NCBI GenBank assembly: GCA_018661775.1
Contig: JABJHO010000046.1
Location: 1 to 48,379 of the forward strand
Length of the DNA: 48,379 bases
From: Candidatus Magasanikiibacteriota bacterium
GTDB taxonomy: Bacteria; Patescibacteriota; Patescibacteriia; Magasanikbacterales; UBA922
Direction: 5' to 3'
In this document: positions 1-48,379 of the stretch, piece after piece
How the letters are laid out: each line of letters begins with the position of its first letter
Position numbering within the stretch: position 1 is the stretch's first letter
Translations under genes and position numbers: made by a program
Notes under the pieces: model-generated
What the model was told of the DNA's origin: nothing
Seen by the model: only the letters and a program-made list of their open reading frames with translations
The model's database searches: none

Positions 1-33
1 AACGTCAATACAACTGTTTTTTTAGTCACAGTA

Positions 34-62
34 TTGACAATTCCTACATTTTTTGCTACACT
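34..62 (+). promoter_or_regulatory. Promoter of the first gene
   Basis: A perfect -35 TTGACA (34-39) is followed by a 17-bp spacer and an extended -10, TGC-TACACT (-10 at 57-62). The expected start near 69 gives a leader of about 39 nt before the GTG at 108. Confidence 0.75.
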
Positions 63-95
63 GAACCAATCTGCTATATATGTATTTCTACAAAA

Positions 96-101
96 AAGGA
101 G
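96..101 (+). promoter_or_regulatory. Shine-Dalgarno AAGGAG deciding a GTG start
   Basis: AAGGAG ends 6 nt before GTG at 108-110, which fixes that GTG as the start. It is the only textbook Shine-Dalgarno I found in the window; most other starts here have none. Confidence 0.7.
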
Positions 102-107
102 TTACCC

Positions 108-590
108 GTGGCTGAAACACACACACCAGAACCTCAGCTATTCTCAGCATGCCACCCAAACAGTGTTATTGTTAAAAAAAGCAATACACTCGTACGTACA
201 CCAAAATATTCTTTCGACATTACGTTTGTCCCACCCCAAACAATACTCCTACCAGACAAGGTAACACCTTCACATATCGAAAAGTTTATCCGCATGCAAC
301 AGTTAGTCGATTTTGAAGGATATCGGTATACTATTATCAAAAATTTTTACCGTGTTCCTCCAAAAAAACTTGGGAAAATAATACATGCAGACGTAATAGT
401 ATGCAAATCTCCCACAGAGACTAATACATTTTATGTGGATATTGTGTATGTCACCTCAAAAAATAGACCATTGGAAAGACTTTCCATCGTAGGCCACAAA
501 GAGGTTAGGGAATGTTCATTTTTTTTAGAAGAGAAACAACACTATCTTAGTTTTTTTTCTCCGCTCAAAAACAAAACACCCCGACCATAG
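108..590 (+). CDS. Hypothetical protein, 160 aa
   Basis: I do not recognise this family. It starts at GTG 108 behind a clear AAGGAG and a TTGACA/TACACT promoter, and its stop codon lies inside a terminator hairpin, so it is a self-contained single-gene transcript. There is no signal peptide or membrane segment. The middle (about residues 50-150) alternates hydrophobic and charged residues in a beta-rich pattern, with 'GYRYTII' and 'FYVDIVYVT'; this suggests a small globular cytosolic protein. It is transcribed convergently to the Nudix gene. Promoter, RBS and terminator make it a real gene; its function is unknown. Confidence 0.8.
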   Translation: MAETHTPEPQLFSACHPNSVIVKKSNTLVRTPKYSFDITFVPPQTILLPDKVTPSHIEKFIRMQQLVDFEGYRYTIIKNFYRVPPKKLGKIIHADVIVCKSPTETNTFYVDIVYVTSKNRPLERLSIVGHKEVRECSFFLEEKQHYLSFFSPLKNKTPRP

Positions 591-599
591 GGTGTTTTT
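573..599. terminator. Bidirectional intrinsic terminator
   Basis: AAAACACCC (573-581) pairs with GGGTGTTTT (590-598) around an 8-nt loop and has a T-run on both strands. It sits between the convergent orphan gene and the Nudix gene and overlaps the stop codon of the former. Confidence 0.8.
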
Positions 600-1119
600 A
601 TAATATATCCAACTCGTGCATTGTGTCTAATATTGTACAGGTCATACGTCGTTTTCCTGTTTGATATATATTTTGTGCAAGTCGTTTTGCCTGATCATAA
701 GGAAGCCACATATATTCATCAAATTCTGTTTTTGTTATGTCGAGCTTTTCGGTATGAGATTTAAGCACCATGAAAAAGTATGTTTTTCCACGCATAAATA
801 TTTCTTCGCCACTGTCAGTCTGTAATTCCCTTGAACCTTGCTTACTCTCTGGAAACACTAACGCATCTTTTCCGACACACACAATCTTATTCCCACTCTT
901 ACGCACAAAAGCTTCTCCCAACTCTTCGCTCATTTCTCGCACCACCGCCTCTTCCAACCCCTCATTGTTATCTATTCCACCTTGTGGAAACTGCCATAAA
1001 TTATATTTTTCTGAATACACAAGCAATGTCTTTTTGTTGGAAACAAAACACCCAACCACTTGTGGTCGCATACCTTCTTTTCTTATTGCATCTATTTCTT
1101 GCAGCGTTGGAAGATCCAT
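598..1119 (-). CDS. RppH-like Nudix hydrolase
   Basis: A 173-residue Nudix hydrolase. The Nudix box spans residues 47-69 (G-x5-E-x7-REMSEELGE) and is intact. The preceding WQFPQGG (42-48) is the signature of the RppH / diadenosine-polyphosphate hydrolase branch, which removes pyrophosphate from mRNA 5' ends or cleaves Ap(n)A. It starts at ATG 1119, nine bases after the tatD stop, and is the last gene of the metG operon; its stop abuts the bidirectional terminator. RppH activity is inferred from the family; other Nudix substrates are possible. Confidence 0.85.
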   Translation of the reverse strand: MDLPTLQEIDAIRKEGMRPQVVGCFVSNKKTLLVYSEKYNLWQFPQGGIDNNEGLEEAVVREMSEELGEAFVRKSGNKIVCVGKDALVFPESKQGSRELQTDSGEEIFMRGKTYFFMVLKSHTEKLDITKTEFDEYMWLPYDQAKRLAQNIYQTGKRRMTCTILDTMHELDIL

Positions 1120-1128
1120 ATATATTTA

Positions 1129-1971
1129 TCAAACCATATTAGTAAATATTCTTTGTGCATTTTTTGTGGTGATACCTGCCACCTCTTCAAACGTCATGCC
1201 TTTTATTTCTGCTATTGTTTTGGCAACCTCTTCTACCATAAATGGTTCATTTCTTTTTCCTCTAAATGCCTGAGGTGCCAAATATGGTGCATCAGTTTCT
1301 ATAAGCATTCTTTCGTTGGGTATATTTTTTACCACGCGAAGTAATTCTTCCTGTGGCTCTGGATTAGTTTTTTTTGCTGGAAAGGAAATAATACCAGTAA
1401 ACCCCAAACACAGATTGTGTTTCATATATTCTTGCGCAAACTCCCAGTTTCCTGTGTAGCAGTGTACCGTTCCTGAAATTGGATGACCTACTCCTGACAA
1501 TACTTCTAACAATTCTTCGTGCGCATCTCGACAATGAATAACAACTGGCAATTCGTGCACATGTGCAAACGCAAGATGGTCCAAAAACACATGTGTTTGC
1601 TTTTCTAACACCTCCTCTTTTGACACATCTTTTGGTAGATGAAATAAATCAAGCCCCGTCTCCCCTATCGCTATCACTTTTTTTGATTGTACAAGTTTGG
1701 TATAAAAATCAGTATCAAAAGATTCTTCTCGTGACAGAAAAGACGTTTCTTCTTCGTCTACATGGGTTGCATGCAAATGAATTGGATGTGTCCCAATAGT
1801 TGCATATATATTATCATACGACTCGGCCAAAGCTACCGCTTTTTTGCTCGTATTTTTTTGTGTTCCAACAACATTAAGAACAATATTTCGAGAAGCTGCG
1901 CGTTCAATCACTTCGACAGCATCTGTCTTATATGCATCAAATTGTACATGACAATGTGTATCGACAAGCAT
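1129..1971 (-). CDS. tatD: TatD-family metal-dependent DNase/hydrolase
   Basis: 280 residues starting at ATG 1971, chosen because TatD proteins begin MLVDTHCH; an upstream in-frame start would overlap the preceding gene. All metal ligands of the amidohydrolase-like TIM barrel are visible: H6 and H8 (DTHCH), the glutamate of GETGLD, the histidine of VIHCRDA, the histidine of GTVHCYTG and the aspartate of ETDAPYLAP. The family has 3'-5' exonuclease or DNase activity linked to DNA repair and RNA quality control. It often neighbours metG in bacteria, and metG heads this same operon. It overlaps or abuts the genes on both sides. Confidence 0.93.
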   Translation of the reverse strand: MLVDTHCHVQFDAYKTDAVEVIERAASRNIVLNVVGTQKNTSKKAVALAESYDNIYATIGTHPIHLHATHVDEEETSFLSREESFDTDFYTKLVQSKKVIAIGETGLDLFHLPKDVSKEEVLEKQTHVFLDHLAFAHVHELPVVIHCRDAHEELLEVLSGVGHPISGTVHCYTGNWEFAQEYMKHNLCLGFTGIISFPAKKTNPEPQEELLRVVKNIPNERMLIETDAPYLAPQAFRGKRNEPFMVEEVAKTIAEIKGMTFEEVAGITTKNAQRIFTNMV

Positions 1972-1979
1972 AAGGTATA

Positions 1980-4010
1980 TTATTTGTATAGCATACCACC
2001 CCACTCAACAACCGTAAACCCGTTTCGTTTTGGTGTGGTAATGTGTAAAGGATTTACCGAAATAGGTTGATTAAGTGTTTTAAAGTTCATAAATACACGA
2101 ATCGTAGTATCTGGTTGTGGCGTTACTCGCAATGGCGCTGCTCTTTCAAAATCAGCCTGACTCGCAAACGTAACATACACATACGACTTTGTTGTCATTT
2201 TTGGTAACCAAAACTCAAGGAAATCAGCTATTTCTGTATCGTTCAACCCTAAACGAGTCAAGACCGTATACATCTCTTCTTCGACTTCATCTTTTGCAAA
2301 AACAAACCCTTCCTCTGGGAAACCAAAACCAGATGCATGCCCCTCCCAAAAGAGATACGGATACACGGTCTTGTTTTTTGGATAGTAAAGCTGACCATTT
2401 GTTTGTGCCACAACATTCCAACCACCTGTAGGATACTCTGGGTCAGTTACAGTAAACCCTTCATTTGGTGCCACCTGAACATTTACCTCTTGTGTTTTTT
2501 CAGGGTAGAGGTAAATTACTGGCTTCCCACACTCTGCAAGACTCTGTAAATCTGCATTAATATACACACGCCAATCACCCCAACGGTCTTGCCAAAAAAT
2601 GATGGGATGGTCTGACAAAAAGAGGGCATATTTGTCTTCCTCAGTCATGGCAAGAAGCTCTTTTTCTGAAAATATATCATCCTGTTTGTATCTATACAAA
2701 GCACCACCAAAACCCCAACTAAACACTTCTTTATAATACGCATTTGTTTCTTTGTTTGATAGTGTGAATATACCGTCTTCTGTACTGGTTTTTCCCACTT
2801 CCTCCAGCAAATCCTCGTCAAACCACGGTTTATTGTTTACCACCCCACTTAGTCTATTGATCCCAGAAGAACAGCCTTGTTTTATATCTCCACCCAGACG
2901 ATACTTCTGCTCAGTAGCCACCTCTGGCGCATCATGAAATGTAACTTGTGCCTCATAGCTACGAGCATACATCTTTTTTTCCTCCCCTTCTTCTGGATAT
3001 AGTAAAAACTCTGGCAATAAATCATAATAATGCACGGCACCATCAGCTTTTATAATATAAAATCCTACATCATCTTTGTAGATCGTACCCACATCAGGGT
3101 CTGTGCCTACCACCTGATCACCTGCTTTTTTCACTACCTTACTGTTTTTTACATCATATACACCACCAATATTATTCATGGTAGCTAGGCTAAAAGGTAA
3201 GGCAAGATGCTCAGATTCTTGGTACCCACCCTTAAACACAAGACGCTCCCCCTCGGTAAGAGATATCGTCATCCTTGTTTTCTGAATACTATCCAGGTTT
3301 GTAAAAAACGTCCCAACAAATAATGATGTATTAAGACATAGTTCGTCCGCCAAAACACTATCCCGCACCACAAAATCAGTCTTATTGTTTTGATCCAAAA
3401 TAGCCACAATTCCACTCCTATCTTTATCAAAATACACAAGCAGGTGATTAAAATTCATTACTACATCCATACCGTAAATTGGGTAAAAGAGGTGATACAC
3501 TTTTTCTCCACGTAATAATGCTGGTGTATCAACAGCACCCGCTTCGAATAAAAACACATCACTGTTTGAATCTTCATTGCAGTACGCATCCACATACCCA
3601 CTGCGCTCTTTTTTTGCCAAACTCACAAGTAGTGCATCTTGTTCTGCGACTGAAAGTGGAATAGCTCCAACATGCCAATTAATACGAATATCTTCACCAC
3701 GGGTAAGTTCAAGCATGTGCGGTAATACCACTTCAGACCCTTCTTTTCCTGGGTATAGATTTTTTTGCTTTTTAGGCGCCTCTTTACTTCCTGTCACATC
3801 AAACACCTCTACCTCGCTGATGTTGCTTATAGCGGCTGTATCTTGTACGGGTAAAGTAGCTTCCTCATAACGCAATACAGGTAATGACGAACTGCCTCTT
3901 TGTTGTAGCACCAATATAAGAAGTACCACTATAGTTGCCCCAATAACAAGCAAAGCCCCAAGCAAAAGGGTGTTTAAATTTGGTGACGCGCCAGTATTAC
4001 GTTCCTTCAT
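1980..4010 (-). CDS. Membrane-anchored secreted protein with KPVIYLYP domain
   Basis: 676 residues from ATG 4010, overlapping the end of the upstream Memo-CapA gene by 14 bp; a longer start at 4073 would overlap further and lacks support. Residues about 12-38 form one strong transmembrane helix after a short basic N-terminus, so the rest should be extracytoplasmic. The C-terminal 183 residues start with CGKPVIYLYPEK (about 494) and continue as a beta-rich module with GGW and LYYPKN motifs. I know KPVIYLYP as a recurrent motif of uncharacterised secreted proteins but can assign no activity. The middle is low-similarity and mostly beta. The operon context (CapA-like and CvpA-like neighbours) suggests a surface role. 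Confidence 0.75.
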   Translation of the reverse strand: MKERNTGASPNLNTLLLGALLVIGATIVVLLILVLQQRGSSSLPVLRYEEATLPVQDTAAISNISEVEVFDVTGSKEAPKKQKNLYPGKEGSEVVLPHMLELTRGEDIRINWHVGAIPLSVAEQDALLVSLAKKERSGYVDAYCNEDSNSDVFLFEAGAVDTPALLRGEKVYHLFYPIYGMDVVMNFNHLLVYFDKDRSGIVAILDQNNKTDFVVRDSVLADELCLNTSLFVGTFFTNLDSIQKTRMTISLTEGERLVFKGGYQESEHLALPFSLATMNNIGGVYDVKNSKVVKKAGDQVVGTDPDVGTIYKDDVGFYIIKADGAVHYYDLLPEFLLYPEEGEEKKMYARSYEAQVTFHDAPEVATEQKYRLGGDIKQGCSSGINRLSGVVNNKPWFDEDLLEEVGKTSTEDGIFTLSNKETNAYYKEVFSWGFGGALYRYKQDDIFSEKELLAMTEEDKYALFLSDHPIIFWQDRWGDWRVYINADLQSLAECGKPVIYLYPEKTQEVNVQVAPNEGFTVTDPEYPTGGWNVVAQTNGQLYYPKNKTVYPYLFWEGHASGFGFPEEGFVFAKDEVEEEMYTVLTRLGLNDTEIADFLEFWLPKMTTKSYVYVTFASQADFERAAPLRVTPQPDTTIRVFMNFKTLNQPISVNPLHITTPKRNGFTVVEWGGMLYK

Positions 4011-5880
4011 AGAATATATAATTACAGCTAAATGATTGTATATCATAGCCCAAAACATGACTCTTGTCAACAAAACCCCCCACCCATGATTCAGCTTTTT
4101 TTGGTGGCATTTGATACACTTGACTCAGTTCGGATTGCAGTGGAATAAGTGTAAAACACATTGCATGTTCTTCAAATACAAGCCCCACAGCAAGTCCGGT
4201 CTGTGTTTCCTCAGAAAAGTACTGGTCAAATACTGTATTACCCAAAGAATAGAAGATTGGTCTATTTTTGTAAATTTCCATTTCTTGTACAACATGCGGA
4301 TGATGTCCAATAACCGCGTCAGCTCCGGCATCTATAAACATGTGCGCTAAATGACGTTGTCTTGGGTGTGATACAGTTTTGTATTCAACCCCCCAATGAA
4401 TATTTACCACAACATGATCGGAATCCTCACCTGCCTGTGTAATAATGTCTTGTGCTTTTTGTTCATTAATCTGTGTATTTGTATCATTAAAACCCACAAA
4501 CCCTATTCGAGTATTTCCAACTTCACGCACCGTGTACGATGTAGTGTCAACGCCAAATTGTCGACCATAATAGGCAATACCTGCATTGTCTAAATGCCTT
4601 TTTGATTCTTCAAGCCCTGAGCCCCCCATATCTAAGCTATGGTTATTTGCAAGAGTAAATAAAGAAAAGTTATATTGTTTTAACATGGGGATAAGTGCTG
4701 GATCAAAACGAAACGCAATTGACTTGGTTGTTGGTACCCGTGACGCAACAAATGGGCCTTCGAGATTCCCGGTAACAATATCTACACCAGAAAAAAACCT
4801 CTCTTCTTTTCCAGCAAGTTTTTCAAAAATATATTCTTGTCCATGTTTTTTTATTTGTGTTGACACCCCTCTATTCAACATAATATCCCCAAAATGAAGT
4901 ATGCTTACAGCGCCTTTTTCTTCTTTCTCACCAAAAACAAAGTACGGCGAATAGTGACTTGTTGTCTCAAGAGTGTACGGTGCGTACCCTATATCTGCAG
5001 AATTTGTGTGTCGTTCATGTACCACTTTTTGTGTACCATAATGCTCCATCAACTGTAATACCATATAGACACTTTCTTGCGAATCTATTTCAAGTGTCTT
5101 GAGACGTTCATAATCAAAGGTTTTAATAATATGTTTTGCATGAACATCATGAAAGTCTGCCACATTCCTTGTTTGGTAATGTGAAAAATCAACAGAAGAA
5201 ACAAATACCGCATCTTTTGGCACCTGATCAATCAAAGCAGTAATAAGTGTGTCTAATGTACCAAGATCAACACCTTGCTCTACAATGATTGGTACAACAG
5301 TAGCATCTGGTAGTGATTTATTTATAAAAGGAATAACACTATATATACTGTGCTCTTCTTTGATTACATCTTCATCAATAGTGATAAGACCACGCTTCTT
5401 CAAAGCCACAATAACATCTTCATCGACCTCTACCACCCCATACGGTGTTTTCCAGTCACGCATCGTAGTAAACACCCGTTTTTGACCACGCGTAAAATGG
5501 CTTGGTCCAATAAGGATAATTGTAGACGGGTCTTGTGGAATTAATGCAGAAAAGAAAGCAGCAATGGTGTGACCTGAAACGAGATGATGCGGGACAATGC
5601 CACCTTTTATTGGTGTGTCGGACTGAAAAACCTCACCCTTTCCTTTGTCCCACATATCAAGCAACTCTTTGTCCCATGGGGCTGAGTAGTGAAACACCCT
5701 CTCTTTCTGTTTTGATACAACATGCTTTATTATATTCTCTGTTACGGTTTTTGGTATAAGAAGTACATCATGCATCACTACCCCCTTCTTGTACTCTGTA
5801 TTGTGTGAAAAAGAAAAAAAAGCGGTTGTGACAAAAAACACACTCGCGAGGCACAAAAGTACTGTATATCGAAATGCCAT
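3997..5880 (-). CDS. Memo-family / CapA-like metallophosphatase fusion protein
   Basis: 627 residues. An N-terminal signal anchor (about 5-24) is followed by two recognisable domains. Residues about 90-310 are a Memo/AmmeMemoRadiSam-B (DUF52) fold: GGIVPHH (93-99), GPSH (125-128) and SSVDFSHY (228-235). Residues about 326-600 are a CapA-type (PGA_cap) calcineurin-like domain: GDIM (331), GNLEGP (371), ANNH (411), HWG (495) and GHHPH (525). CapA proteins act in poly-gamma-glutamate capsule export. The Memo half lacks the Cys-Gly I would expect before the last helices (DSQESVYM there instead), so its metal chemistry may be altered. No AMMECR1 or radical-SAM partner is nearby. The fusion points to an extracellular hydrolase; its substrate is unknown. 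Confidence 0.85.
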   Translation of the reverse strand: MAFRYTVLLCLASVFFVTTAFFSFSHNTEYKKGVVMHDVLLIPKTVTENIIKHVVSKQKERVFHYSAPWDKELLDMWDKGKGEVFQSDTPIKGGIVPHHLVSGHTIAAFFSALIPQDPSTIILIGPSHFTRGQKRVFTTMRDWKTPYGVVEVDEDVIVALKKRGLITIDEDVIKEEHSIYSVIPFINKSLPDATVVPIIVEQGVDLGTLDTLITALIDQVPKDAVFVSSVDFSHYQTRNVADFHDVHAKHIIKTFDYERLKTLEIDSQESVYMVLQLMEHYGTQKVVHERHTNSADIGYAPYTLETTSHYSPYFVFGEKEEKGAVSILHFGDIMLNRGVSTQIKKHGQEYIFEKLAGKEERFFSGVDIVTGNLEGPFVASRVPTTKSIAFRFDPALIPMLKQYNFSLFTLANNHSLDMGGSGLEESKRHLDNAGIAYYGRQFGVDTTSYTVREVGNTRIGFVGFNDTNTQINEQKAQDIITQAGEDSDHVVVNIHWGVEYKTVSHPRQRHLAHMFIDAGADAVIGHHPHVVQEMEIYKNRPIFYSLGNTVFDQYFSEETQTGLAVGLVFEEHAMCFTLIPLQSELSQVYQMPPKKAESWVGGFVDKSHVLGYDIQSFSCNYIFYEGT

Positions 5881-5892
5881 ATATATTCTCTA

Positions 5893-6444
5893 TTAGCCTG
5901 CAACCACGTCCTCGACTGTTGAAAGTACAGAATCAGTAAGACGTAATGCTTCTGGTAAAAGAGGGAGTAATATATCAATAGACGCAAGTAAAAATGGTGC
6001 AAACAGTGACGTTGCTACCATAGCAATAAGTGCATCCGAAAAAGGAAATCGTACAATTACAAACAAACCAAAGCTCACAGAAACCAATCCTTCAAACACA
6101 CCAAAAGCAAGGCCCAAAATACGATTAGCCATTCCCATAAAAGGAAGGAACGCAACCACCTTGAACACTTTTCGTAAAAACCAAAAAGCCAAACCGACTA
6201 TCCTGGCTATTGCCACAAACGCTACTACAAAGAAGAGTACTTTGGTAAAATTATTATTCCAACCTACTAGCTGTGCAAACCACTCCCCAACAACGGCATA
6301 ATACCGAGAAGCCAAGTAAATCCCAAATACTGTACCAAGTAATGACCCAAGTGTGTGGATAAACCCAAACCATAACCCAACAAGTCCAAAAAGAACCACA
6401 ATGAGAACTAGAACACTGTCGAAAGTGGTGAGAGAAAAGAACAT
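5893..6444 (-). CDS. CvpA-family membrane protein
   Basis: 183 residues from ATG 6444 (a TTG at 6474 would add ten residues and abut metG). Four hydrophobic segments, with glycine-rich turns such as FGLVGLWFGFIHTLGSLLG, match the CvpA (colicin V production) family. An amphipathic C-terminal helix follows. CvpA proteins sit in the inner membrane and are linked to envelope integrity and biofilm traits, but their biochemistry is not settled. It lies between metG and the Memo-CapA gene with short gaps, so it is co-transcribed. The family call rests on topology and a few motifs rather than catalytic residues. Confidence 0.75.
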   Translation of the reverse strand: MFFSLTTFDSVLVLIVVLFGLVGLWFGFIHTLGSLLGTVFGIYLASRYYAVVGEWFAQLVGWNNNFTKVLFFVVAFVAIARIVGLAFWFLRKVFKVVAFLPFMGMANRILGLAFGVFEGLVSVSFGLFVIVRFPFSDALIAMVATSLFAPFLLASIDILLPLLPEALRLTDSVLSTVEDVVAG

Positions 6445-6474
6445 AGTGATATTGTGTAAAAAATATATAATCAA

Positions 6475-7986
6475 CTAAATCCTCGCAAATAAAATGCCTT
6501 CCTTCTTTACTGCTGTACCAGGAATCGTGCCGCCCCAAACCAAGCTACCGCTGTCTAACAGTCTTTCACCACTTGATCCAATCTGTGAAAGTATACGCTC
6601 GGCCGTGTCTGGTATAATTGGAAGTAAGGCGTAAGCAATATGTCTCAGACATTCTACATATTGATACAACATGACATCTACAGATCCACCCTGCTTTGCT
6701 ACTTCCCATGGTTTTTCTTGTGAAATATGTGTATCACACTGGTGAACAAGTACAAGAATATGTGCAACCGCACCATGAAAATCAAATTGTTCCAAAGTAT
6801 TGGCGTACTCTTTCCAGAAATCCTGTGTCGCAAAAACATCAGGAGAAACACTTGGCGCCTTCCCATCATTATACTTTTCTACCATAGTTACTATTCTTGA
6901 CGTAAGATTGCCAATACCATTTACCAAATGTGCTGTATAAAACTCCTCAAACCTCTCTTTGGTCCAATCAGCGTCTCCGTAACTTGAGAGCCCACCCAAC
7001 AAAAAGAAGCGTATAGGGTCTGTGCCATACCGCTCTACCACCTCAAACGGGTCTACAACATTTCCAGTACTTTTACTCATCTTTTGTCCTTCTGCTGTAA
7101 TAAATCCACCCACAAACACTTGTTTGGAGTTTGGTAAATCTGCTGCCATAAGCATTGCTTGCCACATGGCCGTTTGTTGACGAAGATTGTCCTTTCCGCA
7201 CAATTGAATCGCCTGCCTATCACCCGCCACACCCCAAAACCGTGCAAACTGTTCCGTATTATCGGGCCAACCTAATGTGGTTATATAATTTGTCAACGCA
7301 TCAAACCACACATACATCACATGACCTTCGTCTCCTGGCACCGACACCCCCCATGGCATTTTTTCCTTTACTCTAGAAATACTAAAGTCCTTCAGACCTC
7401 TTTTTACAAAGGCCTTGATCTCATTATACCTAAAATCTGGAATAACAAAATCTGAATTTTCCTCATAAAAATTGAGTAATTTCTCTCCAAACTTACTAAA
7501 TAAAAAGAAGTAATTTTCTTCGTCAATATATTCAATATCATACGTAGGGTGAAGTTCACATTTTTCATCAACAAGCTCTGATTCGGTTTTTTCAAGCTCA
7601 CACCCAACACAGTATTTCGCCTGATAATTCCTTTTTTCAATATAGCCATTTGCATCTACCCTTCTCCAGAACTCCTGCGCACCAGCTTTGTGATGCGCGT
7701 CTGTTGTACGAATGAAATGTGTATAATCTACATGCAAAAGCTCTCCTAATGCTTTAAATGTTGCAGCAAATCCATCCACATATTCTTGTGTACCTACTCC
7801 ATGTTCTTCTGCTTTTCGATGAATTTTTAACCCATGCTCATCGGTCCCGGTATTAAAAAATACTTCCACTCCTTTGAGTCGCTGAAGACGAGCAAGTGTG
7901 TCTGCTCGTACAATTTCTAGTGCAAACCCTATATGAGGCTTTGCGTTCACATATGGAAGTGTGGTGGTAATATAGATGTTTTTCAT
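6475..7986 (-). CDS. metG: Methionyl-tRNA synthetase
   Basis: 503 residues, class I aminoacyl-tRNA synthetase that charges tRNA-Met. The start is ATG 7986 (MKNIYITTTLPYVNAKPHIG): the class I HIGF signature is then at 18-21, and an upstream GTG at 8034 lies outside the transcript expected from the promoter at 8025-8053. KMSKS is at 302-306. One zinc knuckle is visible (C126, C129, C143, H146). The protein ends after the helical anticodon-binding domain and lacks the C-terminal tRBD/EMAP dimerisation domain of E. coli MetRS. It heads the operon metG-cvpA-(Memo-CapA)-KPVIYLYP-tatD-nudix. Confidence 0.97.
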   Translation of the reverse strand: MKNIYITTTLPYVNAKPHIGFALEIVRADTLARLQRLKGVEVFFNTGTDEHGLKIHRKAEEHGVGTQEYVDGFAATFKALGELLHVDYTHFIRTTDAHHKAGAQEFWRRVDANGYIEKRNYQAKYCVGCELEKTESELVDEKCELHPTYDIEYIDEENYFFLFSKFGEKLLNFYEENSDFVIPDFRYNEIKAFVKRGLKDFSISRVKEKMPWGVSVPGDEGHVMYVWFDALTNYITTLGWPDNTEQFARFWGVAGDRQAIQLCGKDNLRQQTAMWQAMLMAADLPNSKQVFVGGFITAEGQKMSKSTGNVVDPFEVVERYGTDPIRFFLLGGLSSYGDADWTKERFEEFYTAHLVNGIGNLTSRIVTMVEKYNDGKAPSVSPDVFATQDFWKEYANTLEQFDFHGAVAHILVLVHQCDTHISQEKPWEVAKQGGSVDVMLYQYVECLRHIAYALLPIIPDTAERILSQIGSSGERLLDSGSLVWGGTIPGTAVKKEGILFARI

Positions 7987-8024
7987 GTCAGTATAATAAA
8001 GTTCAACGATGTCGCTCTCCCTCA

Positions 8025-8053
8025 ATAGTACCACCTCTCCAGCACAATGTCCA
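8025..8053 (-). promoter_or_regulatory. metG operon promoter
   Basis: On the minus strand TGGACA (8048-8053) is separated by 17 bp from an extended -10 TGG-TACTAT (-10 at 8025-8030). The predicted start near 8018 gives a leader of about 32 nt without an obvious Shine-Dalgarno. Confidence 0.65.
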
Positions 8054-8105
8054 CAATCAAAAAAAGTTTTCCCAAATACAATATATGGTTTTTTTTATTA
8101 TTTTT

Positions 8106-8114
8106 TGATATACT
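8106..8114 (+). promoter_or_regulatory. Extended -10 promoter of the 8.2-kb gene pair
   Basis: TGA-TATACT (8106-8114) is an extended -10 with a weak -35 (TGGTTT at 8086-8091, 17 bp away). A second -10-like TATAAT follows at 8114-8119. It is divergent from the metG promoter. Confidence 0.4.
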
Positions 8115-8173
8115 ATAATCAATTATTGTTAACTATCTTTTTTGTGCCACAAGAAAACCCTCAAAAAGAACGT

Positions 8174-8677
8174 ATGTATGTAGAAGGAAAAGAGCAACAA
8201 ACTGTAGATTCTTTTGGTACAAAAGAGCGCGCTCCAGAAACCACTACGCAACGTACTGAACGTGAAAAACAGGAAGCACTGTTAGCCGGTGTAAAAAAAG
8301 ACGCACTAACAGATGTGACCAAGCAAGACCTGATTACTGCTATTATTACAAAAACAAAAAAAAAGACAGGACAAAAACAACATATTCGAGATGAAGTCAC
8401 AACACAAATAGAAAAGGTAATGGAAGATGGGCTAGGAGAAACCTATGACTCACTCTCCGTCATACAAAAACAACAATTTAAAATAAAAGGAGAAGAAACG
8501 GTATTTGAAATACGTAATTTAATGCAAAAGACCAAACTAAAAATGAAAACTATCTTGCGTCTACTCCTAGACTGGATGAAAATAATACCAGGTGTGAATC
8601 ACTTTTTTTTAGAACAAGAAGCAAAAATAAAAGCCGACCAAATTTTCCGTATTCACCAAAGAAGCCAGAGTAAATAA
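8174..8677 (+). CDS. Small charged protein upstream of a TraG-like ATPase
   Basis: 167 residues from ATG 8174; a GTG at 8144 is an alternative start and both lie downstream of the extended -10. I do not recognise the family. The N-terminal 70 residues are polar and rich in K, E, T and Q, probably disordered. The second half is helical, with a hydrophobic stretch near 'RLLLDWMKIIPGVNHFF' and a basic C-terminus; this could be an amphipathic membrane-contacting or coiled segment. It lies 4 bp upstream of the ATPase gene in the same direction, so the two are almost certainly translated from one mRNA and may act together. Confidence 0.7.
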   Translation: MYVEGKEQQTVDSFGTKERAPETTTQRTEREKQEALLAGVKKDALTDVTKQDLITAIITKTKKKTGQKQHIRDEVTTQIEKVMEDGLGETYDSLSVIQKQQFKIKGEETVFEIRNLMQKTKLKMKTILRLLLDWMKIIPGVNHFFLEQEAKIKADQIFRIHQRSQSK

Positions 8678-8681
8678 GTAT

Positions 8682-11270
8682 ATGTTTTTTTTCATACTCC
8701 AATTTTTTTCAGCACCAAAAACGACACAGTTTCAACAATCCAGTAACTCTTTTTCAGATATACTTACGCCTGTATTTTTTTTCTACCTCTTCCTCGCAAG
8801 TGTGTGTTTTTTTTGTATTATCTATGGAAGAAAATTACTCAAAAACTATGTGAAAAAAAATAGCATGTTCAATCGCAATACCTTAAAAATAATGGTACCA
8901 AAAGAAAGGAAATCAGAGGGGCAGGGTGGGCAGGTTGGGCAAGAGGATCGACTAGAACAGATAAAAGAAGAAATAGGTATTACGGAAAGTTTTTTTTCTA
9001 CAATAGCCGGATTACGGGCTAACACAGGGTTGTGGCATTGGCTTACCGGCAGACAAGACTACTTTTCTTTTGAGACGGTTGTGCAAGATGGGAGAATCTA
9101 TTTTTATATTGATACTCCAAAGAAAAAAACTGATTTTGTGGAGCAACAAATTCATGCACAGTTCCCTAATGCCGACATAGAACGCATCACAGACTACAAC
9201 CTTTTTTCTGAGAATAGCCACATTCTTGGAGCATATTTATATGGTACAAAAAGAAAGGTATTTCCTATTAAAACCTATAAAACCATGGATTCAGACCCCA
9301 TGTCTGGTATGCTTAACGTACTAGCAAGAATACGAGAAGACAACAGTGCTGCTGCAGTACAATTTGTCGTTAGGAGTGCAAAAAAAACCTGGAGAAGTGA
9401 TGCAGTGCGTATTGTTCGTGAAGTAAAAAAAGGTAAAAAGTTTGAACAAGTTGCACAAGAATCAGGAGTATCACGATTCTTTAGAAAAACAGGCGAGCTG
9501 ATTAGCGAAAACTTTAGCAAACCACAAGAACAGATGGGAAAAGATACACATTACCAGCTCTCGGCAATGGAAGAAGAGATGCTAAAAGGTCTTGAAGAAA
9601 AAATGAGTAAAGGTGGGCTGGAAGTGTCTATTCGAATCATTACGGTGTCAGACAATGAAGTTATGAATAGAACCAACCTCGACAACATACTCAATGCATT
9701 TAGTCAGTACAATCTTTACAGGTATGGTAATGAGTTTCGCGCGGCAATACCTAGAAGACAAACGCAGATTATTAAAGATTTTATCTATAGATCTTTTAGT
9801 GAAAAATATAATATAATAAGCAATACCGAAGAGATTGCCTCTTTGTGGCACCCACCAATCCATTCCACAGAAGCACCAAACATTGCCTGGCTCACCGGAA
9901 GAAGCGCCCCTCCACCACCCAACCTTCCAAAAGAAGGGCTAACACTTGGGTATTGTGAATATCGCGGAACAAAGGAAGATGTAAAACTACAAACACCCGA
10001 CAGACAAAGGCATTTATATATTATTGGTAAGTCTGGAAGTGGTAAGTCTGTTACCATTGCAAACCTTGCCATGCAAGATGTAAAAGCTGGACACGGTGTC
10101 TGTATTGTTGATCCACACGGAGATTTGGTTGAAGAGGTTCTAGGGCATATACCAAAGGAGCGTGCTGATGATGTTATCATCTTCAACCCATCTGACACAG
10201 AGCGCCCAATTGGCATGAACATGCTCGAAGCCAAATCAAAAGACCAGAAAGACTTTGCGGTACAAGAAATGCTTGGTATTTTTTTGAAACTTTTTCCACC
10301 AGAAATGATAGGTCCGATGTTTGAACACACCATGAGAAATGTTATGCTGACTCTCATGGCAAACCATGAAGACCCTGGAACCATTATAGACATACCGAGA
10401 ATGCTTGTTGACGATGATTTTGTAAAAAGATATTTGGTAAATGTTACTGATCCGATTGTCCGAACATATTGGGAAAAAGAAATGGCACAAACAACACAAC
10501 ACACAAAATCAGAGATGCTTGGGTATTTGGTATCTAAAATTGGTCGTTTTGTGGGAAATGAAATGATGAGAAATATTATGGGACAACAAAAATCAGGCTT
10601 TGACTTTAGAGAAGTTATGGATAATCAAAAAATACTTCTTGTAAACCTTGCTAAAGGAAAAACTGGAGAGGTTAATTCTAAACTTATTGGACTTATTGTG
10701 GTGGCAAAACTCCAAATGGCTGCAATGGGGAGGGCCGACATGGAAGAACATTTGCGAAAAGACTTTTACTTGTATATTGATGAGTTCCAAAACTTTACAA
10801 CCGACTCAATTGCTATTATTCTTTCAGAAGCGAGAAAATATAGACTCGACCTTACTGTTGCTCACCAATATATGGGCCAACTTATGAATGACAAAGGCCA
10901 ACCAGAAATTCGTGATGCAGTACTTGGAAATGTTGGTACCATGATGGTCGGAAGGATTGGCCCAGATGACTCTGAAATTCTTGCCAAGGAGTTTGCACCA
11001 GTTTTTGGTTCTTTTGACTTACTCAATACACCACAATACTCGTTTTATTCAAAAATGCTTATAAGCAACCAAGCAAGCAAACCATTCCTTATGCGTGCCT
11101 ACCCTCCTGAAAAAGGTAACAAGGAGCTTGCTGACACCATCACACAGCTATCTCGTCTAAAATATGGACGTGACAAACGTATTGTAGAAGAAGAAATACT
11201 TGAGAGAACGAAGCTTGACGACCCAGAAACAAAAGGTATAGGTGGCGATCTTTCGGAAATGAGTCTTTAG
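8682..11270 (+). CDS. TraG/VirD4-like membrane ATPase (DNA-transport type)
   Basis: 862 residues. Two hydrophobic segments near the N-terminus (about 2-10 and 28-48) anchor a large cytosolic part. The P-loop motif GKSGSGKS (about 449-456) is followed by 'VDPHGDL', and Walker B is in 'LYIDEFQNF' (about 697-705) with a downstream 'AHQYMGQL' sensor. This is the HerA/FtsK-class layout of type IV coupling proteins (TraG/VirD4/TraD) that move DNA or protein-DNA substrates through the membrane. No relaxase or other VirB gene is in the window, so it may serve a type IV pilus-like or DNA-uptake system, as suggested for similar CPR genes. It overlaps the convergent ftsQ-like gene by 4 bp with no visible terminator. 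Confidence 0.88.
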   Translation: MFFFILQFFSAPKTTQFQQSSNSFSDILTPVFFFYLFLASVCFFCIIYGRKLLKNYVKKNSMFNRNTLKIMVPKERKSEGQGGQVGQEDRLEQIKEEIGITESFFSTIAGLRANTGLWHWLTGRQDYFSFETVVQDGRIYFYIDTPKKKTDFVEQQIHAQFPNADIERITDYNLFSENSHILGAYLYGTKRKVFPIKTYKTMDSDPMSGMLNVLARIREDNSAAAVQFVVRSAKKTWRSDAVRIVREVKKGKKFEQVAQESGVSRFFRKTGELISENFSKPQEQMGKDTHYQLSAMEEEMLKGLEEKMSKGGLEVSIRIITVSDNEVMNRTNLDNILNAFSQYNLYRYGNEFRAAIPRRQTQIIKDFIYRSFSEKYNIISNTEEIASLWHPPIHSTEAPNIAWLTGRSAPPPPNLPKEGLTLGYCEYRGTKEDVKLQTPDRQRHLYIIGKSGSGKSVTIANLAMQDVKAGHGVCIVDPHGDLVEEVLGHIPKERADDVIIFNPSDTERPIGMNMLEAKSKDQKDFAVQEMLGIFLKLFPPEMIGPMFEHTMRNVMLTLMANHEDPGTIIDIPRMLVDDDFVKRYLVNVTDPIVRTYWEKEMAQTTQHTKSEMLGYLVSKIGRFVGNEMMRNIMGQQKSGFDFREVMDNQKILLVNLAKGKTGEVNSKLIGLIVVAKLQMAAMGRADMEEHLRKDFYLYIDEFQNFTTDSIAIILSEARKYRLDLTVAHQYMGQLMNDKGQPEIRDAVLGNVGTMMVGRIGPDDSEILAKEFAPVFGSFDLLNTPQYSFYSKMLISNQASKPFLMRAYPPEKGNKELADTITQLSRLKYGRDKRIVEEEILERTKLDDPETKGIGGDLSEMSL

Positions 11271-12229
11271 TAGAAGTACACCTTTTCTTTCTGACGCACA
11301 TCGATAAAGGAAACTGGTTGAGAGAGTATTTTTTTGTATACAAATACCAAATCCGTTAGCTGCTCTTCGGCACTACCATCTATTCTTATCAAAATCACAC
11401 GATTATCTTTGGTTACCATATCCATGTTTCTACGATCTTTGTGTAATCTAAAGTACGCAATAGAAACCCCCAAATCTTGATCTAGGCGCTCAAACCACGT
11501 TATAATATTCACTACCGACTGCGGTGAAACAACTACTACCCGCTCCTCATTTTTTTTCACAACTGAGTGGCTAAATTCATCATACAAAATAGGATATTTT
11601 CCCATTTCTTTGTGTACACGCTCAGCATCAATGCGATGCTTTTTTTGTACCACAATACCCTGCTCCGTAGAACTAGGACTTACCACAGAAGGTGATGGGC
11701 CAAACCACTCATCTTCTCCCACATTACGAATATGTTCCACAACAGTACCGTCCAAACCAAGAAAACTATATGTCTCGCCGTTATCATAAATAATAGATGA
11801 TATTTTTTCTTCTACCACTATATTCAGTTTATCAGGAAAATCTTTTGTAACAGTTATATGTGCAATAGGAAACTTTTGTGACAACAACATCCCTACTTCT
11901 TTTTCACCAACCATAGAAAAACTACTTTTTGGTAAAAAGAAGAGCACCTTATAATCTATTATTCCCTCTGTAGCCGACAAAAAAGCCTGCTTATTAATCC
12001 GTTCAAGCCCAGAGACCGTTATCTGTGAAATACGAAAAAAGGGATGGTACAAAAAAATTCCAACCATACCAAAAACACACCCAAGAAGAATAGTGAGTAA
12101 TATAAAAAATCGTGTTGTTGTGTGTGCTGTTTTTTTTGATTTCCCGCGTCTATGTGAAGTGCTTGTAGTCGAGAAAGGTAAAACAACCCGAGAAGCAGAG
12201 TTCTGTCTCCTTTGTTTACTTTTACTCAT
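11267..12229 (-). CDS. ftsQ: FtsQ/DivIB-like cell-division protein
   Basis: 320 residues. A basic, polar cytoplasmic tail (1-40) is followed by one transmembrane helix (41-60) and a POTRA domain (about 66-135) beginning ITVSGLERINK and containing 'FPDKLNIVVEEK', the usual FtsQ pattern. FtsQ/DivIB bridges early and late divisome proteins and controls septal peptidoglycan synthesis. Position after femAB and the Mur ligase fits an envelope operon. The 3' end overlaps the convergent ATPase gene by 4 bp. Sequence identity in this family is always low; domain order makes the call good, though a SpoIID-type POTRA protein cannot be excluded. Confidence 0.82.
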   Translation of the reverse strand: MSKSKQRRQNSASRVVLPFSTTSTSHRRGKSKKTAHTTTRFFILLTILLGCVFGMVGIFLYHPFFRISQITVSGLERINKQAFLSATEGIIDYKVLFFLPKSSFSMVGEKEVGMLLSQKFPIAHITVTKDFPDKLNIVVEEKISSIIYDNGETYSFLGLDGTVVEHIRNVGEDEWFGPSPSVVSPSSTEQGIVVQKKHRIDAERVHKEMGKYPILYDEFSHSVVKKNEERVVVVSPQSVVNIITWFERLDQDLGVSIAYFRLHKDRRNMDMVTKDNRVILIRIDGSAEEQLTDLVFVYKKILSQPVSFIDVRQKEKVYFY

Positions 12230-12267
12230 GAAATAATATTATTAAAAAAACACAAAGCAAAAACTGG

Positions 12268-13293
12268 TTAAAACCCTCTACGTACCCTTCTTATAGTCTC
12301 TATAATCCAATTTATATAATATTTTTTTGTAAGAGAAATATCCATACACGGTGCAAGATCTTTTTGTGACCCACCAAAACCCTGCTTAAAGTGTGTAATT
12401 CCTGAAAATGGGTGGGATCTTGGTGATCCTTTTGGTGCTACGCCCCAAAAATTATACCAAGGTATCCCCCGTTTTTTGACTTCTTTTATTACTTCCCACT
12501 GAAGAAGGTAAGAGGTTGGCAACCTTTTGTCTTGATTAAGTGAAGCGCTGTGCCTATAACATGCCATACCATTATAAAATATAATAATAGCCGAAGAATC
12601 TAACTTGCCGTCTGGTAAATACCCTTCAAATATACACGCTTTCCCCTCTTTGGCAAAAATAGTAAATTCACTATCAACAAATGATCGCGAGAATCTATGA
12701 AAATTATGTCTTTTGGCCACCACATCATGCATATCATTGAGCCGAGCAAGTGCAGCGGCTGAAGTGGTTTGTTGTATAGTAATCCCCTGCTTTTCACAAC
12801 GTCGAATAAGATTTCTATGGTTTTTTTTCATGTCAGAAAGAAGTATTGCTTCTGTTTTTTTGGCATCCAAGAGCCAGGTATTTTCTGCCAACACGTGCAT
12901 TGGTGCCTTTTTAGCACCCCATGTTTTAAGCGCTTTGTACACAACATCTGTATCTTCCACATACGGACTGAATCGTATAAAATCATACCCACGCTTCTTA
13001 CCAAAAACCTTCATATACGCCATAAACGCAAGCCCCACATCTTTGTTGTGGTAATCTATTACTGGCCCATACGGAAGAAGCAAAAAAGAGCCTCGTTTTG
13101 CATGCACAGACAACACCAACGAGCCCCCAACCAACGTGTTATCGTAATACACACCGATAATCCAAAAATCTTCACCAGTTTTTTTATGCACTTCACCCGA
13201 CAGTGCTGATTGTACAAAAAGAGCACTGTCTTGTTTTGATAAAAATATTTCCCACTCCTTTGGTGACACATCTTCTCTTATTGTATACGTCAT
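12268..13293 (-). CDS. FemAB-family aminoacyltransferase
   Basis: 341 residues of the FemA/FemB/FmhB (GNAT-fold) family, which adds amino acids from aminoacyl-tRNA to the peptide side chain of lipid II or peptidoglycan. Visible signatures are 'LLLPYGPVID' in the first GNAT half, 'NLIRRCEKQGITI' in the linker, and 'PTSYLLQWEVIKEVKKRG' with 'YNFWGV' and 'KQGFGG' in the second half. The coiled-coil tRNA arm of staphylococcal Fem proteins is absent, as usual in the short bacterial branch. It starts inside the degT stop (ATGA overlap at 13290-13293), so translation is coupled. It probably makes the cross-bridge of a Gram-positive-like wall. Confidence 0.9.
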   Translation of the reverse strand: MTYTIREDVSPKEWEIFLSKQDSALFVQSALSGEVHKKTGEDFWIIGVYYDNTLVGGSLVLSVHAKRGSFLLLPYGPVIDYHNKDVGLAFMAYMKVFGKKRGYDFIRFSPYVEDTDVVYKALKTWGAKKAPMHVLAENTWLLDAKKTEAILLSDMKKNHRNLIRRCEKQGITIQQTTSAAALARLNDMHDVVAKRHNFHRFSRSFVDSEFTIFAKEGKACIFEGYLPDGKLDSSAIIIFYNGMACYRHSASLNQDKRLPTSYLLQWEVIKEVKKRGIPWYNFWGVAPKGSPRSHPFSGITHFKQGFGGSQKDLAPCMDISLTKKYYINWIIETIRRVRRGF

Positions 13294-14525
13294 ATTGTAT
13301 CAGTTATACATGTGAGTATCTTTCTCACTTCCTTTTCTGTAATACCACTATGTGTGGGTAAATTTACTACTTGTGTTGCAAAAAGTTCTGCACGCGGACA
13401 TGAACCCGCAACATACTCAGAATGCCTCAGGTCAACATCTTTTGGCGCAACAACTGTTGTATACCAATCACCTAATACAATACCCCTCTTTTTTCCTTCT
13501 GCAAGCACTGCTGATTGTTTTTTTGTGAGCAATAAATATCGTAACGGTACATCTTCGGTGTGTTTAACCTGAGAGAGAGTAATTGTATTAATCGACTGCA
13601 ATCCTTTTGTGTACTGCGTCGCAATAGCTTGCCTATGAAGATTCACCGCGTCTATGTTTGCTAGCTGTCCTAATAAAATATGCGCAAGGGCGTTAGGAAA
13701 TGTTGTTTGTGTATACCCGTCAACTTCTCCTTGTTTTTCTTTTTTACTTATTACCAGCGGTGTCATGCCTATAGTTTTAGATAAAAAAAGTAGTATTTTT
13801 CCCACATACAGACGATAACAGAATTTACCCAATGGAAAGTAGAGGTACTGAAACAAATATTTACCAACCGACACACAGGTTGAGGAAGGAAGTGACTCTT
13901 GGTATTGGCGCACTTTTGCAGAAAGGTCATCTTTTTTAGTTATGGCAACACCACCTCTTCCGCAAGAAAGTGGTTTGTCAGAACCAAAGCTAAACATGGC
14001 AGCATCAGCAAACGTCCCGAGTAGTTGTCCATTATGTCTTCCACCAAAAACATGTGCACAATCCTCAATAGTATACACACCTTTCTTCTTGGCAAAAGAC
14101 ATAATAGCTTTCACATCAGCCGCTGCACCAAACGTATGTTGTATAATAATAGCCTTTGTCCGAGAAGAATATTTTTTTTGCATATCCGCAACATCCATAT
14201 TCCCATCATCTCCAATATCCACAAAAATTGGTTTGGCCCCGGTATACTTAATAGCATTTACCACAACCACACAAGTAAATGCCTGTAGCAACACCTCATC
14301 ACCCTTTTTTACACCACCAGCACACAACAAAGCACACAGTGCAGTTCTTCCAGAATCAAATGTTATCGCCTGAGCACCCAAAAAATATGCAGAAATCCTC
14401 TCCTCTACCAACCGTACATACTTGCCCGAACACACACGAAACCATTTCCATGGTAAAAAAACATACGACACAGCTATGCCAATGTCTTTAATGGTAGTAT
14501 TTGAAGAAAATCCTGTAAAAATCAT
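13290..14525 (-). CDS. DegT/DnrJ/EryC1-type PLP aminotransferase
   Basis: 411 residues, fold type I PLP enzyme of the sugar aminotransferase family. The Schiff-base lysine is K184 in 'FSFGSDKPLS' followed by 'GRGG', the PLP-ring aspartate is D155 in 'TIEDCAH', and the N-terminal cofactor loop is 'FDSGRTAL' (56-63). These enzymes aminate UDP- or dTDP-4-keto sugars for surface glycans. No sugar dehydratase lies beside it; its neighbours are a membrane Mur ligase and FemAB, with which it shares an operon, so the product may be an amino sugar used in the envelope. The N-terminal 30 residues are unusually hydrophobic (VSYVFLPWKWF), as in membrane-associated DegT paralogues. Confidence 0.9.
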   Translation of the reverse strand: MIFTGFSSNTTIKDIGIAVSYVFLPWKWFRVCSGKYVRLVEERISAYFLGAQAITFDSGRTALCALLCAGGVKKGDEVLLQAFTCVVVVNAIKYTGAKPIFVDIGDDGNMDVADMQKKYSSRTKAIIIQHTFGAAADVKAIMSFAKKKGVYTIEDCAHVFGGRHNGQLLGTFADAAMFSFGSDKPLSCGRGGVAITKKDDLSAKVRQYQESLPSSTCVSVGKYLFQYLYFPLGKFCYRLYVGKILLFLSKTIGMTPLVISKKEKQGEVDGYTQTTFPNALAHILLGQLANIDAVNLHRQAIATQYTKGLQSINTITLSQVKHTEDVPLRYLLLTKKQSAVLAEGKKRGIVLGDWYTTVVAPKDVDLRHSEYVAGSCPRAELFATQVVNLPTHSGITEKEVRKILTCITDTI

Positions 14526-14551
14526 ATAATTGAATACCTAACCCTCTAATA

Positions 14552-16156
14552 TTATACCACGCCCAACTCTTTCATTACACTTACCGGCATGCGATTCTCA
14601 AGTAAAATAACCACATCTTTTTCTTTCAAAGATTTAATATATGCCAGAAGATCTTGTGGATTATCTTTCAAAGACACTTGGGTGTGATATTTTTCTACTA
14701 TACCGCGCTGTAGCGGAGCAAAAAAATCTTTTGTAATCACAACCAACCCATCTGCCACAAAAGAAATTTCACCTCCTATCTCCTCATGTAGTATATCACT
14801 CCGAGAACCCAACTCTAGCATACCTCTTGTAATAACAATCCGCCGCTTTTCTGTCGGAAATTTTGCCAATACATCAAGTGCGCTACGAAAACCATTTGGA
14901 TTTGAATTATAACTGTCGTTCACAATAGTTGCATTGCCGTAAGGAAAAATACTCAGAGAACCATGTACTGTAACAGGAAGAGAGGTTCCTTGCTTTTCTA
15001 TTTCAGCTATAGAAATATTAAGATATCTCGCAACAAGAATAGCTGGGGCAATATTAAATGCATGATGTGCGCCTATAATACGCGTATGTATTTTTACCTC
15101 TTTTTTATCTGCCAATTCCCAAACAAATTTTGTATACTTGAGCGTGCTATCAATTTTTACAATACGACATGAAATGTCTACACTCTCAGACGTCCCAAAT
15201 GTCTGTATATTTTTACAAGAGAGTGTGTGTACCAACCCAACACAGTAAGAATTGTCTGCGTTGGTAACCACAAGGCCGTCTTCTGGAATAGCTCGCAAAA
15301 GCTCATACTTTGCCTGCTGTGTTTTCTCAATACTCCCAAAAAGTGATACATGTTGATCATTTATAGCCGTAAGTATCCCAACTAGTGGTTTCACCATATC
15401 ACACACAATCGCAATCTCCCCCATTTTATATGCTCCCATCTCACAAACAAACACATCATACCCCGAAAGATCATGTTGTAAAATAAATTTTGCTATACCA
15501 ATGTCCGTATTAATATTTTTTGGAGTTTTTATTACATTTTTGTTGCAACGTAGTATGTGATCCAAAAACTCTTTGACAGATGTTTTTCCATAACTCCCAG
15601 TAACCCCAATCACTAAAAGATTTTTATATCCCAACATTTTTCTTTTTGCCAAAAAAATGACATATCGCTTCAGTATTTTTGTTGGCATATAGCTTAAAAA
15701 AACAACCGTGCTTAAAATTACAAAACGTAATAATAAGAGCAATAGTAACACCTCCACATCTCCAAAAAACCAAACAATCCCAACCTCAAGAGTAAGCGAT
15801 CCGAGTAGTATGCTCATCGCTTTAATAGTTAGTGTTGGTCTACGAAATCTCTTTTTACACACATGAACAACCCCGACAAATACATCGGCAAGCAAAATCA
15901 CAAAAAGTATATACAGAGCTGTCGTAAACGTATTTACGGGCAACAGAAAAAAGAGAAGGATAATACACAAAGAACGTAACATTACGGGATACTGGTATAC
16001 AAATTCCTTTCCTTGTTTAGTAGAAAGAAAATCACTAAAAATATCAAAACGATATTCTTTGAGCTGCCAGATATAACAATACCTACTGTATTCAAAAAAA
16101 GCACTGATTAGCCACAACACACCTATGTAGAAAAAAAGAGGATTGGTAAAAATCAT
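14552..16156 (-). CDS. Membrane-anchored MurF-like ligase
   Basis: 534 residues. The first 165 carry about five hydrophobic segments (about 5-22, 60-75, 78-98, 112-130, 136-156) where MurF normally has its UDP-binding domain. The Mur central domain follows: ATP loop GVTGSYGKTS (184-193), 'TPKNINTDIG', 'CEMGAYKMGEI' and 'TNADNS'. The C-terminal ligase domain has 'VNDSYNSNPNG' and 'MLELG', both MurF-like. MurF adds D-Ala-D-Ala to UDP-MurNAc-tripeptide in the cytosol. Loss of the nucleotide-binding domain and gain of a membrane domain suggest a lipid-linked substrate. Its operon neighbours DegT and FemAB would fit side-chain chemistry on a lipid carrier. Confidence 0.85.
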   Translation of the reverse strand: MIFTNPLFFYIGVLWLISAFFEYSRYCYIWQLKEYRFDIFSDFLSTKQGKEFVYQYPVMLRSLCIILLFFLLPVNTFTTALYILFVILLADVFVGVVHVCKKRFRRPTLTIKAMSILLGSLTLEVGIVWFFGDVEVLLLLLLLRFVILSTVVFLSYMPTKILKRYVIFLAKRKMLGYKNLLVIGVTGSYGKTSVKEFLDHILRCNKNVIKTPKNINTDIGIAKFILQHDLSGYDVFVCEMGAYKMGEIAIVCDMVKPLVGILTAINDQHVSLFGSIEKTQQAKYELLRAIPEDGLVVTNADNSYCVGLVHTLSCKNIQTFGTSESVDISCRIVKIDSTLKYTKFVWELADKKEVKIHTRIIGAHHAFNIAPAILVARYLNISIAEIEKQGTSLPVTVHGSLSIFPYGNATIVNDSYNSNPNGFRSALDVLAKFPTEKRRIVITRGMLELGSRSDILHEEIGGEISFVADGLVVITKDFFAPLQRGIVEKYHTQVSLKDNPQDLLAYIKSLKEKDVVILLENRMPVSVMKELGVV

Positions 16157-16164
16157 AAAACGTC

Positions 16165-16890
16165 TTACAAAAGTATATTTTGCAAAATATCAACAAATGC
16201 TTTTTTCTTGTGCAAATGCAAGCCATGTGTACCCCCTTCTACAATATGGAGCTGTGCATTTGGAATTTCTTCTGCAGTTTTTTTTCCATACCGTAGTGGT
16301 GTGTGTCTATCTTTCTCCCCCCAAACAATATCGGTATGTACAATAATTTTACACAAAATATCTGAAACATCCTCTCGTACCACCTTTTTATAAATCTCTC
16401 TTTTAACGCCACGACTCTCTTCATAATCAGAAGAACCTAAACAACGATAGACTACTTTTTTAACATACCTCGCCCTGCTCTTTAGTATCGGAAAAGTTAA
16501 CATGAAAGCAAGCATCTTTGCAATAATACCAAAAAGTGTTCTTTTAAAATAGCGCTTTGGGCGATAAATTGCAGCACCACTAAGAATAAGTCGCTCACAC
16601 ACCTCCGGATGATGCGCCACCAGATATGCCGCCACCTGTCCGCCAAAAGAATGGCCCAAAATCATAACCCTATCACCCTTTATGTGTGACATTTTGTTTT
16701 TTACAAATTTTGCATACTCTTTTACACCCCACACATCTGTTGGGCAAGATGTTTCACCAAAACAAGGTAAATCTAAAACGTGTACATCCACGTCAGGTAT
16801 GTGTGATGACAAAAAAGACACAAAGCCTTCCCAAGTTTTTTTACTCCCACCCCACCCAGGAAGAATAAAGAGTATCTTTTTTTGACTCAT
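16165..16890 (-). CDS. Alpha/beta-hydrolase
   Basis: 241 residues with a standard alpha/beta-hydrolase core. The nucleophile is S81 in GHSFGG, the acid is the aspartate in 'WGEKDRHTP' and the histidine is in 'VEGGTHGLH'. An oxyanion region 'PGWGGSKKTW' lies near the N-terminus, and a helical cap (about 105-180) is basic. No signal peptide. The start codon overlaps the serS stop (ATGA at 16887-16890), so translation is coupled. The substrate cannot be read from sequence; the family includes lipases, esterases and C-C hydrolases, and the neighbouring envelope genes make a lipid or ester substrate plausible. Confidence 0.85.
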   Translation of the reverse strand: MSQKKILFILPGWGGSKKTWEGFVSFLSSHIPDVDVHVLDLPCFGETSCPTDVWGVKEYAKFVKNKMSHIKGDRVMILGHSFGGQVAAYLVAHHPEVCERLILSGAAIYRPKRYFKRTLFGIIAKMLAFMLTFPILKSRARYVKKVVYRCLGSSDYEESRGVKREIYKKVVREDVSDILCKIIVHTDIVWGEKDRHTPLRYGKKTAEEIPNAQLHIVEGGTHGLHLHKKKAFVDILQNILL

Positions 16891-18182
16891 ACCATTTTTT
16901 CCTTTCTCATATATGGTTGCAATACTTTTGGTATAACAATACTTCCATCTTTTTGTTGAAAATTTTCAATAATAGCAATAAGAATACGACCAATACCAAA
17001 GGCGGTTGCATCGTTCATATGCACAAAATTCTTTTCTTTTGTGCCTGTCCGAACATACCTTGTGTTCAGTCTTCTCGCCTGAAAATCAGTCATATAATCT
17101 GCGGTATGTGTTTCTCTAAATGTATTTTGACTTGGAATCCAGCATTCTATATCTATTGCCCTAAAATCTGCTTTTCCACCCATATCTCCGGTACATTTTA
17201 ATACCACCTGGTGATGAATACCAAGCTGTTGGACCAAATATTCTTGTATTGCAACCAAAAGCTCTTGCTCTACCAACCCTTGCTCTGGCGTGGTAAAACA
17301 TTCCATTTCTAGCTTATCAAATTGATGGCGGCGCAAGATTCCTGAAGTATCTTTTCCGTAAGTTCCAGCCTCTCTTCTAAAGGAAGTAGAATACCCGATA
17401 TAACGAATTGGTAAATCTTCTTCTTTAATTATTTCATCCATATGAAGGGGGCCAAGTGTATGTTCTGCACTTCCTACAAGTAAAATATTATCTTTTTCAA
17501 AATAGTATCTATCGTCAATCGGATCAAACCTATCCATTTTCTTCATTACTTCATCTCGGCACATTACAGGAGTAATCGCAGGTATAAATGGTTTTTCACT
17601 ACCACTTCCTACTTTTTTTGCCAAAGTGCTTATTATTTTTGTGTCAGTCAGTGTTTGCATTACAAAATCAATAAGAGCAAACTGCAGCAACGCAACATCC
17701 CCAAAAAGATAGTTAAATCGTGAACCAGAAATTTGTGCTGCCTTTTGTGTATCTATATTCTTACCGCACACATCCATGTGATTTTTTGGTGTAAAGTCAA
17801 ATTCTGGTTTTTCTCCAAATGTTCTTAACACAAGGTTTTCTTCTTCATCTTTTCCTTCTGGAGTATCTTCTGATATAACATTAGGAACTTGGTACATAAG
17901 CACAAAGAACTGATCTTCGACTTCTTTAAATTTTGCTTCAATTGCTTGGGTTTCTTGTTTTATATTTTTTCCTTCTTCTAATTGCTCATCTGTTGGCTTC
18001 TTACCCTTCATTTTTGTATTTAATTCATTTTTCTGCGCTCGGATATCATCTAATTCTTTTTGTAATGTATTTTTTTTAGCATCAAGAAGAAGAAGCGTGT
18101 CTATATCACAATCCAGACTCTTGCGTGTTACGGCTCTTTTTACCTCTGAAGCATTGTCTCGTATATACTGTATGTCTAACAT
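16887..18182 (-). CDS. serS: Seryl-tRNA synthetase
   Basis: 431 residues, normal length for bacterial SerRS. Residues about 25-105 form the long antiparallel coiled coil that grips the tRNA-Ser variable arm (leucine and lysine/glutamate rich). The class II catalytic domain shows motif 2 'FRREAGTYGKD' and a motif 3-like 'GIGRILIAIIENF'. It charges tRNA-Ser with serine for translation. It begins 4 bp after the HAM1-Nudix gene and overlaps the hydrolase gene by 4 bp, all within the lysS operon. The start is ATG 18182 (MLDIQYIRDN, the usual SerRS opening). Confidence 0.96.
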   Translation of the reverse strand: MLDIQYIRDNASEVKRAVTRKSLDCDIDTLLLLDAKKNTLQKELDDIRAQKNELNTKMKGKKPTDEQLEEGKNIKQETQAIEAKFKEVEDQFFVLMYQVPNVISEDTPEGKDEEENLVLRTFGEKPEFDFTPKNHMDVCGKNIDTQKAAQISGSRFNYLFGDVALLQFALIDFVMQTLTDTKIISTLAKKVGSGSEKPFIPAITPVMCRDEVMKKMDRFDPIDDRYYFEKDNILLVGSAEHTLGPLHMDEIIKEEDLPIRYIGYSTSFRREAGTYGKDTSGILRRHQFDKLEMECFTTPEQGLVEQELLVAIQEYLVQQLGIHHQVVLKCTGDMGGKADFRAIDIECWIPSQNTFRETHTADYMTDFQARRLNTRYVRTGTKEKNFVHMNDATAFGIGRILIAIIENFQQKDGSIVIPKVLQPYMRKEKMV

Positions 18183-18186
18183 AAAA

Positions 18187-19263
18187 TTATAATTTATATT
18201 CTTTTATTTTTTTCTCGACAAGCATGGTTATTTCTACCATTCTTTCTTTACTGTCTATAAAATCATATTCTACCAGTTCTTTTACGGTAACCCAGCGTGA
18301 TTCTAACACCTCGTTGTCGCTAATCACTCCGTCTCCTGATTCCACAGTACACAGGTGCGGTATAATATATAACTGATACCTGTGCAATAATTGCTCGTCA
18401 CCTTTTTCTCTTTGATTAACATATATTTTACCAAGAGGTGCAACAATACTTACAGTATACCCTGCCTCTTCCCACACCTCTCGAACAAGATTCTCCTCTA
18501 TAGTTTCTCCGTAATCCACAGCACCACCCGGAAACTCCCATTTTCCATGAAAATCGGGATTATGTGGATCATTTCTTTTATTAATCAATATTTTACCACC
18601 TCGAAAAAGAATGCCATTGGCCAATATAATGTGCTTTGGGCTCGTAATATCTGCAATATGGTATTTCATTTTTATAAGTGCTTTTCCTCTGTGACTTACA
18701 CTGTTTTTTTCCTGCAAAGACATTTCTGCATAAGTTTTTCCTGTTGCCTCAACATATCGATCATCTTTTTCAACAAAAAAGAGCCTATTGTAACCATAAG
18801 CAGTTATCACACCACTCTCTACCACCTCTTCCATAATTCGACCCATGGTTTCACCAAAAGTAGTAAAGAAAGTGAGCTCATTTGGATTATATAACGCCAA
18901 ACATACGCGGAACTGGGCAGTGCGATCGTCACCTGACACACCTTCTAGTTCTGAAAGAAGTGTGTCACACTGCACTTCACTAGTTTCCCCAACCCGTGCA
19001 CTTTTTACACCTGGCCAACCATCTAGCGCATCAACAAAAAGACCAGAATCATCAGCCAATGTTAAAAAACCAGTTTTTTCTGCATAATATCTTGCCTTAA
19101 GCATTGCATTCGCCTCAATAGTGTCACCCGTTTCTTCTGGTGCTGCAATATCTTGCGCTACATCACTCAGTGTCAAAATATCCACCGAAAGATCATCAAA
19201 AAAATGGTGAATCTCTGCAAGCTTTCCTTTGTTTGTCGTGGCAATCAATAGTTTCTGTTTCAT
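18187..19263 (-). CDS. HAM1/RdgB-Nudix fusion (nucleotide-pool sanitiser)
   Basis: 358 residues carrying two complete house-cleaning enzymes. Residues 1-200 are a HAM1/RdgB inosine/xanthosine triphosphate pyrophosphatase: TTNKGK (9-14), LADDSG (69-74), 'PGVKSARVG' (84-92) and the C-terminal 'SHRGKAL'. Residues about 205-358 are a Nudix hydrolase with an intact box (247-269: G-x5-E-x7-REVWEEAGY). HAM1 removes deaminated purine NTPs; MutT-type Nudix enzymes remove oxidised ones. Joining them would couple two arms of the same defence. Both active sites look intact. The start overlaps the upstream gene's stop by 4 bp. Confidence 0.92.
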   Translation of the reverse strand: MKQKLLIATTNKGKLAEIHHFFDDLSVDILTLSDVAQDIAAPEETGDTIEANAMLKARYYAEKTGFLTLADDSGLFVDALDGWPGVKSARVGETSEVQCDTLLSELEGVSGDDRTAQFRVCLALYNPNELTFFTTFGETMGRIMEEVVESGVITAYGYNRLFFVEKDDRYVEATGKTYAEMSLQEKNSVSHRGKALIKMKYHIADITSPKHIILANGILFRGGKILINKRNDPHNPDFHGKWEFPGGAVDYGETIEENLVREVWEEAGYTVSIVAPLGKIYVNQREKGDEQLLHRYQLYIIPHLCTVESGDGVISDNEVLESRWVTVKELVEYDFIDSKERMVEITMLVEKKIKEYKL

Positions 19264-19679
19264 AATTGAGAATGAATAACCTCTTTAATAATACCGCTCT
19301 TATATTTTTCTGCTTTATATGGCTTGAGTCGAACTACTTTTGTATGTAACGTATTTGAAGATACCACTTCTTCTAGTTTGTCTACAAACACTGTCTGGTC
19401 ATATCCAAGCGCAATAATATCTGGTTTTTTTTCTACAATAACATTGTAGACATCAGATTCGTCCCCAAGAATTGCTTCGTCAACACAATCAATGTGCCCT
19501 AATAATATTCTTCGCTCTTCTTCAGAATGAATTGGCGCTTTTCCTTTTATTTTTTTGACTCTTTCATCTCTTGCCACGACCACAATAAGCTGCTCTGCAT
19601 ATTTTTTTGCCTGAAGAAAAAGGTCTACATGACCAAGATGAAGAATATCAAATGTACCAAAAACCATGACCGTTTTCAT
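19260..19679 (-). CDS. RibL-like nucleotidyltransferase
   Basis: 139 residues with a complete cytidylyltransferase-like Rossmann core: GTFDILHLGH with HxGH at 14-17, 'VARDERVKKIKG', 'EERRILLGHI' and 'IIALGYDQ'. The closest family pattern I recognise is the archaeal FAD synthase RibL and related glycerol-3-phosphate cytidylyltransferase-like proteins, which adenylylate FMN or activate an alcohol phosphate with CTP. The short length argues against a bifunctional RibCF. It sits 1 bp after lysS and overlaps the HAM1-Nudix gene. FMN adenylylation is a family-based guess. Confidence 0.82.
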   Translation of the reverse strand: MKTVMVFGTFDILHLGHVDLFLQAKKYAEQLIVVVARDERVKKIKGKAPIHSEEERRILLGHIDCVDEAILGDESDVYNVIVEKKPDIIALGYDQTVFVDKLEEVVSSNTLHTKVVRLKPYKAEKYKSGIIKEVIHSQL

Positions 19680-19680
19680 A

Positions 19681-21177
19681 CTATTCTTCTTCTTGACTAC
19701 TACCCACTGGTTTTACCAAAGGAAACGCAACCACCTCTCGCACTGTATGAGAACCAGTAATAAGCGCGACAAAACGATCTATGCCGATACCAGTTCCAGT
19801 TGACGGCGGCATCCCGTGTTCCATTGCTATAACAAAATCCTCATCTGGCAACATAACATCCTCTTCTTCGCCGCCCTCTTTAATTCTTGCCTGCTCCTCA
19901 AAACGTTCTCGCTGATCCAAAGGATCATTAAGTTCTGTATAAGAATTACTAAGTTCACACCCCTTAACAACTAACTGGAACATTTCCGCATACCGAGGAT
20001 CTTTTGTGCGTTTTGCCAAAGGTTTAAGTTCAACAGGATACTCCGTAACAAAGGTTGGCTGAATAATCTTTGGCCTTGCTGACTGTTTATACAAACTATC
20101 CAGTAATTTCCCACGATTTGTAGTTTCTTCTACCGCATACCCCTTCTCTTTAATGATAGCAAGTAAGTCGCCCACATCATCAAAATCATTAATATCAATA
20201 TCTGAGTACTTCTTAACCAACTCTCGAAATGTTTTTACCGGATACGGTGGAGTAAAATCAAGTGTGTGCCCTTCATTTTCTATTTTTAATGATCCAACAG
20301 CCTCTTGTAAGATACATGGGATCATTTCTTGATGAAGCAGGATATTGTCAGTAACATCCGCATACGCCCAATAATACTCTAACATGGTAAATTCTGGATT
20401 ATGCGAATAATCCACCCCTTCGTTTCGAAATACTCTTCCCATATCATACACTTTTTCAAAACCACCCACCATGAGCCGTTTTAACCATAGTTCACCACCA
20501 GCTATACGTAAAAAAACAGGCATGCCGTAATCATTTATATAGGTTTCAAAAGGCCGCGCCATGGTACCTGAAGCAACTGTTTCTAGCATGGGGGTTTCAA
20601 CCTCCACAAAACCTTTGTTATCTAAAAAATTTCTCATTGATCGTAACACTCTTGACCGTGCCAGTATTTTTTCTTTTTGCTCTGGATTACACAAAAAATC
20701 AAGATACCTTTTTCTATACCGAAGTTCTTCATTTTGCATACCATGAAACTTGTCTGGCAATGGAAGTAGTGATTTAGCTAAAAGTTGCCAAGCTAAAACA
20801 AGCACAGACTCTTCTCCTTTGTGTGTTTGAAACCGTTTTCCATGAATTTGCACAATATCACCAATATCAATTTTTTTACTAAATTGTTTATACAAATCTA
20901 CGTCTATTTCATCTTTTTTAAAAGCAATTTGCATTTTCCCAAACTCATCCTGAATATGACAAAACATCAGTTTTCCCATATCTCTTTTTGTCATAACCCT
21001 ACCAACAATAAACACTTCCTCATCTGTGGTGGCTGCCAACGCCTCTGATATCGTGTGTGTTCTTTTTGATTGTGCTGGATATGGGTTTACACCCAACCCC
21101 TTAAGTTCTAAAAGTTTTGCAAGACGAATCGCATGCTCATCATTAATATTTGGAGTTTTATCATGGCCTTGTGTCAT
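19681..21177 (-). CDS. lysS: Lysyl-tRNA synthetase (class II)
   Basis: 498 residues, the standard length of class II LysRS. An N-terminal OB-fold (about 50-150) binds the anticodon. The catalytic domain has motif 2 'RNEGVDYSHNPEFTMLEYY' and motif 3 'GTGIGIDRFVAL'. It is the first gene after the promoter at 21224-21252, giving a leader of about 40 nt that contains a small AGAGT/ACTCT inverted repeat and no Shine-Dalgarno. Its transcript probably continues through serS, the Mur ligase, degT, femAB and ftsQ, since no terminator is seen in the intervening gaps. Confidence 0.97.
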   Translation of the reverse strand: MTQGHDKTPNINDEHAIRLAKLLELKGLGVNPYPAQSKRTHTISEALAATTDEEVFIVGRVMTKRDMGKLMFCHIQDEFGKMQIAFKKDEIDVDLYKQFSKKIDIGDIVQIHGKRFQTHKGEESVLVLAWQLLAKSLLPLPDKFHGMQNEELRYRKRYLDFLCNPEQKEKILARSRVLRSMRNFLDNKGFVEVETPMLETVASGTMARPFETYINDYGMPVFLRIAGGELWLKRLMVGGFEKVYDMGRVFRNEGVDYSHNPEFTMLEYYWAYADVTDNILLHQEMIPCILQEAVGSLKIENEGHTLDFTPPYPVKTFRELVKKYSDIDINDFDDVGDLLAIIKEKGYAVEETTNRGKLLDSLYKQSARPKIIQPTFVTEYPVELKPLAKRTKDPRYAEMFQLVVKGCELSNSYTELNDPLDQRERFEEQARIKEGGEEEDVMLPDEDFVIAMEHGMPPSTGTGIGIDRFVALITGSHTVREVVAFPLVKPVGSSQEEE

Positions 21178-21223
21178 AGAAACCGAAAATTAAAGAGTAA
21201 AAAACTCTGTATAGTATTTGCTT

Positions 21224-21252
21224 ATTGTAGCAGATAGAACACAAAAAATCAA
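21224..21252 (-). promoter_or_regulatory. lysS operon promoter
   Basis: Minus strand TTGATT (21247-21252), 17-bp spacer, extended -10 TGC-TACAAT (-10 at 21224-21229). The start is expected near 21217. Confidence 0.7.
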
Positions 21253-21270
21253 ACACTTTTTTGACAATGA

Positions 21271-21294
21271 AAAAAATAGGTAATAAAACCTATT
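21271..21294 (-). terminator. Terminator of greA
   Basis: Minus strand AATAGGT pairs with ACCTATT around a 6-nt loop (21275-21294) and runs into six T. The stem is short and A+T-rich, so it is a weak intrinsic terminator; it lies just upstream of the lysS promoter. Confidence 0.55.
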
Positions 21295-21325
21295 CTTACA
21301 TAAAATGCCTAATTTATAGGAATTC

Positions 21326-21787
21326 TTACTTAATCTCAAGTATATTATACGTTTGTAGACCTGCTGGCACCTCAACCTCAACACTATCCCCCACGACTTT
21401 ACCCAAAAACGCTTGGCCGAGAGGTGATTCATTGGAAATTTTTCCTTCTAACGGGTCTGCTTCTTGTGCACCAACTATGGTATACTCCTTTTCTTTTTCA
21501 CCTCTTTGAACCAAAATTGTAACACCTATACCAACAACGTCTTTACGTATATTATTTTCATCTAAAATCTTTGCATTGCTTAAAATGTTATCAATTTCAG
21601 CAGCCCGTCCTTTTTGCCAAGAGAGCTTTTCACGAGCCATATGATATTCAGCGTTCTCTTTCAAATCCCCAAGCTCCTTTGCCTCATTTATTTGTTTTGC
21701 AGTCTCAAGCATGTCAACTTTTTGTAAATGATCTAACTCTTCAGTAAGTGCTGTATATTTTTTTTGAGAAATAAACTGTGTAGTCAT
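21326..21787 (-). CDS. greA: Transcript cleavage factor GreA
   Basis: 153 residues, typical GreA. The N-terminal coiled coil carries the acidic tip in 'LGDLKENAEYH' (the D and E that coordinate Mg in the polymerase secondary channel), and the C-terminal FKBP-like domain ends 'GDSVEVEVPAG'. GreA rescues backtracked RNA polymerase by stimulating 3' RNA cleavage. It has its own promoter (21842-21870) and terminator, so it is monocistronic. A second, divergent GreA-like gene lies at 41585-42082; this one is the canonical copy. Confidence 0.95.
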   Translation of the reverse strand: MTTQFISQKKYTALTEELDHLQKVDMLETAKQINEAKELGDLKENAEYHMAREKLSWQKGRAAEIDNILSNAKILDENNIRKDVVGIGVTILVQRGEKEKEYTIVGAQEADPLEGKISNESPLGQAFLGKVVGDSVEVEVPAGLQTYNILEIK

Positions 21788-21817
21788 ACATTAGTTTTAT
21801 TATTTTATACATAAAAC

Positions 21818-21835
21818 ATCCCGCATAAACGGGAT
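21818..21835 (-). terminator. Hairpin ending the mre/PBP2 operon (also 5' end of greA mRNA)
   Basis: ATCCCG (21818-21823) and CGGGAT (21830-21835) form a 6-bp stem with a 6-nt loop, followed on the minus strand by GTTTTATG. For the PBP2 transcript it is a modest terminator. For greA, whose start is predicted near 21835, it would be a hairpin at the very 5' end of the mRNA. Confidence 0.5.
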
Positions 21836-21841
21836 ACACCC

Positions 21842-21870
21842 AGTATACCGCATATGAATACAACTGTCTA
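21842..21870 (-). promoter_or_regulatory. greA promoter
   Basis: Minus strand TAGACA (21865-21870), 17-bp spacer, TATACT (21842-21847). The -35 begins with the TAG stop codon of the PBP2 gene. The leader to ATG 21787 is about 48 nt without a Shine-Dalgarno. Confidence 0.6.
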
Positions 21871-23886
21871 GGTATCTGCTTTTTTATATTCAAACCACCA
21901 ACGATAGAACTTTTCTGCTATAGGAACCGCCACTTTCGACCCCCCCTCACCTTCTTCTACAAGAATAGTTACCACAACCTCAGGATTCTCAAAAGGAGCA
22001 AAAGAAGTAAACCACGCATGGTCATCCTTGTTCTTATTCCACTGCGCTGTCCCTGTCTTACCAGCCACATGTACCGGGAGTGTATTAAGTCGTCTACAAG
22101 ACCCCGAAAGCACACAATCACGCATACCAAGGCGCACTGTAGAAAAATGATTTTCTGCTATAGGAACTCGCTGAACAACCTGAGGAGAAATAATATCTTC
22201 TTTTTTTGTCACAGGATCAACTATTTTTTCTACCACTCGTGGCACAAAAAGTGTCCCCTTGTTTGCAACTACCTGTGTCATTGCATTAATTTGCAATGGT
22301 GTAACCAAAACATCACCCTGTCCTATAGAAAGATTATACGTATCCCCCACATACCAGCGCTCTCCTTTGGTGTCTTTTTTCCAATCCTTTGAAGGGAGAA
22401 ATCCGGGTGACTCACCAGGTAAATCTATCTGTAGTTTTTTTGCAAAACCAAACCATTTCAAATATGATGTTATTGTGTCCACACCCATTCCGGTAAAATC
22501 TTTATACCCACCCCCGATATAATAATAAAACGTGTTCACAGATTGAGCCAAAGACTTACGTACATTTGTTACACCATGTCCACCACCGCGCCAATCAGGA
22601 AAAATCCACTGACCAACACTAATACCACCCGTACTTAGAAAAGTTGTATTTGGTGTAATAATTCCCTCCTCTAGTGCACTAGCAGCAATAGCCATTTTAA
22701 GTGTTGACCCAGATGGGTAAAGTCCTGATATTGCACGATTAAATAATGGCTTATTGATATCTCGTATATATTTTTTATATCTACCATACCCTATGCCACC
22801 AGAAAAATCATTATTATCAAAAGCAGGAAGACTAACTAATGCAAGAACATCTCCAGTCTTTGGGTCCGACACAATACCAACTCCCCGCTCTTTCTGGAAC
22901 TCCTCAAACACCTCCCACATAAACCCCTCAAGCGCTTCTTGCATTTTTATATCTATAGACAAAAATAAGAGCCTTCCTGGTATTGGTGCCTGTTCTGCAA
23001 TTTTGGTTTGCTGCCTCCCGTATGCATCTACCTCCACCCTCTTTTTTCCATATACCCCTCTGAGCACTGATTCATACTCTTTCTCCACCCCAACCTTTCC
23101 CAAAAAATCTGAGGGAAGATATCCCTGTTTATACAACACGTCAAGTTCGTCCCTATCAAGCTTCCCTGTATACCCCAAAATATGAGACATGGATAATTTT
23201 TTATTTGTAGATTCACCAACCAAACCCTGGGACTCAACCCCCTTGTGTATATACAGACGCTTACTCCCTCGCTGCACATGAATACCAGGCAATTCTGCCG
23301 CTGCTATTTGCAAACGCAACGCTGTTTGATAATCAATATTTTCTTTAATAACAATAGATTCTAGACTATATGCACCATATTCTGTCAGCACCTCATCAAT
23401 ATACATTTTATCCTCTCCCGTAAGTTGTGCAAGCCTCTCCACAACCTTCTTTTTTTGCTCTTTCCCTTTTGGTAAATCTTGAGGAATTACTGCCAAAGCA
23501 AAACTAGGTACATTCTCCGTAAGCTGAACCCCATTCCTGTCAAAAATTAATCCGCGTTCCGCCGGTATTGGTATATTGCGCTCTTTGTTTCCTCTCGCGA
23601 GCATCGCATATGACTCACCTTTAACAAGCTGCAGATGGCCCACCCGCGCGGTAATCGCCAAAAAAATAATAGAAAATATAACACGTAAAAAAAGAAGGGT
23701 TGTCTTTTTAACACTTGACCCAACATACTCCCCGCTTTGTATCGCCGCAACCTGCTTGCCTGTTTTTTTATCAAACGTAAAAGATTCTTCTACCCAACCA
23801 TATCGCTGCGCTGTTTTTTTACACAAAATACCCCCTGAACGAGCAAGGGTACCAAAAATATTTTGTTTTTCTTTCCTGTTTTTCAT
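21868..23886 (-). CDS. mrdA: Penicillin-binding protein 2 (rod-elongation transpeptidase)
   Basis: 672 residues. One transmembrane helix (about 62-80) follows a basic tail; then the PBP dimerisation/pedestal domain with 'AERGLIFDRNG', then the transpeptidase domain. The active-site STLK is in 'YPSGSTLK' (near residue 392), SxN is 'SVN' in 'AQSVNTFYYY', and KTG is in 'VAGKTGTAQW'. Class B PBP2 cross-links peptidoglycan during side-wall elongation with RodA and MreB. It is the last gene of mreB-mreC-mreD-mrdA and overlaps mreD by 4 bp. No rodA follows, since greA is next. The N-terminal cytoplasmic tail is longer than in E. coli PBP2. Confidence 0.95.
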   Translation of the reverse strand: MKNRKEKQNIFGTLARSGGILCKKTAQRYGWVEESFTFDKKTGKQVAAIQSGEYVGSSVKKTTLLFLRVIFSIIFLAITARVGHLQLVKGESYAMLARGNKERNIPIPAERGLIFDRNGVQLTENVPSFALAVIPQDLPKGKEQKKKVVERLAQLTGEDKMYIDEVLTEYGAYSLESIVIKENIDYQTALRLQIAAAELPGIHVQRGSKRLYIHKGVESQGLVGESTNKKLSMSHILGYTGKLDRDELDVLYKQGYLPSDFLGKVGVEKEYESVLRGVYGKKRVEVDAYGRQQTKIAEQAPIPGRLLFLSIDIKMQEALEGFMWEVFEEFQKERGVGIVSDPKTGDVLALVSLPAFDNNDFSGGIGYGRYKKYIRDINKPLFNRAISGLYPSGSTLKMAIAASALEEGIITPNTTFLSTGGISVGQWIFPDWRGGGHGVTNVRKSLAQSVNTFYYYIGGGYKDFTGMGVDTITSYLKWFGFAKKLQIDLPGESPGFLPSKDWKKDTKGERWYVGDTYNLSIGQGDVLVTPLQINAMTQVVANKGTLFVPRVVEKIVDPVTKKEDIISPQVVQRVPIAENHFSTVRLGMRDCVLSGSCRRLNTLPVHVAGKTGTAQWNKNKDDHAWFTSFAPFENPEVVVTILVEEGEGGSKVAVPIAEKFYRWWFEYKKADT

Positions 23887-24419
23887 AAACGAAAAATCTT
23901 TTTTTGTTTTTTTTGAGGTAGTATCACATAAAAGATAAGTACATACACGACACCACCCGCAATTGCGGTATATACCATCTCTTGCATACTTGACACAATA
24001 TATTCCCTAAATAATAAAGACTGTCCACTGGAAAAAAATATTTTCTGTAAATAAAAGAGTGCGCCATAAACCATCTTATACACACCAACCACAAAAAGGA
24101 TTAGTACAGACACGGCATACCACGAAGTATTCGTAAGCACCTGTTTATACACCCAAAAAAATACTAACAACGCAACAGAGGAGCTGAAAATCAATAGCCC
24201 AAACAAATGGATTGAATACAGTTCAAGAAAAAAATGAAAGAGAGCAGAAAACCAGAAGATACTCTTCTTTTCTTTATACAGAAAATATACTACAGAAGTA
24301 AGTAAAATAATGTTAATAGAATTAAGCGGGTGTGGTAAGCTGTATATAACAAAACAAGTAAGAAAAAATAGTGATACCAAAGCAAAAAAAGTGCGAAGTA
24401 GAAGATATACTAATGACAT
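23883..24419 (-). CDS. mreD: MreD-like membrane protein
   Basis: 178 residues from ATG 24419, 4 bp after the mreC stop; an in-frame TTG at 24449 would overlap mreC. Five or six hydrophobic segments cover nearly the whole chain and leave short loops, as in MreD. Identity in this family is poor, so the call rests on topology and position between mreC and the PBP2 gene, with whose start it overlaps (ATGA at 23883-23886). MreD is a membrane part of the elongasome linking MreBC to wall synthesis. The C-terminus is basic (KKQKKIFRL). Confidence 0.75.
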   Translation of the reverse strand: MSLVYLLLRTFFALVSLFFLTCFVIYSLPHPLNSINIILLTSVVYFLYKEKKSIFWFSALFHFFLELYSIHLFGLLIFSSSVALLVFFWVYKQVLTNTSWYAVSVLILFVVGVYKMVYGALFYLQKIFFSSGQSLLFREYIVSSMQEMVYTAIAGGVVYVLIFYVILPQKKQKKIFRL

Positions 24420-24423
24420 AAAC

Positions 24424-25221
24424 TCATTGACGTTGTATAACCGAAACAATGCGTATCTTATCTAATCCTACCGCTGATTGTACAATTGCATCCTGAAATG
24501 GTTGATACGCTTGTTTTTCTACCGCTTCAATTTTCCCAATATATAACCCATAAGGCATATACTCAGACAATCCAGAAGTAATAATATGGTCACCAACTCG
24601 TAATAGTTCATTTTGTGGAACAAAACTCATGCGAATACTAATACCATACCCCCCCTCTATAAGACCTATGCTTTTGTCTCTATTCCTCACAGTAACAGCA
24701 ATGTGGCTCTGATTGTCATTTATTAAACGCACCACCGCAGAGTGCTCATGCACCGTGATAACAGTACCTACTAATACACCATTACCTGCAATAACAGGGT
24801 TTTCTTTTTGAATCCCAAAATCAGCACCCTTGTCAATAATAATACTACTGCTCAACTGGTCAATATTTTTTCCTATAACAGAGGCTGCTGTATGCAAATA
24901 TCTCGTACCAGAAAAAAAATCTAACTGTTCACGCAAAAGTGCATTCTCCTCTTCAAGAAGTATATTTTTTACCTCCATCTCCTCGGGTATAAGACAAGAC
25001 TCATATAACTCAATATAGGCCCCCTCAAGAGCATCTACTGAATGAAATGGGCCGACTACATGGTCTTGTATTGTCTGCGTATAAACATACGACGAAATAG
25101 GATTGAGAACTTTTCTCATCATAGCTTCAAGACTACGTAAAAACCCAAAATAATGGAGAAGGATGAATACGCTGATTAGTAGCAGCACTATACCCCACCG
25201 TCTCATATGAAATAACCCCAT
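24424..25221 (-). CDS. mreC: Rod-shape protein MreC
   Basis: 265 residues. A transmembrane helix near 8-25 precedes a periplasmic coiled coil (about 75-105, 'EEENALLREQLDFF') and the double beta-barrel of MreC ('VIGKNIDQLSSSIIIDKG', 'GNGVLVGTV', 'SHIAVTVR', 'GYGISIRM'). MreC scaffolds PBP2 and activates it. It lies 27 bp after mreB and just before mreD. Two start codons (25221 and 25206, MRRWG) are possible; neither has a clear ribosome-binding site. Confidence 0.93.
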   Translation of the reverse strand: MGLFHMRRWGIVLLLISVFILLHYFGFLRSLEAMMRKVLNPISSYVYTQTIQDHVVGPFHSVDALEGAYIELYESCLIPEEMEVKNILLEEENALLREQLDFFSGTRYLHTAASVIGKNIDQLSSSIIIDKGADFGIQKENPVIAGNGVLVGTVITVHEHSAVVRLINDNQSHIAVTVRNRDKSIGLIEGGYGISIRMSFVPQNELLRVGDHIITSGLSEYMPYGLYIGKIEAVEKQAYQPFQDAIVQSAVGLDKIRIVSVIQRQ

Positions 25222-25248
25222 ACTTCTAAAACTGATTACAGAGAAACA

Positions 25249-26301
25249 TTAACGCTTTTTGCTATTTCTCGTTGAGGGAATAACCACCTCATTGAGCAGT
25301 GCTGTGTCTTCAAGAAGAACCCCTGTCCCACGAACCACTGCGCTCAGCGGGTCATCTGCTATACGAACAGGTATTTTTGTTGCTTTGGAAATTACCTCGT
25401 CCAGACCACGCAACAAAGATCCACCACCTGTCAACAGCATCCCTCTTTCATGGATATCACCAGTAAGTTCTGGTGGTGTTACTTCGAGTGTCATTTTTAT
25501 TAAATCTACTATAGTTCGTATTGAGCGATCCAGCGCTTCTCTAATATGCGCATCTGTCACAGTAATTTCTCTTGGAAGTCCAGAAATAATATCCCTTCCT
25601 CTCATAGGAAACTCTATCCCCTCACCTGTTTCTGCGGCAGAACCAACACGTATTTTAATCCGCTCTGCATGCGCCTCTCCAATAAGGAGATTAAACACCT
25701 CTCTTGCATATTGAATAATATTTCGGTTCATCTCATCTCCTGCCACAGTTGTTGATTTCCAGGTTACCACTCCATTTAATGAAATAACGGCAACCTCTGT
25801 GTTTCCACCCCCTATATCAACAATCATATTCCCAATAGGCTCTTGCACAGGCATGCGTGCACCTATTGCCGCAGCCATAGGTTCTTGCACCACAAATACC
25901 TCTCTTGCTCCAGCTGCCATAATAGCATCCTCTACTGCTTTAGTCTCTACTTCCGTAACCTCCAATGGTACACAAATGACCACTCGCGGTCGTGTGACAA
26001 AAGAAAACCCATCCTCATGAATTTTATCTATAAAATATTTTACCATTTTTTCAGCAACCTCGTAATCAGAGATTATACCATTAGTAAGAGGTCGGGTTAC
26101 CTCTATGTGCGGTGGTGTTTTCCCAAGCATAAGTTTTGCCTCACCACCAACAGACAATATCTGTTCTGTACGAATATTTATAGCAACAACCGTCGGCTCG
26201 TCAACCACAATACCTTTTTCTGGGACATATAGCAGTGTATTTGCTGTACCCAGGTCTATCCCAATGTCTTTACTAAATCGCTTAAATAGCCAATTAAACA
26301 T
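25249..26301 (-). CDS. mreB: Actin-like rod-shape protein MreB
   Basis: 350 residues from ATG 26301 (MFNWLFKRFSKDIGIDLGTANT); an upstream in-frame start would add 12 residues and reach into proS. The ATPase motifs of bacterial actins are intact: phosphate-1 'DIGIDLGTANT', phosphate-2 'VDIGGGNTEVAVI' and adenosine 'LLTGGGSLLRG'. The N-terminal amphipathic segment FNWLFKRF fits membrane binding. MreB filaments guide side-wall peptidoglycan synthesis, so the cell is probably rod-shaped. It is the first mre gene and follows proS by 20 bp. Confidence 0.97.
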   Translation of the reverse strand: MFNWLFKRFSKDIGIDLGTANTLLYVPEKGIVVDEPTVVAINIRTEQILSVGGEAKLMLGKTPPHIEVTRPLTNGIISDYEVAEKMVKYFIDKIHEDGFSFVTRPRVVICVPLEVTEVETKAVEDAIMAAGAREVFVVQEPMAAAIGARMPVQEPIGNMIVDIGGGNTEVAVISLNGVVTWKSTTVAGDEMNRNIIQYAREVFNLLIGEAHAERIKIRVGSAAETGEGIEFPMRGRDIISGLPREITVTDAHIREALDRSIRTIVDLIKMTLEVTPPELTGDIHERGMLLTGGGSLLRGLDEVISKATKIPVRIADDPLSAVVRGTGVLLEDTALLNEVVIPSTRNSKKR

Positions 26302-26321
26302 ACAATTCTTTCTTATATAAC

Positions 26322-27590
26322 TTACGAGCTCTGCCAAGAAGCGGTTAGACGCACAACGTCATCTGCGGTCAGAAATTCTGTATTACCCGCCTTTCTGTCA
26401 ATATATTCAACAGAATTATCTTGCATTGTTTTTTTACTCATAATAACTCGATGGGGAATACCAATAATATCGCTCTCGGCAAATTTCTGTCCAGGGCGCA
26501 AATCTCTATCATCATACAACACTGATACACCCGCATCGACAAGTTTTTGATACAGCGCGTCCACTTTGGCAACGTCACTATCTTCTACACACAAAGAGAC
26601 AAGATGAACGGCAAATGGCGCAACTTCTTCCGGCCAAATCATTCCGTTCTTGTCATTACACACTTCTACAATAGTTCCCATTACACGCGAAATACCTATG
26701 CCATAACTTCCCATAAACACTGGATGATTTTTTCCTTCTGCGTCGGCATACGTCAAATTAAGTGCTTCTGAATATTTGGTACCAAGTGAATAAATATCCC
26801 CAATTTCGATTGATTTAGCTTCCTCAAAATTATATTCATCCTTATTAAGTCCAAAGTCAATAAAGATCTGGTCTGAAAAGTCATCCTTATTAATAGCAAC
26901 TTTTTTTTCTTTGTCGAATAATATGGTATCTTCACCAGCTTCTGAAATGGTTTGAAATTCAAAGGAATACTTTGAAAATGGTTCGCCAGAAGACATGGTA
27001 AGATAAGTGTTGTCTCCCAATCCTAATGTACGAAATATTTCCATATACACTTCCTTCATTTTTTCATAAAACTCGTCGTGCGCTTTTTTATCGGTATGAA
27101 AAGAATATAAATCTTTCATAAGAAACTCCCTACCACGCATAATACCAGATTTAGCACGCAACTCATTGCGGAACTTTGTTTGAAATTGATACGCAAAAAA
27201 TGGTAAGTCTTTATATGAATGCACATAATTTGACATTATTTGTGCAATTGATTCTTCGTGTGTAAAGGCAAGTCCTAATTCTGTGCCATTTTTGAGTGTG
27301 GTTTTAAACCAATTATCCACCACATCATCGCTCCATCTATTTGTTTTTTCCCAAATAGCTTTACTTTGTAATGCTGTCATACACATTTCCTGACACCCTG
27401 CTGCGTTTAGCTCTTTGCGAATAATCTGTTTTATGTTTTCTATAACCCGCAACCCAAGAGGTAAAAACGAGTAAACACCAGCCATTTCTTTATGAATAAA
27501 CCCGGCTTGCAATAATAATTGTGCATTTTTTGCCACTTCTCCACTTGGTACTTCTTTTTTAATTTTGGTAAATAATTGTGATTGTCTCAT
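26322..27590 (-). CDS. proS: Prolyl-tRNA synthetase, short form without editing insert
   Basis: 422 residues. Class II motifs are present: motif 2 around 'KFRNELRAKSG' with 'GREFLMKDLYSFH', and motif 3 'GSYGIGISRVMG'. The C-terminal anticodon-binding domain contains 'YDDRDLRPGQKFAESD'. Typical bacterial ProRS is about 570 residues, with a roughly 180-residue INS editing domain between motifs 2 and 3; here the two halves join through a short linker, so that domain is missing, as in the short ProRS group. Mis-charged Ala-tRNA-Pro must then be tolerated or cleared by a free-standing enzyme. It sits between a 4-TM protein and mreB in one operon. Confidence 0.95.
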   Translation of the reverse strand: MRQSQLFTKIKKEVPSGEVAKNAQLLLQAGFIHKEMAGVYSFLPLGLRVIENIKQIIRKELNAAGCQEMCMTALQSKAIWEKTNRWSDDVVDNWFKTTLKNGTELGLAFTHEESIAQIMSNYVHSYKDLPFFAYQFQTKFRNELRAKSGIMRGREFLMKDLYSFHTDKKAHDEFYEKMKEVYMEIFRTLGLGDNTYLTMSSGEPFSKYSFEFQTISEAGEDTILFDKEKKVAINKDDFSDQIFIDFGLNKDEYNFEEAKSIEIGDIYSLGTKYSEALNLTYADAEGKNHPVFMGSYGIGISRVMGTIVEVCNDKNGMIWPEEVAPFAVHLVSLCVEDSDVAKVDALYQKLVDAGVSVLYDDRDLRPGQKFAESDIIGIPHRVIMSKKTMQDNSVEYIDRKAGNTEFLTADDVVRLTASWQSS

Positions 27591-27608
27591 ACTATAATGC
27601 CAAATAAA

Positions 27609-28010
27609 CTAATGTATTTCTGAAACACCCTGACTCCGGCGAACAGATATTCTAAATAATAATAGGAAAAGCAAAATACCAAAGAAAATAACAGTATTCC
27701 ACACATGTAACACCTCTGCGGCCTGCAAATACAAGAGTGTTATGACGCATAATGCCACACCAGAGCCTATAAAAAATGTTTTGTGCACATAATAGTAAAG
27801 TGGCCTTGTTTGGTGGATAAAAAATTTCACCGCCAACAAACTCCCAAGTATCGTGGTACCAAGAATTGTCAGAAACGTGGTAGTGTAAAAAAAGACAAAC
27901 CCAATACCTGTGTCAAAAAAAGGATCTACACGAAAAATAACAAATAGCCACGCAACCCAGCACAAAACCGTAGCAATACCCATAAACCAAAGATATTGTT
28001 TTAAAGTCAT
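27609..28010 (-). CDS. Four-helix membrane protein, hypothetical
   Basis: 133 residues with four hydrophobic segments (about 5-28, 38-60, 75-95, 103-122) joined by short loops, and a polar tail 'RRSQGVSEIH'. I do not recognise a named family. It is the first gene after the promoter at 28079-28107 and precedes proS by 18 bp, so it is expressed with proS and the rod-shape genes. It might be an elongasome accessory, but that is only guilt by association. Start ATG 28010. Confidence 0.7.
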   Translation of the reverse strand: MTLKQYLWFMGIATVLCWVAWLFVIFRVDPFFDTGIGFVFFYTTTFLTILGTTILGSLLAVKFFIHQTRPLYYYVHKTFFIGSGVALCVITLLYLQAAEVLHVWNTVIFFGILLFLLLFRISVRRSQGVSEIH

Positions 28011-28054
28011 ATAAAGATATATAATAAGAATACTCTTTTAGGCTAAAATAGCGT

Positions 28055-28078
28055 AAAAAGTAGTGTTTACTACTTTTT
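28055..28078 (-). terminator. Terminator of the dciA-like gene
   Basis: A perfect 10-bp stem, AAAAAGTAGT (28055-28064) with ACTACTTTTT (28069-28078), and a 4-nt loop. On the minus strand it ends in five T and lies 36 bp after the dciA-like stop. Confidence 0.7.
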
Positions 28079-28107
28079 ATTGTACTAGTTTTTACTCTTG
28101 GATGCAA
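28079..28107 (-). promoter_or_regulatory. Probable promoter of the proS-mre operon
   Basis: Minus strand TTGCAT (28102-28107), 17-bp spacer, TACAAT (28079-28084). The start would be near 28072, inside the upstream terminator hairpin, so the new transcript carries only part of that stem. The -35 is weak (three matches). Confidence 0.45.
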
Positions 28108-28114
28108 GTGTGGG

Positions 28115-28414
28115 CTATGAGAGGTAGCGTATTCTATCAATTTCTTTTTTACCAATCTCTTCATTTATTTTTTTAACCACCTTCGCCTGATTCAGTCTAA
28201 TTTCTTGTGCTACTGCCGCACTAGAGCACGTAACTGTCAATGTACGATTTTTTACAAAAAGTGGTTTCACATGCAAACTGTCTTCTTCAGAAAAATGCTC
28301 AGAAAGTACTTTTTCTGTTGCAGCAATAATATGTGCTGTTTCTAGTTGATCTTTAAGGGATTTATTTTTTCCCATTTTGTCTTGGAGTGCATCTCCGACC
28401 GGAGTAAAAACCAT
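28115..28414 (-). CDS. DciA-like (DUF721) protein
   Basis: 99 residues. The C-terminal half has the DUF721 pattern: 'FVKNRTLTVTCSSAAVAQEIRLNQAKVVKKINEE', i.e. beta strands then a helix with the conserved 'S-x-A-x-A-Q-E-L/I' turn. DciA is the replicative helicase loader/operator found in bacteria lacking DnaC or DnaI, so this is a candidate partner of DnaB. It lies just downstream of a UvrD-like helicase but has its own promoter and terminator. The N-terminal part is short and polar. Assignment is by family pattern, not by a catalytic residue. Confidence 0.75.
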   Translation of the reverse strand: MVFTPVGDALQDKMGKNKSLKDQLETAHIIAATEKVLSEHFSEEDSLHVKPLFVKNRTLTVTCSSAAVAQEIRLNQAKVVKKINEEIGKKEIDRIRYLS

Positions 28415-28455
28415 AATTCTCTTTACAATAAATAATTACTTTTACATACATTACC

Positions 28456-28484
28456 ATAATATCACACGCAGATAATTATTTCCA
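28456..28484 (-). promoter_or_regulatory. dciA-like gene promoter
   Basis: Minus strand TGGAAA (28479-28484), 17-bp spacer, extended -10 TGA-TATTAT (-10 at 28456-28461). It starts 4 bp after the UvrD-like gene's stop. The leader is about 35 nt. Confidence 0.55.
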
Positions 28485-28487
28485 GTC

Positions 28488-31424
28488 TTACACACGATAA
28501 TTACAAATATCCTTAAAATCACAACGAGAGCAAACCTCATGACTCGGTGTTGCTGTAAAGTTTTGATCATGAATATTATCCAATGCCTTTACTACTTTTT
28601 CTTCAAGACGTGCCAAATCTTTTTGTTTTCCCACAAATGACGTACGGACCTCATCATTAAGATAATAAAACGTTAATTTTGATGTTTCTCCAATATGTCG
28701 ATATTGTGGTAGTGTCTGAGCTGCCACCTGATACAAGAGTAATTGCTCTTTGTCTGTACCCACTAGTTTCTCCTTACTTTTCCCTGTTTTATAATCAATA
28801 ATCTCAAGCGTACCATCATCAAGTTGGTCTATTCGATCTATTTTTCCACGAAGCGTATATTCACCCACCTTAATAGTAAAACCACTTTCTAAAAATAATG
28901 GTATTTGCCACACATCTTTGTGTACATGGTAAAATGTTTGTAACACCTGTTTTCCTTTAGAGAAAAAATCTTTTCGTTGCTTTTCGGTTTGGTACCAATC
29001 ACCAATCCAAGAGTCTTCATACATTTTTTCAAGATCCTCAAAAGAAGGAACCAACACCGCACCCACAACATTTTCTTTTGCTTTAACCTGTTCATCAAAA
29101 AGCGACTGCTGTGTGGCACGATTTAACTCTTGCACCCGAAGATAAAATTTATGCAAGGTATTGTGCATGGTATTACCAAAACTAAACGCGGCATTCCCTC
29201 TCACTGGTATTTTTAAAATATGTGCCAATTTATACTGATACGGACATGTTTGATAATTTCTAATCTGGGAAAAAGAAAAGGCTTTTGGAAGTGGATAATG
29301 TACCGGTGTATTTGATGGTTGAATATGCTGCTTCTTTTTTTCTTCTAATGTAACGCCTTTCTTTTTGTCCGCCACAGTACCTTGCGCTGTACCATGCCCC
29401 ACTTCTACCAAAAACCTACTCACTTTTCTTTTGCGCACACCGCCATAATCATCCGCACTCAGTAAATAAAGCGCCTGTTTTGCTCTTGTTACCGCAACAT
29501 AAAAGAGGCGTCGCTCTTCTTGATAATGATAGTCTCCCTCCGGCAACATTTCGTGAATAAGTGCGTTTGGTATATCAATACCACCTCCCCGACGTCTTGC
29601 TGGAAAGCGACCTTCCACTAGATCTGGAACAAATACCTGAGAAAACTCTAACCCCTTTGAAGCGTGCACCGTCATAATACGTACCCCGTCTTCTGCATCA
29701 TCTGGCTGATATAGTGCGCCAGCATCACCAGCCTGCACTCGGTGTGTAAAATATTCTAGAAAATCTTTTACTCTTGGGGTGTGCACTGTTGTTTCATACT
29801 GCTCCACAAGTGAAAAAAATTGTTTTAATTGATAGATTTGTTGAATAATAGAAATATTCCCCTGCCCTTCCTCTTGGGCCAGGTATTCCAAATAGCCACT
29901 TTTTTCTAAAAAAGAATAGAGAACAATTGTTGGTTTTTCATCTTTTGCTTCTATAACCCCTTCATCAATCAGTTGTAGAATCTGCGCAATCTCATCCAAA
30001 CTTGCTTCTTGTGTAACACCTGCTTCTTTGGCACGTTTAAGAGCAAAATAATAAGAGACAGATTTCTTTTTGGCAAAATGCATGATCTTTTGCACGTCAT
30101 GTGGGTTAAGGTTTTTGTGTGGTAAATGTATGAGACGATATACTGCTGTTGAATCTCTGTACCCATCTACGGCTTTTAAAAAATTAATACAGTCAAGAAT
30201 TACAGGTTGTCTATAAAGCCCAGAAGATCCCAAAAAAACATATGGTATTTGGGCAAGCTCGAGAGCATTAATAAATGGTGTTGCTGCATTGTTTGCACGC
30301 ACAAGTATAGCAAAATCAGACCACTGTAGCTCTGAATCACATCTCTTTTCTTTTTGTATTTTTTCTACAGTAAACGAAACACAATCCTGAACCTTACTCT
30401 TGTGTACATGCGTTACCACGCTCTTTTTTTGCACCCCTTTAGCTAACAATTTTTTTTCTATTCCAAGGGTAGCTTCTAGTCTATCGGGATTATTATTCTG
30501 TATACCAGTGTACGCAATATCCAAAATATCTTGACCTGAGCGATAATTTTCTTGTAACACGACTTCTTTTACTTTTTTGTAGTCAGAGGTAAATCGTAAA
30601 ATATTCGACACGCTCGCTCCCCTAAACGCATAAATACTCTGATCATCATCCCCCACCACTGTTAGCTGCCCACCACCAGAAAGTAACTGTACGAGTTGAT
30701 ATTGTGCCCAATTCACATCCTGAAATTCATCTACCAAAATATATTTGTATTGTGTCTGAAGTTTTTTTCGAACCACCGTCTTATCTTGGAGCAATTTTAC
30801 CGCATAAGACACCAAATCGCCAAAATCCACATACTCATTGTCGAGCAATAGTTGATTATACGTTTTGTATGCCTGAGCCAACTCAATAAGCCGTTTTTTT
30901 TCTTCTTGGTCAACAAGATCATCTGTGTCAGGCAATGAAGTCGTGTACGCGATATACTGATCTGGCGACACCAGCTCATCCTTGCATTTTGAGAAATGCC
31001 CAAGCAGTGCATGGATATGCCTATTTGGGCTGCCAAGCGGTCTATAATAGTCCAAATCAAAATCATATATATGCTTACGCACAAGCATCCATGCCTCGAT
31101 TTCGGTAAGCAAAGACACCTGTGTCGAAAGCCCCATAGATAACCCGTAATTCTCGAGCAGTTTTTGACAAAATGCATGAAACGTTGAGATATCCAGTTCC
31201 ATATATCCGCCGCTTAGCAACCCATCAACTCGCTCAACCATTTCAGCAGCTGCCTTTTCCGTAAACGTAAGCGCCAAAATTTCCTCGGGCTGTGCTAAAC
31301 CAGAAGAAATAAGATGATGAATTTTTTGCGTAATAACCGTAGTTTTTCCTGTTCCGGCCCCGGCAATAATAAGCAGTGGACCATCGACATACTCTACAGC
31401 CTCTTTTTGTGCAGTATTGAGCAT
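28488..31424 (-). CDS. UvrD/PcrA-type helicase with C-terminal RecB-like nuclease
   Basis: 978 residues from ATG 31424 (MLNTAQKEAV, the typical UvrD opening). Superfamily 1A helicase motifs: Q motif at the start, Walker A AGAGTGKTT (21-29), 'FTEKAAAEM', 'VDEFQDVNWAQ', 'VGDDDQSIYAFRGA', and later 'TVHASKGLEFSQVFV' and 'RRLFYVAVTRAK'. The last 250 residues are a PD-(D/E)XK nuclease (D863, D877, K879) framed by four cysteines (C727, C965, C968, C974) that match the iron-sulfur clamp of AddB and Cas4. It therefore resembles a one-chain AddAB/AdnAB-like end-resection enzyme. It has its own promoter. Confidence 0.94.
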   Translation of the reverse strand: MLNTAQKEAVEYVDGPLLIIAGAGTGKTTVITQKIHHLISSGLAQPEEILALTFTEKAAAEMVERVDGLLSGGYMELDISTFHAFCQKLLENYGLSMGLSTQVSLLTEIEAWMLVRKHIYDFDLDYYRPLGSPNRHIHALLGHFSKCKDELVSPDQYIAYTTSLPDTDDLVDQEEKKRLIELAQAYKTYNQLLLDNEYVDFGDLVSYAVKLLQDKTVVRKKLQTQYKYILVDEFQDVNWAQYQLVQLLSGGGQLTVVGDDDQSIYAFRGASVSNILRFTSDYKKVKEVVLQENYRSGQDILDIAYTGIQNNNPDRLEATLGIEKKLLAKGVQKKSVVTHVHKSKVQDCVSFTVEKIQKEKRCDSELQWSDFAILVRANNAATPFINALELAQIPYVFLGSSGLYRQPVILDCINFLKAVDGYRDSTAVYRLIHLPHKNLNPHDVQKIMHFAKKKSVSYYFALKRAKEAGVTQEASLDEIAQILQLIDEGVIEAKDEKPTIVLYSFLEKSGYLEYLAQEEGQGNISIIQQIYQLKQFFSLVEQYETTVHTPRVKDFLEYFTHRVQAGDAGALYQPDDAEDGVRIMTVHASKGLEFSQVFVPDLVEGRFPARRRGGGIDIPNALIHEMLPEGDYHYQEERRLFYVAVTRAKQALYLLSADDYGGVRKRKVSRFLVEVGHGTAQGTVADKKKGVTLEEKKKQHIQPSNTPVHYPLPKAFSFSQIRNYQTCPYQYKLAHILKIPVRGNAAFSFGNTMHNTLHKFYLRVQELNRATQQSLFDEQVKAKENVVGAVLVPSFEDLEKMYEDSWIGDWYQTEKQRKDFFSKGKQVLQTFYHVHKDVWQIPLFLESGFTIKVGEYTLRGKIDRIDQLDDGTLEIIDYKTGKSKEKLVGTDKEQLLLYQVAAQTLPQYRHIGETSKLTFYYLNDEVRTSFVGKQKDLARLEEKVVKALDNIHDQNFTATPSHEVCSRCDFKDICNYRV

Positions 31425-31446
31425 AAATAATAATATATATCCATTT

Positions 31447-31475
31447 ATTGTAACGCACCTAGACCACAAAAGCAA
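31447..31475 (-). promoter_or_regulatory. Promoter of the UvrD-like gene
   Basis: Minus strand TTGCTT (31470-31475), 17-bp spacer, TACAAT (31447-31452). The start is near 31440, giving a 16-nt leader to ATG 31424 and no Shine-Dalgarno. The -35 touches the preceding terminator. Confidence 0.5.
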
Positions 31476-31497
31476 AAATAGCGATTATCGCTATTTT
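31475..31497 (-). terminator. Terminator after the pilin-like gene
   Basis: AAAATAGCG (31475-31483) pairs with CGCTATTTT (31489-31497) around a 5-nt loop, with a T-run on either strand. It lies 19 bp after the stop at 31517. Confidence 0.75.
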
Positions 31498-31516
31498 ATA
31501 ATACCACACACAAACA

Positions 31517-31939
31517 CTAACTCTCTAAAAAATCTTTTGGTATTTGTCGCTCAAAGCAGTGATACCCTTTTTCATGTTTCTCAGATAATTGATACTCTCT
31601 TATATGCCCCTCACGATATTCTGTCATGTTTGACGTAGAAAATATTGCACAAATCTTATATGTATTATCACTTACAACCACATATTCGTATGATTCATTT
31701 GTCTCTGGATCCGTATACACTTGCCCATAGTATACATCAATATCAACTAATGAGGCTGGAAGTTTTTTGTTTCCTTGATAATAATCATATAAACCCGAAT
31801 GCAGTCCCTCAAAATCCTCAATACGCTGTTGATCATATCTTTCGGCACGAGCTTGTGATGGATTTCCTGCAAAATATACCCCCAACACAAACACGGCAAA
31901 ACAAATAGATAAAATAGTGTATGGTATATATTTCATCAT
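31517..31939 (-). CDS. Small secreted, pilin-like protein
   Basis: 140 residues from ATG 31939 (MMKYIPYTIL). One N-terminal hydrophobic helix (about 5-25) is followed by an extracytoplasmic domain. 'ARAERYDQQRIEDFEGLHSG' and 'NKKLPASLVDI' resemble the stretch of type IV pseudopilin-like proteins that reads 'R-x-x-DL-x-x-I-x-x-AL' then 'YP-x-SL'. The C-terminal 'TDPETNESYEYVV' and 'YKICAIF' also fit that fold. There is no prepilin-peptidase G-F-x4-E motif, so it is probably not processed as a true pilin. It follows the DUF5671 gene by 4 bp, in the same transcript. Confidence 0.65.
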   Translation of the reverse strand: MMKYIPYTILSICFAVFVLGVYFAGNPSQARAERYDQQRIEDFEGLHSGLYDYYQGNKKLPASLVDIDVYYGQVYTDPETNESYEYVVVSDNTYKICAIFSTSNMTEYREGHIREYQLSEKHEKGYHCFERQIPKDFLES

Positions 31940-31943
31940 ATGT

Positions 31944-32414
31944 TTATTCTTTGTTTGTTGTATAAAAATACCATCCAACAGAAATGGCAATAAATAACAC
32001 ACTAAGGAGTTTGAGCAAGAACCGTACCGTAAGTTCTCCGTCCAAAAGCACATTAACCAAAATACCACACGAAATAAGTATAATGAGTGCGGCAATAAAC
32101 ATGGTTAAATATACAAGCCATTTTCTAATTCGCATCTCCCGTAATGCACTATTTTTAGTATATTCTTTTTTTAAATAGTGAGCTATTCCCACAAAAACAG
32201 GAAGCATTACAATGAAAAAAGAGAGTGCTCCACGTAGTGTCTCTTTTGCAAAACGTATTTCATACCCCGGATCCAGCACATCAGGAATGACAATATTAAT
32301 AATTTGAAAGGTGATAGTAATAAAACTAATCGCACTAACATAGAGTGTGACCATCAATAAGAGGTGGAGAAAAAAATACTTGGGAGAGTGTACTTCTTTA
32401 TTGTTTTTGACCAT
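31944..32414 (-). CDS. DUF5671-family membrane protein
   Basis: 156 residues from ATG 32414 (MVKNNKEVHSP). 'SPKYFFLHLLLMVTLYVSAISFITITFQIIN' and the following 'PD' match the opening of DUF5671, with about four transmembrane helices in total. The function of the family is unknown. It is transcribed from its own promoter (32438-32466) and is coupled to the pilin-like gene downstream (4-bp gap). An upstream in-frame GTG/ATG extension would run through the promoter, so the shorter start is preferred. Confidence 0.75.
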   Translation of the reverse strand: MVKNNKEVHSPKYFFLHLLLMVTLYVSAISFITITFQIINIVIPDVLDPGYEIRFAKETLRGALSFFIVMLPVFVGIAHYLKKEYTKNSALREMRIRKWLVYLTMFIAALIILISCGILVNVLLDGELTVRFLLKLLSVLFIAISVGWYFYTTNKE

Positions 32415-32437
32415 AAAAAAAATATTAATATATACGT

Positions 32438-32466
32438 AGTATACGCGAGAAACCAAACCAACACAA
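32438..32466 (-). promoter_or_regulatory. DUF5671 gene promoter
   Basis: Minus strand TTGTGT (32461-32466), 17-bp spacer, TATACT (32438-32443). The start near 32431 gives a 17-nt leader, supporting the ATG at 32414. Confidence 0.5.
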
Positions 32467-32470
32467 CCAG

Positions 32471-34501
32471 TTACGGGCGCACCAGGCCACGCTCAAGCAT
32501 AGTGTTTCTTAGCATATTAAGGGTTCCCATCTGATTGGCTATAATACCTACATCCCCATCCGTTAAGTCTTTGCTCTTATACAAACCCCTGTGTGTATTA
32601 TTTTTTGTATTATGCACCACCACGGCTTCTGGATGAATAAGATATGAGGAATCATGACAGGAGGAAAATGTATGATTTGGGTGTTCTTTGGAAAATAGAC
32701 TATACCCCAAAAAGTGATTTCTTGGTTTGTATCCATCCCCTTCGATGGCATGAAGTATGGTTGGGGCAATATCTATATGCCCGGCCACGTCAGCAAGTTT
32801 TTTTCCTTCCATGCCCGGTACATACAACACAAATGGCATTTCATTGTAATTGTAAAAATCCTCAAGCGGTGATCCATAGAAATTATACAACCTATGGTCG
32901 TTCACTATCACCACAATAGTATTCTCATACAATCCCTTTTCTTTTAATGTGTCAAACAGATTATTAATTGTTTTGTCTATCAACTCATAAAACCCAAGAT
33001 AAATACGGGCATCGCGTTCGGTTTCTATCTCGACACTTTCCAGCAACGTATCTGACAATGGTCCGTCATACGGCGAAACCGACACACCACTCACCTCTTC
33101 TAAATAATCCATCTCCCATGTGGTATGCGGAGAATGAGAACTATACCCAATAATTTGTGCCAAAACTGGGTTATCAGAATCTTCAATATAAGAAATGGCA
33201 TCTGCGAGAACGTCCCCATCATCAACTTTGTGATGTGGAAAATGTGGTAAAAAGAATAAGTCTTTAAATCCCCATTTTGGTCCCAACTTGTCCCGATCCC
33301 AAAACTCAGGTTTATTGGCATGAAATACCGCTGTATTATACTCATATGCATCAGAAAGAAGTTGTGGCAAACAGTAGTAATCATTCTCTACGCCAACAGC
33401 AGAGATGGGCTTTTTCACATGTGGATAAAAGCTACACAATGTACTAAACTCTGCGTCAACCGTATGGCAACCATTGGCAAAAAAATTCCCAACATGAAGG
33501 TTATCCTCAATAAGTTTGGAAAAATACGGCATTGTCTCGAGATTGTTTTTCATCCCCCAAGAAGGAATTGATTCGAGTTGATAGATAATAATATTTGGCT
33601 TTCTATCAAACACAGGAAATGCTTGTGTACTTGAACGTACTGATGCAATTTTTGTTTTATACTGATTTGGAAGAATCTGCTGGACATGCTTTCGTATATA
33701 GTCAAACCTAGTTAAAGGCTTTCTTTTTACCTTTTTTTTGGTTACAGACGGGTCAGATTCAGTATCACCTTCTGATTCACCTGAGCCTCCGGATGTTGCA
33801 AACTGTCCACTCTCTAGCTCTTTTGCATATACAAGTTTCGTGCTACGATCTTCTGAAATTGTATCATACACCGACGTGAATATGTGACCGCTTATCCCAT
33901 AATCCCGTACATATGTAAGATTGTCCCACCACCCACTGTGCGGATGCACACGCAAATACCCCGCATATACAAGACCAGAAACACCAAAAATAACCGAGAG
34001 GACGATGGCAATGCCTACACGGTGCACATCTATATGTGGAAATATACGCTGTGTCTTTTTTGGCACATACAATGACCGCATACGTAATGCCGCAGCATAG
34101 TCGGTAAACACAACATATGACGAAATACAGAAAAATGCAATCGCCACAAGGTACATAAACCACGGTACACTCGTATAAAATTCTAAAAATGTTGATACCA
34201 ATGTATAACTGTTTTGCCCAAAACCAAAATCCAAAAATGTATCAAATACAGTAATATAGACAAAATTCACCAAAGAGCAGAAAGTAAGTAAAAATAATAC
34301 TCCGATCACAAAGAATGGCCACACTCGACCAACTCCTAAAAATGTGATGGCAGAAAGGAGACCAACAAACAAGAGCAGGAACACAAGCGTAACAAAAGAA
34401 AACCCCAAAACAAGTGTGTGATGATAGATAATATAAAACCAAAATGTGGTGATAAACAGCTTTCCAAAAAGAAAACCATATCGACGTACCATGTCTTTCA
34501 T
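32471..34501 (-). CDS. LtaS-like phosphoglycerol transferase / sulfatase-fold membrane enzyme
   Basis: 676 residues. About five N-terminal transmembrane helices (1-215) are followed by a polar linker and an extracytoplasmic alkaline-phosphatase-like domain. Lipoteichoic-acid-synthase features are visible: 'YQLESIPSWG' (metal glutamate), 'CHTVDAEFS' (nucleophilic threonine), 'GYSSHSPH', 'VNDHRLYN' (metal Asp-His) and 'GHIDIAPTIL'. LtaS enzymes transfer glycerol phosphate from phosphatidylglycerol to build surface polymers; related enzymes add phosphoethanolamine. The linker 'GGSGESEGDTESD' is acidic and low complexity. It follows the first ABC exporter by 35 bp and may be co-transcribed. Substrate is inferred. 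Confidence 0.85.
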   Translation of the reverse strand: MKDMVRRYGFLFGKLFITTFWFYIIYHHTLVLGFSFVTLVFLLLFVGLLSAITFLGVGRVWPFFVIGVLFLLTFCSLVNFVYITVFDTFLDFGFGQNSYTLVSTFLEFYTSVPWFMYLVAIAFFCISSYVVFTDYAAALRMRSLYVPKKTQRIFPHIDVHRVGIAIVLSVIFGVSGLVYAGYLRVHPHSGWWDNLTYVRDYGISGHIFTSVYDTISEDRSTKLVYAKELESGQFATSGGSGESEGDTESDPSVTKKKVKRKPLTRFDYIRKHVQQILPNQYKTKIASVRSSTQAFPVFDRKPNIIIYQLESIPSWGMKNNLETMPYFSKLIEDNLHVGNFFANGCHTVDAEFSTLCSFYPHVKKPISAVGVENDYYCLPQLLSDAYEYNTAVFHANKPEFWDRDKLGPKWGFKDLFFLPHFPHHKVDDGDVLADAISYIEDSDNPVLAQIIGYSSHSPHTTWEMDYLEEVSGVSVSPYDGPLSDTLLESVEIETERDARIYLGFYELIDKTINNLFDTLKEKGLYENTIVVIVNDHRLYNFYGSPLEDFYNYNEMPFVLYVPGMEGKKLADVAGHIDIAPTILHAIEGDGYKPRNHFLGYSLFSKEHPNHTFSSCHDSSYLIHPEAVVVHNTKNNTHRGLYKSKDLTDGDVGIIANQMGTLNMLRNTMLERGLVRP

Positions 34502-34536
34502 AAAACTAAACCATGTTAAAAGGTGTAAGAAACCAC

Positions 34537-36297
34537 CTACTCAACAAAACCCCCGGCTTGTAATTCCCAAAGTTTTTTATACATACCCTTCTTTTTACGT
34601 AACAGTTTTTTATGACTTCCGTCTTCAATAATTTCTCCTTCTTCCATAACTATAATCCGGTCCATATGCATCACAGTAGAAAGTCTGTGTGCAATAGCAA
34701 TAACCGTCTTTCCTTTCATAAGTGTGTGTAACGCATCTTGAATAAGTAGCTCGGACTCAGAGTCTAGTGCTGACGTTGCTTCATCTAATATGAGAATTGG
34801 AGTATTGCGAAGTATGGCTCTGGCAATAGCAATTCTTTGTCTTTCTCCTCCAGAAAGTTTTACACCTCGCTCTCCAACAAGCGTATCATATTTTTCCTCT
34901 AAGTTGGCGATAAACTCATGGCAATGTGCCGACTCTGCTGCCTCAATTACCTCTTTATCGGTGGCCCCAGGTTTTCCGTACCGAATATTTTCCTTGAGTG
35001 TTCTGTGAAACAGAATCGGATCTTGTGGCACGAAACTCATAGTATCATGCAAAGACTCAAGCGTCACATGGGATAATTTTTGCCCATCTATGGTAATAGA
35101 CCCTCGTGTTGTATCAAACGTCCTAAGCAAAAGACGCACAACTGTTGACTTTCCAGCACCACTTTTTCCTACAAGACCTATTTTTTGCCCCCCTTTAATC
35201 GTAAGTGAAAAATCCTTAAGAATACGTCGTGTTTTGTGATAATTAAACCCAACACGATCAAATGTCACCTCTCCTTTTTTTGGTAAAAGTACCGTTGCTT
35301 TTTTTCTGTCAACAATACCATGCGGCGTATCATAAATCTCGGCCATCTCCTTGGCGTTTGCCATAGTCTCAAATAGTCTCCGCATAATATGACCCAAACT
35401 ATAAATTCTGTTGAAAAGGAGTAATAAATATGATTGAAACAACACAAAGTCTCCCGCTGTCATAAGACCTTGTTGCCAAAAACGAATACCGTAATAAAAC
35501 ACAAGAAATTCAACCAAAATAACAAGGATATGCTGTACTGATTCAAAATACTGATCTAAATTCCACCGAAACCGTCTCATATCACTCAATGCTGTCGCAG
35601 CTTGGTGATGATACGCCACTTCTCTATTAAACCCATTAAACAGTTTCACATTTTCGTGGTTTGTTATTGTGTCTGCGAGTATTGCCGTTCCTTTTGAGTC
35701 TAATTCTGCCTGTTTTATGTCATATTTATTCTTAAACCGTACAAAAATACTATTAATTACAATAAAACAAACGAACCACACAAGAACAATGTATCCAAAA
35801 AGTGCCTGTCTACTAAATAATACAAAAAAGACAAAAGAAAACTCTACAATAAGCGGAAGAAAATCCCACAAAAACATACCACTTAATTCCATAAACCCTC
35901 CAGCAAACCGATTGACTTTTTTTACCAGTGACCCGATAAATGTGTTATTAAAAAAACTGGCTGAATGCTTATGAATATAAGAAAAACACGAAGATGCCAA
36001 ATCTCGCGTACCGTTTGTCTCGAAATACGATGCACAAAACACTGCTATGCGCCAAAATACCCAAGAAATACCATGAAGAATAAGTATGGTCGTAATAATA
36101 GCAATAAGGGCATCTGCCTTGTCATTGCCAGTATCAGCGATTGTAATAATATCAAAAAACTTCTTATAGTACAGTGGCGCCACAAGGTTTGCTGCAGACC
36201 CTGCCACAACACTAATTCCTGCCAAAGAAGACGTTTTCCAGTATTTTCTGAGTTGTTTTATGTACGTAGTAAGAGTAATTTTTGTATACGAATGCAT
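34537..36297 (-). CDS. ABC exporter half-transporter (copy 1)
   Basis: 586 residues: a six-helix ABC transmembrane domain (about 20-330) then an ATPase domain. Walker A GLVGKSGAGKST (about 372-383), signature LSGGERQR, Walker B 'ILILDEATSALD' and H-loop 'AIAHRL' are intact. It is clearly a paralogue of the next gene upstream (both open with similar 'YI-QL' and 'APLYYK-FFDII' segments), so the two probably form a heterodimer. The family exports lipids, peptides or drugs. The cargo is unknown; the LtaS-like enzyme just downstream makes a lipid or glycan precursor possible. Confidence 0.92.
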   Translation of the reverse strand: MHSYTKITLTTYIKQLRKYWKTSSLAGISVVAGSAANLVAPLYYKKFFDIITIADTGNDKADALIAIITTILILHGISWVFWRIAVFCASYFETNGTRDLASSCFSYIHKHSASFFNNTFIGSLVKKVNRFAGGFMELSGMFLWDFLPLIVEFSFVFFVLFSRQALFGYIVLVWFVCFIVINSIFVRFKNKYDIKQAELDSKGTAILADTITNHENVKLFNGFNREVAYHHQAATALSDMRRFRWNLDQYFESVQHILVILVEFLVFYYGIRFWQQGLMTAGDFVLFQSYLLLLFNRIYSLGHIMRRLFETMANAKEMAEIYDTPHGIVDRKKATVLLPKKGEVTFDRVGFNYHKTRRILKDFSLTIKGGQKIGLVGKSGAGKSTVVRLLLRTFDTTRGSITIDGQKLSHVTLESLHDTMSFVPQDPILFHRTLKENIRYGKPGATDKEVIEAAESAHCHEFIANLEEKYDTLVGERGVKLSGGERQRIAIARAILRNTPILILDEATSALDSESELLIQDALHTLMKGKTVIAIAHRLSTVMHMDRIIVMEEGEIIEDGSHKKLLRKKKGMYKKLWELQAGGFVE

Positions 36298-36336
36298 AAA
36301 CTAAAATAGCATGTACTTAAGATGCACACACACGCA

Positions 36337-36345
36337 AGTATACCA
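36337..36345 (-). promoter_or_regulatory. Extended -10 promoter of ABC copy 1
   Basis: Minus strand TGG-TATACT (-10 at 36337-36342). Seventeen bp upstream is only TTTTTA. The start near 36330 gives a 33-nt leader to ATG 36297. It may supplement read-through from copy 2. Confidence 0.4.
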
Positions 36346-36425
36346 TAATTTACGGAAAATAAAAAAAGACCTGTACCTCCAAACAGATCATTATCCCCTA
36401 ATGTCACAAAAAAATAGCATTACCC

Positions 36426-38192
36426 CTATTGGTGTGCAAAACCCCCAACTTGAATATTCCACAGTTGGTTATACAAACCATCGGCATTACTCAGTAATTC
36501 ATGATGCGAACCATCTTCCACAATACCACCACTTTCCATAACAATAATACGATCCATACTGCTAATAGATGAAAGTCTATGTGCAATGGCGATTACTGTT
36601 TTCCCCTGAACTAGTACCGTTTCAAGCGCTCGTTGGATTAACATTTCAGACTCAGAGTCAAGCGCAGAAGTGGCTTCATCAAGAAGAAGGATAGGGGCAT
36701 CTCGTAAAATTGCTCGAGCAATAGCAACACGCTGTCGCTCACCACCCGAGAGTTTCACACCTCGCTCACCTACCAAAGTAGTATACCCATCACTTAGTCC
36801 AGTAATAAACTCATGACAGTGTGCCGCCTTGGCAGCTTCAATTACTTCCTCGTTAGTTGCTTCTGGTTTACCATAGCGGATATTTTCAATAATACTTCTA
36901 TGAAACAAGATTGGATCCTGCGGCACAAGACTCATGCAATCATGCAAAGAGTTCTGTGTTATAGAAGAAACATCTTGTCCATCAATCTGAACCACACCAC
37001 CTGTTGCATCGAATAAACGTAACAGTAATTTAATCACTGTAGACTTACCCGCTCCACTTGGACCAACAAGGCCAACTTTCTGACCAGCTGGGATATTGAG
37101 TGTAAAATTATTTAAAATAGACTTTCCATCCTCATAGGTAAAACATACGTTATCAAGAGAAACATCTCCATGCACCTCGGCCAAAGACTGCGCACCTACT
37201 CTATCAATTATCGTGTGTGGGGTGTCAAAAATCTCAGCCATTTCTTTTGCATTTGCAAGCGCCTCATACCACCACCGCATCACACGAGAAAACGAACCCA
37301 TCTTTCTAAAAATCATGAATAGATAGGTCTGAATGAGAACAAGGTCACCCAAACTCAATATTCCTTTAACCCAATAATTGACTCCGTAGTAAAAAATCGC
37401 ACATTCCACAACAATGGTAAGGAAGTATTGTACAACGTCAAACCATGTATCAAGATTCCAACGCTTTCTTCTGAGTGAGTATACTGTGTCTTGTGTGGCC
37501 GTATAGTATTGCTTTTCTCGTACACAAGCCGAAAACAAGGTAATATTTTCATGATTCGTAAAACTGTCGGCAAGTATACCTGTTGCTTTTGAGTCTAACT
37601 TAGCCTGAGCCTCATCAAACTGCACTTTATATCGTAAAAATACAATATTACACACACAAAACAGCACAAGCCAAACACACACAATGCCAAAAAACAGTGG
37701 TTGGGAGTAAGACAAGTACACAGAAATCACGGTAATTTCAATCAATAACGGAAGAAACTCCCACAATATATTATCTGTAACCGACTCAAAAGACGTCCCA
37801 AAACGATTGACCTTTTTTACCAAAGACCCTACAAACGTATTGTTAAAAAATACAGATGCATGCTTGTGAATATACTCAAAAGACCTCGCAGAGAGATGTT
37901 TCATGCTCTCGGTTTGGAAATATGCCGCACAAAATGCTGCTATTCTCCAACTGACCCACCCAATGGCGTGGAAACCAAGGATCACAAAGACCAAACCATG
38001 TAATTTGGTAACCTCTTGGGCCGGGTTTTCTGCAGTACTGATAATATCGAAAAAATCCTTATAGTAGAGCGGAGCAATGAGCCCAGCAACCACAGCAGTA
38101 CACACGCAGCAGATCGCAGCAAAAAAAGTCTTTTTGTGGTCTAGCAACTGTGTAATATAGTAAGAAAATGTAATATTCGTATGCCTTTGCAT
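36426..38192 (-). CDS. ABC exporter half-transporter (copy 2)
   Basis: 588 residues with the same layout as the downstream copy. Walker A GLVGPSGAGKST (about 378-389), LSGGERQR, Walker B 'ILLLDEATSALD' and 'AIAHRLSS' are all canonical, so both nucleotide sites look active, unlike many heterodimers with one degenerate site. It is preceded by one of the strongest promoters in the window (TTGACA/TACAGT, 38248-38276) and by a purine-rich AAAGGGA that may act as a Shine-Dalgarno. The 128-bp gap to copy 1 holds a second weak promoter and no terminator. Confidence 0.93.
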   Translation of the reverse strand: MQRHTNITFSYYITQLLDHKKTFFAAICCVCTAVVAGLIAPLYYKDFFDIISTAENPAQEVTKLHGLVFVILGFHAIGWVSWRIAAFCAAYFQTESMKHLSARSFEYIHKHASVFFNNTFVGSLVKKVNRFGTSFESVTDNILWEFLPLLIEITVISVYLSYSQPLFFGIVCVWLVLFCVCNIVFLRYKVQFDEAQAKLDSKATGILADSFTNHENITLFSACVREKQYYTATQDTVYSLRRKRWNLDTWFDVVQYFLTIVVECAIFYYGVNYWVKGILSLGDLVLIQTYLFMIFRKMGSFSRVMRWWYEALANAKEMAEIFDTPHTIIDRVGAQSLAEVHGDVSLDNVCFTYEDGKSILNNFTLNIPAGQKVGLVGPSGAGKSTVIKLLLRLFDATGGVVQIDGQDVSSITQNSLHDCMSLVPQDPILFHRSIIENIRYGKPEATNEEVIEAAKAAHCHEFITGLSDGYTTLVGERGVKLSGGERQRVAIARAILRDAPILLLDEATSALDSESEMLIQRALETVLVQGKTVIAIAHRLSSISSMDRIIVMESGGIVEDGSHHELLSNADGLYNQLWNIQVGGFAHQ

Positions 38193-38247
38193 GGCATCCC
38201 TTTCTTTTTTTTGTGAATATAAAGAACATCTACCTAAGTAGACGAAT

Positions 38248-38276
38248 ACTGTACCATAATGTTACACTTTTGTCAA
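38248..38276 (-). promoter_or_regulatory. Strong promoter of the ABC exporter pair
   Basis: Minus strand perfect TTGACA (38271-38276), 17-bp spacer, extended -10 TGG-TACAGT (-10 at 38248-38253). A+T-rich sequence upstream (38277-38309) could be an UP element. A short CTAC/GTAG inverted repeat lies just after the start (38230-38241). Confidence 0.75.
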
Positions 38277-38309
38277 GTATGTAAATGATGTAAAAATTAC
38301 TAAAATTGG

Positions 38310-39497
38310 CTAAAATATGTCTATAATTGTCTGAAAAGCCCCAACAAACAGAACAAACAGAAGTATAAGTACAAGGGTATACCCGTATCGCACAGAAAAA
38401 TCTTCTTTTTTTAGCTGCTTTTGTCTTCTTGCGCGTATATAAATAAGCAGTATCAAAAGCATTTCAATACTAACCGCTATTCCCCCAACAACCGAAAGAA
38501 CGGTAATAAACCCGCGTACACCAGAAATAAACATCACAAGAGGTGGCACCAAAACACACACAAGTGCCAATATTTTAGGCAATTTATAGTCCCAACACAA
38601 AGAATCTCTAAACGATAAAGCTATAAGAAGAAAACTCGTAACCATGGCAAGTACCGCAAATATATTTCCTGCCACCACCATTCCCCGACCAAGCGCATCC
38701 CCCAACCCTACTGTGGCTATTTCGGTTGTTCCAGTGCCAGTAACCCCGACAACAGAAAACACAAATAAACAATAGACGATACAGTTGATTATGGCCGCAT
38801 AGCAAATGGCCCGTCGAAAATCCTTACGTGCATGCTTAAGCAACCCATACGCCTCTGGTACTGCATTGGTCCCATGAAAGGCAAAAAGGATAATACCATA
38901 CGGCACAAAAAATGCGGGAATCTTCACATACAACATATTGCTTACAGAGAATGAAGGTGCGGCCCACAAAAATATACACACAACTACAAACAAAATACAT
39001 GTCATTAGAATGAGTTCTACCACTTTCACCGTTCGCAATCCTGTCATAATACACAGTGATGCAAAAAAATAAAACACCAGACTCCACACAAAAGCAGCAC
39101 CACCAAAAAGCGCAGATAGCGACGACCCTACTCCAATAATATATACCACAAGTGCGCCAAACAAAATGGTATAAAACATAATCATCATGGCATATTCTCC
39201 CCATACACCTAAGTATGTTTTTGCAAAACCAACCAATTGAAATCTTTTTCCTGTGCGTATCGCAACGTCACCAAGTAATAAGTTCAACCCCATCATTAAG
39301 AGCCCGAGAAATATAATAAGAAAAAAACCCGGAACAAGCCCAAGTTGTGCAATGGCATATGGCATACCCAAAATACCAGCACCGATTGTACCGCTTACAA
39401 TAAGTGCTACCGCCTCCCAAAGAGACATTTTTTTTCTAAACACCCCAAAATATTTGGTAAGCGGGATGTCTTTTCTTATGATACCACGATGTTTCAT
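38310..39497 (-). CDS. Amino-acid permease (aromatic/neutral, HAAAP/AAAP type)
   Basis: 395 residues with about eleven transmembrane helices. The first helix reads 'GTIGAGILGMPYAIAQLG', the unwound substrate-site signature of the LeuT-fold amino-acid permeases of the Tyr/Trp (HAAAP) and SLC38-like families, and helix 6 has 'FAFHGTNAVPE'. It imports an amino acid with a cation; the exact substrate cannot be read. Its ATG is only 8 nt after the -10, so the mRNA is expected to be leaderless. It is transcribed alone between the metK terminator and the ABC promoter region. Confidence 0.88.
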   Translation of the reverse strand: MKHRGIIRKDIPLTKYFGVFRKKMSLWEAVALIVSGTIGAGILGMPYAIAQLGLVPGFFLIIFLGLLMMGLNLLLGDVAIRTGKRFQLVGFAKTYLGVWGEYAMMIMFYTILFGALVVYIIGVGSSLSALFGGAAFVWSLVFYFFASLCIMTGLRTVKVVELILMTCILFVVVCIFLWAAPSFSVSNMLYVKIPAFFVPYGIILFAFHGTNAVPEAYGLLKHARKDFRRAICYAAIINCIVYCLFVFSVVGVTGTGTTEIATVGLGDALGRGMVVAGNIFAVLAMVTSFLLIALSFRDSLCWDYKLPKILALVCVLVPPLVMFISGVRGFITVLSVVGGIAVSIEMLLILLIYIRARRQKQLKKEDFSVRYGYTLVLILLFVLFVGAFQTIIDIF

Positions 39498-39505
39498 ATT
39501 GTATT

Positions 39506-39514
39506 AGTATAGCA
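39506..39514 (-). promoter_or_regulatory. Permease promoter (leaderless)
   Basis: Minus strand extended -10 TGC-TATACT (-10 at 39506-39511). The position 17 bp upstream is TTTTTA, inside the metK terminator arm. Eight bases separate the -10 from ATG 39497, so the transcript should begin within about 2 nt of the start codon. Confidence 0.6.
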
Positions 39515-39529
39515 TATTTAAAACATAAT

Positions 39530-39565
39530 AAAAAACACTCAGGTTGTATTATTTGAGTGTTTTTT
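39530..39565 (-). terminator. metK terminator
   Basis: A 12-bp perfect stem, AAAAAACACTCA (39530-39541) with TGAGTGTTTTTT (39554-39565), and a 12-nt loop. It has T-runs in both directions and lies 17 bp after the metK stop. Confidence 0.85.
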
Positions 39566-39581
39566 TGGTTTGCCACTTTCT

Positions 39582-40739
39582 TTACATGTCATCACTCTCT
39601 TGTAATTTTGCTATTTTTTGAGGATTAATTTGTTCCCATGGAAATTCGTCTCTGCCAAAATGACCATATGTTGCTGTTTTTTTATATATTGGACGAAGCA
39701 AGTCAAGCTCTTCAATAAGTGCCTTTGGTTTAAAATTAAAACATTTTCTTACTCTTTTAGCAATGTCTTCGTGAGAAATTTTTCCGGTACCAAAAGTGTT
39801 CACTAAAATACTTACAGGTTCGGCAATTCCAATGGCATAAGCAACTTGCAATTCACATTTTTCTGCCAAACCAGCCGCAACAATATGTTTTGCCACATAT
39901 CGCGCATAATAAGACGCGCTTCTGTCTACTTTACTTGGGTCTTTTCCGCTAAATGCCCCGCCACCATGACTCCCTTGCCCACCATATGTGTCTACAATAA
40001 TTTTTCTTCCCGTAACTCCTGCGTCTCCAACTGGACCACCTATTACAAATACTCCGGTTGGGTTAATAAAAAATCGTGTATTTTCATCTATATATTCTCC
40101 ACAAACTGGCGTGATTATTTTCTCTATTACATCGCGCTTAATACTTTCTTGTGTAATGTCTGGATCGTGCTGTGTTGATATAACTACCGTGTCAACACGA
40201 AAAGGTTTTCCACCTTCATACTCAACCGTAACCTGTGCTTTTGCATCTGGTCGCAGATAAGATATTTCTTTTACTTTTCGGACATCTGCCAACCTTTTTG
40301 TCAGCTTATGAGCCAAAATAATTGGCAATGGCATAAATTCTGGTGTTTCGTTGGTAGCATACCCAAACATAAGACCCTGGTCTCCGGCACCTTGTTCTTT
40401 TTCTCCCCCTTCATCAACTCCTTGTGCAATGTCAACCGATTGCTCAGAAATTGCCACAAGTACACCACATGTAGTTCCGTCAAACCCATATACCGGATTA
40501 TCGTAACCAATTTCCACAATCGTGTCTCGCACAATTTTTTGAATATCAACATATGTACTTGTGCGAACTTCTCCAGCTACCACAACAAAACCAGTTTTGG
40601 TTAAACATTCTACCGCAACACGGGCTTGTGGGTCGTCTGTTAAGATTGCATCCAAAATTGCATCTGAAACTTGGTCACAGATTTTATCTGGATGTCCTTC
40701 AGAAACTGATTCTGAAGTAAACAAAAATTTTTCTGCCAT
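39582..40739 (-). CDS. metK: S-adenosylmethionine synthetase
   Basis: 385 residues from ATG 40739 ([19 protein letters not shown], the invariant MetK opening). The ATP/Met site '[13 protein letters not shown]', the hexapeptide '[12 protein letters not shown]', and the P-loop-like '[16 protein letters not shown]' are all present. It makes SAM from methionine and ATP, the methyl donor for the whole cell. It is monocistronic, ending in a strong terminator. The 5' leader (about 40740-40877) can fold a terminator hairpin whose T-run touches the start codon, so expression is probably controlled by transcript attenuation (described separately). Confidence 0.97.
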
Positions 40740-40877
40740 ATAAAAAACAGCTAATGAATAAAGCTGTTTAAGAAGATAGGCGATCTGCTTGTGCAGATAC
40801 GGACAGTGTTGATTTGTATCCGAGCTTTTGGAACGACACACCAACAGCGAACACTATATTCTTAAACGTATTGTATA
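40740..40877 (-). ncRNA. Structured metK leader, candidate riboswitch or attenuator
   Basis: In the metK transcript AAACAGCT (40762-40769) and AGCTGTTT (40745-40752) form an 8-bp hairpin with a 9-nt loop. It runs into a T-stretch (40742-40747) two bases before the start codon, so it looks like an intrinsic terminator. An upstream GCTGTT (40843-40848) can pair instead with AACAGC (40763-40768), opening that hairpin. Between them are ATCTGC/GCAGAT (40783-40798, 4-nt loop), an alternative GATAC/GTATC (40796-40820), and AGTGTT/AACACT (40805-40855). I could not match it to the SAM-I core I know. Ligand and function are inference. Confidence 0.5.
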
Positions 40878-40883
40878 AGACGC

Positions 40884-40912
40884 AGTATAACGTAATTTGA
40901 TGCGCATAGGAA
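40884..40912 (-). promoter_or_regulatory. Possible metK promoter
   Basis: Minus strand TATACT (40884-40889) with TTCCTA 17 bp upstream (40907-40912). The -35 is poor. If used, the start is near 40877 and the leader about 138 nt. Confidence 0.35.
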
Positions 40913-41014
40913 GAGTACTAATCCACAACCAGTTTAAGATAAACTAAGTTCCGCAAAAAACAACTGCATAGCGTTTCAACACACCTGTGGATAAGTAATA
41001 AAAAAGACAATTTT
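40913..41014. other. Non-coding stretch with two DnaA-box-like 9-mers
   Basis: Part of the 454-bp gap between metK and csp, with no credible ORF. TGTGGATAA (40986-40994) is a perfect DnaA box on the minus strand, and TAATCCACA (40919-40927) differs from it by one base. Two sites, with no dnaA, dnaN or A+T-rich 13-mer array nearby, do not make an origin; they could regulate or titrate DnaA. Confidence 0.3.
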
Positions 41015-41076
41015 TAACCTCTCTATTTTACATATGTAAACCATTTTCTCTCTAATGCTTTTTCTATGTTTGTCAT
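41015..41076 (-). pseudogene. Duplicated 3' tail of the mazG-like gene
   Basis: Bases 41015-41071 match 43289-43345 with five mismatches in 57 (counted by eye). In the minus reading the block encodes TNIEKALERKWFTYVK then TAG, against NINIEEALERKWFKYLK then TAG at the end of the intact mazG-like gene. The stop is at 41023-41025. Nothing upstream continues the MazG fold, so this is a relic of a lost or partially duplicated copy. Confidence 0.75.
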
Positions 41077-41088
41077 ATAACCATTCAT

Positions 41089-41112
41089 ATGTATTACTAA
41101 TTAGTAATACAT
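41089..41112. repeat. Perfect 24-bp palindrome
   Basis: Two 12-base arms meet without a spacer; the left arm is ATGTATTACTAA and the right arm is its exact reverse complement. It lies next to the mazG relic and downstream of the csp terminator. It could be a dimeric repressor site, a recombination scar or a mobile-element end. Confidence 0.7.
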
Positions 41113-41150
41113 CTATCTAATTACACCCTTATAGAATAAAAAATCAATAA

Positions 41151-41179
41151 AAAAAACCCGCCAACATGGCGGGTTTTTT
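41151..41179 (-). terminator. csp terminator
   Basis: AAAAAACCCGCC (41151-41162) pairs with GGCGGGTTTTTT (41168-41179) around a 5-nt loop. It has a G+C-rich core and T-runs on both strands, 14 bp after the csp stop. Confidence 0.9.
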
Positions 41180-41193
41180 TTATTTAAAAGCTA

Positions 41194-41394
41194 TTAGGCT
41201 TTTTGAACTTGAGCGGCTGATGGTCCTTTAGGGCCGTCAGTTACTTCAAATGTTAGCTCGTCACCTTCGCGTAAGTCATTGAATTGCACATCAACAAGCT
41301 CGTTTGAGTGAAAAAAGAGATCTTTTTCCTCTCCCTCGCGGGTGATGAATCCAAAGCCACGGTCTGTAAGACGGGCGATTTTTCCTGTTTGCAT
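41194..41394 (-). CDS. csp: Cold-shock domain protein
   Basis: 66 residues from ATG 41394 (MQTGKIARLTDRGFGFI). This is a single five-stranded cold-shock domain with RNP1 'RGFGFI' and RNP2 'LFFHS', and the C-terminal 'GPKGPSAAQV'. It binds single-stranded RNA and DNA and acts as an RNA chaperone. It has a strong own promoter and terminator. The leader is about 89 nt, long as in many csp mRNAs, and an 8-bp inverted repeat spans the transcription start. Confidence 0.95.
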   Translation of the reverse strand: MQTGKIARLTDRGFGFITREGEEKDLFFHSNELVDVQFNDLREGDELTFEVTDGPKGPSAAQVQKA

Positions 41395-41468
41395 AGCGTA
41401 AAAAGAAAATAGTGAATAATGTCCCAAACCTACTACTATAGTACAAAACTCGAATTTGTTTCTTTTAC

Positions 41469-41492
41469 AGTATTGATCTGTTACTCAATACT
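41469..41492. promoter_or_regulatory. Operator-like inverted repeat at the csp start
   Basis: AGTATTGA (41469-41476) and TCAATACT (41485-41492) are exact inverted copies separated by 8 bp. The right arm covers three bases of the csp -10 and the predicted start (about 41483) falls between the arms. This fits a repressor operator better than an RNA hairpin. Confidence 0.5.
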
Positions 41493-41518
41493 ATAGCACA
41501 GAAGGTTAAACTTGTCAA
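41490..41518 (-). promoter_or_regulatory. csp promoter
   Basis: Minus strand perfect TTGACA (41513-41518), 17-bp spacer, extended -10 TGC-TATAGT (-10 at 41490-41495). It is among the best promoters in the window and divergent from the second greA-like gene. Confidence 0.8.
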
Positions 41519-41549
41519 TAGGCACAATAATAATTGCTCCTAATCTACC

Positions 41550-41578
41550 TTGATTTAGCCAAAAAAAACTGCTATTAT
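41550..41578 (+). promoter_or_regulatory. Promoter of the second greA-like gene (leaderless)
   Basis: TTGATT (41550-41555), 17-bp spacer, extended -10 TGC-TATTAT (-10 at 41573-41578). The ATG at 41585 is the seventh base after the -10, the expected transcription start itself. Confidence 0.7.
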
Positions 41579-41584
41579 AGCTCC

Positions 41585-42082
41585 ATGCAAACTCCATATA
41601 GAAAGCCTGGTAAATACTCAAACCTAAAAGCAGACCCCTTACTTACAAAGGATAAAATTAAGGCACTTGAAAACAAACTCAGTAAACTTAAGAAGAAGCG
41701 CCCAGAACTTGCTTCAGAAGTACGCAGGCTTGCAGAAATGGGAGACTTTTCTGAGAATGCAGCATACCAGCATGCTAAATGGCAGCTAAGACGGCTTAAC
41801 AGTGGTATCAAAACTACAGAAGACCGGCTAAACCATGCTATTTTAATTAAAACACCCAAGCAAAAACTTACTATTGACCTCCTCCATAAGGTGACAGTGC
41901 AAATATCTGGCAAAGAAAAAATACTTCAAATATTAGGCCCCTCTGAAACAAATCCTCAAAAAGGAATAATTTCGAATCAATCCCCTATTGGAGCAGCCCT
42001 TCTAGGTCACAAAGTAGGCGACAAAGTTAACATTACCCTTGCAAACAAAGAGGTTGAATATGAAATCCTTAAAATTGATTAA
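41585..42082 (+). CDS. Second GreA/GreB-family transcription factor
   Basis: 165 residues from ATG 41585; a longer in-frame start at 41534 would precede the promoter. A basic N-terminal extension (PYRKPGKYSNLK) is followed by the Gre coiled coil with the acidic tip in 'MGDFSENAAYQHAKW', and an FKBP-like C-terminal domain ('NQSPIGAALLGHKVGD'). The acidic tip residues are kept, so cleavage activity is plausible, but the protein is clearly diverged from the canonical GreA at 21.3 kb. It is divergently transcribed from csp, with which it may share regulation. Confidence 0.88.
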   Translation: MQTPYRKPGKYSNLKADPLLTKDKIKALENKLSKLKKKRPELASEVRRLAEMGDFSENAAYQHAKWQLRRLNSGIKTTEDRLNHAILIKTPKQKLTIDLLHKVTVQISGKEKILQILGPSETNPQKGIISNQSPIGAALLGHKVGDKVNITLANKEVEYEILKID

Positions 42083-42114
42083 AGACTAAGATCCTTGCTT
42101 TTTTAAAGGAAGTA

Positions 42115-42154
42115 GTATAGACTTCTGTATAGACTTCTGTATAGACTTCTGTAT
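42115..42154. repeat. 12-bp tandem repeat, three copies plus a partial unit
   Basis: The unit AGACTTCTGTAT occurs three times in a row (42119-42130, 42131-42142, 42143-42154), preceded by a further GTAT. It lies 20 bp upstream of the zinc-ribbon gene. Each unit contains TAGACT, which could serve as a -35. Confidence 0.85.
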
Positions 42155-42174
42155 TAACTAATATATACAACAAT

Positions 42175-42774
42175 ATGCGAGATTTTGAAAAGAAAAAGAA
42201 CTACGGTGGTAAAAACAAAAACTACGGCGCAAAAAAAAGCTATGGCGGTGGAGGCTATGGTGAAAAAAAAAGCTACGGAGCAGGAAGCAAGCCTGCTAGA
42301 CCAACAATGCACAGAGCAACTTGTAACGATTGTGGAAATAGTTGCGAGGTTCCTTTTAGACCTACAGGAAACAAGCCAATTTATTGTAGCAATTGTTTTA
42401 AAGGCAAAGAAGGAAATAACTCTTCGGACTCAAGAGACAAAGGAAGGGGAAACTTTGGAGACAGAAAGTCTAAACCAAGCTTTGGGAACAAAAAACCCTA
42501 CCAAAGCGGCAAAGACAGCTACAGCCCAAATTACAAAGCAGACTTTGAAATGCTAAATAAAAAATTAGACAGAATCATTAAAGCACTTGCTCCACAAGAT
42601 TTTCAAGAAAAATACGAAGCTCCGATAAAAAAGAAGAAGAAAGAGAGCATAATCTCATTCGACGAATCAACTGCACCAAAAGAAAAAAAGAAGACAGCAG
42701 CGAAGAAGTCTTCTCCTAAAAAGAAAGCCTCCAAAAAAGCTGTTGCGAAAAAAAAAGTAGTTAAAAAGAAATAA
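42175..42774 (+). CDS. Zinc-ribbon protein with Gly/Tyr-rich head and lysine-rich tail
   Basis: 199 residues in three parts. Residues 1-42 are low complexity, rich in K, Y and G with repeated 'KSYG' steps. Residues 48-75 are a zinc ribbon with C50-x2-C53 and C71-x2-C74F ('ATCNDCGNSCEVPF' and 'YCSNCF'), of the small CxxC/CxxCF type. Residues about 155-199 are an alanine/lysine tail (AAKKSSPKKKASKKA) like histone H1 or the tails of bacterial nucleoid proteins. All parts fit nucleic-acid binding. The gene follows the second greA-like gene and the 12-bp repeats. A TATATA at 42162-42167 would make it leaderless. Confidence 0.8.
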   Translation: MRDFEKKKNYGGKNKNYGAKKSYGGGGYGEKKSYGAGSKPARPTMHRATCNDCGNSCEVPFRPTGNKPIYCSNCFKGKEGNNSSDSRDKGRGNFGDRKSKPSFGNKKPYQSGKDSYSPNYKADFEMLNKKLDRIIKALAPQDFQEKYEAPIKKKKKESIISFDESTAPKEKKKTAAKKSSPKKKASKKAVAKKKVVKKK

Positions 42775-42791
42775 TCTAAATTCTTTAAGAA

Positions 42792-42822
42792 AAAAAACGG
42801 TTTGCAATGCATTCCGTTTTTT
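42792..42822. terminator. Bidirectional terminator
   Basis: AAAAAACGG (42792-42800) pairs with CCGTTTTTT (42814-42822) around a 13-nt loop that itself contains TGCA-A-TGCA. It separates the convergent zinc-ribbon and small basic protein genes. Confidence 0.75.
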
Positions 42823-42902
42823 ATTTTATTATTTTAGCATCTTAAAAACTTTCCACAAACTTAACAATGTAATTCAGCCTATATATCTAATATTAATGTA
42901 CC

Positions 42903-43091
42903 CTATGAGGACTTGGTATTCCGATTTCCAATACTACGCTGCCTTTCTGCTCCAGTAGAGCTATTTTTTTTTGCAATAAAACCACTATTTCCACGCAAAG
43001 AAGGTTTCCCTTGTTTAAGATTATATTTACTAGAGGTTTTTTTCGGCAGTTTGCCAGTGGTCTGAAGTTTTTTAATTACTTTATTAAGCAT
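42903..43091 (-). CDS. Small basic protein, hypothetical
   Basis: 62 residues, strongly basic (many K and R) and rich in S, N and G, with no hydrophobic core, membrane segment or recognisable domain. It may be disordered and bind RNA or DNA. Support for reality: ATG start, an extended -10 about 34 bp upstream (43125-43133), a terminator downstream, and amino-acid composition unlike a random frame of A+T-rich DNA. Against: no family recognised. Confidence 0.45.
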   Translation of the reverse strand: MLNKVIKKLQTTGKLPKKTSSKYNLKQGKPSLRGNSGFIAKKNSSTGAERQRSIGNRNTKSS

Positions 43092-43124
43092 ATATATAAT
43101 GTTATTTTTTATACGATGAATACA

Positions 43125-43133
43125 AGTATATCA
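43125..43133 (-). promoter_or_regulatory. Extended -10 for the small basic gene
   Basis: Minus strand TGA-TATACT (-10 at 43125-43130), leader about 27 nt. There is no convincing -35. Confidence 0.35.
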
Positions 43134-43167
43134 TGAAATAGAAATTAAAGTATTTAGTAATACTATA

Positions 43168-43284
43168 TTATTCAGTAATTCTATCTTCTCTATTCCGCAC
43201 CATGTCTTCAAACTCTAATACTGCTGACAGAAATTGCCCCTGGAGAGTATGAGCAAAATACTGAAGGAATGTGGAAGCTAAAGG
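43168..43284 (-). pseudogene. Start-less protein-like fragment downstream of mazG
   Basis: A 38-codon open frame between two stops, with no ATG or GTG near its beginning. It reads as a credible helical C-terminus, including 'STFLQYFAHTLQGQF' and 'EFEDMVRNREDRITE' before TAA. I do not recognise it. It looks like the 3' remnant of a decayed gene. Confidence 0.4.
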
Positions 43285-43296
43285 TTACTAACCTCT

Positions 43297-43602
43297 CTAT
43301 TTTAAATATTTAAACCATTTTCTTTCTAGTGCTTCTTCTATGTTTATATTATGATGCTGTGCAAGTAAAAGAACCTGACCAACAACATCTGCCAGTTCAT
43401 TGGCAAAATCTGTTTTAATTTCTTCATCAGTTTTTTCTCTTTTTCTTCCACGACCAGTAAAAGATAAGTAATTTTGAACCAACTCCCCTATCTCTTCTTG
43501 AAGTTTTAATATATACCAATCATCATCACGATTTATAGAACAATGTTTAGCATAATTATCTGAAACAGTAGCAATTTTTTTCTGTATTTCTTGTATATCC
43601 AT
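43297..43602 (-). CDS. MazG-like nucleotide pyrophosphohydrolase
   Basis: 101 residues from ATG 43602 (MDIQEIQKKI). All-alpha MazG/dUTPase-like fold with metal ligands E36, E37 and E40 ('KLQEEIGEL') and E69, D72 ('NELADVVGQ'). These single-domain enzymes cleave NTPs or dNTPs to monophosphates and pyrophosphate, cleaning nucleotide pools or tuning stress signalling. It has its own promoter 118 bp upstream and no clear terminator. Its last 17 codons and the following bases are duplicated at 41015-41071. Confidence 0.88.
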   Translation of the reverse strand: MDIQEIQKKIATVSDNYAKHCSINRDDDWYILKLQEEIGELVQNYLSFTGRGRKREKTDEEIKTDFANELADVVGQVLLLAQHHNINIEEALERKWFKYLK

Positions 43603-43719
43603 AAAATGATATTTTAAAATAATCGAAAAAGATTTTAAAAAAGAGAAAAAATTATTTCGCTTAATGTGGAGCAAAGCGGAATTGCGAATAACTAGTGTCT
43701 ACCCAAACCTCACACCCTT

Positions 43720-43748
43720 ACTATAACAACATCCCGCATGATATACAA
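43720..43748 (-). promoter_or_regulatory. mazG-like gene promoter
   Basis: Minus strand TTGTAT (43743-43748), 17-bp spacer, extended -10 TGT-TATAGT (-10 at 43720-43725). The leader of about 110 nt contains a CGCTT/AAGCG inverted repeat. Confidence 0.55.
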
Positions 43749-43808
43749 ACTGTTTTTATGGAATAAACTGTGGAGAATATTATGGTTGCTGACTACAAAC
43801 AAAATAAA

Positions 43809-43833
43809 GAAAAAACCACCAAAAAGAGTGGTT
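43809..43833 (-). terminator. tRNA-Val terminator
   Basis: AAACCAC pairs with GTGGTTT (43812-43833, 8-nt loop), followed on the minus strand by an uninterrupted T-run. It lies 4 bp beyond the tRNA 3' end. Confidence 0.8.
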
Positions 43834-43837
43834 TCTT

Positions 43838-43912
43838 GTGCGCGCCAAGGGATTCGAACCCCTGACCCCCTCGGTGTAAACGAGATGCTCTAACCAACTG
43901 AGCTAGGCGCGC
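43838..43912 (-). tRNA. tRNA-Val (anticodon UAC)
   Basis: A full cloverleaf is visible on the minus strand: acceptor GCGCGCC/GGCGCGC, D arm GCTCAGTTGGTTAGAGC, anticodon stem TCTCG/CGAGG with loop TTTACAC (anticodon TAC at 34-36), T arm with GGTTCGAATCC, discriminator A. The 3' CCA is not encoded (the next bases are CAA), so a CCA-adding enzyme is required. It is a single-gene transcript with a near-consensus promoter and its own terminator. Confidence 0.96.
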
Positions 43913-43928
43913 ATAATAAAGTGCAATT

Positions 43929-43957
43929 AGTATATAAAAATTGTATTATTTTGTCAA
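43929..43957 (-). promoter_or_regulatory. tRNA-Val promoter
   Basis: Minus strand TTGACA (43952-43957), 17-bp spacer, TATACT (43929-43934). The start is near 43922, ten bases before the mature tRNA. Confidence 0.8.
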
Positions 43958-43969
43958 GAATACGCAGCC

Positions 43970-44986
43970 CTATGTGTCAGCAAGAAACTCTTTTACGGCA
44001 CCCCAATACCTACCATCACCACGCTCCTCCATCATATAATACCACCATTCGACTCCCCAAAGATATACCTGTGCCACATGTAGATGCTGGGCAAAATCCA
44101 CATGTTGAATCATTCTTTCTGGTGTCATGGTTTCCTCCATTCTGGGAACAGATGCCAAAAGCGGTGTCTCTTGAAAAAACCACGGTTCAGCCTGCAATTC
44201 AGACACAATCATGTCTTTTGGTTGTATTCCAAGAAGTTTTGCTTTAAGATTATACCATCCCGGCGCAAGCCAATCATAGGTAAATATCTTTCCGCCAGGT
44301 TTACGTACCACTCGATATAGTGTGGTACCAAACACATCACCAACACGAGATGCCTTTCTCCAAAACCCCAACTCTCCGCTATCTGTAATAAGAATAGGGT
44401 GCACAACATCATACATTCTTACTCGAGACACCTCTTTTTCTACCACATCTTTCTCAAACCTTGCGCATTCCCCAAAATCAAACACGATAAAAGGTTCATT
44501 CTCCACTTGCCACATAAAAAGTGCTGGGTGTGTATAATACCGCTCAACTGTAGTCTGTACGTACCGCAAAAGATCATACTCATACACGATACCATCTTCT
44601 GACACCCAAGAAGGCACATAACATTCTGGCCATCGTGGTGATTTTTGTCCCATAGCCAACACCACTTTTGCGTTGTGTTCATACGCACGGTTCATCATCC
44701 AGTCAATAGACTTGTAGTCAAAGCCGTCTCTGTTTTCTGGCTGAATAGTATTCCACTTTGCTGCAATTCGTATATACTCAGGTTGCAAATCTTCTAACAT
44801 TCTTATATACACCTTTTGCCAATCAAGGCCCATAGAGAGTGCATACTCTGGATCAAAACTTACACCAAACTCTGGTGTATATACCGTTTGTCCCATATTT
44901 CGTGCGGCAAAAAAAAGTACAACAAGCAAAACAAAAAAGGTCACTGAAAGCGAAATTATAATTTTTTTATATCTCCGAAAGTGCAT
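43970..44986 (-). CDS. Membrane-anchored glycoside-hydrolase-like TIM barrel
   Basis: 338 residues. A basic start and one transmembrane helix (about 8-28) are followed by a clan GH-A-like TIM barrel facing outside. The acid/base is probably E164 in 'WQVENEP' (the Asn-Glu pair typical of clan A) and the nucleophile E263 in 'VSELQAEPW'. 'YIRIAAKWNTIQPE' and 'VVLAMGQKSPRWPEC' fit early barrel strands. The likely activity is a retaining glycosidase on a surface or environmental glycan; the exact GH family is unclear. Last gene of the pyrG-glycosyltransferase-EamA cluster. Confidence 0.82.
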   Translation of the reverse strand: MHFRRYKKIIISLSVTFFVLLVVLFFAARNMGQTVYTPEFGVSFDPEYALSMGLDWQKVYIRMLEDLQPEYIRIAAKWNTIQPENRDGFDYKSIDWMMNRAYEHNAKVVLAMGQKSPRWPECYVPSWVSEDGIVYEYDLLRYVQTTVERYYTHPALFMWQVENEPFIVFDFGECARFEKDVVEKEVSRVRMYDVVHPILITDSGELGFWRKASRVGDVFGTTLYRVVRKPGGKIFTYDWLAPGWYNLKAKLLGIQPKDMIVSELQAEPWFFQETPLLASVPRMEETMTPERMIQHVDFAQHLHVAQVYLWGVEWWYYMMEERGDGRYWGAVKEFLADT

Positions 44987-44995
44987 ATTTAGTAT

Positions 44996-45895
44996 TTACA
45001 AAACAAAAAACACAGAACCCACCACCACAAGCACAACTGCCACAGCCTGCAAAACCATTTCTTTTTTTGTGGTATATTCTTTAAATATTTTTGGTGCAAA
45101 AAATGTCAGACCATACACAAGCAACACCATAAAGGCAAATTGCAGCCCAGATAATGCTACTACCACCGATGTGTTGCCAATCGCAATAGCATATTGAATA
45201 AGCACAAGCGCTAGTGCCCCTAATATTTTGTCGAGCACAACAAGTCTCAATGTGTGTTTTTTCTTTTTCTTTTGTGTTCTTTTTTTTGTAAATAACGCAC
45301 GAACATCTGGATGAAACAGTGTCAGCAATGCCACAACACCAATACTCGCACGGGTCCACACAAAACCACTAAAAAAATCGTAATATATATAAATGTATTT
45401 TGCACTCACATGGGATGCGGCAAACAACAGCCCAGAAAGAATTGCCCACACAAAACCAATATGAAACCCATTGTGTTTTTTACTTTTCTCAAAAGAAAAT
45501 AAAATACTACTAAAGACTAAAATACCCATACCAATCAGTTGAGTATTACTGAGAGTTTCTAATAAAAACGTGGCGGCAAAAAAATATGTACCAATCGTGG
45601 TAATTGCCCCAACAAAAGGATTAATGTGACTTGCTTGCCCCTCTTTTACCGCAATAAAAGAACACCACAACGCCAAACCAAAAAAAATGCCCGAAAAGAG
45701 TGCCACCACCCAATCCATACCAGAAAGTGCATCAACCCCAAACGGAAGGCACAAAAGAATGGCAAAAAGAAAAATGGTGGAATACCATGTATACACCGCT
45801 GGACTTGGTACATTTTTTGTGAGAATTACCTTATCCATCACAAATACAAGTGCAAGAAAAAAATACCCAAGTAGTGCTATAAAAAGCCACAGCAT
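44996..45895 (-). CDS. EamA/DMT-type permease
   Basis: 299 residues with ten hydrophobic segments in two similar halves, the DMT-superfamily EamA layout. The first half has 'VPSPAVYTWYSTIFLFAILL' (helix 2) and 'SHINPFVGAITTIGTYFFA'; the second half has 'FVWTRASIGVVALL' and 'ALSGLQFAFMVLLVYGL'. DMT members export metabolites or flip lipid-linked sugars such as undecaprenyl-phosphate aminoarabinose. A polar, lysine-rich loop (FTKKRTQKKKKK) lies between the halves. It sits 9 bp from both neighbours, a glycosyltransferase and a glycosidase, so a glycan-related substrate is plausible. Confidence 0.85.
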   Translation of the reverse strand: MLWLFIALLGYFFLALVFVMDKVILTKNVPSPAVYTWYSTIFLFAILLCLPFGVDALSGMDWVVALFSGIFFGLALWCSFIAVKEGQASHINPFVGAITTIGTYFFAATFLLETLSNTQLIGMGILVFSSILFSFEKSKKHNGFHIGFVWAILSGLLFAASHVSAKYIYIYYDFFSGFVWTRASIGVVALLTLFHPDVRALFTKKRTQKKKKKHTLRLVVLDKILGALALVLIQYAIAIGNTSVVVALSGLQFAFMVLLVYGLTFFAPKIFKEYTTKKEMVLQAVAVVLVVVGSVFFVL

Positions 45896-45904
45896 AGTTT
45901 TGTA

Positions 45905-47269
45905 TTATAACAAGTGAACATCTTCTATTTCGCTTCTTTTGTTCCGCAAAACAATATCTTCGATATGATATACCCCATTTCTTGGTGCATCCATAAATCC
46001 CTCTACCGCAGCTTGTGCAAGCCAGCCAGAATCAAGCCAGTCGAATAACCACTCATGTGTGTACGCTGGGTCTTCTTGTTCAACACCACTGCCAATAGCA
46101 TGAAGCCAGGCCCTATTATACTCTTCTTGTGATCCTATGACTGGTGCCATAATAATAGGAATACCGAGAGCGGAATAAAAAGACAATTCACTCGGCTTGG
46201 TCCACAATATATCGGTGTTGCGTAATACGGCATTAAATTTTTTAAAATAAGAAAACTTTGACGGGTGATATATGATCTTGATATATTTTTTATGTCGTGC
46301 ATTGAGCCGTAACCCACGCAGCGCTTTTGTATAATACTCATATACATCTCCTCGTGAGCCAGCAATTAAATTCAGCGCCACCTTTCCTTCCTCAATACAA
46401 TGACGTAAACTCTTGAGTACTGTAACGCCGATATCTCGTTGCGCCCCAGCACCACCCACGGCAAAGGCAATGGTCAGTGGCCTCTTATCTGTAATATGAC
46501 AGTACTTTGCCCCTAAATAATATGACAATGTGTGATCATATTTTTTTTGATATACGCCACGTGGGTCTAGCTTCCCTATTCGACAACCAAGGTTTTTCTT
46601 AAGAACAGACAAGCCATGTCTTGTGCCAATATTTTCTTTTGGTAAAGGAAAGCCTGTAACATAAATATTTTTTTCTTGCACACCATACAGGAGTAACCGC
46701 TCCTTTACTCTTTTATTTGGTGCAAAATACCGTATTCGACTCTTGGCCGGATTGAGCGCAACCCACGCTCTACTTATGTCGGTATCTGTACACAAACAAT
46801 AAATATCTCCCTTGTAGCCATGCTCTTCTGCAAAAAAAGCTGTGCTAAAAAACGTGGTAACATACGGGAGTGGTTTTTTGTTTAGTCTTTCTATAAGATC
46901 TTTGCCCCACCCCTTACGAACCATGGAATAAATTTGTTTTACTTGCATAATCGGACGGGACAAATCCCTTTCTGGGTAAAAAGGCTCGATACGCTGCAAA
47001 TAATCCATAAGACCAAATACCGGCTTTCCTACAATAGGAAGCTTTTTCATGCGCGAGACTGTTTCGTATAAATTTCTTCCACCTTCCCAGCGAATTTTGT
47101 CACTGTGCGGAATACCAGGATACGTGTTGGCACAAATAATGTTTGACTCATCATGCTTTTTCATTCCTGGTGGAAGGGTCGCGATATCTTTTAGTGGGTA
47201 CGCTGCGCGCTGATGCCCATACCCCATATCCACTGTCACAATGTATGCTTTTTTTACTCCTTTTTTCAT
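45905..47269 (-). CDS. MurG/MGDG-synthase-like glycosyltransferase
   Basis: 454 residues with a GT-B-like arrangement. The N-terminal 'YIVTVDMGYGHQRAAYPL' resembles the G-x-GH-x-x-A loop of MurG and diacylglycerol glucosyl/galactosyltransferases. The C-terminal half has 'IAFAVGGAGAQRDIG', 'LIAGSRGDVYEYY', and the donor-site stretch 'DILWTKPSELSFYSALGIPIIMAPVIGSQEEYN'. It probably transfers a sugar to a lipid or lipid-linked acceptor at the membrane face. It follows pyrG by 6 bp. The insert around residues 55-150 is longer than in MurG. Acceptor unknown. Confidence 0.8.
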   Translation of the reverse strand: MKKGVKKAYIVTVDMGYGHQRAAYPLKDIATLPPGMKKHDESNIICANTYPGIPHSDKIRWEGGRNLYETVSRMKKLPIVGKPVFGLMDYLQRIEPFYPERDLSRPIMQVKQIYSMVRKGWGKDLIERLNKKPLPYVTTFFSTAFFAEEHGYKGDIYCLCTDTDISRAWVALNPAKSRIRYFAPNKRVKERLLLYGVQEKNIYVTGFPLPKENIGTRHGLSVLKKNLGCRIGKLDPRGVYQKKYDHTLSYYLGAKYCHITDKRPLTIAFAVGGAGAQRDIGVTVLKSLRHCIEEGKVALNLIAGSRGDVYEYYTKALRGLRLNARHKKYIKIIYHPSKFSYFKKFNAVLRNTDILWTKPSELSFYSALGIPIIMAPVIGSQEEYNRAWLHAIGSGVEQEDPAYTHEWLFDWLDSGWLAQAAVEGFMDAPRNGVYHIEDIVLRNKRSEIEDVHLL

Positions 47270-47275
47270 AAAATA

Positions 47276-48379
47276 TTATTTTTTTAACGCAGCACCAATC
47301 AAGCCCAAAAATAGTGGGTGTGGTGCAAGAGGTTTTGAGGTAAACTCAGGATGAAACTGAACGCCAATAAAAAATGGGTGTTTTTCTAGCTCAACAATTT
47401 CTACCAAATCTGATTCTGGATTAATCCCAACAACACGCAAACCTGCTTTGTGCATTTCTTTCTTATACTCATTGTTAAATTCATATCTATGGCGATGCCG
47501 TTCCGAGACCAGTGCTTTTTTATACAGTTCACGAGCTTTTGATCCTTTTTCTAGGGTACAATCATATGACCCCAAACGCATTGTTCCGCCATAACGGTTT
47601 TCTCTTACGTGTTTGGCTTGATGAGGGTTAATATGAATAATTGGATGTGTCGCCGAATCATCTACTTCGATAGTGTGTGCACCTTTTTTCTTGAGCACAT
47701 TCCTAGCAAATTCAACCGTAGCAAGTTGCATACCATAGCAAATACCCAAATATGGAATATGCTTTTTTCTCACATATGAAATCGTCTGTATAATACCCTC
47801 TATCCCCCTTGTCCCAAAACCACCCGGAACTATAACACCATGGTATGTTTTGAGTGTTTTTATGGTGGTAGGATTTTTCTCAAACTCTTCGGAATCTATC
47901 CACTCCAGCTTCGGTATTACACCATAGTGCCATGCAGCATGCCGTATTGCCTCGATCACAGAAATATAAGAATCAGACAGTGTAAAACCACCAGAGCCAA
48001 AATATTTTCCTACAACGCCGATCCGTACTTCTTTTTTTGCTTTTTGAATTTTTTTCTCAAGTGAATTCCATCTAGATAAATGTGTTTTTCTTGGTTTTAT
48101 TCCCAAAGTTTTTAGGAGTTTATTTCCAATCTGCTGCTCATCCATAACCCGAGGAATGGTGTAGATGGAAGAAACATCGGGTGCCGAAATACAGTGATCC
48201 TTTGGAACTCCACAATGGACAGCTAGCTTTTCTTTCCTTGGAGCATCAAGCGCCGTACTACTTCTTGCAATGATAATATCTGACTGAATCCCTGCGCCAT
48301 TTAACATTCTTGACGCTTGTTGTGTTGGCTTTGTCTTCATTTCACCAATATGTGAAGGAACCGGCAGATAACTAACCAG
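47276..48379 (-). CDS. pyrG: CTP synthase, 5' part cut by the window edge
   Basis: 367 residues visible. The frame stays open to the last base, and 'YLPVPSHIGEMKTKPTQ' before the internal Met is the conserved CTP-synthase segment, so the real start is beyond the window (full-length PyrG is about 540). The C-terminal glutamine amidotransferase has the nucleophile in 'LGICYGMQLA' and the His/Glu pair in 'VQFHPEFTS'. The enzyme makes CTP from UTP, ATP and glutamine, feeding RNA and CDP-lipid synthesis. It probably heads the operon with the glycosyltransferase, EamA permease and glycosidase. Confidence 0.97.
   Translation of the reverse strand: MVSYLPVPSHIGEMKTKPTQQASRMLNGAGIQSDIIIARSSTALDAPRKEKLAVHCGVPKDHCISAPDVSSIYTIPRVMDEQQIGNKLLKTLGIKPRKTHLSRWNSLEKKIQKAKKEVRIGVVGKYFGSGGFTLSDSYISVIEAIRHAAWHYGVIPKLEWIDSEEFEKNPTTIKTLKTYHGVIVPGGFGTRGIEGIIQTISYVRKKHIPYLGICYGMQLATVEFARNVLKKKGAHTIEVDDSATHPIIHINPHQAKHVRENRYGGTMRLGSYDCTLEKGSKARELYKKALVSERHRHRYEFNNEYKKEMHKAGLRVVGINPESDLVEIVELEKHPFFIGVQFHPEFTSKPLAPHPLFLGLIGAALKK

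Follow-up and report, generated by a model that had tools for sequence, protein, structure and literature searches.

What does a Mur ligase do when the domain that should hold its nucleotide-linked substrate is missing and membrane helices stand in its place? This question is raised by a single gene, here denoted TM-MurF, in the window, a stretch of 48,379 nucleotides that is one whole contig of a Candidatus Magasanikiibacteriota genome of 981 kb, rated 100% complete (the host genome). Among the matches listed, the nearest named relatives by TM-MurF are five records of Candidatus Magasanikbacteria, with 57 to 44% identity. The gene and its parts are laid out as follows:

14552..16156, minus strand: TM-MurF, 534 amino acids with an ATG start, five membrane helices and the ATP-binding and C-terminal domains of MurF
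15629..16156, minus strand: membrane domain of TM-MurF, residues 1-176, with no Pfam match in the window copy
16007..16066, minus strand: first loop, residues 31-50, with a QLKEYR motif, placed inside by the positive-inside rule
15818..15850, minus strand: second inner loop, residues 103-113 (RRPTLTIK)
15029..15604, minus strand: Mur_ligase_M domain, with the P-loop at residues 184-193
14603..14935, minus strand: Mur_ligase_C domain (Pfam)
14591..14593, minus strand: codon of Arg522

The initial annotation took the ATP-binding and C-terminal domains to be MurF-like, and Pfam, TIGR01143 and fold comparison all bear this out. Pfam assigns residues 185-376 to Mur_ligase_M (2e-34) and 408-518 to Mur_ligase_C (1.3e-11), with no match upstream of residue 185 at E<=0.01. 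The top of the 22 NCBIfam models matching at E<=0.01 is TIGR01143 (murF), which aligns residues 180-519 with model positions 74-403 of 418 at 232 bits; the curated cut-off of 288.6 is not reached, and the N-terminal part of the model is unmatched. An AlphaFold2 model of the whole protein (pLDDT 93.7, pTM 0.89) has MurF structures as its top Foldseek matches (4qf5, TM-score 0.71 by target length) and aligns with the MurF structure 3zl8 in VIA-align at Z 38.4 over 374 residues (rmsd 4.5). By sequence and by fold alike, the nearest solved structures are MurF.

The N-terminal UDP-MurNAc-tripeptide binding domain, however, is absent, and about residues 1-178 are membrane helices and loops. Hydropathy analysis places five hydrophobic segments ahead of the P-loop (2-20, 56-74, 79-97, 113-131 and 136-154), and the three stretches that the resulting topology predicts to lie inside are rich in Lys and Arg. 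The segment count alone is weak evidence for a transmembrane domain, because shuffles of the same 178 residues, averaging 3.1 segments, reach up to 5; across 54 aligned relatives, the count is 4 in 30, 5 in 20 and 3 in 4. Conservation is the stronger evidence: the match takes in the N-terminal part in 34 of 37 genomes of the host's family, Q31 and Y35 of the first loop are invariant in 54 aligned proteins, and T110 of the second inner loop is nearly invariant in the aligned relatives. The AlphaFold2 model has helices at 6-32, 56-71, 77-100, 111-131, 134-142 and 144-175, plus two short ones in the first loop. Hydropathy, conservation and structure prediction thus uphold the original description of about five transmembrane helices in place of the UDP-MurNAc binding domain. 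Compared with known folds, the membrane domain alone gave nothing convincing (best Foldseek E 0.96, best VIA-align Z 3.1), which does not show that the predicted fold is new; in 52 aligned copies of the N-terminal part, ten Pfam families were matched, each in one copy and none in more than one.

The possibility of a chance open reading frame or an assembly artefact is ruled out by conservation of the membrane form in 34 of 37 genomes of the host's family. As for a viral origin, a search of viral contigs that finds close relatives only recovered none, and there was no viral fold match at E<=0.001.

The host genome encodes three Mur_ligase_M proteins, all identified: TM-MurF, a MurC/Mpl-like ligase that scores 272.6 bits to Mpl and 272.0 to MurC, both below the cut-offs, and a MurE-like ligase that has no UDP-binding domain and scores above the MurE cut-off (293.9 bits against 257.3). 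The P-loop of the latter (L058:2472-3848, contig C8) lies at residue 41. Neither a second MurF nor a MurD was found among the three, which rules out, for this genome, an accessory enzyme working beside a soluble MurF. Thus, of the initial interpretation, the architecture, the link to DegT and FemAB, and, as an inference, the membrane substrate hold, but the accessory role does not. The alternative offered there, namely that this is simply the MurF of its lineage, is right in that there is no other MurF, but is too weak a description, given that Ddl was not found and that a residue of the C-terminal motif differs.

In the same 34 family genomes, the match extends over the N-terminal part (in pieces in G009); the exceptions are one with a short MurF only (G003), one with none (G018) and one with a weak match only (G026). 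In G018, one of the three Mur-domain proteins (L096) reads, from its sequence, as a folylpolyglutamate synthase. One family genome (G013) encodes a short MurF-like protein in addition to the membrane form, and weaker second MurF matches are listed for two more (G008 and G036). The short MurF of other families in the order has 24-28 residues ahead of the P-loop in the seven proteins read, and MurE-like proteins start near the P-loop (28-70 residues) in 18 of 18 genomes read. In a FastTree phylogeny, the membrane form is one clade (support 1.0) within the MurF part of the tree and the short MurF groups with 13 of 19 canonical MurF (0.97), the other inner supports being low (0.38, 0.59). It therefore appears likely, although not certain, that the UDP-binding domain was lost twice separately, in the membrane form and in the short form. 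The short MurF adjoins a penicillin-binding protein (PBP) in 7 of 8 loci, and this PBP is about 25% identical to that of the window.

The genes around TM-MurF present the other facet of the problem:

21868..23886, minus strand: PBP with dimerisation and transpeptidase domains; SxxK, SxN and KTG read in the translation
16887..18182, minus strand: seryl-tRNA synthetase, upstream in a conserved gene row
16165..16890, minus strand: alpha/beta-hydrolase with a GHSFG motif, a frequent partner directly upstream of TM-MurF
13290..14525, minus strand: DegT-family PLP aminotransferase with conserved motifs QHTFG, EDCAH and DK
12268..13293, minus strand: FemAB-family transferase
11267..12229, minus strand: FtsQ-like POTRA protein, the last in the conserved gene row

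In a PDB search, the DegT protein matched sugar aminotransferases mainly over residues 26-208; its C-terminal half has conserved motifs of its own and a hydrophobic stretch around 227-248. The FemAB protein weakly matches lipid II:glycine glycyltransferase, and FemAB-type enzymes use aminoacyl-tRNA. The catalytic motifs of the PBP suggest that cross-linking would be kept. The alpha/beta-hydrolase adjoins the membrane MurF also in many other Patescibacteria. Elsewhere in the window, single frames join Memo-like and PGA_cap (capsule synthesis) domains (3997-5880) and a Ham1-type pyrophosphatase with NUDIX (18187-19263; only about 200 amino acids in some relatives), and a conjugation-type (TraD/VirD4-like) ATPase (8682-11270, plus strand) lies on the strand opposite to its neighbours.

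The proposed link to DegT and FemAB extends well beyond the window: both genes follow TM-MurF in 11 of 12 family loci and in 13 of 20 loci from Patescibacteria outside the Magasanik group. In 35 further Patescibacteria loci, DegT is next in 18 and Ddl, the enzyme that makes the dipeptide normally added by MurF, adjoins in 11; none has both, and the six with neither show contig ends, uncalled frames or other genes. Of 50 Patescibacteria genomes that encode a membrane-type MurF, DegT without Ddl occurs in 37, Ddl without DegT in 12 and both in one, none lacking both, at thresholds of E<=1e-25 for DegT of the window type and E<=1e-45 for Ddl; DegT is usually followed by FemAB. The family cut-off is missed by the Ddl of the one genome with both (G344) and by three of the 12 other Ddl proteins. 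A few incomplete DegT matches (G262, G356) could represent sugar aminotransferases of a general kind. Fisher's test of DegT against Ddl gives 1e-10, a value that overstates the evidence, the genomes being related and the DegT type nearly one clade. The same searches in 17 genomes with canonical or short MurF found Ddl only in six, DegT only in three (canonical), both in one and neither in seven, so that genomes without Ddl do not always have DegT instead. In the host genome, the search for Ddl found none: the top hit, at 28 bits, is to a protein of the RimK-type ATP-grasp kind, and a divergent Ddl is rejected on this ground. Only one of 28 family genomes, G029, has Ddl over the cut-off, and it is also the sole one among the 12 family loci that lacks DegT, FemAB and the hydrolase, with no DegT match elsewhere in the genome.

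The change of partner is accompanied by a change in the enzyme itself, at position 522 of the C-terminal motif, which, judging from MurE and MurF structures, we take to lie close to where the incoming amino group binds. Asp occupies this position in 14 of 15 Ddl-group proteins from Patescibacteria, the lone exception being that of G029, with Arg, and in all 50 relatives from outside the phylum; Arg occupies it in 45 of 51 DegT-group proteins, that of the window included, this group being assigned by exclusion, with neither gene tested for one locus (L110). The alignments comprise the window with 28 of 30 loci (A1; the truncated L019 left out, and L007 being the window itself), with 53 of 76 eligible loci (A2) and with 51 (A3). 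Because the DegT-type proteins come close to forming one clade in the FastTree phylogeny, the partner swap and the residue change may be one event.

Outside the family, a scan of named genomes with the TM-MurF alignment found the membrane type in Patescibacteria, Bacillota and a few others among the best 80 loci, with more in existence. In the 53 of these loci that lie outside Patescibacteria, an alpha/beta-hydrolase is present in 43 and Ddl within the fetched stretch in 44; Pfam checks covered four of the Ddl copies and one hydrolase, and contig ends cut some loci short; the typical row in Bacillota is alpha/beta-hydrolase, membrane MurF, Ddl. In 27 of 32 TM-MurF genomes outside Patescibacteria (completeness not given), membrane-type proteins are the only matches above 200 bits; of the other five, four also encode a canonical MurF that clears the cut-off, and the fifth has a full-length match that, at 230 bits, does not. 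Of 119 genomes from the phylum of Lachnotalea glycerini, in a sample drawn evenly except that it includes L. glycerini itself (G059), 113 have a MurF over the cut-off, five the membrane type only (G059 among them) and one a truncated match; going by match range and frame length, none of the 113 has a membrane-type match listed. From these membrane-only genomes, it can be argued that TM-MurF would functionally replace canonical MurF. In Patescibacteria, a MurF-like protein is matched at 1e-45 in 102 of 136 genomes (G299 and G100, the same genome, counted once). Judged by match range and frame length, with the sequences read for part of them only, six of these are canonical, 39 are of the membrane type (five with a second, short form) and 57 are others, in which the N-terminal part of the model is absent from the listed stretch; a few proteins of these classes score over the cut-off when the full frame is taken with neighbouring stretches.

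Taken together, these observations favor, with a probability that we put at about 0.55, the view that TM-MurF is the MurF of its lineage rebuilt as a membrane enzyme that acts on a lipid-linked muramyl peptide. Like MurF, the enzyme would spend ATP to extend the muramyl stem peptide at its end by a small group that carries an amine. What would differ is the acceptor, picked up at the inner side of the membrane and most probably attached to lipid I or lipid II by then, after the MraY step, with the five helices and the positively charged inner loops standing in for the UDP-binding domain. The architecture, the single MurF of the host genome, the partner swap, the residue change and the lack of the genes in question under the models searched are observed; we infer the lipid-linked acceptor, the order of the MraY and MurF steps and the identity of the added group; a lipid-linked acceptor is the simplest reading because the UDP-binding domain is gone and the protein is in the membrane. 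The group added in Bacillota and in part of the Patescibacteria would be D-Ala-D-Ala supplied by Ddl, whose gene is usually a neighbour. In the branch of the window, where Ddl is gone, DegT and FemAB are in its place and the charge of the motif residue is changed, the added group is probably different or otherwise sourced. The suggestion is thus that the last step of stem-peptide synthesis takes place on a membrane-bound precursor rather than in the cytoplasm. The earlier expectation that the enzyme should meet its substrate at the membrane gains, by analogy, a precedent in MurT, which has no UDP domain and for which the authors of PMC6113224 argue that, the substrate being lipid II, the domain would not be needed and would likely clash with the membrane.

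Several observations pull against this reading. Membrane anchoring alone does not show that the acceptor is lipid-linked, and the short MurF, with about 25 residues before its P-loop and no UDP-binding domain, indicates that the domain can be lost without a gain of helices. The membrane form coexists with a canonical or short MurF in some genomes (four of the 32 outside Patescibacteria, over the cut-off, and five of the 39 within). G029, with Ddl and Arg522 yet without DegT and FemAB, speaks against a strict link between partner and residue, and the transpeptidase of the PBP argues that an end resembling D-Ala-D-Ala persists.

A rival reading is an ordinary MurF on a tether, which would join D-Ala-D-Ala to UDP-MurNAc-tripeptide and be held by its helices near MraY for direct hand-over of the product, with Ddl-less genomes scavenging D-Ala-D-Ala from hosts or neighbours. 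In many Bacillota, TM-MurF is the sole MurF found, with Ddl adjoining, and the weaker matches there that begin at model position 1-2 are taken as canonical MurE, so that UDP-tripeptide should form; in the host genome, the Mpl/MurC-like ligase would suit scavenged peptides. Against this, the UDP-binding domain is wholly gone, the conserved residues of the membrane part fall in loops predicted to lie inside, which a plain tether would not need, and the Ddl-less branch shows the change between Asp and Arg. We regard the tethered enzyme as possible but rather unlikely. Distinctly less likely still is an accessory role, in which a Mur-type ligase would work with DegT, for an amino sugar, and FemAB, for an amino acid, in modifying some other lipid-linked envelope glycan instead of the stem peptide. 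The resemblance of the N-terminal half of DegT to sugar aminotransferases, the weak glycyltransferase match of FemAB and the failure to find Ddl in the host genome speak for such a pathway; against it, the enzyme is the sole MurF of that genome, is also the sole MurF, paired with Ddl, in many Bacillota genomes, and shares its gene row with the PBP and FtsQ.

Other steps of stem-peptide synthesis seem to be altered as well. MraY and MurB are present in the host genome, where alanine racemase was not found with TIGR00492 and glutamate racemase gave no match with TIGR00067; in the 19 family genomes tested, the former is present in three and the latter is over the cut-off in none, with weak matches in two (G002, G022). 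Between MraY and the MurC/Mpl-like gene of the host (L057:5846-6538, contig C56) lies an arginyltransferase-like gene (ATE_C, PF04377, 6.6e-8). In families f1 and f8, such a gene near the MurC-like gene is separate in 14 of 15 genomes and fused in one, G029, where the two form a single 688-aa frame (L074:3948-6014). The stretches retrieved around the MurC- and MurD-like genes of three genomes from families f2, f5 and f6 did not show it; in these genomes, the second such ligase reads as a putative MurD, and glutamate racemase is present in both of the two tested, in one below the cut-off. Gene order and the one fusion offer a lead, suggesting that a tRNA-dependent step in stem-peptide synthesis might replace MurD, and the position of the arginyltransferase-like gene beside the MurC-like gene hints that tRNA-dependent enzymes could replace further steps. 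A broader scenario for this order of Patescibacteria, in which the steps that handle D-amino acids have been replaced, an aminoacyl-tRNA-dependent enzyme of the arginyltransferase type standing in for MurD and glutamate racemase, and the membrane MurF, DegT and FemAB standing in for soluble MurF and Ddl and finishing the peptide on the lipid carrier, is doubtful.

In the usual scheme, as given also in the introduction of PMC6113224, all four Mur ligases are cytoplasmic and act ahead of the lipid step. If the membrane MurF acts as proposed, two core steps of peptidoglycan synthesis would not follow the same order in all bacteria, and this is testable in cultured species: Lachnotalea glycerini and Alteribacillus persepolensis have the membrane MurF as the only MurF found. 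The replacement of Ddl by DegT and FemAB is, moreover, a concrete lead on the wall composition of the little-cultured Patescibacteria. PMC8651080 suggests that the CPR may use D-Ala-D-Lac or D-Ala-D-Ser ends; such ends misfit the host genome because no Ddl-type ligase was found there. We found no description of a membrane MurF, or of a MurF without the UDP-binding domain in Patescibacteria, in the titles and abstracts listed from open-access PubMed Central. A survey of Mur-domain proteins names twelve members, with no membrane MurF in the sections available (PMC11915815); a MurF tree of Erysipelotrichales is accompanied, in the sections available, by text with no mention of membrane helices (PMC12786226).

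Among known systems, MurF itself (TIGR01143; PDB 3zl8, 4qf5, 1gg4, 4cvk) shares with TM-MurF the ATP-binding and C-terminal domains, the motifs and the occurrence of one per genome. It differs in having the UDP-binding domain where TM-MurF has five membrane helices, in a KGSR-like motif where the C-terminal domain of TM-MurF ends in LLENR, and in that Ddl was not found in the host genome. The short MurF of other families of the order and phylum resembles TM-MurF in the missing UDP domain and in its descent from MurF, but has no membrane domain (seven read) and groups with most canonical MurF in the tree. CapB/PgsB, the poly-gamma-glutamate synthetase, is a Mur-type ligase said to carry N-terminal membrane helices, but no such model is among the 22 NCBIfam matches of TM-MurF, which is nearest to MurF in sequence and fold. 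MurT, which together with GatD forms the lipid II isoglutaminyl synthase, works in amidation, whereas none of the nine TM-MurF neighbours scanned is GatD-like; TM-MurF has Mur_ligase_C and no DUF1727 match at E<=0.01, and we know of no membrane helices in MurT. Nonetheless, MurT is a Mur ligase without a UDP-binding domain, and its substrate is linked to lipid, as would be expected for that of TM-MurF.
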